From the NCBI GenBank assembly GCA_947624685.1, contig CANQLJ010000015.1:1-37720 (forward strand): a stretch of DNA of 37,720 nt, read 5' to 3'. A program made the translations under genes and the position numbers. Positions 1 through 37,720 of the stretch are shown here, piece after piece (within the stretch, counting starts at the first letter, position 1; every line of letters starts with the position of its first letter). The notes beneath the pieces were generated by a model that searched no databases, was not told the origin of the DNA, and saw nothing but the letters and a program-made list of their open reading frames with translations. The stretch is from Candidatus Gastranaerophilales bacterium (lineage in GTDB: Bacteria > Cyanobacteriota > Vampirovibrionia > Gastranaerophilales > Gastranaerophilaceae).

Positions 1-7
1 CCCCCCC
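1..7. repeat. poly-C tract (at least C7), truncated by window edge
   Basis: The window opens with seven C residues, a G tract in the coding strand of the minus-strand glycosyltransferase that runs off the edge. The true length is unknown because the tract may continue to the left. In DNA this AT-rich, a mononucleotide C/G run of this size is unusual, and two further glycan genes here carry C9 and C10 runs. Confidence 0.6.
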
Positions 8-781
8 AACGGAGCGGTTTCTTATTACATACAAAGCCCTGTCTTTATTTGACGCTTCTTCATACATCTTTGACTTTCCTCCCAACATCGAACATGTGCC
101 TCCATAGAGGCAATCGGGGTATTTATTATTAAGATATTCCAAAGATTGGTAATATGATTTTGGAATTATACTGTAGCACGAATTTGAATAGTGGCTGTTT
201 TTCATTACAAGAACATAAGAATTTATGTCGTATTTTTCTTTTGCATTGATACAAAAGTCTTCCGCGTATAAGTCCCATTTTAGGTTTTCATCAAACCTTA
301 GATTATATTTTTGAATTAAGGAAGAATGCACAAACATCATCATACAATCAAAAGTATCGGATTTAATCAGATTAATGTCATCACCAAGAAGCTTTTTGTT
401 GAGTTCTTTGGGGTTTTTACCGTCTCTTGTATAAGCACACAAATAGCCGATAGGGAATGTATAGGCTTTATTTGATATTATGGAATGCCAAACGCCATAA
501 GGAGCATAGAGATTGTCTTTTGAGAGCTTTTTTAATTTTGTTTCAAAATTCTTATCGGACAATTCCCAATCCGGATGGCAAAATACAAACCAAGCGGGAT
601 TGTTGTAGTCATAATTATCCAAAAAAGAATTGTATCTGACAGGTACTGCCAAATTTTGCTTAACGTTATCAAAATCAACAAGCTTACAGTTATCAAAACC
701 ATTTATCACGGGGTTGTTTTTATAACATTTATTATAAATATCATAGTTATTTACGACACTTATAAAATATATTGTGTCCAT
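1..781 (-). CDS. glycosyltransferase-like protein, 3' end missing
   Basis: An open frame of 260 codons starts at the ATG at 781-779, behind a GAGGA-type ribosome binding site, and leaves the left edge of the window without a stop. The protein begins MDTIYFISVVNNYDIYNKC. It contains a segment reading PAWFVFCHPDWEL, and later MMMFVHSSL and LRFDENLKWDLYAEDFC. This layout (short alpha/beta start, an acidic turn after a hydrophobic strand, then FDE and a downstream acidic ED) is what GT2-like GT-A glycosyltransferases show. I assign it by pattern only. It is read in the same direction as the next gene (WbsX), about 90 bp downstream of that gene's stop, so both may belong to one glycan cluster. The last visible codons encode a G tract (positions 1-7), a possible slippage site. 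Family assignment is tentative; the ORF itself is well supported. Confidence 0.7.
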   Translation of the reverse strand, partial: MDTIYFISVVNNYDIYNKCYKNNPVINGFDNCKLVDFDNVKQNLAVPVRYNSFLDNYDYNNPAWFVFCHPDWELSDKNFETKLKKLSKDNLYAPYGVWHSIISNKAYTFPIGYLCAYTRDGKNPKELNKKLLGDDINLIKSDTFDCMMMFVHSSLIQKYNLRFDENLKWDLYAEDFCINAKEKYDINSYVLVMKNSHYSNSCYSIIPKSYYQSLEYLNNKYPDCLYGGTCSMLGGKSKMYEEASNKDRALYVIRNRSVGG

Positions 782-870
782 TTTTGCTTCCTCAAAAAAG
801 TTTAGTTATTCTTTTATTTTATAGGTATCATAAACATGGGATATTTTAAATATTTTTTATATTGGCGGTT

Positions 871-2220
871 TTATTTATCTTGTAAATCTTCAAGAGTCTT
901 TTTAACAATATCAAGGTATTTATAGCCATATCTTGTGGTAGGCTCCAACATCGCACCCTCCGCCCATTCGTTCCAAGCATTTATATAGACATATTGTTCA
1001 TTTTGGCTGTTATTTTGTTTTGTCCATTCAATAATTTCTCTAAGCCAAAGAGCAAAATCTTCTTCTGTCATGTTAAAACAGTATCCGTTTGAATAGGCTT
1101 TTCTTGGCAAATTATCCCAAGAAGGAAAACAGGTTTTAAATACTTTATAGTTTTCTTTTTTGAGATGGTATTTGTTTTGAAGATAGGGTTTTATATCGAC
1201 CATGGTGAATTTTGCTTGTTTTGATATTGAGCCTACAGCGTAACAATCGCAATATAAGCCGATTTTATGGGGCGGAAATTCAATGAGGCCTTCAAAACCC
1301 CAACTTTTTGGTTCATCAAATTCATAGGCGTTTGACGCCATAAAATAAAAACCGTTAAAGCCTTCTTTTTTAGCTAAATCATTTAAAATATCCAAAAATT
1401 TTAAAAATTCATCTTTGTTAAATTGCGTCGGCCGATAAATCATCAATATCGGTTTATTATCTATTTTTTCATATCTTTCATCTTTTATAAAGGGCAAGAT
1501 GTCTTCAAAAAAGCGTTTTGCATCATTTGAAGAAAAGTTTTGTTTAAGGATAATTTCTTTATCTCCGCCATCCCAAAGCTTTGACCAATTTTCATTCGCC
1601 CAGCAAAAATGAAAATGTATATCAATTTTATTTTTGAGAAAATGTTCCAAAGGCTTTTCAAGGACTTTTTTGCCCGAAAACCAATAATAATAAAAACAAA
1701 ATCCGTAAATTCCGTATAATTTTGCCAGTTGTGCCTGCCGCTCCATAACTCCTTTGGTCAAAAGATTATAAAACCCAAGGTCATAGGGAATTTTGGGTTG
1801 AAAATGTCCGACAAACATAGGACTTGCCGAAGCAACATTTGTCCATTCAGTAAAACCTTTTCCGTAAGCCGCATCATTTTCTTCAATCGAATGAAATTGC
1901 GTCAAATAATAGGCAAATATTTTTGTATCGTTCTTTTTTCTTTCGAAAGGAGTTTTTGTAATATCAACAAAATGGCTATGGTTGTTTTTTAAATCATCAA
2001 GCCATTGGCCGTATTTTTTTATATTAATTTTTCGAGAACTTTTAATCGTGAAGATATGGAGGCCAAAAAAATAATATCTTTTTTTGCCTTTTTGCTTTTT
2101 GCAACTAATTAAGAGGGGGGGGGTAGGAATTTTTGATATACAATTTTTGATTTTTTTAAGACAGGTTTTAAAACCGTTTTTATTATTGCTATCTTTTTCT
2201 TTTTCAACAGAATTTATCAT
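871..2220 (-). CDS. WbsX-like glycosyltransferase / GH99-like domain protein
   Basis: This 449-residue protein matches the WbsX family (PF14307; GH99-like domain), found in O-antigen, capsule and other surface-glycan loci. Visible hallmarks are YYLTQFHSIEENDAAYGKGF near residue 105, FTEWTNV, GIYGFCFYYYWFSGKK, the Trp-rich CWANENWSKLWDGG, a SWDNLPRKAY segment, and YINAWNEWAEGAMLEP near residue 415. The last is the strongest family signature, with Asn/Glu residues probably in the active site. About 60 N-terminal residues precede the domain and include a short aromatic/basic stretch (KKRYYFFGLHIF). The start at 2220 follows AAAAGGG. A C9 tract (2115-2123, C on the coding strand) lies around codon 33, so a one-base slip would truncate the protein before the catalytic domain; in this sequence the frame is open. 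A paralogue of similar length lies at 12316-13578. The reaction (sugar transfer or hydrolysis) cannot be told from sequence. Confidence 0.88.
   Translation of the reverse strand: MINSVEKEKDSNNKNGFKTCLKKIKNCISKIPTPPLLISCKKQKGKKRYYFFGLHIFTIKSSRKINIKKYGQWLDDLKNNHSHFVDITKTPFERKKNDTKIFAYYLTQFHSIEENDAAYGKGFTEWTNVASASPMFVGHFQPKIPYDLGFYNLLTKGVMERQAQLAKLYGIYGFCFYYYWFSGKKVLEKPLEHFLKNKIDIHFHFCWANENWSKLWDGGDKEIILKQNFSSNDAKRFFEDILPFIKDERYEKIDNKPILMIYRPTQFNKDEFLKFLDILNDLAKKEGFNGFYFMASNAYEFDEPKSWGFEGLIEFPPHKIGLYCDCYAVGSISKQAKFTMVDIKPYLQNKYHLKKENYKVFKTCFPSWDNLPRKAYSNGYCFNMTEEDFALWLREIIEWTKQNNSQNEQYVYINAWNEWAEGAMLEPTTRYGYKYLDIVKKTLEDLQDK
2115..2123. repeat. C9/G9 homopolymer inside WbsX-like gene
   Basis: Nine consecutive G on the plus strand read as C9 in the gene, coding for part of Thr-Pro-Pro-Leu-Leu around residues 32-36. 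The tract sits early in the gene, before the conserved domain, where slippage would have the greatest effect. The frame is open with nine bases. Confidence 0.75.
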
Positions 2221-2304
2221 TTTAAAACCCTTTTTTAATCAAGAATACTCAAAAATTCCCATTTTGGCAAATATTTTTCATTATTTTGCAGTTTTTAATA
2301 TAAT

Positions 2305-4044
2305 TTAATCAAGCTCGCTTAAGAATTGTTCGATGTTTTTAATATCGCTTAAAATGTAGCTTGCGCCAAGATGTTTATAATTATTTACCATCGCATTATA
2401 ATCAAAGCTTGGGCAAATTGCGCCGATTGAAATAACATCAGCATTATTTGCGCAAATCACATCATCAACATTGCTTGCTAAAAACATAATTTTTTTATAA
2501 GGACAATGTTTTTTAATCATATCCAAACCGTATGAATCGGGTTTTAATTTGCCTTGAAACACATTTTCATAGGTTACGAAATAATAGAAATATTTATCGA
2601 GCTCATATTTTTTAATTTCATAATCTATATCGTCTTTAAATTTTTGAGAAAATATAACAAAATCATATTTTTCGCTTAATCGCAAAAATACGTCTTTATC
2701 AATTAAGAGCTTATGTTTATCAATTAATTTTTGCATTCGATATATGTTTCGATAGACGCTTATAATGTCTTCAAGCGGAGTAAAAATTTGTAATTTATTT
2801 AATAAATATTTTATTGCATACCAATCACAATCCGTTGAACCAAGGTTTTTTAGAGAATTTATTTCATTTTTGGATATTTTTTTATTTGAAAAATATCCAA
2901 AAGTCTTTTCAAGAGCGGCATAGCTTGATTCTATCGTATCAAAAACCAATCCGTCCAAGTTACAAACAAGCAAATCTTTTTTATTTAAAAGTTCTAAAAT
3001 ATATTTTATCGCCCCAAGCTTCGGAATTGTTATTCTGAGGCAGGAATTGAAAGGAGAATTTTTTTTGAAATTTTTTGTTATAACGCCGTTTCTTTTAAAT
3101 TTTTCATAATAAAAATCGCTATACGGCCCAAAATCGCACAGTATAAAATTCGCTTCGCTTTTATAGGGTAAAAAGCCAAGATTAATGAGTTCATCCAAGA
3201 AATATTTTTTTGCTAAAGCATTGGATTCTTTTATTTTTTCTATAGTCTTTTCGTCGTTAATTAACAGTTTTAAGCAGGCAAGAGCTATACAATTGACACA
3301 ATAATCACTTTTTATTTTTTTGATATTTTTTATAATATTATCATTAGCTAAAACAAAACAAAACCTCAAACCCGAAATACCATAGTCTTTTGAAAAGGAT
3401 TTAATTAAAATAATATTGTCATAATCATTTATCAAATCGGCAAAATCTTCAAAATTACAAAACTCGCAATATGAAATATAAGAACAATCCAAAACAAAAA
3501 GAATATCCCTAAATTCTTCCAAAAGTTCTTTAATTGTGCTTGGTTTGATTAATTCGCCCGTTATAAAATTGGGGCTTTGAAGATAGACTATTTTTGTTTT
3601 TGGGGTAATTGAATCGCATAAAAATTTTTTTTGAAAAACAAAATCATCTTCTTTTGTTAAATTTATTTTTTTAACTTCGATATTTAAAGATTTTGCATAG
3701 TTTTCGATATAATAGTCGTCTTGATTAATTGTCAAGAGTTCTTCGTCAAATTCTAAATAAGCGTTAATGATTGCTTGATAAATTTCATCAATTCCGTTTG
3801 AAATTTCAACATTTGATGAATGCAGTTTGTATTTATCCGCTATTTTTTGAATAACTTCAAAATAGCTCGGATAAGCGCTTATTTCATCAATTGAAATGTT
3901 TTTAATGACGCTTAAAAGATTAATCGGAGCTTTATATATATTTTCATTTAAGTCAAGCTTTAATCTGATATTTTTTTGCGCATCAATATCATTAACATCA
4001 TCATTTTTTATAATATTATCCAGTGCTTTTTTAGGATTAATCAT
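2305..4044 (-). CDS. HisC-like PLP aminotransferase fused to a degenerate HAD-like domain
   Basis: Residues 25 to about 350 form a fold-type I aminotransferase of the histidinol-phosphate aminotransferase class. Evidence is LDLNENIYKAP (HisC-type N-terminus), SPNFITG (residues 157-163), LDCSY with Asp186, and the PLP lysine K219 in SFSKDYGISGLRF. From about residue 355 comes a HAD-superfamily domain of the phosphoglycolate-phosphatase type: VCNLDGLVFDT (motif I), a cap region, KLKPDSYGLDMI (motif III lysine) and ASNVDDV (motif IV). In motif I the first Asp, the usual nucleophile, is Asn362, so phosphatase activity is doubtful. At 579 residues it is much longer than HisC (about 350-370). It lies 34 nt downstream of pnuC on the same strand. 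A TATAAT ends 6 nt before the ATG, so it may also have its own near-leaderless start. No other his genes are nearby; an amino-sugar or phosphonate-type substrate for glycan decoration is possible but unproven. Confidence 0.85.
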   Translation of the reverse strand: MINPKKALDNIIKNDDVNDIDAQKNIRLKLDLNENIYKAPINLLSVIKNISIDEISAYPSYFEVIQKIADKYKLHSSNVEISNGIDEIYQAIINAYLEFDEELLTINQDDYYIENYAKSLNIEVKKINLTKEDDFVFQKKFLCDSITPKTKIVYLQSPNFITGELIKPSTIKELLEEFRDILFVLDCSYISYCEFCNFEDFADLINDYDNIILIKSFSKDYGISGLRFCFVLANDNIIKNIKKIKSDYCVNCIALACLKLLINDEKTIEKIKESNALAKKYFLDELINLGFLPYKSEANFILCDFGPYSDFYYEKFKRNGVITKNFKKNSPFNSCLRITIPKLGAIKYILELLNKKDLLVCNLDGLVFDTIESSYAALEKTFGYFSNKKISKNEINSLKNLGSTDCDWYAIKYLLNKLQIFTPLEDIISVYRNIYRMQKLIDKHKLLIDKDVFLRLSEKYDFVIFSQKFKDDIDYEIKKYELDKYFYYFVTYENVFQGKLKPDSYGLDMIKKHCPYKKIMFLASNVDDVICANNADVISIGAICPSFDYNAMVNNYKHLGASYILSDIKNIEQFLSELD

Positions 4045-4078
4045 ACAAAAATTATACTATAAATATTATTCTACTTTT

Positions 4079-4777
4079 TCATTTCGTTTCATTTCGTTTC
4101 ATTTCTTTTCTCCACTCAATTAAAAAATAAACGGAAAAAAAGACATATATAAGCCACATTATAACGGTATTGAGGCAATTAAACCCATTTAGATAAGCGC
4201 CAAGCCACATTATAAAAGTTAAGACATTAACCAAAAACCATATATACCACTGTTCGATACATCTTTTAACCGTTAAATATAATCCCAATATCGAAAATAT
4301 TGTCGTTGTTGAATCAATAAACGGAGATTTTGATGTGGTTTTAAGTAATATAAAATATAAAACAAACGTCAAAAAAAGAGCGATTAAAAAATATAATATT
4401 TTTTCTTTTTGTTTTAAAGATGTCTTTATTATCTCATTTTTGCCTTTTTGAAGATTCTTTTTCCATCTTAAAATCCCCATTAACTGCATCGGAAAATAAT
4501 AAAAAAGATAAAGAGAAAAATTAGCAAAAAAGCCGTTTTTAAATGCAATGTAGCAATAGCAAAAAGTGCCTAAGATTCCTACATAAAAACAAAAAACTTT
4601 TCCTTTTCCCGCAAAAAAAGTGTATGTTATTCCGCAAATGGCGTTTATCAGAGCAATTTTTGAATCATTAAAAACAAAAGATAATATAATTAAGCTCATT
4701 ATACAGAGAGGAAAAAATATCTTTTCAAATTTTGTTAAATTATCGCTTTGATTTTTTAGATAATCAATTATTTTCAT
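4079..4777 (-). CDS. pnuC: PnuC-family nicotinamide riboside/NMN transporter
   Basis: This 232-residue integral membrane protein has about seven hydrophobic segments. The motif CIEQWYIWFLVNVLTFIMW, typical of the PnuC family (PF04973), lies in the C-terminal half. PnuC proteins take up nicotinamide riboside (or NMN) by facilitated diffusion for NAD salvage. The frame is open further upstream to 5011, but that stretch is antisense to the gene starting at 4800 and does not resemble PnuC. I therefore chose the ATG at 4777 (MKIIDYLKNQ), which gives the usual PnuC length. A TATAAT on the minus strand ends 6 nt before this ATG and no Shine-Dalgarno is visible. The 3' end contains a 10-bp tandem repeat (4081-4110) encoding the charged tail RKEMKRNETK. 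No NadR or NAD kinase gene lies nearby to say which substrate is used. Confidence 0.85.
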   Translation of the reverse strand: MKIIDYLKNQSDNLTKFEKIFFPLCIMSLIILSFVFNDSKIALINAICGITYTFFAGKGKVFCFYVGILGTFCYCYIAFKNGFFANFSLYLFYYFPMQLMGILRWKKNLQKGKNEIIKTSLKQKEKILYFLIALFLTFVLYFILLKTTSKSPFIDSTTTIFSILGLYLTVKRCIEQWYIWFLVNVLTFIMWLGAYLNGFNCLNTVIMWLIYVFFSVYFLIEWRKEMKRNETK

Positions 4778-4783
4778 TTTTAA

Positions 4784-4791
4784 ATTATAAT
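4784..4791. promoter_or_regulatory. overlapping divergent -10 elements (ATTATAAT)
   Basis: The 8-bp palindrome ATTATAAT contains TATAAT on the plus strand (4786-4791), 8 nt before the ATG at 4800. It also contains TATAAT on the minus strand (4789-4784), 6 nt before the pnuC ATG at 4777. The two start codons are only 22 bp apart, so this one element could fire in both directions. No good -35 is visible on either side, and both -35 regions would lie inside the opposite gene. Confidence 0.45.
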
Positions 4792-4799
4792 AAAAAATA

Positions 4800-5888
4800 A
4801 TGAAAATAGACAATATTTTAACCGACAAATATCTTTTAAAAGCTCTTAAAACTGCCTCAACCCATTCTTCAAGCTTCATTAATGTTTCTTCATTCATTGG
4901 CGCAATGGCTCTAAGGCCGCTTGCAATTTCAATGTGTCCAAAAGCGGATAAAGATAATAAAAAAATAATCACAATTGATAGTTTATCTTCGGCACTATCA
5001 AAATTACTCATCGCTCAATGTATCACACTACCCATTGAAGGAGCGATTAAAAAAATCGAAAATAATCCTCAAAATTATCTTAAAACACAAACAATTGATA
5101 ATTTCCTTAAAAAAAACGAGGGCAGGGATTTTAAATTTTTAACTCAAACAATAAAACTATCTTGCTCAATTTTATCAAGCATTCCAAAATCCCTCTTTGC
5201 AATAGCTTTGATTCCTTTAATCGATAGCTTTTTATCTTCAAAAAAAAGGCCCAAGCAAAACATAAAAAATATGAAAGGGGAAGCGCAAAAACAATTAGAC
5301 ATAAAAGATATTGAGCAATATAAAAATTTAACGAAAAAAGACAAAACAAAAGATGGCTTAAAAGATGGATTAAAAGATGGGTTGAAAGATTATACCGCCT
5401 TTACGTCGAAAAAAAACATGTTGCCTAAAATTCTATCAAAAGCAATTGAATTTGAACCTTTTGAAAAATTTTCAACAAAACATAGCCCAAAATCAAACAA
5501 CATCACACGCAATATGACAATATTAAATGACGTTATTTTATGCACAAGTTCAATTATTGCGACAAAAAAATCCAAAAAAATTAAAAAAGAAAAAAAACGC
5601 CCCCTTATATTGAATAAATTTTTCTCAAGCGCAATTTCAATACTTTTAGGCAGTTCAATTGATAAAATCATTCAAGAGCAAAAATTTACCAAGCAATTAA
5701 TCGAAAAATTTAAACAGTTAAACAAAAATGACAAAGACTTATTAAAATATATTGAAGGAATTAATGTCATTCGCCCGACTATTATTTTTGCTTTTGTTTA
5801 TTACGGCTTAATCCCTATAATATCAACGTTTCTATCCGACAGATTATCAAAAAAAGGTAGTGAAATTGAAGCCAAAAAGGCAAAATAA
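4800..5888 (+). CDS. unknown protein with hydrophobic segments and KDGL repeats
   Basis: I do not recognise the family. The 362-residue protein is lysine-rich with several hydrophobic stretches: around residues 25-45 (including ALRPLAI), 115-140 (SCSILSSIPKSLFAIALIPL) and 325-345 (IIFAFVYYGLIPIISTFL). It is therefore probably membrane-associated. Residues 184-197 contain a KDGL unit repeated three times, encoded by a 12-bp tandem repeat at 5349-5390, which could vary in copy number without changing frame. The C-terminus is basic (KKGSEIEAKKAK). The ATG at 4800 has no Shine-Dalgarno but a TATAAT 8 nt upstream, so the mRNA may be almost leaderless. It diverges from pnuC and is followed after about 47 nt by the DUF3137/LemA pair on the same strand, which may be co-transcribed. 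Confidence 0.7.
   Translation: MKIDNILTDKYLLKALKTASTHSSSFINVSSFIGAMALRPLAISMCPKADKDNKKIITIDSLSSALSKLLIAQCITLPIEGAIKKIENNPQNYLKTQTIDNFLKKNEGRDFKFLTQTIKLSCSILSSIPKSLFAIALIPLIDSFLSSKKRPKQNIKNMKGEAQKQLDIKDIEQYKNLTKKDKTKDGLKDGLKDGLKDYTAFTSKKNMLPKILSKAIEFEPFEKFSTKHSPKSNNITRNMTILNDVILCTSSIIATKKSKKIKKEKKRPLILNKFFSSAISILLGSSIDKIIQEQKFTKQLIEKFKQLNKNDKDLLKYIEGINVIRPTIIFAFVYYGLIPIISTFLSDRLSKKGSEIEAKKAK
5349..5390 (+). repeat. 12-bp in-frame tandem repeat (3.5 copies)
   Basis: Units of AAAGATGGNTTA-type sequence begin at 5349, 5361, 5373 and partially at 5385. They encode Lys-Asp-Gly-Leu repeats. Copy-number change would lengthen or shorten the protein by four residues per unit. Confidence 0.8.
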
Positions 5889-5935
5889 TTTATTTGGATG
5901 TTAAAAAAATTTCATAAATGTTATATAAAAACTTT

Positions 5936-6964
5936 ATGAAGCTGGAAGAATACAGAAAAATCAAAAAAGATTTTCAAGAAAAATATTTTAAAAATATCAA
6001 ACCCAATCTTGAAAAATTTGAACAGGAAAGAATAAAAAAATATAAAACATATAAAATTACTCTCATTATTTCGATAATTTTATTTGCTTTGTGTTTGGTT
6101 TGTTTATTTTTAAATACCAATGTTTTTGGCATGGGTATATTTGTTATTGTTGTACCTTTTATAGTAAAGAGGATTTTGCAAAAACTAATTGAAATTAAAA
6201 TGAAACAGGAATTTATGCCTCTAATTTGTTCTTGTTTTGAAGATTTAAAACATTCTGACGGCCAAAAAGCACTTCTTGCGCAAAGAAAAGATGTTCAAAA
6301 GCTGACTTCCAACTTAAATAAAAATTTAAGTAACTTTAAACCGTTTGGCGGCGATATTCAAATTACACTTCCCGATAGCGTTGATTATTCAAGTTTTCAT
6401 CTTGTAGATAGATATAACAGAAGCTCATTTGACGATTATTTTGAAGGAAGCTATAAAGGGGTTAATTTTAAAATAATCGAGGCCGATTTTTCTCTTGAAA
6501 CGGGAAGCGGCGATGACAAACATGAAAGAACAATTTTTGACGGAATAATATTAAAAATCGAAAGCGCAAAAGATTTTTCTTCTCATACATTGATTAAAAG
6601 AGATACAATGATTAAAAGAGAATTTAAATCTATAGACGGTTCAAGGCTCAAAAGGACGGAATTAGAAGATGTCGTTTTTGAAAAAGATTATGATGTCTAT
6701 ACAAACGACGAAGTTGAAGCAAGATATTTAATCACCGCAAGGTTTATGGATAAATTTAATCTTATTAAAAAAGCGTTTGAGGCAAGCTATGTCAGCTGCG
6801 TTTTTTATGATAAAAATGTCTATTTAGCGCTAAACACAAATCGGGATATGTTTCAATTGTGCAAATTGGATAAACCCATTAATGATATAACTATGTTTGC
6901 AAAAATGTTTGATGAAATTATATCAATATATAATATGATTGATTATTTAAAATTAAGTAAATGA
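5936..6964 (+). CDS. DUF3137 membrane protein, partner of LemA
   Basis: About 342 residues. A basic/coiled N-terminus is followed by two adjacent transmembrane segments near residues 45-85 (ITLIISIILFALCLVCLFL and MGIFVIVVPFIV). A soluble alpha/beta domain follows with FDDYFEGSYKGVNFKIIEAD, TIFDGIILKIE and a charged segment, typical of DUF3137 (PF11335). DUF3137 genes are often found beside lemA, as here (72 nt gap). The molecular function is unknown; a membrane stress or envelope role is usually supposed. An upstream ATG at 5918 is in frame, but neither start has a Shine-Dalgarno. I prefer 5936 because a TATAAA ends 6 nt before it, the same spacing seen at other starts in this window. Confidence 0.8.
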   Translation: MKLEEYRKIKKDFQEKYFKNIKPNLEKFEQERIKKYKTYKITLIISIILFALCLVCLFLNTNVFGMGIFVIVVPFIVKRILQKLIEIKMKQEFMPLICSCFEDLKHSDGQKALLAQRKDVQKLTSNLNKNLSNFKPFGGDIQITLPDSVDYSSFHLVDRYNRSSFDDYFEGSYKGVNFKIIEADFSLETGSGDDKHERTIFDGIILKIESAKDFSSHTLIKRDTMIKREFKSIDGSRLKRTELEDVVFEKDYDVYTNDEVEARYLITARFMDKFNLIKKAFEASYVSCVFYDKNVYLALNTNRDMFQLCKLDKPINDITMFAKMFDEIISIYNMIDYLKLSK

Positions 6965-7036
6965 TATAATTTAATATTAGAACAATTCGAAAATAAATTA
7001 TGGAAGGTAAGCGAAAGGTAAATGGAAAGGTAAATT

Positions 7037-7609
7037 ATGGGCTCAATTATTATTGTATTAATCTGTATAATTATATTAGGCGGTATTATTTATAATATCT
7101 ATACTTCCGTCATCAAAGCAAAAAACAAAGTCCAAGAAGCTTTTGCTTCAATTGATGTACAGCTTAAAAAAAGATATGATTTAATTCCAAATGTCTTAAC
7201 CGTTGCAAGCAAATTTATGGAACATGAAAGAACTTTGCTTGAAAATTTGACAAATTTAAGAACACAAGCGGTGAAATTACCGAGTAATCTTGAAAATTCC
7301 GCAAGAAAATTTGAACTTGAAAATCAAATTAATCAATGCTTAAAGAACTTAAGGATTGCAGTTGAAAACTATCCTCAATTAAAATCCGACCAAACAATGA
7401 TTAACGCGATGAACACTTTCCAAGACGTCGAAGAACATATCGCAGCTGCAAGAAGATTCTATAACTCTGCGGCGCTGGAGCTTAATAATTTGGTTGAAAT
7501 TTTTCCTTCAAGCGTTGTTGCAAACGCAATGAACATTCAAAAAGTCGAATTTTTCCAAAGCGAAGAAAAAGAAAGACGCCCCATCAGTGCAGAAGACTTT
7601 TTGAAATAA
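7037..7609 (+). CDS. lemA: LemA family protein
   Basis: This 190-residue protein has an N-terminal membrane anchor (residues 3-22, GSIIIVLICIIILGGIIYNI) followed by long helices. It carries the family signature KAKNKVQEAFASIDVQLKKR, YDLIPNVLTV, and the AARRFYNSAALELNNLVE segment ending at the conserved F-PSSVVA. LemA proteins (PF04011) display a short N-terminus outside and a helical bundle in the cytoplasm; their role is not established. The ATG is preceded by three GGTAA-containing Shine-Dalgarno-like stretches between 7003 and 7033. It follows the DUF3137 gene on the same strand and is closed by a strong hairpin at 7629-7672, so the two form an operon. Confidence 0.93.
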   Translation: MGSIIIVLICIIILGGIIYNIYTSVIKAKNKVQEAFASIDVQLKKRYDLIPNVLTVASKFMEHERTLLENLTNLRTQAVKLPSNLENSARKFELENQINQCLKNLRIAVENYPQLKSDQTMINAMNTFQDVEEHIAAARRFYNSAALELNNLVEIFPSSVVANAMNIQKVEFFQSEEKERRPISAEDFLK

Positions 7610-7628
7610 GAAAAACAAAAAATATAAT

Positions 7629-7677
7629 AAATTAGCGCCCGAAATTTTTAAGATAAGTTCAGGCGCTAATTTGTTTT
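7629..7677 (+). terminator. intrinsic terminator after lemA
   Basis: AAATTAGCGCC (7629-7639) pairs perfectly with GGCGCTAATTT (7662-7672). Additional GAA/TTC pairing inside the loop extends the stem, and TTTGTTTT follows. It separates the lemA unit from the glycan operon. Confidence 0.8.
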
Positions 7678-7713
7678 CATAACTTAATATTTAATCATTT
7701 TAAAAAATATCTG

Positions 7714-7722
7714 TGCTATCAT
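7714..7722 (+). promoter_or_regulatory. candidate extended -10 promoter of glycan operon
   Basis: TGC followed by TATCAT (7717-7722) forms an extended -10 element about 30 nt before the ATG at 7753. No good -35 is visible, which is acceptable for an extended -10. It is the only promoter-like sequence between the lemA terminator and the first glycan gene. Confidence 0.35.
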
Positions 7723-7752
7723 AGAAAAATCAAGAGAGCCGGATTTTTTAAT

Positions 7753-9669
7753 ATGAAAATTAGTATTATAATACCCGTTTATAACACATCCGAATTTTTA
7801 AAAGATTGCTTAAATAGCGTCATAAATCAAACCTGTAAAGACCTCGAAATTATCTGTGTCAATGACGGTTCAACCGATAATTCTTTAAAAATTTTAAAAG
7901 ATTTTGCTTCAAAAGACCCGAGATTTAAAATAATTTCTCAAAAAAATCAGGGGCTATCGGGTGCAAGAAATACGGGGCTTGATTGCGCAACAGGAGAATA
8001 TATATCTTTTTTAGACAGTGATGATTGGATAGACCTTGATTATTTTGAAAAATTATATAATGCAATAATTAAATATAATGCTGATATTTCAGCGGCAAGT
8101 ATCTTAAGGACAAGAACAAGGGCAAGAAAAAATTTAACAAAAATCAGAGTTAAATATGATGAAGGAAAAGTTTATTCAGATTTAAAGGATAAAATTAAAG
8201 CCTGTAACATTCCAAAATGCTGCTATGTTTGGAATAAGCTCTATAAAGCGTCATTGGTTAAAGATAAAAAATTTAAAATCGGTGTTCAATATGAAGATAT
8301 TCTCTGGACGCCTGAAGTTCTAAAACAAGCGGATAAAATTGTAACCGTTCCCAATATTAACTATTATTATAGAGCCAATTCAAAATCAATCGTTAAAAAG
8401 AAACAAACAAAAAAACAGCAGTTTGATTCATACAACGCTAAAAAATATTTAATAGATTTTTTTGATAACAATAATTTGCCTTTAACTAAAAAGCAAAGAA
8501 CGATTGTTAAAGAACAAAAGTATTTATTAAACATGCCGGTTGCAAAAATCAAAGAATATAAAAACACCCTAACAACTTATCTGTTTGGATTTTTGCCGAT
8601 ATATAGAAAAAAAATTAAACTTCCCGTTGTTAAGAAAAACACTTTTTTTGTTTGGGAACCTTGTTCAAAGTCGCATTCTGAGGTAGTCCCCGGATATTGT
8701 AAATACCTTCTTGATTTAGGCTACCACGTATCAGTTCTTTTAGATCCCGACAGAATCAAAGAAGGTTTATTTTGCAGATTTGTTGATGAAAATTTAACGG
8801 TAAATAAATTAAATCGAAAAGAGATTAAGGAATATTTTAAAAATTCTTCCTTGAGTGATTCTTGTGGCGTAATTGTTACAACAGTCGGTAAAATATGCGA
8901 TTGCGTACATTATAATGAAGCGTATAGCGCATTTAACCCTATGGTTGATAAGAAAAAGCTTCTTTTTGTAGAGCATGAAGCAAGTTTTGCCGTTGATAAA
9001 GGAAGCTGGAAAGATGATTTAATAACGCTAAGAGAACTTAACTACAAGGGAGCAAGTTCAATTGTCGTTAATCCTCATTATTTTGGAGATGTTAAAATAA
9101 CACCAAAAAATGAAGATATTACCAATTTTATTACAATAGGAGCAATAAGACCAAACAAGAAAAATTCTCAAATGATAGTTGATAGTGCCTATGAAGTACT
9201 AAAAAAAGGTTATAAAAATTTTAAAATAACAGTCGTTGGAAAAGGAAGTTTAAAACACATCGATAAAGAATTAAGACCCTATTTTGACATAAAAGGCAGA
9301 TTGAGCTTTAAAAAGATGTATGAAGAAATAGAGCGTGCCGATTTTATGCTGACATCATATAACGACTATGACCCTGAACACATCCGTTATAATACATCAG
9401 GTACATCAGGTAATTTTCAGCTTGTATATGGATTTTTAAAACCCTGTATTATTATAAAAAGTTTTGCTCCTATTAACGGATTAAATGAAGATAATGCAAT
9501 TTTATATAATGATGATAAAGATTATGTAAACGCTTTAATTAAAGCAATAGAAATGAATAAAGAAGAATATAAAGCTATGCAGGATAATTTAAAAATCTAT
9601 GAGAAAAAGCTTTATAAAACTTCGCTTGAAAATTTAAAAGGATTAATAGATGGAAAATACAGTGTCTAA
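7753..9669 (+). CDS. bifunctional glycosyltransferase, GT2 domain fused to GT4-like domain
   Basis: 638 residues. The N-terminal GT2 domain (residues 1 to about 220) has IIIPVYNTSEFLKDCLNSV, NDGSTDNS, SGARNTGLD and the metal-binding FLDSDDW. After a basic linker (about 230-290), a second domain from about residue 295 resembles a GT-B enzyme of the GT4 type. It has a Rossmann-like start (FFVWEPCSKSHSEVVPGYCK, YLLDLGYHVSVLLDP), ITIGAIRPNKKNSQMIVDSA, KITVVGKG, and a late GTSGNFQLVYGFLKPCI segment in the donor-site position. Such fusions probably add two successive sugars to a growing surface glycan on the cytoplasmic face of the membrane. It is the first gene of the plus-strand glycan operon and overlaps the next gene by 20 nt. 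Donor and acceptor sugars cannot be predicted. Confidence 0.88.
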   Translation: MKISIIIPVYNTSEFLKDCLNSVINQTCKDLEIICVNDGSTDNSLKILKDFASKDPRFKIISQKNQGLSGARNTGLDCATGEYISFLDSDDWIDLDYFEKLYNAIIKYNADISAASILRTRTRARKNLTKIRVKYDEGKVYSDLKDKIKACNIPKCCYVWNKLYKASLVKDKKFKIGVQYEDILWTPEVLKQADKIVTVPNINYYYRANSKSIVKKKQTKKQQFDSYNAKKYLIDFFDNNNLPLTKKQRTIVKEQKYLLNMPVAKIKEYKNTLTTYLFGFLPIYRKKIKLPVVKKNTFFVWEPCSKSHSEVVPGYCKYLLDLGYHVSVLLDPDRIKEGLFCRFVDENLTVNKLNRKEIKEYFKNSSLSDSCGVIVTTVGKICDCVHYNEAYSAFNPMVDKKKLLFVEHEASFAVDKGSWKDDLITLRELNYKGASSIVVNPHYFGDVKITPKNEDITNFITIGAIRPNKKNSQMIVDSAYEVLKKGYKNFKITVVGKGSLKHIDKELRPYFDIKGRLSFKKMYEEIERADFMLTSYNDYDPEHIRYNTSGTSGNFQLVYGFLKPCIIIKSFAPINGLNEDNAILYNDDKDYVNALIKAIEMNKEEYKAMQDNLKIYEKKLYKTSLENLKGLIDGKYSV

Positions 9670-10555
9670 AATACCCGTAGTTTTTACTTTTGATAAAAGA
9701 ATTATCTTAGCTGGTGCCGTTATTATTCAAAGTCTAATTGATAACGCTAAAAGCAATACTCAATACGATATTTACGTATATCACCCCGATATAGATGATA
9801 AAACCATTCTTGAATATAAAAAAATGGTTGAAAACACTCCTCATTCAATAACTTTTGAATATATTTCAAAAGAAAAATTTAAAAATGCTCCGATAAATAA
9901 GCATGGCTCTTGGACGGAAATTGTTTATTACAGGCTTTTAATCCCCGAGCTTCTGCCACAATATGATAAAGTTATTTATATTGATACAGATGCAATTATC
10001 TTAGGCGACCTAACTGAAGCCTATAATATCGATTTAGAAGGCTATGACTGCGCTGCTGTTGCAATGGAGAAAAACAACGACAAAATGATTTGTCACAAAT
10101 ATTTCCCCGAAAACAAAAACGATTTAACCTATATTTCAAGCTTCATTATATTCAACTCTAAAAAAATGAGGCAAGATAATTTTGTTAATAAAGTTTTTGA
10201 TGTTATTAAAACATTTAACGATAGATTAAAATTCTTTGACCTTGATACGTTGAATATCGCATGCGATAGTATTAAGCCGCTTCCCTATCGCTATGGCGTA
10301 TTTCAAAGCATTTATTATAACGATGATTTTAAAGGAAGCTTTGAATACAGTTTCTTAAAAAATATTTATAGCGATGATGAACTTCAAAAAGAAAAAGAAA
10401 ACACAATTATGCTCCACTATGCAGGGCGCCCGGGGAAACCTTGGAGATTTAAAAAAGTTCCCGCGAACTATAAACAATACTTGGATAAAATTCCAAAAAG
10501 CTTAAAAAAATACACTTTTAGAGATTTAAGAAAAAAATTATTCAGCAAGGTATAA
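9650..10555 (+). CDS. GT8 family glycosyltransferase
   Basis: 301 residues, GT8 family (LPS galactosyl/glucosyltransferase type, PF01501). It begins with VVFTFDKRIILAGAVIIQSL, and has YYRLLIPELLPQYDKVIYID followed by the DxD metal site in DTDAIILGDL (near residue 110). It also has FNSKKMRQDN, LDTLNIACDS, and the closing HYAGRPGKPW motif that completes the metal site through its His. GT8 enzymes are retaining transferases that use UDP-Glc or UDP-Gal. The basic C-terminus (YTFRDLRKKLFSKV) may hold it at the membrane. The start lies inside the 3' end of the previous gene (20-nt overlap), indicating translational coupling; the next gene starts 8 nt after its stop. Confidence 0.9.
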   Translation: MENTVSKIPVVFTFDKRIILAGAVIIQSLIDNAKSNTQYDIYVYHPDIDDKTILEYKKMVENTPHSITFEYISKEKFKNAPINKHGSWTEIVYYRLLIPELLPQYDKVIYIDTDAIILGDLTEAYNIDLEGYDCAAVAMEKNNDKMICHKYFPENKNDLTYISSFIIFNSKKMRQDNFVNKVFDVIKTFNDRLKFFDLDTLNIACDSIKPLPYRYGVFQSIYYNDDFKGSFEYSFLKNIYSDDELQKEKENTIMLHYAGRPGKPWRFKKVPANYKQYLDKIPKSLKKYTFRDLRKKLFSKV

Positions 10556-10563
10556 TTAAATTA

Positions 10564-11349
10564 ATGAAAACAGCAATAATTACTCTAACCTATAATAAAC
10601 TTAATGAAGCAACAAAACCATATTTGAATTCATTATATAATTTTACGCCAATTGACACATTTGACCTTTTTATTGTTGATAACGGCTCAAATGACGGTAC
10701 GGTTGAATTTATTGAAGAATTTAAAAAGAACCACACAAACATTACAATAATAAAAAACAAAGAAAATCTTGGCTATTCAAAAGGCAATAACCTTGGAATT
10801 ATTGAAGCTCTAAAAAAAGATTATGATTATATTGCGCTATTAAATAACGATATTTTATTAACTCCAAATTGGCTAAATGACACAATAAGTGCTTTTAAGC
10901 TTGATGACACTTTAGGAATGTTGTCCCCCAGGAACAATGAAAAATGTAAATTAACACAAAATAATTATCTAAAAGGCTATAAAAAATATTTATCAAAATT
11001 TAAAGAACCCCTAAAATATGTTTTTACACCATTTTTCAGTTGTGTAATTATAAAAAAAGAAGTATTAGATAAAATCGGGCTTTTTGATGAAAACTTTTCA
11101 CCCGCTTTTTTTGAAGATAACGACCTTTGTTTTAGAGCAATGTATGAAGCGTACTCTTTAGCCTACTCTAACAATACTTTTATATTCCACAACCACTCAA
11201 CAACAAGCTCATCAATTGATAGTTCAATCCCTGAGAGAAACAAACAATATTTCTTTAAGAAACATCCCTTGGGAAGATATATTTGGGAACACAAAAGAAC
11301 AAATATTATAAAAGATGTTATAAAATACATAAAAGAAGGTCAAAATTAA
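10564..11349 (+). CDS. GT2 family glycosyltransferase (rhamnosyltransferase-like)
   Basis: 261 residues with a complete GT2 domain: AIITLTYNKLNEA, VDNGSNDGT, NLGYSKGNNLGI, and the DxD-equivalent LLNNDILLTP. It also has the acceptor-side FFSCVIIKKEVLDKIGLFDE followed by FFEDNDLCFRA. This set is typical of the WbbL/rhamnosyltransferase branch of GT2. The TAA stop overlaps the next ATG (TAATG at 11347-11351), so it is translationally coupled to the RgpF-like gene. RgpF-like and rhamnosyltransferase-like genes are commonly neighbours in rhamnose-containing polysaccharide loci, although no rhamnose biosynthesis gene is present in the window. Confidence 0.9.
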   Translation: MKTAIITLTYNKLNEATKPYLNSLYNFTPIDTFDLFIVDNGSNDGTVEFIEEFKKNHTNITIIKNKENLGYSKGNNLGIIEALKKDYDYIALLNNDILLTPNWLNDTISAFKLDDTLGMLSPRNNEKCKLTQNNYLKGYKKYLSKFKEPLKYVFTPFFSCVIIKKEVLDKIGLFDENFSPAFFEDNDLCFRAMYEAYSLAYSNNTFIFHNHSTTSSSIDSSIPERNKQYFFKKHPLGRYIWEHKRTNIIKDVIKYIKEGQN

Positions 11350-11774
11350 TGGAAAAAAAGAAAAAAAGTGCGGTTTTTGCCCATTATGACAATAAAAATA
11401 CGGTTCATGATTATGTTATTTTTTGCTTAAAAGAATTAAAAAAAATTGCTGATAATATTATTTTTGTTTCCGATTGCACTTTAGATGACATCGAATGCGA
11501 TAAAATAAAACCTTTTTGCTCTGAAATTATCGCTAAACCCCACGGCGAATATGATTTTGGCTCATATAAAAGAGGTTATCAATATTTAAAGGAAAATAAT
11601 CTTTTAGATGATGTTGATGAATTAATATTTGCTAATGACAGCTGCTTTGGGCCGTTTATGCCGTTTGGGGAAGTTTTTGATAAAATGAAAAGCAAAGACG
11701 AAAAATGGAGGTGTGACTTTTGGGGCATATCGAAGAATATCTTAAAGACCCCCCCCCCAACCTTCCTTAAATGA
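11349..11774 (+). CDS. RgpF-like glycan synthesis protein, N-terminal part (frameshifted at C10)
   Basis: The first 133 or so residues resemble the rhamnan synthesis protein F family (RgpF, PF05045): AVFAHYDNKNTVHDYVIF, IIFVSDCTL, EIIAKPHGEYDFGSYKRGYQ, ELIFANDSCFGPFMPF, VFDKMKSK and CDFWGISKN. At the C10 tract (11749-11758) the frame runs into a TGA at 11772, giving a short tail of Pro, Thr and a few others. The RgpF homology continues immediately downstream in the next frame (see 11770-12240). Nine C residues would join the two parts into a protein of about 296 residues. RgpF proteins extend cell-wall or surface polysaccharide chains. Either this is the off state of a phase-variable gene, or the tract length is a sequencing error. 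Confidence 0.85.
   Translation: MEKKKKSAVFAHYDNKNTVHDYVIFCLKELKKIADNIIFVSDCTLDDIECDKIKPFCSEIIAKPHGEYDFGSYKRGYQYLKENNLLDDVDELIFANDSCFGPFMPFGEVFDKMKSKDEKWRCDFWGISKNILKTPPPTFLK
11749..11758. repeat. C10 homopolymer at the frameshift of the RgpF-like gene
   Basis: Ten consecutive C on the coding strand. The frame upstream and the frame downstream differ by exactly one base: deleting one C reads acc-ccc-ccc-caa-cct and continues into EHVQSFFIVFKEQ. The tract is the longest G/C run in the window. Confidence 0.85.
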
Positions 11775-12240
11775 ACATGTTCAAAGTTTCTTTATTGTTT
11801 TTAAGGAACAGATTTTTAAAAACAAAATATTTGATGATTTTATAAATAAAATAAAAAAAGAAGAAAATAAAGACGACATAATAAAAAAATATGAAATTGG
11901 TTTAAGCAGATATTTAGTTGACTTGGGGTTTAAATTTGATTCATATTGCGATTCTGAGACAAGAGCATATTTTGAATATAAAGACTATTTTAAGCAAGGC
12001 GGTTTTGTTTTAATTAAAAAAACTTATTTTAAATATTTAAAATATTTTTTAATAAACCTCATTTTAAAAAATATCAACGAGAAAAATTACTATAGCGAAG
12101 ATTTGATATATAAATATCTTCAAGACACAAATCACAAAGGAAAAATCCTATACACTCTTAAGACAATAAAAAAGCTCATTATTTCAATTCAAATCACAAA
12201 AAGAAAAATTGTGTTTTTTGGAAAAACTTTTAAATTTTAA
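11770..12240 (+). pseudogene. RgpF-like glycan synthesis protein, C-terminal part (out of frame)
   Basis: Continuing in the frame reached by removing one C from the tract, the sequence reads NEHVQSFFIVFKEQIFKNKI and then a helical region. Next come YEIGLSRYLVDLGFKFDSYC, YFEYKDYFKQGGFVLIKKTY and NYYSEDLIYKYLQD, ending with KIVFFGKTFKF and TAA at 12238-12240. The order and content match the second half of RgpF-type proteins. There are no stops in this frame, so the only lesion is at the C tract. A first in-frame ATG occurs at 11923, but it lacks a visible Shine-Dalgarno, so separate translation of this part is unlikely. A lone frameshift at a long homopolymer in an otherwise clean gene fits slippage better than decay. 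Confidence 0.8.
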
Positions 12241-12247
12241 ATCATTT

Positions 12248-12276
12248 TTGCAAAAATAGTTTTAGCTTAGTATAAT
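12248..12276 (+). promoter_or_regulatory. promoter TTGCAA-17-TATAAT
   Basis: -35 TTGCAA (12248-12253), 17-bp spacer, -10 TATAAT (12271-12276). The predicted start is near 12283, leaving a leader of about 33 nt with an AAGAGG Shine-Dalgarno before the ATG at 12316. It allows the last two glycan genes to be expressed independently of the upstream operon. Confidence 0.75.
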
Positions 12277-12315
12277 TAAAATATTGAGCTCAGGACTTTT
12301 TAAGAGGCCTCATAT

Positions 12316-13578
12316 ATGAAAAAATTATTTTGTTTAGAAGTTGAAAAACACAATACCTATAATGTTATAAAAATAAGATTCTTTGCAATAGGTTTTAAAT
12401 TCAAATTAAACAAAAGAAGCAGTCAAAAAAATAAAATAAGTTATATTGACTATATTTTTAATAAAGATACATCAAATTTTATTCCTCTGACAAATGAAAG
12501 ATATTATGGCACAAGCTCAATTAAACCAATCGCATTTTATCTTCCTCAGTTTCATACAATTCCATTGAACGATGAAAAAATTGAAAGAGGTTTTTGCGAA
12601 TGGACAAATGTTACAAAAGCAATGCCCTATTTTACGGGACACTATCAGCCGCATTTACCGATTGATGTAGGGTTTTATGATTTAACAACCGATAAAATAA
12701 TGTATAGACAGGTTGAATTAGCTAAATTATACGGTATTTACGGTTTTTGTTTTTATTATTATTGGTTTTCAGGGGGAAAAAGACTTTTAGAAACGCCTTT
12801 GTTTAACTATTTAAATAATAAAAAACTGGATTTGCCTTTTTGCCTCTGTTGGGCTAATGAAAGCTGGAAATCTCAATGGGATGGCGGAAATAAAGAACTT
12901 TTAATGGAGCAAAAATTTACTTTTGATGACCCCGAAAGATTTTTCTATGACACTTTAGCGTTTTTTAAAGATGAAAGATATATAAAAATCGACAATAAAC
13001 CGGTTTTAGTTTATTACAATCCAAAATTATTTAAAAAAGAAGAAACAATCTATTTTGTAAATAAATTGCAAGAATTAGCCAAAAAAGAAGGTTTTGATGG
13101 TTTATATATTATTGGAGCTTTAGTTTTTGAAAACAAAAATTCAACAGAATTTAATATGGATGCTTCGGTTGAATTTTTCCCGAATAACCACGAAAATATT
13201 AAAGAAAAAGAAATGAAAGACACATTTATATATAATGACTACAAATGTATTATATATGATATGGAAGATGCCGTTAAAAATAAAAAATTTATGCCAAATT
13301 ATAACCATAAAGTGTTTAAAGGTATTTTCTCAAGTTGGGATAATTCGGCAAGAAAAGCTTTTAAGGGCGGCTGGTGTTTTCAATCAAGCCCAAAGCTTTA
13401 TAAAACCTGGCTAAAAGATGTAATTAACTATACAAAAGAACAGTTCGAAGCTAAAGAACGCTATATTTTTATTAACGCTTGGAACGAATGGGCAGAAGGA
13501 GCGCATCTTGAACCGGATAGAAAATTCGGTTATGCTTATTTGGAAATGACAAAACAAGCGCTTCAAGAGGATAAATAA
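12316..13578 (+). CDS. WbsX-like glycosyltransferase / GH99-like domain protein (second copy)
   Basis: 420 residues, paralogous to the protein at 871-2220. Shared signatures in the same order: AFYLPQFHTIPLND, FCEWTNVTKAMPYFTGHYQP, GIYGFCFYYYWFSGGK, CWANESWKSQWDGG, KDERYIKIDNKPVLVYY, FSSWDNSARKAF and INAWNEWAEGAHLEPD (near residue 385). The N-terminal 35 residues contain a short aromatic/basic stretch, VIKIRFFAIGFKFKLNKR, similar to tags on other proteins of these clusters. Unlike the first copy it has no homopolymer tract and is in frame throughout. It has its own TTGCAA-17-TATAAT promoter. The stop overlaps the next start (TAATG at 13576-13580), so it is coupled to a GT2 gene. It probably acts in surface glycan assembly, with the precise reaction unknown. 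Confidence 0.9.
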   Translation: MKKLFCLEVEKHNTYNVIKIRFFAIGFKFKLNKRSSQKNKISYIDYIFNKDTSNFIPLTNERYYGTSSIKPIAFYLPQFHTIPLNDEKIERGFCEWTNVTKAMPYFTGHYQPHLPIDVGFYDLTTDKIMYRQVELAKLYGIYGFCFYYYWFSGGKRLLETPLFNYLNNKKLDLPFCLCWANESWKSQWDGGNKELLMEQKFTFDDPERFFYDTLAFFKDERYIKIDNKPVLVYYNPKLFKKEETIYFVNKLQELAKKEGFDGLYIIGALVFENKNSTEFNMDASVEFFPNNHENIKEKEMKDTFIYNDYKCIIYDMEDAVKNKKFMPNYNHKVFKGIFSSWDNSARKAFKGGWCFQSSPKLYKTWLKDVINYTKEQFEAKERYIFINAWNEWAEGAHLEPDRKFGYAYLEMTKQALQEDK

Positions 13579-14453
13579 TGGCAAATAATAATCCTAAAAT
13601 ATCAATAATTACCGCAAGCTACAATTATGCCGAATATATAAAAGAAACGATTGAAAGTGTTCTAAATCAGGATTACTCCAATTGGGAGATGATTGTGGTT
13701 GATGACGGGTCAAAAGATAATTCAATTGACGTTATTAAAAGTTATTGCAAAAAAGATGATAGAATTAAACTATATACCCACGAAAATAATATTAACAAAG
13801 GTTTAATCGAAACCATAAAACTCGGTTTAACAATGGCAACAAGCGAATGGGTTGCTTTTTTAGAATCGGATGACACATTTAAAAAAGAAAAACTTTCAAA
13901 ATGTATTGAAGCAATTGAAAAATATAAAGACGTTGATTTTATATTTACGGATGTTGAATTAGTCGGGGATAAACAAGAGATTCACAAAAGATTTAAAAAT
14001 TATTTTGAAGAACAAAGAAAAATCATAGGAAAAAATAAATATCCTCTTAAAATATTGCACACGTTATTAAAAGATAATCGAATTCCGACGTTTTCGTGCG
14101 TTATGTTAAAAAAGGAATTATTTAACGGTGTTGATTTTAATTCCCCGACCCCTCCCTGTCTTGATCATTGGCTTTGGGCGCAGATTTTGGGAAAAGCAAA
14201 TGTATTATACATAAATGAAAAATTAACAAATTGGACAATACATAATAGCTACATCATAAAAGCGAAATACGATAAAGCTTTGCAAGCAAAATTTAGCGAA
14301 GGAATTTATAATTACATTAAAAATAATTCAAAAGGTTTTAGTGCGAAATTAAAAATATTTCCAGCCATATTAACACACTACAGAAAAAATATTTTCAGAT
14401 TTTCGCTCAAAGAAAGAAGAATTTGCCTGTTTAAAAAAGAGTTTCGATTTTAA
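13578..14453 (+). CDS. GT2 family glycosyltransferase
   Basis: 291 residues with a full GT2 domain: ISIITASYNYAEYIKETIES, VLNQDYSNWEMIVVDDGSKD, GLIETIKLGLTMATSEWVAF, LESDDTFKKEKLS (the DxD region, here Glu-Ser-Asp-Asp), FIFTDVELVGD and the acceptor segment CLDHWLWAQILGKANVLYIN. The C-terminus ends in a short basic/aromatic tag (ERRICLFKKEFRF), like the RgpF-like protein. It is the last gene of the plus-strand glycan cluster, meets the WbsX gene with a 1-nt overlap, and converges on the secretion/pilus operon. Sugar specificity is unknown. Confidence 0.9.
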   Translation: MANNNPKISIITASYNYAEYIKETIESVLNQDYSNWEMIVVDDGSKDNSIDVIKSYCKKDDRIKLYTHENNINKGLIETIKLGLTMATSEWVAFLESDDTFKKEKLSKCIEAIEKYKDVDFIFTDVELVGDKQEIHKRFKNYFEEQRKIIGKNKYPLKILHTLLKDNRIPTFSCVMLKKELFNGVDFNSPTPPCLDHWLWAQILGKANVLYINEKLTNWTIHNSYIIKAKYDKALQAKFSEGIYNYIKNNSKGFSAKLKIFPAILTHYRKNIFRFSLKERRICLFKKEFRF

Positions 14454-14489
14454 ATATAAAAACCGAAATTCTAAAATTCTAAACTTTAA

Positions 14490-14517
14490 TTCCAAAGTGG
14501 AAAATATTTTTTTTATT
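14490..14517. terminator. weak hairpin with T tract between convergent operons
   Basis: TTCCA (14490-14494) and TGGAA (14498-14502) can form a short stem with a 3-nt loop, followed by AATATTTTTTTTA. The stem is only 5 bp, so termination would depend on the T run. It lies in the 71-bp gap between the glycan genes and the gspF-like gene. Confidence 0.3.
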
Positions 14518-14524
14518 TTTAAAT

Positions 14525-15739
14525 CTATGTTTGATAAGCTTGGAACAACGGCAAGTACAAAGCCAAACCCAAAACACCAACGATAACACCAATCCCCACC
14601 ATTAAAGCAGGTTCGATTAATTTAGTAAATGCATCAATTGCCGCATCAAGCTCTTTATCAATGTAGCTTACGCAGTGATATAAAGCATCTCCCAAACGGC
14701 CGGATTGTTCACCCGTTGCAATCATAAATGTCATCATGGTTGGAACCTGGTGGACGTTTTTGAGTGCAGTGGAGAGGTGAATACCTTGTTGAACCTTTTG
14801 GGCCGCATCTAATATCGTCATTTTCAAAAGATAATTATCCATGGTGAGGTTTGCTAAAAACAAACAGTCAACAATCGGGATACCCGCTTCATAAGACACT
14901 TGTAAAACCGCAATGAAGTTAGAAAAATTTGAATATTTAAGCATTTTAGATAAAAAAGGAATCTTTAATACAAATTTATCTATCTGTCTTCGAACCAGCG
15001 GATTTTGATATAACCAAGGCAAAGTGAAGGCAAGAACCGCAACTACAAATACGCAAACGACCCATTGCTCTTTCATAAATGTTCCGGCATCCATACAAGC
15101 TCTTGTAATGGGCGGCAATTCTTTACCCAAGTTATTGAACATTTCTTCAAATGCCGGAAATACAACAATTAACATAACAAGTACGGCAACGATTGCCAGA
15201 AGCACGACAACACCCGGGTAAATCAAAGCACCGATTACTTTTCCTTTTGTCGCATCTTGTTTTTTCAATAATTCCAGCATTCTGCCTAACGTCTTATCAA
15301 GCTCCCCAGAATCTTCCCCGGCTTTGACAAGACCGATATATACACGCCCAAAGATTTGACGATATTTCTCAAGTGTTTCACCTAAGGTTGTACCGCCTAT
15401 GATTTGTTTTCTAAATTCATGGGTAATTGAGCGGACTCTTGAAGAATCGGAGTTTTGTTCAATAAATAACAATGCTTCAATAATCGGGATACCGGTTGAA
15501 GTCAATATTTCAAGAGTTTGAGTAAAGTCTATTTTTTCTTTTAAGCTCAAAGACGTAACCTTGCCCATGCCGAGCCCGATAGTTTTTTTAGGCGCGGAAG
15601 CTTCACTATCCAACACCGAAGTCGGAATTAAATTCATTTCGCGAATTTTTTTTCTGGCTTCAGAAGCGTCAGCTGCTTCTATACGGCCGGAAACGGAAAC
15701 GGAATTATCTTTTAGAGCAGTATATACATATGTTGGCAT
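14525..15739 (-). CDS. type II secretion / type IV pilus platform protein (GspF/PilC family)
   Basis: 404 residues, the usual length for GspF/PilC. It begins MPTYVYTALKDNSVSVSGRI, the standard N-terminus, with the DASEARKKIREMNLIP segment. Two T2SSF domains follow: FTQTLEILTSTGIPIIEALL near residue 70, and FIAVLQVSYEAGIPIVDCLF near residue 275. Three transmembrane segments are visible near residues 170-195, 220-240 and 375-398. The family sits in the inner membrane and couples the assembly ATPase to pseudopilus or pilus growth. It is the last gene of the operon, starting 2 nt after the stop of the ATPase gene. Order C-D-E-F fits type II secretion, but PilC of a pilus system cannot be excluded because the prepilin genes lie outside the window. 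Confidence 0.93.
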   Translation of the reverse strand: MPTYVYTALKDNSVSVSGRIEAADASEARKKIREMNLIPTSVLDSEASAPKKTIGLGMGKVTSLSLKEKIDFTQTLEILTSTGIPIIEALLFIEQNSDSSRVRSITHEFRKQIIGGTTLGETLEKYRQIFGRVYIGLVKAGEDSGELDKTLGRMLELLKKQDATKGKVIGALIYPGVVVLLAIVAVLVMLIVVFPAFEEMFNNLGKELPPITRACMDAGTFMKEQWVVCVFVVAVLAFTLPWLYQNPLVRRQIDKFVLKIPFLSKMLKYSNFSNFIAVLQVSYEAGIPIVDCLFLANLTMDNYLLKMTILDAAQKVQQGIHLSTALKNVHQVPTMMTFMIATGEQSGRLGDALYHCVSYIDKELDAAIDAFTKLIEPALMVGIGVIVGVLGLALYLPLFQAYQT

Positions 15740-15741
15740 TT

Positions 15742-18495
15742 TTATTCACTCGCTAAACCTAATATTCTAACTTGTTCTTCAATTGAAGTATTGCCTTCCA
15801 AGACATGTCTTAAACATGACATCCTCAAAGTCTTCATACCTTGTTTAATTGCATAATCTTCCAGTTCAACGTCATGCGCCCTTTGAGCAATCATTTTTCG
15901 AATTTCATTATTAATAACCATTATCTCAAGCACGGCCAAACGTCCTTGATAGCCGGAGTTTTTGCAGCTCGGACAGCCTTTTGGTCTGTATATTTTTGTT
16001 TGAGTAAGTTTTTCAACTTCAACGGGGTCTGATAAAATTTGTCTTGCTTCTTCAATTGTCGGATAGTATTCTTCTTTACAATTCGGGCATAGTCTTTTAA
16101 CAAGACGTTGCGCGATAACACCCGATAGTGTTGAAGAAATAAGATAATCTTTTGCACCCATTTCAATAAGTCTTGTAACTGTTGCAGCGGCCGAATTTGT
16201 GTGGATTGTGGATAGAACCAGGTGGCCTGTTAAGGAAGCTGAAATTGCAACTTCTAATGTTTCATAGTCACGAATTTCCCCGATTAATATAGTGTCGGGG
16301 TCTTGTCTTAAGATTGCACGAAGCGAATTAGCAAATGTGATTCCGGCTTTTGTGTTAATAGAAGATTGGTTAATTCCTTCAAGTTTAATTTCGACCGGGT
16401 CTTCAATCGTTGTGATATTAACGTCATCAGAGTTAATATATCTTAAAACGGCATATAATGTTGTCGTTTTACCGGAGCCCGTGGGGCCGGAAGTTAAAAC
16501 AATGCCGTTTGGAGAAGATACCAGGTATCTGATTTTTTTAATATCTTCTTCGCTTGCGCCCACAATTTCAATTTTATCGGCTTTTGCTTGTTTTGAATCC
16601 ATTTGAGGAGCCAAAACACGAATAACCATCTTTTCTCTGCCCGCAACAGGAAGCGTATTTACACGGAAGTCTTGGGCTCTGTTTTTATATTTCAAAGTGA
16701 ATGAACCGTCTTGAGCACGTCTGTGTTCGGCGATATTCATTTTTGATAATACTTTAAATCTTGATAATACCGCACTATCTACTTTAGCGGGGATTCTTAA
16801 AACTTCTTGTAAGGATCCGTCGATTCTCATTCTGACGCGATAGCCTTCATTTAAAGGTTCGACGTGAATATCGGATGCTCTCATATCGATTGCCATTGTA
16901 ATAATTTTGTTTGCCAATTGCGAAACGGCACTGTCCGACCCTTCAATTTCCTGTTCAACTTGATCCCAAAGTTCTCCGGAACCTTGCATAACGTCTTCAT
17001 CTTCGTCAAGTTGTTCCAAAAGTTCTTTTGCTTCTTGTCTGTCGGCACTATAATATGTATTTATGAAGTTTTCATATTCAATGTGCGTAATAAGCATAAC
17101 AGTCGGCTTCAAGCCGGTTTGATAAACAATTTCATTAATGACTTTAGTGTCATTAGGGTTTACCATCCCGACCACAAGGCTTTTATCCGTCATGCTCAAA
17201 GGTATTACTTTGTTTAATTTGACAAATGTTTCGGGTAGTATTGAAACAGCCGTCGATAATTCTTTTAACTGTTCGCTTGTTGCAAAATCAAGCCCCATTT
17301 GAGCGCCCAGCGCTTCTTTAAGGTCTTTTATCGTTACAAAACCCAATTTAACCAAAACTGACCCTAACGGTATTCCTTGGGCTTTACTTTCAGCAAGCGC
17401 GATTTCAAGTTGTTTTGGGTTGATTAAACCTTCTTCGGTTAAAATTTCACCCAATTTTTTTGTTTGAGGAGCATTAATCTTTTTGATTTTTGATGTTTCC
17501 TCTTTTGGCCCGTTTAGAGGGTTTGCTTTGGGTGATTGAGCGTTTTGCGCCGGTTTTGAAGTTTGAGGAGTTTGATTCATTGTTGGTTTTTGCGCTTTTG
17601 AAATATTTGAAGCATCGGAAGGGGAATTAATAGCTTGCTTTAATGTTTGGTTTTGCGCCGTTGCCGGAGCTACAGCACTATTTTGAGCACTTTGTTCTTT
17701 TTCATCATTAATATCATCATCAGAATCAAATTCTTTATCTAATTCAGGGTCGTCTTGTAAATCATCAAAATCATCCCCCGAGTCATCCGTAAAGTCCTCA
17801 TCTTGAATATCATCATCACTGTCGTCAAAATCTTCTAAATCATCGTCGCTATCTTCATTTCTGCTCGAATCGGTTGAATTGCTTGAAGAAATTTGAGTAT
17901 CATCAAGCGATTGTAATTCAACGTCACCCATTGAAACGTTTGTTTTAGCGGGTTGTTTTTCTTTTGCGTTCGAACTTGAATTTGAACTTAAATTTGGCGA
18001 GGATAAATCAAGGTCGCTATTTCCTTCGTTATAATCAATATCATCGTCATCGGAAATATTCAGCGTTTCTTCTTCGATTTTTATATCTTGCGAAAAATCA
18101 ATTTCAAGACCTGCCGTTTCTTGATTTTGTGCGCCGTTTGAGTTTTTGTTTTCGTTTTTAGTTACGTTTTGGGGGGCAGCACTTGCAAAGTCATTTTCAA
18201 CAGGATGCAAAGTACGATATTTCTTTACAAACTCATTATAAAACAGCTCAAAATCGTCCGTTGCCATTTTTATAAAATTAATATCAAGGTTGATGAATTT
18301 TTGAACATAAGCCTTGACTTCATTTATGTCCGACTCTTTACTTACCGCAACGAAAAACGCATCGAGACCAGTTTTAGAGCTTTTTTGAACATTAACCGGG
18401 ATAAAATGCAATTTTTGCGTTGCGCTAAGTTCAAGGTCATTTATCAAATCAAAATTGATTTTATTTATAAGTTTTGCAATTGTACTATTATCCAT
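15742..18495 (-). CDS. type II secretion / type IV pilus assembly ATPase (GspE/PilB family)
   Basis: 917 residues, much longer than the usual 500-600. The first 100 residues form a small unassigned domain. Residues about 120-340 are low-complexity and extremely acidic (Asp/Glu/Ser-rich, densest at about 205-265), then Gln/Asn/Pro-rich. An MshEN domain starts near residue 345 (KKLGEILTEEGLINPKQLE). The ATPase core has Walker A GPTGSGKTTT (about 668), the Asp box, Walker B DPDTILIGEIRD, a His box (TGHLVLSTIHTNSAA), and a four-cysteine zinc site CPNC (about 801) and CPSC (about 841). It powers pilin or pseudopilin assembly from the cytoplasm. It lies 26 nt after the secretin gene and 2 nt before the platform gene. 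The acidic insert is unusual and resembles the acidic N-terminus of the GspC-like protein of the same operon. Confidence 0.95.
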   Translation of the reverse strand: MDNSTIAKLINKINFDLINDLELSATQKLHFIPVNVQKSSKTGLDAFFVAVSKESDINEVKAYVQKFINLDINFIKMATDDFELFYNEFVKKYRTLHPVENDFASAAPQNVTKNENKNSNGAQNQETAGLEIDFSQDIKIEEETLNISDDDDIDYNEGNSDLDLSSPNLSSNSSSNAKEKQPAKTNVSMGDVELQSLDDTQISSSNSTDSSRNEDSDDDLEDFDDSDDDIQDEDFTDDSGDDFDDLQDDPELDKEFDSDDDINDEKEQSAQNSAVAPATAQNQTLKQAINSPSDASNISKAQKPTMNQTPQTSKPAQNAQSPKANPLNGPKEETSKIKKINAPQTKKLGEILTEEGLINPKQLEIALAESKAQGIPLGSVLVKLGFVTIKDLKEALGAQMGLDFATSEQLKELSTAVSILPETFVKLNKVIPLSMTDKSLVVGMVNPNDTKVINEIVYQTGLKPTVMLITHIEYENFINTYYSADRQEAKELLEQLDEDEDVMQGSGELWDQVEQEIEGSDSAVSQLANKIITMAIDMRASDIHVEPLNEGYRVRMRIDGSLQEVLRIPAKVDSAVLSRFKVLSKMNIAEHRRAQDGSFTLKYKNRAQDFRVNTLPVAGREKMVIRVLAPQMDSKQAKADKIEIVGASEEDIKKIRYLVSSPNGIVLTSGPTGSGKTTTLYAVLRYINSDDVNITTIEDPVEIKLEGINQSSINTKAGITFANSLRAILRQDPDTILIGEIRDYETLEVAISASLTGHLVLSTIHTNSAAATVTRLIEMGAKDYLISSTLSGVIAQRLVKRLCPNCKEEYYPTIEEARQILSDPVEVEKLTQTKIYRPKGCPSCKNSGYQGRLAVLEIMVINNEIRKMIAQRAHDVELEDYAIKQGMKTLRMSCLRHVLEGNTSIEEQVRILGLASE

Positions 18496-18521
18496 TGTTG
18501 TCTTTACTTCTTTTATAGATT

Positions 18522-20429
18522 TTATAGATCGTATATTTGATTGTCTACTTCAGTGTTGTCTTTAACAATGTGAGGAGTTACAACGATAACTAATTCTTCG
18601 CGGGATTTTGAATTTGAATTAGATCTGAAGAATACTCCCAAGAACGGAAGGTCACCTAATAGCGGCATTTTTGTTGTTGTTTGTGTTTCGTTTTCTTTAA
18701 TTAAGCCTGCTAATACAAGTGTTTCGCCATCTCTGATTCTAACGTTTTTGAGTTCTAAGTCTCTTCTTTGAAGCAATGTTGCCGCAATTTCATTTGAACC
18801 TGTTTCAGATGTCGAATAAACTCTTTCTTTAATCGTTGCAAATTCAGGAGAAATGTTCATCGAAACATATCCGTCAGGCGAAATGAAAGGAACAATTTCA
18901 ATCAAAAGACCTTCGTCGGAGCCAATATCATATGTCTTTTGAGTTGCACTTGTAATTGAGCTTGAAGATTGCAAAACTTGGCTTGTAACTGATTTTACAT
19001 AATCGGATGTCATATCGATTACTGCTTTTTTACCGTTTGTAACCATAATCTTAGGATTTGTTAAAACCCTTCCGTTGCCGTTTTCAATCAAATATGTTAA
19101 TTGATAAACTAAAGCTTTATTATTTGATTTTGATATGGTGGTCGGATTTGTAACCGTTGAAACATTACCGTCTTTATCTGTTGTGGTTGTCGTTTCAGAG
19201 CTTGCATAATCATGACCCCAGATGAAGAATGGGTTATTTCTTGTTGTTGTTAAACCGCCTTGATCAAAGCTTAAGTTGATAAACGGAGACCATAAATTCC
19301 AAGAGTTTGAAAATTCTTTAGAACCCGTTTCGTTTAATTCGATAACCGATAATTCAACATAAGCCATCAATTGTTTTTTATCGTGTTCTTTAATAAAATC
19401 TCTTATTATTTCAATTTGTTCAACCGAACCGCCATAAGTTGTGATTTTTCCTAAATCAGGGAAATATGCAATTGATAAAGGATTGCTCTTGAATGGCTGC
19501 ATATTTGAATTTCCGGAGTTACGATAAGAGCTTCCGCCTTTCTTTTCAACCCCGTCATCTTTACATGCGACCGTTCCGCCGCCTAATACAACTTCATCTT
19601 CATCATCTGATGTATTATCTTCTTTTATGTCGCCATCCATGCCATAGAACAATGAATTACAAATTAATGAAGCCATTTCTTTTGGCGTTGTGTGATTAAC
19701 TTTGAAGCTGTTAATCATCGGTTTTGTATCAATTACCGGCAACACTCTTTTAACTGCGTTGACATCGGCGATATTACCAAATACAACTATTTGGTTTGAT
19801 GAAGGAATTGCAGTGACGGAAGGTTGGTTTGACAGACCGAAATATCCCGCACCAAACACATTATTGTTCATAAAATCCGCAACGCTTTCGGCATTTGCGT
19901 ATTTAACAGGTAAAAATGTCATCGTTTGTTTTGAATAAGCAACATCTTTTGCCGCATCCAATGACATAACCGTAATTGTGTTGCCGTCTAACGTATAAGT
20001 TAATTGGCAAGATTTGAATATTACCAAAAATGCATCGTTGATTTTGATATTTTTAAGATCTAAGGTTATGTCGCCTTCGACCGATTTATCAAAAACGATA
20101 TTTAAACCGGCTTTGTCCGCAATCATTCTGAGAGCCTGTTTTAAATCAGATTCTCTTAATGAAAGATTGACTCTTTTGTCCGAATTTGTGATAACCGGAG
20201 TGGAATCAAGTCTCAAAGTTGTTTCAAATGTTCTTGCATCGTATGAATTTAAGTTTAACAAACTGGAAGTTGATGCCGGCATTTGAGTCTGACGCAAATA
20301 AGAATCAGAAACTCTATCTAATAGTGAGATTTTGTCCTCATCATATCCGAAAGCGCTCTGCGCAAGCAAAGTTAAACTCAACAATGCTAAACACATTTTA
20401 CCAAAGTTCTTCGGTTTAAAATTTTGCAT
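18522..20429 (-). CDS. outer-membrane secretin (GspD/PilQ family)
   Basis: 635 residues with a Sec signal peptide (KMCLALLSLTLLAQSAFG, cleavage near residue 29). An STN/N0-type domain follows (VNLSLRESDLKQALRMIADK, NIVFDKSVEGDITL), then an N1-type domain (TFLPVKYANAESVADFM, NQIVVFGNIADVNAVKRVLP). The secretin core is KQLMAYVELSVIELNETGSK, GRVLTNPKIMVTNGKKAVID, RRDLELKNVRIRDGETLVLA and the final MPLLGDLPFLGVFFRSN with EELVIVVTPHIV. The latter are the most conserved secretin motifs. It forms the outer-membrane channel for secreted proteins or a pilus. An Asp/Glu and Gly/Ser-rich insertion near 270-300 contains two cysteines. The start is preceded by AGGAG. No pilotin gene is visible nearby. Confidence 0.95.
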   Translation of the reverse strand: MQNFKPKNFGKMCLALLSLTLLAQSAFGYDEDKISLLDRVSDSYLRQTQMPASTSSLLNLNSYDARTFETTLRLDSTPVITNSDKRVNLSLRESDLKQALRMIADKAGLNIVFDKSVEGDITLDLKNIKINDAFLVIFKSCQLTYTLDGNTITVMSLDAAKDVAYSKQTMTFLPVKYANAESVADFMNNNVFGAGYFGLSNQPSVTAIPSSNQIVVFGNIADVNAVKRVLPVIDTKPMINSFKVNHTTPKEMASLICNSLFYGMDGDIKEDNTSDDEDEVVLGGGTVACKDDGVEKKGGSSYRNSGNSNMQPFKSNPLSIAYFPDLGKITTYGGSVEQIEIIRDFIKEHDKKQLMAYVELSVIELNETGSKEFSNSWNLWSPFINLSFDQGGLTTTRNNPFFIWGHDYASSETTTTTDKDGNVSTVTNPTTISKSNNKALVYQLTYLIENGNGRVLTNPKIMVTNGKKAVIDMTSDYVKSVTSQVLQSSSSITSATQKTYDIGSDEGLLIEIVPFISPDGYVSMNISPEFATIKERVYSTSETGSNEIAATLLQRRDLELKNVRIRDGETLVLAGLIKENETQTTTKMPLLGDLPFLGVFFRSNSNSKSREELVIVVTPHIVKDNTEVDNQIYDL

Positions 20430-20475
20430 TTTTATTATTCTCCTAGACTAATTTTATCTTTAATATTATTTAATA

Positions 20476-21666
20476 TTATTTCGTATTGATTAATATATCG
20501 TTTTCACTGACATATCTTCGAGCATCCGACACAACACTTGAGCCTTCTTTGTTTACGGTTGAGTATTGTCTTGTTCCGCCGGAAGTGTATTTTGCGCTTC
20601 CTGCTATATTTGTTATTTTAAATTCTTCTCCGATGTTTGCTCTGTAGATATTGCTTCCAAGTGCAATCGCAACGGCATTTCTTCCTATATCGACAACTTT
20701 AAAGTCATCTAACATATCGCCTTTTTGAACAAAATAATCATTGTCTTCAAAAGTGATAATTGCGGAAGGTTTAACATCGTCATACATAATACCCGATACC
20801 GCTATCGACATAAGCTTCATGGTATCTTCTTTAACACCGAATTTTTCCGGCGGTTTTGGAACTCCCGAAGCATCATAGTCAATTTTTGCAACGGGAACGG
20901 TCGATGTCATATATTTAGCGGTGGGCAGGAAGGGATTATCTCTGCCTTCGGGTTTAACATCTATAACTTGTTTTTTAGCTGCGACTTGTTCGCCTTGAGC
21001 TGCCGTTTCTTCTTGCGAATCGAGAGCATCTTCATCGGCTTGAACATCACCTGCTTGTTCTTCATTTACAACGGGGATATTCTCTTCATTCCTTTGAGCA
21101 ATTTCGTTAGCATCAACATTATTCATTTCATCAACTTTCGTTTGAGGAACGGCAAGTTGATTTGAATTCATGCCTTTAGAGCCCATAAAGTTTTGAACTC
21201 CGTAATATATTCCCCCAATCACCGCAACGACAAGCACAACAAACAAAAGTAATCCGACGGGGTTTGAGCTTTGCGCTTTCTTTTGTTCACCTCGTCTTGG
21301 GTAAACAACGTCATCGTTCGATGCGCGATTTTGTTCATTTACAACATTTGCCAATTGACTATCTATGTCAAAATCCTCGTCAGGCGAGTAACTATCTTGT
21401 GATTGATTATCGCCATTTTTTAAAATATCTTGCAATTGGCTCTCATCAGCGTCATCTGACGAATCATCAACAAACTCTATTTCGTCGCTTGAATCTTCTT
21501 GCCTTGATTGTTTGGCAGAAGATTTAGCTCCCGACTGTTTATTTTTGATAGAGACAATCTCATCGTCATCATCGGCTAAAACATCTTCCCAAGATACTGT
21601 GCCGTCATCATCGACTTGAAGTTCGGCATTGTTGTCTAAAAAATCTTTTTCATCCTCAAATAACAT
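20476..21666 (-). CDS. GspC/PilP-like inner-membrane linker of the secretin machine
   Basis: 396 residues. Residues 1-125 are cytoplasmic in prediction and strongly acidic (WEDVLADDDDEIV, EIEFVDDSSDDADESQ). A single transmembrane segment follows near residues 130-150 (VGLLLFVVLVVAVIGGIYYG), then an Asn/Glu/Gln-rich linker. A C-terminal beta domain (about 275-350) reads MSIAVSGIMYDDVKPSAII, FVQKGDMLDDFKVVDIGRNA and ALGSNIYRANIGEEF. That domain has the pattern of the GspC homology region and of PilP, both of which dock onto the secretin N0 domain. Position directly upstream of the secretin supports this. The long acidic N-terminus is not usual for GspC (normally a short cytoplasmic tail). The assignment rests on the topology, the C-domain pattern and gene order. 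Confidence 0.7.
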   Translation of the reverse strand: MLFEDEKDFLDNNAELQVDDDGTVSWEDVLADDDDEIVSIKNKQSGAKSSAKQSRQEDSSDEIEFVDDSSDDADESQLQDILKNGDNQSQDSYSPDEDFDIDSQLANVVNEQNRASNDDVVYPRRGEQKKAQSSNPVGLLLFVVLVVAVIGGIYYGVQNFMGSKGMNSNQLAVPQTKVDEMNNVDANEIAQRNEENIPVVNEEQAGDVQADEDALDSQEETAAQGEQVAAKKQVIDVKPEGRDNPFLPTAKYMTSTVPVAKIDYDASGVPKPPEKFGVKEDTMKLMSIAVSGIMYDDVKPSAIITFEDNDYFVQKGDMLDDFKVVDIGRNAVAIALGSNIYRANIGEEFKITNIAGSAKYTSGGTRQYSTVNKEGSSVVSDARRYVSENDILINTK

Positions 21667-21736
21667 CTGGTTTTAAACTCTTTTAATACTAATCTCACAA
21701 AGTTTTATATTTTAATTTTACATAAAATATAATATA

Positions 21737-21764
21737 AGTTTACTATGACTATTTTTTTTGTCAA
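21737..21764 (-). promoter_or_regulatory. candidate promoter of the secretion/pilus operon
   Basis: On the minus strand, a consensus -35 TTGACA (21764-21759), a 16-bp spacer and a weak -10 TAAACT (21742-21737). This leaves a leader of about 64 nt before the ATG at 21666. It starts just after the obg stop. Confidence 0.5.
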
Positions 21765-21775
21765 AGTATTACTTT

Positions 21776-23065
21776 TTAGTAACAATCTTCATCATAAACG
21801 AGCTCTATGCCCTCTACAACGATTGTGTCACCGTTTTTTATTCCTTTTTCTCTCAGTTCATCATAAACTCCCATTGAATCCAATATATTTGTAAATCGTC
21901 TGATTTGCTGCATATTCCTTATGTCTGTTACAGAAGTTAATCTTTTTATCTTTCCTCCGCTAACATTATAAGTGTTTTTATTTATTTTGGCAATTTCAAA
22001 TTGCGAATCGTCGTTATTGGTTGAATCAACATCGTTTGCTATATCGACATTTATTTTTATATCTTCAATCGTCTCAAGCTTTGCGCTAACGTAGTTTACA
22101 AGCTCTCTTAAGCCTGTTTTTGTCACTGTTGAAATTAAAAAAATTTCATTCATCGGGTGGATATTTTCGCTAAATTCTTTTTTAATTTCATCCGCATGGT
22201 CTAAATCAATTAAATCAGTTTTATTTAATACAATTATCTGAGGCCTGTTTTTAAGTTCAATGTCAAATTTTTCAAGCTCTTTATTAATTTTGAAATAATT
22301 TTGTATGCTATCATCTTTTGAAATATCAATAACATGCAATAATAACTTACATCTTTGAACATGCCTTAAAAATTCATGCCCAAGACCCAAACCAACAGAT
22401 GCTCCTTCGATGAGTCCCGGAATATCGGCTATCACAAAACCGTCGCCTTGGGGTTTTTTAACGACTCCCAAGTTTGGAATTAATGTCGTAAAAGGATAGT
22501 CGGCTATTTTTGGCTTAGCTTCGCTAATAACACTAATTAAACTTGATTTTCCGGCATTTGGCATACCCAATAAACCGACATCGGCGATTAATTTTAATTC
22601 GAGTTCTAATTCTCGCTCAATTCCCGCTTCGCCGGGTTCGCAAAATTGAGGAGCTCTTTTTTGAGCGGTTGCAAACCTTGCGTTTCCTCTGCCGCCTCGG
22701 CCTCCTTTTGCGATGAGCACGGTTTTATTATTTTCATTCAAATCTGCAATAAGTTTATTTGTTTTTAAATCTCTTACAACTACTCCCACGGGCATTTTAA
22801 TATAAAGGTCGTCGCCATTTTTCCCGTGGCAATTTTTGTTTTGGCCGTTTTGGCCGTTTTGAGCTTTAAAAACGGATTTATGAGTGAAATCTAAAAGTGT
22901 TGACATATCATTAGTTGCAACAAAATAAACGCTTCCGCCCATACCGCCGTCGCCTCCCGCGGGGCCGCCTTTGTCGACATATTTTTCTCTGCGCCATGCC
23001 GTTGCTCCGTTTCCGCCGGAGCCGGAAGCTATTCTTATTTTGACCTTGTCAATAAAAGTTGACAT
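21776..23065 (-). CDS. obg: GTPase Obg/CgtA
   Basis: 429 residues. The glycine-rich Obg fold (residues 1-155) shows FIDKVKIRIASGSGGNGATA, KGGPAGGDGGMGGSVYF and KGGRGGRGNARFATA. The G domain follows with G1 GMPNAGKSSLI (about 165), G2 YPFTTLIPNLGVV, G3 DIPGLIEGAS and G4 NKTD (near 280). The C-terminal OCT domain occupies about 350-429 (GGKIKRLTSVTDIRNMQQIR, RRFTNILDSMGVYDELREKG). Obg binds the 50S subunit and is involved in ribosome maturation, growth control and the stringent response. It starts 2 nt after the stop of an unknown helical protein, so the two are co-translated. rpl21/rpl27, frequent Obg neighbours, are not here. Confidence 0.98.
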   Translation of the reverse strand: MSTFIDKVKIRIASGSGGNGATAWRREKYVDKGGPAGGDGGMGGSVYFVATNDMSTLLDFTHKSVFKAQNGQNGQNKNCHGKNGDDLYIKMPVGVVVRDLKTNKLIADLNENNKTVLIAKGGRGGRGNARFATAQKRAPQFCEPGEAGIERELELELKLIADVGLLGMPNAGKSSLISVISEAKPKIADYPFTTLIPNLGVVKKPQGDGFVIADIPGLIEGASVGLGLGHEFLRHVQRCKLLLHVIDISKDDSIQNYFKINKELEKFDIELKNRPQIIVLNKTDLIDLDHADEIKKEFSENIHPMNEIFLISTVTKTGLRELVNYVSAKLETIEDIKINVDIANDVDSTNNDDSQFEIAKINKNTYNVSGGKIKRLTSVTDIRNMQQIRRFTNILDSMGVYDELREKGIKNGDTIVVEGIELVYDEDCY

Positions 23066-23067
23066 TT

Positions 23068-23640
23068 TTAAATTGCAATCCTTTCAAGAATTTTTCTTGC
23101 GCAAATATCTCTCAATTGAGCTCTCAAAAGGGGTAAATCAACATTTTGACAAACCGCTTTATCATAATTTGCAACAACCATATCTGTAATTAATTGTAAC
23201 ATCAAAATAAAATGAGATTTGTCAATTTTGTTATTTTGATATTCATCCGTCAATTCCATCAAAAACGGATAATATTCAATCATTGAACAAGAATTAATTG
23301 TTGCAATTGCGGTCAATAAGACTCTGTCTTTTGTGTCTTCAAAAACAAGCATCAAATATAATTTTGCATATCTTTTAAATTTCGAAACAAGCTCGATTAA
23401 ATGTCTTTCATTGAGATATTTTTCAAAACAAAAGACAAAATCGCGATACAGATTCTCGTCATCCGTTATCTTACCTTCATTTTCGAGATTTAAAAAATCT
23501 TTTATAAAGCAGCCTAAAAGATTTAAGTCATTATTAAAATCTCTTTTAACCGAAAGAATATCTCTCATCAGCTCAATGTCGAGATTGAGCTTGAGATACT
23601 CCATAATTTTTTCCATCTGTAAAATATAATCCATAATCAA
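23068..23640 (-). CDS. unknown helical protein upstream of obg
   Basis: Up to 190 residues, with no family recognised. It is predicted to be almost entirely helical (for example LIELVSKFKRYAKLYLMLVF, FLMELTDEYQNNKIDKSHFI) with no signal peptide or membrane segment. This composition is like an all-alpha adaptor or TPR-like protein. Cysteines at several positions are not arranged as a metal site. ATG codons at 23640, 23634 and 23616 are all possible starts and none has a convincing Shine-Dalgarno. Its stop is 2 nt before the obg ATG, which suggests a functional or at least regulatory link with obg. It diverges from rpsB across a 241-bp intergenic region. Confidence 0.65.
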   Translation of the reverse strand: MIMDYILQMEKIMEYLKLNLDIELMRDILSVKRDFNNDLNLLGCFIKDFLNLENEGKITDDENLYRDFVFCFEKYLNERHLIELVSKFKRYAKLYLMLVFEDTKDRVLLTAIATINSCSMIEYYPFLMELTDEYQNNKIDKSHFILMLQLITDMVVANYDKAVCQNVDLPLLRAQLRDICARKILERIAI

Positions 23641-23742
23641 TATTCTATATTTTTATTTTTAAAAATACCAAATATTTAATAAAACTTCATTTTAAAGTAG
23701 GATTAGTTTGTTTAGGCAATGTTACAAACAAGAAAGCTTTTG

Positions 23743-23771
23743 TTGCAAATAAAATTTGTTTAAAATAGAAT
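23743..23771 (+). promoter_or_regulatory. rpsB-tsf promoter TTGCAA-17-TAGAAT
   Basis: -35 TTGCAA (23743-23748), 17-bp spacer, -10 TAGAAT (23766-23771). The predicted start near 23778 gives an untranslated leader of about 100 nt before rpsB. Confidence 0.7.
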
Positions 23772-23791
23772 TGTATTGTTATTAGATTACC

Positions 23792-23860
23792 TTTTCGGTC
23801 ATTATTTCCAAATGGTTTTTCTAACCAGCCTTCCCATAGAGGTCAGGATTAAACCGAAAA
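23792..23860 (+). promoter_or_regulatory. structured rpsB leader, possible S2 autoregulatory element
   Basis: In the rpsB 5' UTR, TTTTCGGT (23792-23799) can pair with ACCGAAAA (23853-23860). Inside that, TGGTT (23813-23817) pairs with AACCA (23823-23827) around a 5-nt loop. The AAAGGA ribosome binding site follows directly. In many bacteria S2 represses rpsB-tsf through its own leader; that this one does so is inference from position and folding. Confidence 0.45.
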
Positions 23861-23881
23861 ACAGAAAGGACAAACGAAACT

Positions 23882-24649
23882 ATGGCAGTTGCTACTTTAG
23901 TAGAATTATTAGACGCAGGTGTACACTTTGGCCACCAAACACAAAAATGGAACCCGAAAATGAAACCTTATATTTTCGGAGCAAAAAACGGTATCTACAT
24001 TATCGACTTAAGAAAAACATCCGATTTATTGGATAGAGCCTATGAAGTAGTAAGAAAATTCGCTTCTCAAGGCAAAAATGTTCTTTTTGTCGGAACAAAA
24101 AAACAAGCGGTTGATGTTATTGCCCAAGAAGCAACCCGTTGCGGCGGATATTACATAAACAGAAGATGGCTCGGCGGTATGATGACGAACTTTGAAACAA
24201 TCAGAGCGAGAGTCAATAAATTAAGAGAATTAGAATCATTCCTCGAATCAGGCGCAGCAAACAAATTACCCAAAAAAGAAATTGCTCAATTAAACAGACA
24301 ATTGGCAAAATTATCAAAAACCTTAGGCGGCATAAAAGAAATGAAAGGCATGCCTGATATTTTAGTTGTGGTTGACCAAAAGAAAGAATTAATCGCAATT
24401 AAAGAAGCAAATAAACTTAATATTCCGGTTGTTTGTTTGGCTGATACCAACGCTGATACCGACGGAATCGATTATATCATCCCCGGAAACGATGACGCTT
24501 TGCGCTCAATTAAACTGATTGCTTCAAAATTAGCCGACGCTGTTTTAGAAGGAAAAGAATTAAGACAAAATAACGCTAAAACCACGGGCAAAATTGAAAA
24601 AATTGAAGCAAAAGACGCAAATGCCGCTGTTGAAGCCGTTGAAGCATAA
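23882..24649 (+). CDS. rpsB: 30S ribosomal protein S2
   Basis: 255 residues with the full S2 sequence pattern: [83 protein letters not shown], and [20 protein letters not shown] followed by ALRSIKL. S2 binds late in 30S assembly and is needed to recruit S1. The C-terminal 25 residues are Ala/Glu/Lys-rich and variable. The start has an AAAGGA site. It is followed after 30 nt by tsf, the common rpsB-tsf pairing. Confidence 0.99.
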
Positions 24650-24679
24650 TGACAATAATTTTAATTAGGAGAAAAAACT

Positions 24680-25555
24680 ATGGAAATTAAAGCATCTATG
24701 GTAAAAGAATTGAGAGAAAAAACAGGCGCAGGTATGATGGATGCCAAAAAAGCTCTCGTTGAAGCCAATGGTGATATGGAAAAAGCAATGGAAGTTTTAA
24801 GACAAAAAGGCATGGCTTCCGCTGATAAAAAAATGGGCAGAATCGCAGCCGAAGGCACAATCGCTTCCGTTGTCGAAAATAAAAAAGGCGCAATGGTTGA
24901 AGTTAATTGCGAAACGGATTTTGTTGCTAAAAACGAAGATTTTAAAGACTTTGCAAACATGATGGCACGTGCCGTTTTAGAATTAAATCCAAAATCTGTT
25001 GAAGATATGCAAAAAATGGATTGCCCGATATGTAAAAAACCGATTGAAGACGTTTTAAAAGAAAAAATCGCTAAAATCGGAGAAAAAATCACGATAAGAA
25101 GATTTGCAAGATATGACGCAAATTGCTGCGTAAATACATACATCCACAATGGCAAAATCGGCGTATTATTAGAAACAAAATGCACAAATTGCGACGAAAA
25201 TCTAACAAAAGACATTTGCCTGCATATCGCTTCAAACGCTCCTGAATTTATTTCAAGAGAAGAAATCCCCGCTTCCGTTATCGAAGAAGAAAAAAGAATC
25301 GAAATGGGAAAAGAAGATTTAGCCAAAAAACCTGAAAACATCAGAGAAAAAATTGTTGAAGGAAGGGTTAATAAATTGATGGCTCAACGATGCCTACTTG
25401 AACAACCGTTCGTTAAAAACCCCGATATGACAATTGCTCAATTAATTGAGGGTAAATGCGAAATTGTTAAATTCGACAGATTCGTCCTTGGTGAAGGTAT
25501 CGAAAAAAGACAAGAAAACTTCGCTGATGAAGTTATGAGCCAAATTAAAGGCTAG
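24680..25555 (+). CDS. tsf: elongation factor Ts with two CxxC pairs
   Basis: 291 residues. EF-Ts exchanges GDP on EF-Tu. The N-terminal UBA-like domain (VKELREKTGAGMMDAKKALV) and the TDFVAKNEDF motif with its catalytic Asp-Phe are present, as are KIAKIGEKITIRRFARYD and IASNAPEFISREEIP. The C-terminal LLEQPFVKNPDMTIAQLIEG also matches the family. Unusually, the core domain carries CPIC (residues 115-118) and CTNC (168-171), a spacing that could bind a zinc ion. Escherichia coli EF-Ts, as I recall it, lacks these. A clear AGGAG site precedes the ATG, and a long perfect hairpin follows the stop. Confidence 0.98.
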   Translation: MEIKASMVKELREKTGAGMMDAKKALVEANGDMEKAMEVLRQKGMASADKKMGRIAAEGTIASVVENKKGAMVEVNCETDFVAKNEDFKDFANMMARAVLELNPKSVEDMQKMDCPICKKPIEDVLKEKIAKIGEKITIRRFARYDANCCVNTYIHNGKIGVLLETKCTNCDENLTKDICLHIASNAPEFISREEIPASVIEEEKRIEMGKEDLAKKPENIREKIVEGRVNKLMAQRCLLEQPFVKNPDMTIAQLIEGKCEIVKFDRFVLGEGIEKRQENFADEVMSQIKG

Positions 25556-25618
25556 CCATTTTAGCCGGGACTTTTTGGCCGGACTTTTTCGTCCATAAAA
25601 GTTATAAAGACTTTAATA

Positions 25619-25660
25619 AATTGCCCTTGTATAACAAACTATACAAGGGCAATTGTTTAT
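25619..25660. terminator. bidirectional intrinsic terminator (tsf / U32-like gene)
   Basis: A perfect stem of up to 15 bp, 25619-25633 with 25640-25654 (core TTGCCCTTGTATA), around a 6-nt loop. It is followed by GTTTATTTT on the plus strand and an AT-rich stretch on the other. It lies between convergent genes and can serve both. Confidence 0.9.
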
Positions 25661-25671
25661 TTTAAATTATC

Positions 25672-26850
25672 TTATTTTGCTTGGTTATTGATGAGATAAT
25701 CTTGCGTTTGAGGCTGGTTTTGAGGTTGAAATTGTGGTTGCAGTTGAGGTTGAAATTGAGGCTGCATTTGGGGTTGGATTGGTGGCTGGTTTTGGGGGTT
25801 ACTCATATTTAATTGCGGGTTTGATTTTAATCCGCCATTTTGAGCACATTGCTGGCAAGGATTTTGCATTTTTACCCCTTCGATTACGGCCCGGGAGAAA
25901 TAGTTCATTTCTCTATCCAATAATCCTTGAATCAAATTGCCCACAAAAAGATATGAAGGGCCGTCTTGTTTAAAAATCTGCCCCAAAAGCATCATAAGAT
26001 GATAATTCATTTGCGTGCCAACACCTCTCCCTTGGATTTTAAGGTGTTTTACCCCATTATCAACAAGTTTTTTAGTTACTTCATAACTGTGACAAAGTGT
26101 GTTTTCAAGCGCTATACTTGGCGTCATCGTTTTTCTGATACATTCAAAAGGTTTTGTAACGGCTCTATCCGTTCTGAATTGTTCTAAATGCCTGTAGTGG
26201 TCGGGCATCTTCGGGCAATTAAAAGCGCATGGCTGATTAATTAAAACTTCGATTCTTGAAATATCATCGATTAAATTAGGGTTTTCGTAAAGCGCAGTTT
26301 TAGAATATTCCGGCCTTACGACCACCATGTCATATTCTTTTAATAATTCATTATAAAAATTTGTCTCATTTTCGACACTCGGTTCTTCAATTCTGTTTGC
26401 CCCTTGGAATCGAAACGCGGGTTTAACTACGGAAGCCACAACGTAGCTTTGAGGGTATTTTTCTTTGATATGATTTTTTAAATTATCGTCATAAACAATA
26501 AAATGAGAATCAAAATCATACGCCATATCCAAAAGATAATTTGCATATCTGTCTTTTAGATCATCTTTTGTCAATTGGGTGCACGAAAAAGTAAATGTCG
26601 GTGTGACATTAATTTCTTTTAAATAATTAAAAATGCGGCCCAACCTTTTTGAATCGAAAGCATCCATAACGGCAGGAGCTCTGCCCCCTGTCCAGATACA
26701 TGCGGGAGAACCAAAACCATTCACTTGAGGCAAGATTATTTCATAATCTTTATACGCTTTAAAAATAGCGCCCCAAACAGCTTCATACTGAAATAAAATC
26801 GGCAAAGACCAATTGATGTCTTTTCCATACTTGAACACATCTAAGACCAT
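25672..26850 (-). CDS. possible U32-like protein with Gln/Pro-rich tail
   Basis: 392 residues from the chosen start. Alternating beta/alpha segments (LPILFQYEAVWGAIFKAY, VVVRPEYSK, KHLKIQGRGVG, PSYLFVGNLIQGL) suggest a TIM barrel. Cysteines in EVLINQPCAFNCPKMPDHYR and a later CQQC, with further single Cys, recall the iron-sulfur cysteine pattern of peptidase U32/UbiU-UbiV proteins; this is a weak resemblance. The last 50 or so residues are Gln/Pro-rich with repeated QPQFQPQL units, unlike U32 enzymes. The reading frame extends to a GTG at 26880, but I chose the ATG at 26850 because AGGTGA lies 4 nt before it. A TATAAT at 26894-26889 then gives a leader of about 30 nt. Function unknown. Confidence 0.6.
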   Translation of the reverse strand: MVLDVFKYGKDINWSLPILFQYEAVWGAIFKAYKDYEIILPQVNGFGSPACIWTGGRAPAVMDAFDSKRLGRIFNYLKEINVTPTFTFSCTQLTKDDLKDRYANYLLDMAYDFDSHFIVYDDNLKNHIKEKYPQSYVVASVVKPAFRFQGANRIEEPSVENETNFYNELLKEYDMVVVRPEYSKTALYENPNLIDDISRIEVLINQPCAFNCPKMPDHYRHLEQFRTDRAVTKPFECIRKTMTPSIALENTLCHSYEVTKKLVDNGVKHLKIQGRGVGTQMNYHLMMLLGQIFKQDGPSYLFVGNLIQGLLDREMNYFSRAVIEGVKMQNPCQQCAQNGGLKSNPQLNMSNPQNQPPIQPQMQPQFQPQLQPQFQPQNQPQTQDYLINNQAK

Positions 26851-26921
26851 AAGTTCACCTTTATTCATATTTTGATACACTTAAATAAATTATATCATCT
26901 AAAATATCATATTTCAAACAA

Positions 26922-26949
26922 TTGAGAAAAATAAAAACCGTGGTATAAT
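26922..26949 (+). promoter_or_regulatory. promoter TTGAGA-16-TATAAT
   Basis: -35 TTGAGA (26922-26927), 16-bp spacer, -10 TATAAT (26944-26949), about 28 nt before the ATG of the ABC ATPase gene. Confidence 0.65.
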
Positions 26950-26977
26950 CAACAAAAGTTACGGATTAATTAAAATT

Positions 26978-27934
26978 ATGGATGAAATTTTAAAAATCAA
27001 AAATTTAAACCTAGGTTTTATAATAGAACAAAACTACTATAGCGCACTAAATGACGTCAATTTATCTTTTGAAAAAGCAAAAATCCACGCAATCGCAGGC
27101 GAATCGGGGTGCGGAAAAAGTGTTTTAATAAATGCGATTTTAAATCTTTTAGATAAAAATGCAAAAATAATCGATGGCGAGATAATTTTTGAAAACCAAA
27201 ATCTACTTAATTTAAACGAAACGCAAATGAGAAAAATAAGGGGAAATGAAATTTGCCTCATCCCGCAAGATCCTTTCATGTCACTAAATCCTCTCTATAC
27301 AATCGAAAATCAGATGATGGAAATTCCATATTTAGTTGAAAATTATAAAAAAAATGAAGTTCTTGATATAATTAAAAATTCTCTCGATGAAGTGAGAATT
27401 AAAAATATTGATACTGTTTTAAAATCCTATCCCCATGAACTTTCGGGAGGAATGAAGCAAAGAGTGATTATTGCTATGGCGCTTGTTTCAAATTCAAAAT
27501 TAATTCTTGCCGATGAACCCACAACAGCGCTCGATGTCAGTGTATCTAATTCGATTTTGGATTTGTTGGTTGAGCTTAAAAACAAAGGGAAAACAATAAT
27601 TTTAATAACCCATGACCTTTCAATCGTTTCAAATTATTGCGATACGACAACGATTATGTACCTTGGCTGTATTATGGAGCAATCATCCAATACAATTAAA
27701 ATTTTTAAAAACCCTCTTCATCCCTATACAATAGCACTCTTGGGGGCACTGCCCAACAAAAAAGGAGTGAAGCTTGAAAACATCAAAGGTCAAATTTCTC
27801 CGATTACTCAAATTATTGAAGGTTGCAAATTCCACCCCAGGTGCAATTGCGTAATGGAAAAATGCCGTTTTGTAAGACCCGAATTAAAAGATTGTAACGG
27901 CACGCAAGTTGCCTGTTGGCTGCATGAAACATAA
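26978..27934 (+). CDS. oligopeptide/dipeptide-type ABC transporter ATP-binding protein
   Basis: 318 residues of the DppD/OppD class. Walker A is GESGCGKS (about residues 43-50), Q-loop LIPQDPFMSLNP, signature LSGGMKQR, Walker B LILADEP with TTALDV, and the switch His in LITHDLS. The C-terminal oligopeptide-ABC extension follows (KNPLHPYTIALLGALPNKKG) with a four-cysteine cluster in GCKFHPRCNCVMEKC. Such ATPases drive uptake of peptides, nickel or sugars and normally sit beside a second ATPase, two permeases and a binding protein. None of these is in the flanking genes, so this is an orphan subunit whose partners must be elsewhere. It has its own promoter and is followed by tRNA-Leu on the other strand. 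Confidence 0.93.
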   Translation: MDEILKIKNLNLGFIIEQNYYSALNDVNLSFEKAKIHAIAGESGCGKSVLINAILNLLDKNAKIIDGEIIFENQNLLNLNETQMRKIRGNEICLIPQDPFMSLNPLYTIENQMMEIPYLVENYKKNEVLDIIKNSLDEVRIKNIDTVLKSYPHELSGGMKQRVIIAMALVSNSKLILADEPTTALDVSVSNSILDLLVELKNKGKTIILITHDLSIVSNYCDTTTIMYLGCIMEQSSNTIKIFKNPLHPYTIALLGALPNKKGVKLENIKGQISPITQIIEGCKFHPRCNCVMEKCRFVRPELKDCNGTQVACWLHET

Positions 27935-27955
27935 ACGACACAAAAAACAGGGAAA

Positions 27956-27979
27956 TAGAAAATAGAAAATAGAAAATAG
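27956..27979. repeat. 7-bp microsatellite TAGAAAA, about 3.4 copies
   Basis: Units at 27956, 27963 and 27970 plus a partial one, in the gap between the ABC ATPase gene and tRNA-Leu. The flanking CAGGGAAATAGAA is itself repeated at about 27948 and 27990. Confidence 0.7.
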
Positions 27980-28006
27980 GGGGTAAAAACAGGGAAATAG
28001 AATAAT

Positions 28007-28093
28007 TGCCCTGGGCCAGACTTGAACTGGCACGAAGTTATTAGCCTCACCGGATTTTAAGTCCGACGTGTCTACCGATTCCACCACCAGGGC
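28007..28093 (-). tRNA. tRNA-Leu (UAA)
   Basis: Read on the minus strand, GCCCTGG (from 28093) pairs with CCAGGGC to close the acceptor stem. The D-arm (GTGGAATCGGTAGACAC) is that of leucine tRNAs, and the anticodon loop CTTAAAA gives anticodon TAA. A long variable arm (about TGAGGCTAATAACTTCG) and T-arm GTTCAAGTC follow. It is a class II tRNA of 87 nt, and CCA is not encoded. The discriminator base is A73, as required for leucine. Confidence 0.96.
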
Positions 28094-28147
28094 AAATAAA
28101 CTATATAAATTTTAAATGTGCTTAACAAATGATATAACAAAAAAATT

Positions 28148-28360
28148 TTATTGTCCAGCGCTTTTTTCAACAATTTCATTCATATATGAAACCATTTCAT
28201 CAACGTCAATTCCGTGGACTTTTGCACCTGCTTCAAGGTTTTCAAATCTTGCTGCGGCACAGCCGATGCAACCCATACCGAACTTTGAAAAAGCTTCCAG
28301 AGTTTCGGGGTATTGTGTCACAATATCCATTATACCCATTTCTTTTGTAATTTTTGCCAT
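28148..28360 (-). CDS. DUF1858 domain protein
   Basis: 70 residues. The pattern GIMDIVTQYPETLEAFSKFG, MGCIGCAAARFENLEAGAK, HGIDVDEMVSYMNEI is that of DUF1858 (PF08984), a small helical domain with a CxxC. It occurs alone or fused to ScdA/hybrid-cluster-type redox proteins. The CIGC pair may be a redox or metal site; the function is not established. The frame extends 15 codons upstream to 28405, but family members begin at about MAKITKEMG, so I chose the ATG at 28360. A purine-rich stretch (AAGAAAAAG) precedes it. Confidence 0.85.
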   Translation of the reverse strand: MAKITKEMGIMDIVTQYPETLEAFSKFGMGCIGCAAARFENLEAGAKVHGIDVDEMVSYMNEIVEKSAGQ

Positions 28361-28519
28361 CTTTTTCTTGCTTTCTTTATTTTTTGACTTTCTTAAATAA
28401 TACATTAATAAAATACCATGGATAATTCTAATTTTACAAGCACAAATTTTATCGGGCTTTATTCAATTAAAAAACATTCCATGAAAAAATCTCTGTCATT
28501 TGACACAAATAAAGCCTTA

Positions 28520-29032
28520 TTATTGGTCGGATTCAAAGTCTTTTTTCAAAAGTTTTTCAAAATCTGACGGTTTTATATCTCTTATAAATTCTTTAAATTC
28601 TTTTGCTTCCTGTTCGTCTTTTTCTAAATCAGTCGAAATAAGCCCTGTTGCAAGTACATTATCCGTGACAAATATGGGTACATCCGCTCTTAGAGCTATT
28701 GCTATGGCATCAGACGGACGAGAATCAATTTGCAGTTCTTTATCGAGTTCTTTATTATACATATAAATCGTTGAAAAATAAGTCTGATCATCAACGTCAT
28801 TTATTTCAATTCTCGTTATTTTGTAGTTTGATTGTTTTGATATATCGATAAATAAATCATGGGTTAAAGGTCTTTGAGAAGGTATATTTTCTATTTTTCT
28901 TATAATTGCGCTTGCTTCGGCGGAGCCAATCCATATGGGAAGCGCTTTTCTGTTTTCTTTATCATTTAAAACGACTATGGGTGAACCTGTTCTTGTGTCT
29001 AATGCGATACCCATAACTCTCATTTCAATCAT
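28520..29032 (-). CDS. bifunctional nuclease family protein (DUF151/BFN)
   Basis: 170 residues. MRVMGIALDTRTGSPIVVL, ALPIWIGSAEASAI and DSRPSDAIAIALRADVPIFV are the hallmarks of the BFN family (PF02577). The family is named from a plant nuclease with DNase and RNase activity and is widespread in cyanobacteria, actinobacteria and Thermotogae. Its bacterial role is unclear. The C-terminal 25 residues are acidic (LEKDEQEAKEFKEF). A strong AAAGGAG lies 6 nt before the ATG and a minus-strand TATAAT at 29059-29054 is placed for a short leader. It diverges from the acyl-CoA synthetase-like gene. Confidence 0.93.
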   Translation of the reverse strand: MIEMRVMGIALDTRTGSPIVVLNDKENRKALPIWIGSAEASAIIRKIENIPSQRPLTHDLFIDISKQSNYKITRIEINDVDDQTYFSTIYMYNKELDKELQIDSRPSDAIAIALRADVPIFVTDNVLATGLISTDLEKDEQEAKEFKEFIRDIKPSDFEKLLKKDFESDQ

Positions 29033-29115
29033 ATTTTTCTCCTTTGAAATATAATTATATCATCAAAAAAATGATAAATTTACAAATGTTTAGAGTATTT
29101 TTTGTTAAACTATAC

Positions 29116-29121
29116 TATAAT
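29116..29121 (+). promoter_or_regulatory. -10 element TATAAT for the AMP-binding enzyme gene
   Basis: TATAAT lies about 25 nt before the ATG at 29147 and upstream of a good AAAGGAG site. No convincing -35 hexamer is seen at 16-18 bp. Confidence 0.45.
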
Positions 29122-29146
29122 ATAAATTGACGATAAAGGAGTATGT

Positions 29147-30808
29147 ATGAAAAGCATAAATTTATTATCTTTTATAGAGGAAAAAACGAGAGAACAAGAA
29201 AATAACGTCGCACTTGGTACAAAAACCAATCTCGGCTGGTCGGAATTAACCTATAAAGGCCTTGGAATTTTATCAAGAAGAATAGGGAGCTATCTTATAG
29301 CTATCGGTATGAATAAGGGTGATAAAGCAGCAATTATATCAGAATCCATGCCGGAATTCGGCGCCGTGATATTTGGAACATTTTTAGCAGGGCTCACTAT
29401 TGTTCCCTTAGATATTAAATTAACAATCCACGAATACAATCATATATTATCCGATTGCTTGCCAAGAGTTTTGTTCGTGAGTGAAACGTATCTTGAAAGT
29501 GCCAAAAAACTTAAAGAAATTATCCCCTCAATTGAGCAAATTATATTAATTGACGCTAAAAGACAAGAATATGAATACGCTAATATCTATAACCTAAATG
29601 ATATACCCGAGCAAAAATGGCGCCATCAAAGACTCGATAAAACGGCAATGATTGTCTATACTTCAGGCACCACCGGAAACCCAAAAGGAGTTGAGATAAC
29701 CTATAAAAATATCTTAAGCCAAGTTATTTCAATCGGAAAATGTTTCAACTTCAGCTCAAACGATTCGGTATTATCAATACTGCCCATGAATCATTTATAT
29801 GAAATATCGGTCGGGTTTATGTCATTTTTAAACAAAGGCGCTTCGATATATTATTCCCACAGCTTAAAACCAAAAGATGTTTTACATGCGATGAACGCTA
29901 AAAAAATTACATTTATGGTTGCCGTTCCATCATTTTTGAAGTTAATGAAAGCGACTTTAGAAGCGCAAATCAGACAATATGGGCCATTTAAGAAAAAATG
30001 GTTTGAATTTAAGTACGCTCTTTCTTCTTTATTTAATAATCCAAAATTATCTAAAATGCTCTTTAGAGAACTAAGGATGCAATTTGGCCCTTATTTTAAA
30101 GGCTTTATGTCAGGGGGAGCGCCTTTGGAATATGAAGTGGGGAAATTCTTTGATACAATTGGCGTAATGGTCTATGAAGCCTATGGATTATCGGAAGCAA
30201 GCCCCGTTGTTTGCGCTAATTGTGAAGGACATCGAAGATTGGGTTCAGTCGGTAAAGCAATTCCCGATGTTAAAGTAAGATTAGACAACAAAACAAACGA
30301 GCTTCAAGTTCTGGGTGACAATATAATGAAAGGCTATTATAATAAGCCCGAAATGACTCGCGAAGCGTTCACCGAAGACGGATGGCTCAAAACAGGCGAC
30401 ATTGCAAGAATTTCAACGCATGGATATGTCTATATAACAGGAAGAATCAAAAATATGATAGTACTCTCGGGCGGCAAAAAAGTCTTCCCTGAAGAAGTTG
30501 AAGCAGTGTTATCCAAAAGCGAGATGATTCAAGAAGTGCTTGTATATTCCGATATTATTAAAACAGGTTCTAAACAAGGAACAGAAGAAATCGTGGCCAA
30601 GGTTCATCCCGACAAAAGCACTCTTGAACAATATAGCGACGATAAGGAGCTTGAAAAAGTAATCAGAAACGAAGTTAAAAAGTTTTCTTTGGAATTATCT
30701 TCCTATAAAAGACCAACTAACATAATTGTTTCAAAAGAACCTCTGCCAAGGACGGGAATATCTAAAATATCAAGAAAAAATATCAATAAAGTTGAACAAA
30801 AGGTATAA
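29147..30808 (+). CDS. AMP-dependent synthetase/ligase (acyl-CoA synthetase-like)
   Basis: 553 residues of the ANL superfamily. The N-terminal domain has the ATP-binding P-loop MIVYTSGTTGNPKGV (about 168-182), MNHLYEISVGF, the A5 motif YEAYGLSEASP and the A7 motif TGDIARIS. The C-terminal domain has the hinge GRIKNMIVLSGGKKVFPEEV and the A10 lysine region PRTGISKISRKN. It probably activates a fatty acid to acyl-AMP and then acyl-CoA or acyl-ACP, in lipid metabolism on the inner face of the membrane. The segment HSLKPKDVLHAMNAKKITFM fits long-chain acyl-CoA synthetases. Substrate length is not deducible. The gene is monocistronic: own -10 and Shine-Dalgarno upstream, strong terminator downstream. 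Confidence 0.92.
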   Translation: MKSINLLSFIEEKTREQENNVALGTKTNLGWSELTYKGLGILSRRIGSYLIAIGMNKGDKAAIISESMPEFGAVIFGTFLAGLTIVPLDIKLTIHEYNHILSDCLPRVLFVSETYLESAKKLKEIIPSIEQIILIDAKRQEYEYANIYNLNDIPEQKWRHQRLDKTAMIVYTSGTTGNPKGVEITYKNILSQVISIGKCFNFSSNDSVLSILPMNHLYEISVGFMSFLNKGASIYYSHSLKPKDVLHAMNAKKITFMVAVPSFLKLMKATLEAQIRQYGPFKKKWFEFKYALSSLFNNPKLSKMLFRELRMQFGPYFKGFMSGGAPLEYEVGKFFDTIGVMVYEAYGLSEASPVVCANCEGHRRLGSVGKAIPDVKVRLDNKTNELQVLGDNIMKGYYNKPEMTREAFTEDGWLKTGDIARISTHGYVYITGRIKNMIVLSGGKKVFPEEVEAVLSKSEMIQEVLVYSDIIKTGSKQGTEEIVAKVHPDKSTLEQYSDDKELEKVIRNEVKKFSLELSSYKRPTNIIVSKEPLPRTGISKISRKNINKVEQKV

Positions 30809-30882
30809 GATAAACCCTATCCCAATTAAACAAAATTAAATATTTAAAAATTAAATATTGAAAAATTTAAAAAGAAAAATTC

Positions 30883-30925
30883 AAAAAGCCCTTTTGATTT
30901 ATTATCTTGGGGGCTTTTTAATTTT
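30883..30925 (+). terminator. intrinsic terminator after the AMP-binding enzyme
   Basis: AAAAAGCCC (30883-30891) pairs with GGGCTTTTT (30911-30919), followed by AATTTTG and T-rich sequence. Because the stem ends in A and T runs, it can act on both strands and so may also serve the convergent parvulin gene. Confidence 0.85.
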
Positions 30926-30969
30926 GTTTTGTTTTTGTTTTTTATGTTTTATTTTTTTTGGGGGGGAAG

Positions 30970-31338
30970 CTACTTTTTATCGGTAACTTTAATTAAATGC
31001 CAGCCAAATTGAGTTTTAACCGGTTGAGAAATTTTTCCCACATCGCCATTAAAAGAAGCGTCTTCAAATTCTTTTACCATCATGTTACGTCCGAAATAAC
31101 CTAAATCTCCGCCATTTGCCTTTGAGGGACAGCTTGAATATTTTTGTGCCGCTTGTTCAAAAGTAATTTCATTGTTTTCAATTTTGCTTTTTAATTCATT
31201 TGCGCTTTTTTCATCTTCCACCAAGATGTGAGAAGCGCGAACCTGTGTAATTTCGTTGTTCATTGCTGCTCCTTTGTTATTTATACCTGTTAAAATAATA
31301 CTCAAAACAACAAAAAATGTTAATAGCAATTTTTTCAT
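30970..31338 (-). CDS. parvulin-type peptidyl-prolyl isomerase with optional signal peptide
   Basis: 122 residues. The C-terminal 95 are a PpiC/parvulin rotamase domain (PF00639): VRASHILVEDEKSANELKSK, FEQAAQKYSSCPSKANGGDL, GYFGRNMMVKEFEDASF, and TQFGWHLIKV ending with the conserved GWHLIKV. It catalyses cis-trans isomerisation at proline. The N-terminus MKKLLLTFFVVLSIILTG is a Sec signal sequence ending in GAA, so the full form would be exported. A second ATG at 31263 follows AAAGGAG at 5 nt and would give a 97-residue form without signal, the size of cytoplasmic PpiC. The first ATG also has an AGGAG, at a longer distance. A G7 run lies just after the stop. Confidence 0.92.
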   Translation of the reverse strand: MKKLLLTFFVVLSIILTGINNKGAAMNNEITQVRASHILVEDEKSANELKSKIENNEITFEQAAQKYSSCPSKANGGDLGYFGRNMMVKEFEDASFNGDVGKISQPVKTQFGWHLIKVTDKK

Positions 31339-31371
31339 TTTTTATTTTCTCCTCTTTTTAATTTTCTTTTT

Positions 31372-31399
31372 TGGATTTTATCATAAAATATGCTATAAT
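31372..31399 (+). promoter_or_regulatory. promoter of the 6S-like RNA
   Basis: -35 TTGGAT (31372-31377), 16-bp spacer, extended -10 TGC-TATAAT (TATAAT at 31394-31399), predicted start near 31406. Confidence 0.7.
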
Positions 31400-31405
31400 G
31401 TAATT

Positions 31406-31618
31406 AACTTTGTGCGCACTTTTCAATTTTGTTCCTACATCTGACCTAACAGGGAGAGCTTTTCAGCTTTTTATGGTGTTTGAAGTATACCTACATAAAA
31501 TATTTTATTTTTAAAATATGTTCTTAATTAAAAGAAATGTTTAAAGGAAACGGATGCACCCTGGGGCTCACCCACCTGCTATATAGCGGGTAACAAAATT
31601 GGGCGCACAAAGTTTTTA
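31406..31618 (+). ncRNA. ssrS: probable 6S RNA
   Basis: A 300-bp region without an ORF holds a rod-like RNA of about 210 nt. The closing stem is ACTTTGTGCGC (31407-31417) with GCGCACAAAGT (31603-31613). A second helix is CAATTTTGTT (31424-31433) with AACAAAATTG (31592-31601). Then GGGAGAGC (31452-31459) pairs with GCTCACCC (31566-31573) apart from one A-A mismatch. The 3' side of the large internal loop contains a small hairpin, ACCTGCT/AGCGGGT (31574-31580 with 31585-31591). A closing stem, an open centre with a 3' hairpin and a long AT-rich apical arm are the 6S RNA architecture. 6S RNA traps housekeeping RNA polymerase by imitating an open promoter. A consensus promoter lies just upstream and a T-rich stretch follows the terminal stem. 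I did not fold the apical arm in full. Confidence 0.72.
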
Positions 31619-31637
31619 TTATTTATTTTATTTTATT

Positions 31638-32882
31638 TTATTTAACCGTTTGAATAATTTGTGCTTCAATATATTGAGCTATTTCTCTTTTGTCACAGGT
31701 TATATCTATTGTTTCATTTGAGAGGGTTTTAATTCTGACAAAATATTTTTTATTTGCTCTTTCGACACTCACGCTATATATGTTTTTAAATGCGATTGTG
31801 ATGTAGTTAAATGATGCGAGTTTATTCATATTCGCGCAATAGATGAATCTGTTTTTGGTAAAATCGACGACAAACTTTGTGTTTTGGGTGGTGTTAATTA
31901 ATTTATCCGATTTATAATCAAAATTCAGAGAGATTTTTTTCAAATTATAGTTAATTATAAAATCCCCAAGGTCTTTTATCTGCTTTGCATTAGACATAAA
32001 ATTAATCGTTTTGTGCTGATTTTTCATCAAAAAAGAGATTCGATTTTCTTTATATAAAATTTCATCGACTTTATATAACACAACCCCTTGAAGCGAACTT
32101 GTGCCGTTAGTTAGATATATTGCATCATTATCGACGCTATAGTAGATTGAATTTGGGATAATTTCGCTTGCAAGTAATCTTATATTGTTAAATATTCTTT
32201 TATAAAGTTCATCCAAAAAATAATTTCCAAAATAGCTTATCTGCTGGCTTACGCCAAAAATCGGCATTTCAAGGTAATTGTATTTTGTATCGATTGTGAA
32301 ATTTTCTTTTCTTAAATTGATGTCAAAAACTTCATAGTGGTCTTTTGTTTTGTAGTATGAAAAAATATGTTTTTGTCTGTAATATGCCCAAACAAAGTCA
32401 CATTCCCAATCGGACGCTTCGTAAAGAATATCGGTTAGGTTTTTGTGTTTGTGTTCAATTCTTTTAATACATGCGTTTTTAAATATTTTATGCACAAGAT
32501 TTTTTGTCTTGTTTCCGATTGGATAAAGCGTCAAAGTGTGGTTAATGCCGTCAACAAGATAGTTTATTTTTGCGCTAAAGCTGTTTTTCTCGATTCCATC
32601 TAAATATCTTGTTTGAATTTCTTCATAGTCATAGTAATTTGGGTTTTTGGGGTTAAAGTTTTTAATTATTGCTATTTTTGTGCCGTCTTTATTTGTTGAA
32701 ATTGAAAGATGTCTTGTAATTGTGTTTATTTCGTCATACGCAAAATCGTTTTCAATTAAAATATCCCTTAAGCTTTTTAATATTTCTTCTTTTGTTTTGA
32801 AATCAAGCTTTGAAACAAAATAAAAAATATATAGCGCCATTGCAACAATTGCAATAACGAGACTAAAAACTAAAATACTCAT
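31638..32882 (-). CDS. unknown membrane-anchored protein paired with a GT4
   Basis: 414 residues, family not recognised. An N-terminal transmembrane anchor (residues 4-24, LVFSLVIAIVAMALYIFYFV) is followed by a soluble region rich in Lys, Asn, Ile and Tyr. It mixes beta strands and helices, for example KIAIIKNFNPKNPNYYDYEE, DWECDFVWAYYRQKHIFSYY and SVDNDAIYLTNGTSSLQGVV. No catalytic motif stands out. The start overlaps the end of the glycosyltransferase gene by 4 nt (ATGA), so the two are translationally coupled and may act together in envelope glycan work. Other readings, such as a general envelope protein, are equally possible. Confidence 0.65.
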   Translation of the reverse strand: MSILVFSLVIAIVAMALYIFYFVSKLDFKTKEEILKSLRDILIENDFAYDEINTITRHLSISTNKDGTKIAIIKNFNPKNPNYYDYEEIQTRYLDGIEKNSFSAKINYLVDGINHTLTLYPIGNKTKNLVHKIFKNACIKRIEHKHKNLTDILYEASDWECDFVWAYYRQKHIFSYYKTKDHYEVFDINLRKENFTIDTKYNYLEMPIFGVSQQISYFGNYFLDELYKRIFNNIRLLASEIIPNSIYYSVDNDAIYLTNGTSSLQGVVLYKVDEILYKENRISFLMKNQHKTINFMSNAKQIKDLGDFIINYNLKKISLNFDYKSDKLINTTQNTKFVVDFTKNRFIYCANMNKLASFNYITIAFKNIYSVSVERANKKYFVRIKTLSNETIDITCDKREIAQYIEAQIIQTVK

Positions 32883-34063
32883 TTTTCATCATAACTTTCA
32901 TCTAATGACCAACATCTTCGAATCAGATAAAAACTATCCATCAAATTCAAGAATTTATCTGTGTAATTTTTTGTGGGCGTCTGTTTAATGATATTTTTCC
33001 CGTTTGAAATTAAATCATCCTTAATTGCAATATCATTTAATTTTTTTATTTTTTCAACTATATCATTCTCATCCAACGGATTAAAATATAGCGCGGCATT
33101 TTTTAATTGCGAATTATATCCTAAATTATCGCTTATCAGTACGGGACAATTAAAATACATCGCTTCAAGAGCAATGAGGCTGTCGGTCCCGGCCAGACAC
33201 GGGCACAAAAGTGCATAAGCGTTTTTATATAGCGCCATAAGTTCTTTTTGGTTGATGTAATTGAGAAAAATTACATCATCCTCAAGGTTTAATAACTTCA
33301 CCTGCTCGATTAAATAGTCTTTATTGCCCTTGTCGAGCCCGCAAAAAACGAGTTTGAGGTTGATATTTTGTTCTTTCATAATTTCAAGAGCAAGAATTAA
33401 TCGGATGTGGTTTTTATGGCTCCAGAATTGGGCGGGATAGAAGATATAGTTATTTTTTGTAAGATTATTGTTTTTTAAGATATTATTATCTTCTATTGTT
33501 TTTTCAACCCAAGTCGGATAGGGTAAATTTAAAAGCTCGATATTTTCATCAATTATGTCATATAAAATTCTTATGTCGTCCTTTACGACTTGATTAAAAG
33601 TTAAAATTTTTGTTGCCGAAGTTAAAAATGTGTTTAATTTTTTGTCTGTTTTTTCGATGATTTTATTTGTGTTAAATTCCGGGAAATACGGCAAAATCCG
33701 ATGCGCAACGTCTCTAATTGCGCTAAAATATGGAATTTCAATATGTTCAACAAGATAAGGATTTAAAAAGAAAACGACATTAACTTTATCTTTTTTTAGT
33801 CTTTTGTTGAGCGAAAAAACGGGTGTTTTAGAAAATTTTATTTTGAAAGGATTTATTGAAATTTCGGGCTTTTTATAGTATTTGAGGCTGATAAATTTTG
33901 CGTTTTGTTGATTTTTAAATATATTTTTCTTTCCGAAATAATAAAACACAAAGTTGTGGCTGGTGTCGCTTTTTAATATTTCTTCGACAAACGACAATTC
34001 AAAAGTTAAATCCCCTTGGGATTTTGGTCTTTTAATATCGCCTAAATATATTCCTATTTTCAA
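32879..34063 (-). CDS. GT4 family glycosyltransferase
   Basis: 394 residues, GT-B fold of the GT4 family (PF00534). The N-terminal half has KIGIYLGDIKRPKSQGDLTF and an acceptor domain. The donor domain shows YIFYPAQFWSHKNHIRLILA, KLVFCGLDKGNKDY, VIFLNYINQKELMALYKNAY and CLAGTDSLIALEAMYFNCPV with the conserved Glu-x(7)-Glu-like donor site (here partly altered). LISDNLGYNSQL and ALYFNPLDENDI follow. It would add a sugar from a nucleotide donor in surface-glycan synthesis. It lies far from the main glycan cluster and is coupled to the unknown membrane protein by a 4-nt overlap. Sugar specificity is unknown. Confidence 0.9.
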   Translation of the reverse strand: MKIGIYLGDIKRPKSQGDLTFELSFVEEILKSDTSHNFVFYYFGKKNIFKNQQNAKFISLKYYKKPEISINPFKIKFSKTPVFSLNKRLKKDKVNVVFFLNPYLVEHIEIPYFSAIRDVAHRILPYFPEFNTNKIIEKTDKKLNTFLTSATKILTFNQVVKDDIRILYDIIDENIELLNLPYPTWVEKTIEDNNILKNNNLTKNNYIFYPAQFWSHKNHIRLILALEIMKEQNINLKLVFCGLDKGNKDYLIEQVKLLNLEDDVIFLNYINQKELMALYKNAYALLCPCLAGTDSLIALEAMYFNCPVLISDNLGYNSQLKNAALYFNPLDENDIVEKIKKLNDIAIKDDLISNGKNIIKQTPTKNYTDKFLNLMDSFYLIRRCWSLDESYDEK

Positions 34064-34091
34064 GTTTAACCCTCTTTAGATTCTTTTACTT

Positions 34092-34141
34092 AAAAAGACG
34101 GCATCGAAAATTAGATAAATTAATAATCTCAACCGTCTTTT
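34092..34141 (-). terminator. intrinsic terminator after rpmB
   Basis: AAAAGACGG (34093-34101) pairs with CCGTCTTTT (34133-34141). Read on the minus strand the hairpin is followed by a T-rich stretch, which suits termination of rpmB. The loop is AT-rich with a small internal hairpin. Confidence 0.75.
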
Positions 34142-34162
34142 AAAAATTATTTTGAAAAATTC

Positions 34163-34354
34163 TTAAGCTTTTGTAAATTTCCCTGCTCTGATACAAGATG
34201 TGCAGACAGACATTTTTTTAACCGTTCCGTTTGGAAGTTTGACTTTAACTGATTGCAAGTTTGGCAATTGTCTGTGGACATTTTGTTTATGAGAGAACGA
34301 AATCTTCGCTGCTTTCAAAGAACCTTTTCCGCAGATTTCGCAATATACTGACAT
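34163..34354 (-). CDS. rpmB: 50S ribosomal protein L28
   Basis: 63 residues, a typical short L28. It has CEICGKG at the N-terminus, SHKQNVHRQLPNLQSVKVKL in the centre and SVCTSCIRAGKF at the C-terminus. The two CxxC pairs mark the zinc-binding form of L28. L28 binds 23S rRNA near the E site of the large subunit. It is monocistronic, with a Shine-Dalgarno-like AAAGGATG just before the ATG and a hairpin terminator after the stop. Confidence 0.97.
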   Translation of the reverse strand: MSVYCEICGKGSLKAAKISFSHKQNVHRQLPNLQSVKVKLPNGTVKKMSVCTSCIRAGKFTKA

Positions 34355-34420
34355 TTTTCATCCTTTCATAAGTATTGTTAATAATATCATATTAAATCAA
34401 TAAAAAAAATCAAGCAAAAA

Positions 34421-34452
34421 TCTGAATGTTTACTAATCTGAATGTTTACTAA
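34421..34452 (+). repeat. 16-bp direct tandem repeat upstream of maf
   Basis: TCTGAATGTTTACTAA occurs twice in perfect tandem (34421-34436, 34437-34452). The TTTACT of the second copy (34445-34450) is 17 bp before TAAAAT (34468-34473), so it may serve as the -35. The first copy would be a duplicate -35 or a factor site. Confidence 0.8.
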
Positions 34453-34479
34453 TTTTTGTAACCGTTATAAAATCATAAG

Positions 34480-35067
34480 ATGTTGAAAAATTATGAAATG
34501 TTAAAAAAATGTAATTTTATTTTGGCAAGCGCATCCGTCAGAAGAAAAGAAATTCTCTCAAACGCAGGCTATAACTTTGAAATCATCCCGTCAAACTATG
34601 AAGAAAACATACAAAATCAAGTTTTTAGCGATGAAATTATAAATAATTGCGCATTACAAAAAGCGCTCGAAGTTCAAAAAAGAATAAATAAAAATTGTTT
34701 AATAGTTTCTTGTGACACTGTTGTCGTTTTAGATAACGTAATTTTGGGTAAACCAAAAGATGAAAATGACGCTTATAGGATGTTAAAAGGTCTTTCAAAT
34801 AAAACGCATAGGGTAGTTAGTTCGCTGTGTTTAATTTTTAAGGATAAAAGAATTGTTCAAAATGAAGTTACAAAAGTGACTTTTAGGAAATTAAATGATG
34901 AAGAAATAATTAATTATATCAAAATCAAACGCCCTTTTGATAAAGCGGGAAGCTACGCTATTCAAGACGAAGGTTTCGATTTTGCAACATCAATCGATGG
35001 CGAATTAAATAACGTCATCGGATTTCCTTTGGGGTTGTTTGAAAAATTGATAATGAAAGTGTGGTAA
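34480..35067 (+). CDS. maf: Maf-family nucleotide pyrophosphatase
   Basis: 195 residues with Maf/YhdE signatures: ILASASVRRKEILSNAGYNF, VSCDTVVVLDNVILGKPKD, AYRMLKGLSNKTHRVVSSLC, FDKAGSYAIQDEGF and VIGFPLGLFEKL. Maf proteins hydrolyse dTTP/UTP or modified nucleoside triphosphates, and so clean the nucleotide pool or restrain division. The SYAIQDEG motif points to the dTTP/UTP branch, but substrate class is not certain. Another ATG lies at 34498. I keep 34480 because TAAAAT ends 6 nt before it and no Shine-Dalgarno is present, suggesting a leaderless mRNA. A 16-bp tandem repeat forms part of the promoter. Confidence 0.93.
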   Translation: MLKNYEMLKKCNFILASASVRRKEILSNAGYNFEIIPSNYEENIQNQVFSDEIINNCALQKALEVQKRINKNCLIVSCDTVVVLDNVILGKPKDENDAYRMLKGLSNKTHRVVSSLCLIFKDKRIVQNEVTKVTFRKLNDEEIINYIKIKRPFDKAGSYAIQDEGFDFATSIDGELNNVIGFPLGLFEKLIMKVW

Positions 35068-35205
35068 GTCTTTTTTACCCTTGCATCCTTCAATTGTTAT
35101 TTTTGTAAAAAAATTATATAATATCTTTAAATTATTAATTTTTCGCATATTATGAATTAATTCTCTTGACCCTTTGATATTAGTGCTTTTGAGGCAGAAT
35201 AAAAT

Positions 35206-35265
35206 GTTCGATAATAACGCAATAAAATAATAAAATTTTTTTTAAACATTATTTCGAACTTTTTA
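35206..35265 (+). promoter_or_regulatory. hairpin with T tract in the leader of the His/Met-rich gene
   Basis: GTTCGA plus AATAA (35206-35217, one bulged T) pairs with TTATT plus TCGAAC (35249-35259), followed by TTTTTAATTT. This is terminator-like and lies about 50 nt before the start of the downstream gene. A weak promoter (TTTGAT at 35173-35178, 16 bp, CAGAAT at 35195-35200) would start transcription just before it. It could be an attenuator or the end of a short RNA. The rest of 35068-35315 is AT-rich with no ORF. Confidence 0.35.
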
Positions 35266-35315
35266 ATTTCAATTTCGTTTTACTTTTTGTAAATCGAAAA
35301 TAAAGGAGAAAAAAT

Positions 35316-35633
35316 ATGTCAGATGAAATTAAAAAAGTGGAAGAAAAACAATGTTTTTGTAAAAGTGAATTTTTCAGAAATTTTTTGACGGTTGCCTTAG
35401 GTACGTTTGTGGGCGGATTTTGCGCAATTTCCCTGCATTGTGCGCTCAATAAACCTCCAGTAATTATGCCGATTAATCCGATGATGGGTCAGCATATGAT
35501 GTATCATCACCATCATCAACACGGCGATTTTCATAAAAAAATGATGAAACAACATTTCATGAAAGAAAAATTCATTAAAGAACAATTTCAAAACGAAGGA
35601 TTGAAAAACAAGCTCCCAAATGAAAACGACTAA
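35316..35633 (+). CDS. small membrane protein with His/Met-rich tail
   Basis: 105 residues, unknown family. It has a short cytoplasmic start with CFC (residues 13-15) and one transmembrane segment near residues 22-45 (NFLTVALGTFVGGFCAISLH). The region that would face the periplasm is dense in Met and His (MMGQHMMYHHHHQHGDFH, then KKMMKQHFM), followed by a charged helix. Such His/Met clusters bind copper, nickel or silver, so a metal-binding or metal-sensing role is a reasonable guess but unproven. The ATG has a strong AAAGGAG. It is closed by an intrinsic terminator that overlaps the convergent AAA+ gene. A hairpin in the leader suggests regulated expression. Confidence 0.75.
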   Translation: MSDEIKKVEEKQCFCKSEFFRNFLTVALGTFVGGFCAISLHCALNKPPVIMPINPMMGQHMMYHHHHQHGDFHKKMMKQHFMKEKFIKEQFQNEGLKNKLPNEND

Positions 35634-35655
35634 TTATAATCTATTCAACTTAATC

Positions 35656-36894
35656 TCAGCCCCCAAAACCAATGGGGGTTTTATTTTTCTCTGTTGTGCC
35701 AATTGTTTGGCTGCAGACATTTTTGAAAGTTTCAAAGTCTAGAATACTGTTGTCGCCGGTTGATTGGCTTGCGCTTTCGTTAAATATCGTCTGTAAATCT
35801 CTGAACGACACTTTTTTATTTCTTAATTCAATGGCTAATTCGCGCAATTGTTTGCTTTCGGCTTTCAATTCGTCTGAAACTTTCGGCGCCGTTTTATAAT
35901 TCGATATTATTTTATCCAAAATTTGATTTTCGTCGGGTAAATCAACTAAGACTTTTGTTCTGAATCTGTCCAGCATTGCTCTGTCGAGCATTTTGCCATC
36001 TGCTGACATATTTTTTTCGGGATTAATTGATACGTTTGTTGCGCCGATTACGTAGATGTTATCTTGTTTTGCCAATTTTTCGGTGAATGATTTTTTAAAT
36101 TCGTTTAATGCTTTATTGGAGATTGTTCTGTTTAAAGATTCGTCGACAAGGATTATCGAATCTATTTCATCAATGAAAACAAAGAATTTTTTGTCTTTAT
36201 TTTTGCTTGCCTGGTCACATATTTCATCCACTGCTTTTCTGATATTTTTTTCGGTTTGGCCCGAGTATTTAGAGTTTAGGTTTGTGAAATCAAAGCTTGC
36301 AAATTTTGCGTCGGGAAAATATTTCGCCAATCCTTTTGCAAATGTCGTTTTGCCTGTGCCCGGAGGGCCATAAAGAAGTATCGTGCGGCTTGTTTGACCG
36401 CCTCTTTCCAAGATTCCTTCGGGATTGTTGATGTTTTGTATAATTGAATTAAATAATTTTTTGAGTCTTTGAGGCAGGCACATTTCCCCGATTGGCATGG
36501 CGTCGGTTATATCTTGCCAAATCGAGCTTAAATTACATTCATCGTCGTCAATAAATCTTCTTATATTATTGCCTATATCTCCTATATTTTCTTTAAATTC
36601 ATCGGCCTTTCCGAGATCAACTCCTTGAAGTGCTTTTTTGGACATGTGTCTTGACAATAAAATCGGTATACAAAAAACCAAAGCCATAGACGATGCCGAA
36701 ATCAACGCATTTATTATTTTTTCTCTAATTCGTCTTCTTGAATTTTGTTTTTCAAAAGTGTCTTGAGACTTTGCGCTTTGGAGAGTAGAATTTTGAGATA
36801 GCGCATTATAATTGGAGCTATTTTGCGCCAATTGCAGCATTTGCCTTAAACTCGGGCTTATGTTTGGATTATTTGATAAATTTTGAGGATACAT
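35656..36894 (-). CDS. membrane-anchored AAA+ ATPase
   Basis: 412 residues. A Ser/Asn/Gln-rich N-terminus is followed by a basic stretch and one transmembrane segment near residues 62-80 (ALISASSMALVFCIPILLS). The AAA+ domain of the FtsH/spastin-like classic AAA clade follows. Walker A is GPPGTGKTTFAKGLA (about 175), Walker B FFVFIDEIDSI, sensor 1 IYVIGATNV, the arginine region LDRAMLDRFRTKVLVDLP and a sensor-2/lid region. No protease or other effector domain follows, so it is likely a remodeling or unfolding ATPase on the inner membrane; the substrate is unknown. The C-terminus ends GFGG. It stands alone, converges on the His/Met-rich gene and diverges from tRNA-Met. Confidence 0.88.
   Translation of the reverse strand: MYPQNLSNNPNISPSLRQMLQLAQNSSNYNALSQNSTLQSAKSQDTFEKQNSRRRIREKIINALISASSMALVFCIPILLSRHMSKKALQGVDLGKADEFKENIGDIGNNIRRFIDDDECNLSSIWQDITDAMPIGEMCLPQRLKKLFNSIIQNINNPEGILERGGQTSRTILLYGPPGTGKTTFAKGLAKYFPDAKFASFDFTNLNSKYSGQTEKNIRKAVDEICDQASKNKDKKFFVFIDEIDSIILVDESLNRTISNKALNEFKKSFTEKLAKQDNIYVIGATNVSINPEKNMSADGKMLDRAMLDRFRTKVLVDLPDENQILDKIISNYKTAPKVSDELKAESKQLRELAIELRNKKVSFRDLQTIFNESASQSTGDNSILDFETFKNVCSQTIGTTEKNKTPIGFGG
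35660..35687 (+). terminator. intrinsic terminator inside the 3' end of the AAA+ gene
   Basis: CCCCCA (35660-35665) pairs with TGGGGG (35673-35678) around a 7-nt loop, followed by TTTTATTTTT. It terminates the plus-strand His/Met-rich gene. The same bases encode the last residues of the minus-strand ATPase. Confidence 0.85.
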
Positions 36895-36945
36895 TTCTAG
36901 CCTTTTTGTTCATATATATAAAAACATGAAGATAAATAAAATTGC

Positions 36946-36974
36946 TTGAATTTTGATTTTTTTTATGGCAGAAT
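36946..36974 (+). promoter_or_regulatory. candidate promoter of tRNA-Met
   Basis: -35 TTGAAT (36946-36951), 17-bp spacer, -10 CAGAAT (36969-36974), with a predicted start about 33 nt before the tRNA. Confidence 0.5.
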
Positions 36975-37013
36975 AAAAAAGAATCGTTTTTGACGGTTTA
37001 GAAATTGACCTAT

Positions 37014-37087
37014 GGCTGGGTAGCTCAGCTGGCTAGAGCGTACGGCTCATACCCGTGAGGTCGAGAGTTCGAGTCTCTCCCCAGCTA
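37014..37087 (+). tRNA. tRNA-Met (CAT), elongator type
   Basis: The acceptor stem GGCTGGG pairs with CCCAGCT (first pair G-U). D-arm GCTCAGCTGGCTAGAGC, anticodon loop CTCATAC with anticodon CAT, and T-arm GAGAGTTCGAGTCTCTC are all present; length is 74 nt and CCA is not encoded. The first pair is not the C-A mismatch of initiator tRNA and the anticodon stem lacks the three G-C pairs, so it is elongator Met. A tRNA-Ile whose C34 becomes lysidine also shows CAT and cannot be excluded. Confidence 0.93.
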
Positions 37088-37213
37088 TATTTATTTTAAG
37101 GGTTAATTTGTTGAGTTTATTGGGTCGAGACTACGGTACGGATTATGGGCTGTCTGCCAAAACTCTTAGGATGATGTTTATTAAGTGCACAAGAAATTAT
37201 AAATGCTCCAATA

Positions 37214-37285
37214 TGTCACCCTGAACTGGCGAGAATTTAGCATGCAAGCGTAATTTTCTGTCCTCTTTGAGCGATTCAGGGTCTG
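37214..37285 (+). repeat. palindromic intergenic repeat, copy A
   Basis: The copy starts TGTCACCCTGAACTG. ACCCTGAA (37218-37225) pairs with TTCAGGGT (37275-37282), and an inner stem (GAGAATT with AATTTTC) surrounds TAGCATGCAAGCG. A similar copy in the same orientation starts at 37635. Between tRNA-Met and this element (37088-37213) I see no gene. A perfect 14-bp palindrome, AAGATTGCAATCTT, follows at 37294-37307. Confidence 0.75.
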
Positions 37286-37359
37286 ACCAAGTCAAGATTG
37301 CAATCTTAACCTTTTCGGATGTTCACTTTTCTTTCTTTGTCTTTAAAAATACATGGGGC

Positions 37360-37387
37360 TTGAAAAAAGAAAAAATGGGTATATAAT
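37360..37387 (+). promoter_or_regulatory. promoter of candidate antitoxin RNA
   Basis: -35 TTGAAA (37360-37365), 16-bp spacer, -10 TATAAT (37382-37387), predicted start near 37394. It points towards the toxin gene, in the opposite direction. Confidence 0.7.
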
Positions 37388-37393
37388 AAATAT

Positions 37394-37490
37394 AAAAGGG
37401 CGAGGTGCTGGTAACACCTCATTAAAAGCCCTTATGATAGTAGATACTTTAGCGCTATGATTATTAATAAAATAAGAAATAGCGCTTTTT
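37394..37490 (+). ncRNA. candidate antisense antitoxin RNA
   Basis: A transcript from the upstream promoter would begin near 37394. It would form a 5' hairpin (AAGGGC + GAGGTG, 37396-37407, with CACCTC 37415-37420 and GCCCTT 37428-37433). It would end at a second hairpin, AGCGCTAT (37451-37458) with ATAGCGCT (37479-37486) and T86-T90. Its 97 nt contain no ORF with a ribosome binding site. It is complementary to most of the toxin ORF on the other strand, the configuration of type I antitoxins such as RatA or SR4, which overlap the 3' end of their toxin mRNAs. No other role is evident; whether it is transcribed is not known. Confidence 0.6.
37396..37433 (-). terminator. terminator of the candidate toxin mRNA
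   Basis: On the minus strand the same stem (AAGGGC, bulge, GAGGTG, 7-nt loop, CACCTC, GCCCTT) directly follows the toxin stop and is succeeded by TTATATTTATTATAT. The element is therefore shared: 5' hairpin of the antisense RNA on one strand and terminator on the other. Confidence 0.65.
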
Positions 37491-37503
37491 CACTAATTAT
37501 CAC
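37432..37503 (-). CDS. candidate type I toxin, 23-residue hydrophobic peptide
   Basis: Starting from GTG at 37503 the peptide reads MIISEKALFL, then ILLIIIALKYLLS and TAA. It is one transmembrane helix with charged residues only near the ends (Glu5, Lys6, Lys19). AGGAGGTGA lies 7 nt before the GTG, one of the strongest ribosome binding sites in the window. A TTGCAA-17-TATAAT promoter 84 nt upstream, a terminator at the stop and an overlapping converging RNA complete the locus. Size, hydrophobicity and layout resemble Fst/Ldr/TxpA-type toxins, which damage the membrane; no sequence identity is claimed. An in-frame ATG at 37530 would add nine residues but lacks a ribosome binding site. A two-codon ORF (ATG AAG TGA) overlaps the GTG. 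A leader peptide or a chance ORF are the alternatives. Confidence 0.6.
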   Translation of the reverse strand: MIISEKALFLILLIIIALKYLLS

Positions 37504-37593
37504 TTCATCCTCACCTCCTTTCTCAAACATTGGGTCTTAGCAAGACTGTGTTTCAAGAGCGGGGGTTTAGAACAGGGCTTGCCCTTGAGTGTT

Positions 37594-37622
37594 ATTATAT
37601 TACAATTTTTAATATTTTGCAA
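37594..37622 (-). promoter_or_regulatory. promoter of candidate toxin mRNA, TTGCAA-17-TATAAT
   Basis: On the minus strand, -35 TTGCAA (37622-37617), 17-bp spacer, -10 TATAAT (37599-37594), with a predicted start near 37587. The leader of about 84 nt contains a perfect GTCTT/AAGAC hairpin (near 37533-37545) and a GGGC/GCCC inverted repeat close to the 5' end. Confidence 0.75.
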
Positions 37623-37634
37623 TAAAAATGTAAC

Positions 37635-37710
37635 TGTCATTCCGAACTGACTGGAAAATAGCGTGCATCGTTATTTTCTGTCATTCTGAGCTTGACTCAG
37701 AATCTCTTCA
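37635..37710 (+). repeat. palindromic intergenic repeat, copy B
   Basis: The copy starts TGTCATTCCGAACTG. An inner stem GAAAATA/TATTTTC surrounds GCGTGCATCGT. It ends in ATTCTGAG-CTTGA-CTCAGAAT, itself a perfect hairpin (37683-37703). It aligns with copy A at 37214 in the same orientation. Confidence 0.75.
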
Positions 37711-37720
37711 CCTTAGATAT

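Follow-up and report, generated by a model that had tools for sequence, protein, structure and literature searches.

The window analysed here is a stretch of 37,720 nucleotides (32% GC) from the genome of a Candidatus Gastranaerophilales bacterium (G000; 2.015 Mb in 92 contigs). Gastranaerophilales are non-photosynthetic relatives of the cyanobacteria that dwell in animal guts. The ObgE protein encoded in the window is 76-79% identical to those of uncultured genomes, three of five of which are named Candidatus Gastranaerophilales. Six glycan genes lie on the + strand between positions 7753 and 14453, and the fourth of them, an RgpF-like gene, contains a run of ten Cs at which its reading frame breaks. 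The features of the window that bear on this gene are as follows.

2115..2123, - strand: C9 tract (coding strand) in the WbsX gene at 871-2220, now in frame; the second such tract of the window (from sequence)
7753..9669, + strand: GT2/GT-B-like two-domain glycosyltransferase, first of the run (profile match)
9650..10555, + strand: GT8 glycosyltransferase (profile match)
10564..11349, + strand: GT2 glycosyltransferase, whose stop overlaps the ATG of the RgpF-like gene (profile match)
11349..12240, + strand: putative RgpF-family (PF05045) glycan-biosynthesis gene in two frames, out of frame at C10 (profile matches; intact homologue in a sister species)
11349..11774, + strand: N-terminal open frame as assembled (PF05045 positions 1-89)
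11749..11758, + strand: C10 homopolymer, the proposed slippage switch (sequence; genome-wide excess of such runs)
11759..12240, + strand: C-terminal open frame, 159 codons long, in a different frame from the ATG (PF05045 positions 103-244)
12248..12276, + strand: sigma-70-like promoter match TTGCAA-17-TATAAT, before the WbsX gene (consensus match only)
12316..13578, + strand: WbsX-type glycosyltransferase, downstream of the RgpF-like gene (profile match)
13578..14453, + strand: GT2 glycosyltransferase, last of the run (profile match)

The ATG at 11349 shares bases with the stop codon of the upstream GT2 gene (TAATG), an arrangement that probably couples translation of the two. Downstream, the WbsX gene and the last GT2 gene may have their own promoter at 12248-12276, although promoter-like matches are overall about as frequent in shuffled sequence; without that promoter, the off state of the RgpF-like gene could lower expression of both through polarity. 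With GT2, GT8, GT2, WbsX and GT2 genes as neighbours, the placement of the RgpF-like gene in a glycan operon by the preliminary description is supported, subject to the possible separate promoter. The second tract of the window, at 2115-2123, lies close to the start of its WbsX gene.

As assembled, the RgpF-like frame comprises 141 codons, the final eight of them from the tract onward, and stops at 11774. Its product matches PF05045 at positions 1-89 (6.3e-17), and the frame that follows the tract, 159 codons without a stop ending at 12240, matches positions 103-244 (2.2e-13); the two halves score 61.8 and 50.2 bits. When one C is removed, the two matches fuse into a single unbroken match of a 296-residue protein to positions 1-244 (E = 1.7e-35), scoring 123.1 bits against a curated cut-off of 25 bits. 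The preliminary description had located the crossing between frames at a ten-C run and had predicted a continuous protein of about 296 residues after loss of one C; coordinates, C count and protein length all proved correct. The predicted protein shares its Pfam family with the RgpF rhamnan synthesis protein (PF05045), and its match reaches no further than the first half of the model's 503 positions. The tract itself surpasses the homopolymer length of about 7-8 or more within a reading frame that characterizes poly-C/G phase variation, and a single base toggles the product between a full-length and an early-stopped protein. An AlphaFold model of the read-through protein was set aside because of its mean pLDDT of 38.

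An intact homologue is present in a sister species (G010), with 46% identity over residues 4-296 and no C or G run of 5 or more. In the alignment, the tract corresponds to a short loop insertion directly before a conserved H(V/I)QSFF motif (HVQSFF/HIQSFF). Identity to this homologue is 58% before the tract and 36% over the 154 residues after it (5e-24). The C-terminal part is not visibly decaying, since it still aligns with the homologue and holds no stop. An RgpF-like match was found in 4 of 28 genomes of the genus. No named RgpF relatives were found among genome contigs, searches of viral contigs for length variants of the RgpF-like and tail-fibre proteins returned none, and no plasmid matched the glycan gene run.

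The tract is one of many in the source genome, which contains 28 C/G runs at least nine bases long (13 of 9, 13 of 10, and 2 of 11), as well as 12 further runs of exactly 8. A second-order Markov model built on about 138 kb of the genome predicts about 3.3 runs of at least 9 in a genome of this kind. The 28 runs represent 26 distinct sites, two of which are seen from both contig ends. Reading the stretches around the tracts placed 20 of the 26 sites in Pfam-recognisable genes, nearly all of surface, glycan, phosphonate, methylation or prophage type, and the remaining 6 outside any recognised gene. The glycan and modification genes include WbsX, the RgpF-like gene, two FkbM methyltransferases and a GT1. 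Three radical-SAM genes and two aldo-keto-reductase/radical-SAM fusions also carry tracts, as do genes for two HAD-domain proteins, a membrane protein with a uridine-kinase-like domain, and a DUF1796 protein; the phage-type genes are two DNA methylases and one tail fibre. The phosphonate genes comprise two PEP mutases and one aminotransferase, for which AEP transaminase is the best NCBIfam match, below the model cut-off. Thirteen of the 20 genes are in frame, 4 are out of frame, 1 is found in both states and 2 have no frame call. The four out of frame are the RgpF-like gene, an aldo-keto/radical-SAM gene, a PEP mutase and the FkbM gene at the C58/C16 contig junction. Runs of 9 or more are absent from most members of the genus. 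In one other species, G011, the search pattern was hit 24 times at 21 sites, and a few further genomes gave between one and six hits. The tract genes of G011 are likewise glycan genes, encoding FkbM, polysialyltransferase-like, fucosyltransferase and CgtA-like proteins, acyltransferases and others.

The tracts in the two PEP mutase genes and the AEP-transaminase-like gene (L025:2498, L028:4783 and L035:2489) suggest that a phosphonate decoration of the surface may be switchable. On contig C1 (L019:2334-4344), three tandem DNA-methylase-like genes adjoin a phage terminase large subunit gene, and in-frame G10 tracts occur in two of them. A phasevarion reading of the tract-bearing methylases was held back given this neighbourhood. 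On contig C29 (L027:1058-3442), a phage tail-collar fibre gene with an in-frame G10 tract adjoins genes for baseplate J and P2 tail protein I; this tract could switch the host range of a prophage or tailocin.

The sequence following the tracts was also inspected for early stops. In the frame entered by loss of one base, a stop within 3 codons occurs after 58% of tracts in G000 and 61% in G011, against about 25% expected (p = 0.003 and 0.001), whereas in the frame entered by gain of one base enrichment is seen in G000 (p = 0.02) and not in G011 (p = 0.96). We do not rely on this enrichment, because the gain-frame effect is confined to G000 and paralogous tracts do not count as independent observations.

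Evidence that such tracts change in length comes from two sites. Contigs C23 and C67 of G000 overlap by 117 and 116 bp and are identical apart from the length of the tract, G10 or G9; the radical-SAM gene concerned is in frame (on) with G10 and out of frame (off) with G9. In another genus of the same order, the surroundings of a radical-SAM tract align between genomes G018 and G034 over 1011 bp at 95.7% identity, and the sole gap in this alignment is one base within the tract (in frame at G10, out of frame at G11). Two further comparisons between this pair were dropped. In one, the tract was a G9 in the DAHP synthase gene of G034 that is absent from the orthologue, an example of the chance origin of some long runs in other species; in the other, the match was to a dispersed repeat only. 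This repeat, of about 150 bp and mostly 77-91% identical between copies, occurs in L066 of G034 and at about 28 places, more than 20 times, in G018. In G000, a contig end is found within 75 bp of the tract for five of the occurrences, against 0.19 expected (28 x 184 ends x 75 bp / 2.015 Mb). Tract positions also vary between homologous genes: in two PEP mutases that are 52% identical, the tract follows residue 60 or 111, and two homologous aldo-keto/radical-SAM proteins likewise have tracts at differing positions. These differences suggest that tracts have been gained repeatedly.

Canonical mismatch repair appears to be incomplete throughout the genus. The MutL_C domain was found in none of 27 genus genomes (23 of high quality), and a full-length TIGR00585 match in none of 19, whereas each of the 11 genomes sampled elsewhere in the order, from other genera, encodes a full-length MutL. 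In lacking MutL, the genus resembles Campylobacter. A shorter MutS_I-bearing protein is retained, with the G000 copy in L089. When the MutS-like proteins of five genus members and two others were aligned, two stretches of the others were missing from those of the genus, which carried the motif DEPAKST in place of DEIGRGTST. In C. jejuni, where mismatch repair is missing, poly-G/C tracts mutate at 4e-4 to 4e-3 (PMC4235727). Loss of MutL was rejected as a full explanation of the tracts: most genus members without MutL also have no tract of 9 or more, tract-free sister species among them. The absence of MutL permits tract instability and does not explain the tracts alone.

Phase variation through poly-C/G tracts is well known in Campylobacter, Neisseria and Helicobacter, and the preliminary description had assigned the C10 tract to this mechanism. 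The about 26 tract sites, the G9/G10 contig pair, the one-base difference between G018 and G034 and the lack of MutL all argue for that assignment. We consider it likely that the C10 tract is a slipped-strand contingency switch in a glycan-biosynthesis gene and belongs to a phasome of about 26 sites; what chiefly makes phase variation the best explanation is the presence of further tracts in the genome. During replication, the run would gain or lose one C. A length of C9, or of C9 plus or minus multiples of three, would restore the frame, so that the RgpF-like protein would be made and its glycan step would be on; at C10, translation would end within about eight codons and the step would be off. 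Slippage would take place at 11749-11758 itself and would be reversible, and its rate is probably raised because MutL is absent. Switching would be expected to change the surface glycan and its recognition by phage or host. With about 26 such runs in its genome, the bacterium probably switches many of its surface genes randomly between on and off states, in the manner of Campylobacter.

The state of the gene as assembled could have other origins. Poly-C/G runs at least 8 long are prone to errors in Illumina sequencing and are frequent points of contig breakage (PMC4235727). For this reason both the C10 count and the G9/G10 contig pair could be technical, and the pair is good, but not final, evidence of length change. 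The clustering of tracts at contig ends fits such a technical origin. That the tract is miscounted and the gene simply intact is nevertheless unlikely: the tract and the other 25 sites would still stand, long C/G runs in genes that one base can break are themselves the signature of contingency loci, and the G10/G11 pair comes from separate assemblies of two species. Fixation of the gene at C10 as a decaying pseudogene would fit its out-of-frame state as assembled, and the rarity of its relatives within the genus suggests that it may be dispensable. Against decay, however, the 159 downstream codons hold no second lesion, that part keeps its 36% identity to the intact relative in G010, its single lesion lies where the gene is most prone to slippage, and 25 further sites are of like kind; we regard decay as highly improbable.

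The tract might also set the dose of the protein instead of switching it. Long homopolymers let RNA polymerase slip, and transcriptional slippage or ribosomal frameshifting on C10 would yield some full-length protein, an effect that could coexist with slippage of the DNA. Constant frameshifting, however, would not predict that 13 of 20 recognisable tract genes are plainly in frame, which makes a dose-setting role in place of a switch quite improbable.

The closest parallel is the poly-G/C phasome of Campylobacter jejuni and C. fetus (PMC6321876, which describes PhasomeIt; PMC4235727; PMC4965091), also found in AT-rich, host-associated bacteria. Shared features are dozens of C/G runs of about 8-11 in glycan, methyltransferase and radical-SAM genes and an ON/OFF logic based on frame shifting; canonical mismatch repair, lacking in Campylobacter, appears to be at least incomplete here. 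The present organism differs in belonging to another phylum and in being an uncultured inhabitant of the animal gut, in which switching is predicted from sequence; its tract genes include PEP mutases and AEP-transaminase-like, WbsX and RgpF-like genes, and it keeps a diverged MutS-like protein while MutL is missing. Bifidobacterium breve provides a commensal example of poly-G phase variation, in which slippage of an intragenic G-tract restores a split pilus gene (PMC9187656). It shares the gut-commensal habit and differs in having two loci, in switching pili rather than glycans, and in having been demonstrated by maximum depth sequencing. For the tail-fibre tract on contig C29, the phase-variable receptor-binding protein of a phage reported by Sorensen et al., as cited in PMC11868660, is a similar case; according to that citation it was established with plaques and antibodies, whereas the tail-fibre tract is a feature read from sequence in a prophage-like region.

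We found no report of phase variation in Gastranaerophilales or Melainabacteria in the openly licensed literature; the mechanism is a known one, in a group for which no report was found. That phase variation at multiple loci appears to be confined to pathogens is listed among the open questions by a 2025 review (PMC11868660), and for this reason the finding is of greater interest at the level of the genome than at that of the single gene. For metagenomics, it carries the warning that glycan genes in such genomes will be annotated as broken or will interrupt contigs. With moderate confidence, we lean towards a broader history in which the genus lost MutL and remodelled MutS, after which some of its species built phasomes on the scale of that of Campylobacter, spanning surface glycans, phosphonate decoration, prophage DNA methylases and tail fibres. 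Such multi-locus phase variation would have arisen independently of Campylobacter, in a lineage not known for pathogens. The co-occurrence of species with about 26 sites and with none in one MutL-less genus offers a natural comparison of what drives the formation of tract sets, and the genome described here, from an uncultured lineage of the gut, is a strong candidate counter-example to the view that only pathogens vary in phase at many loci.
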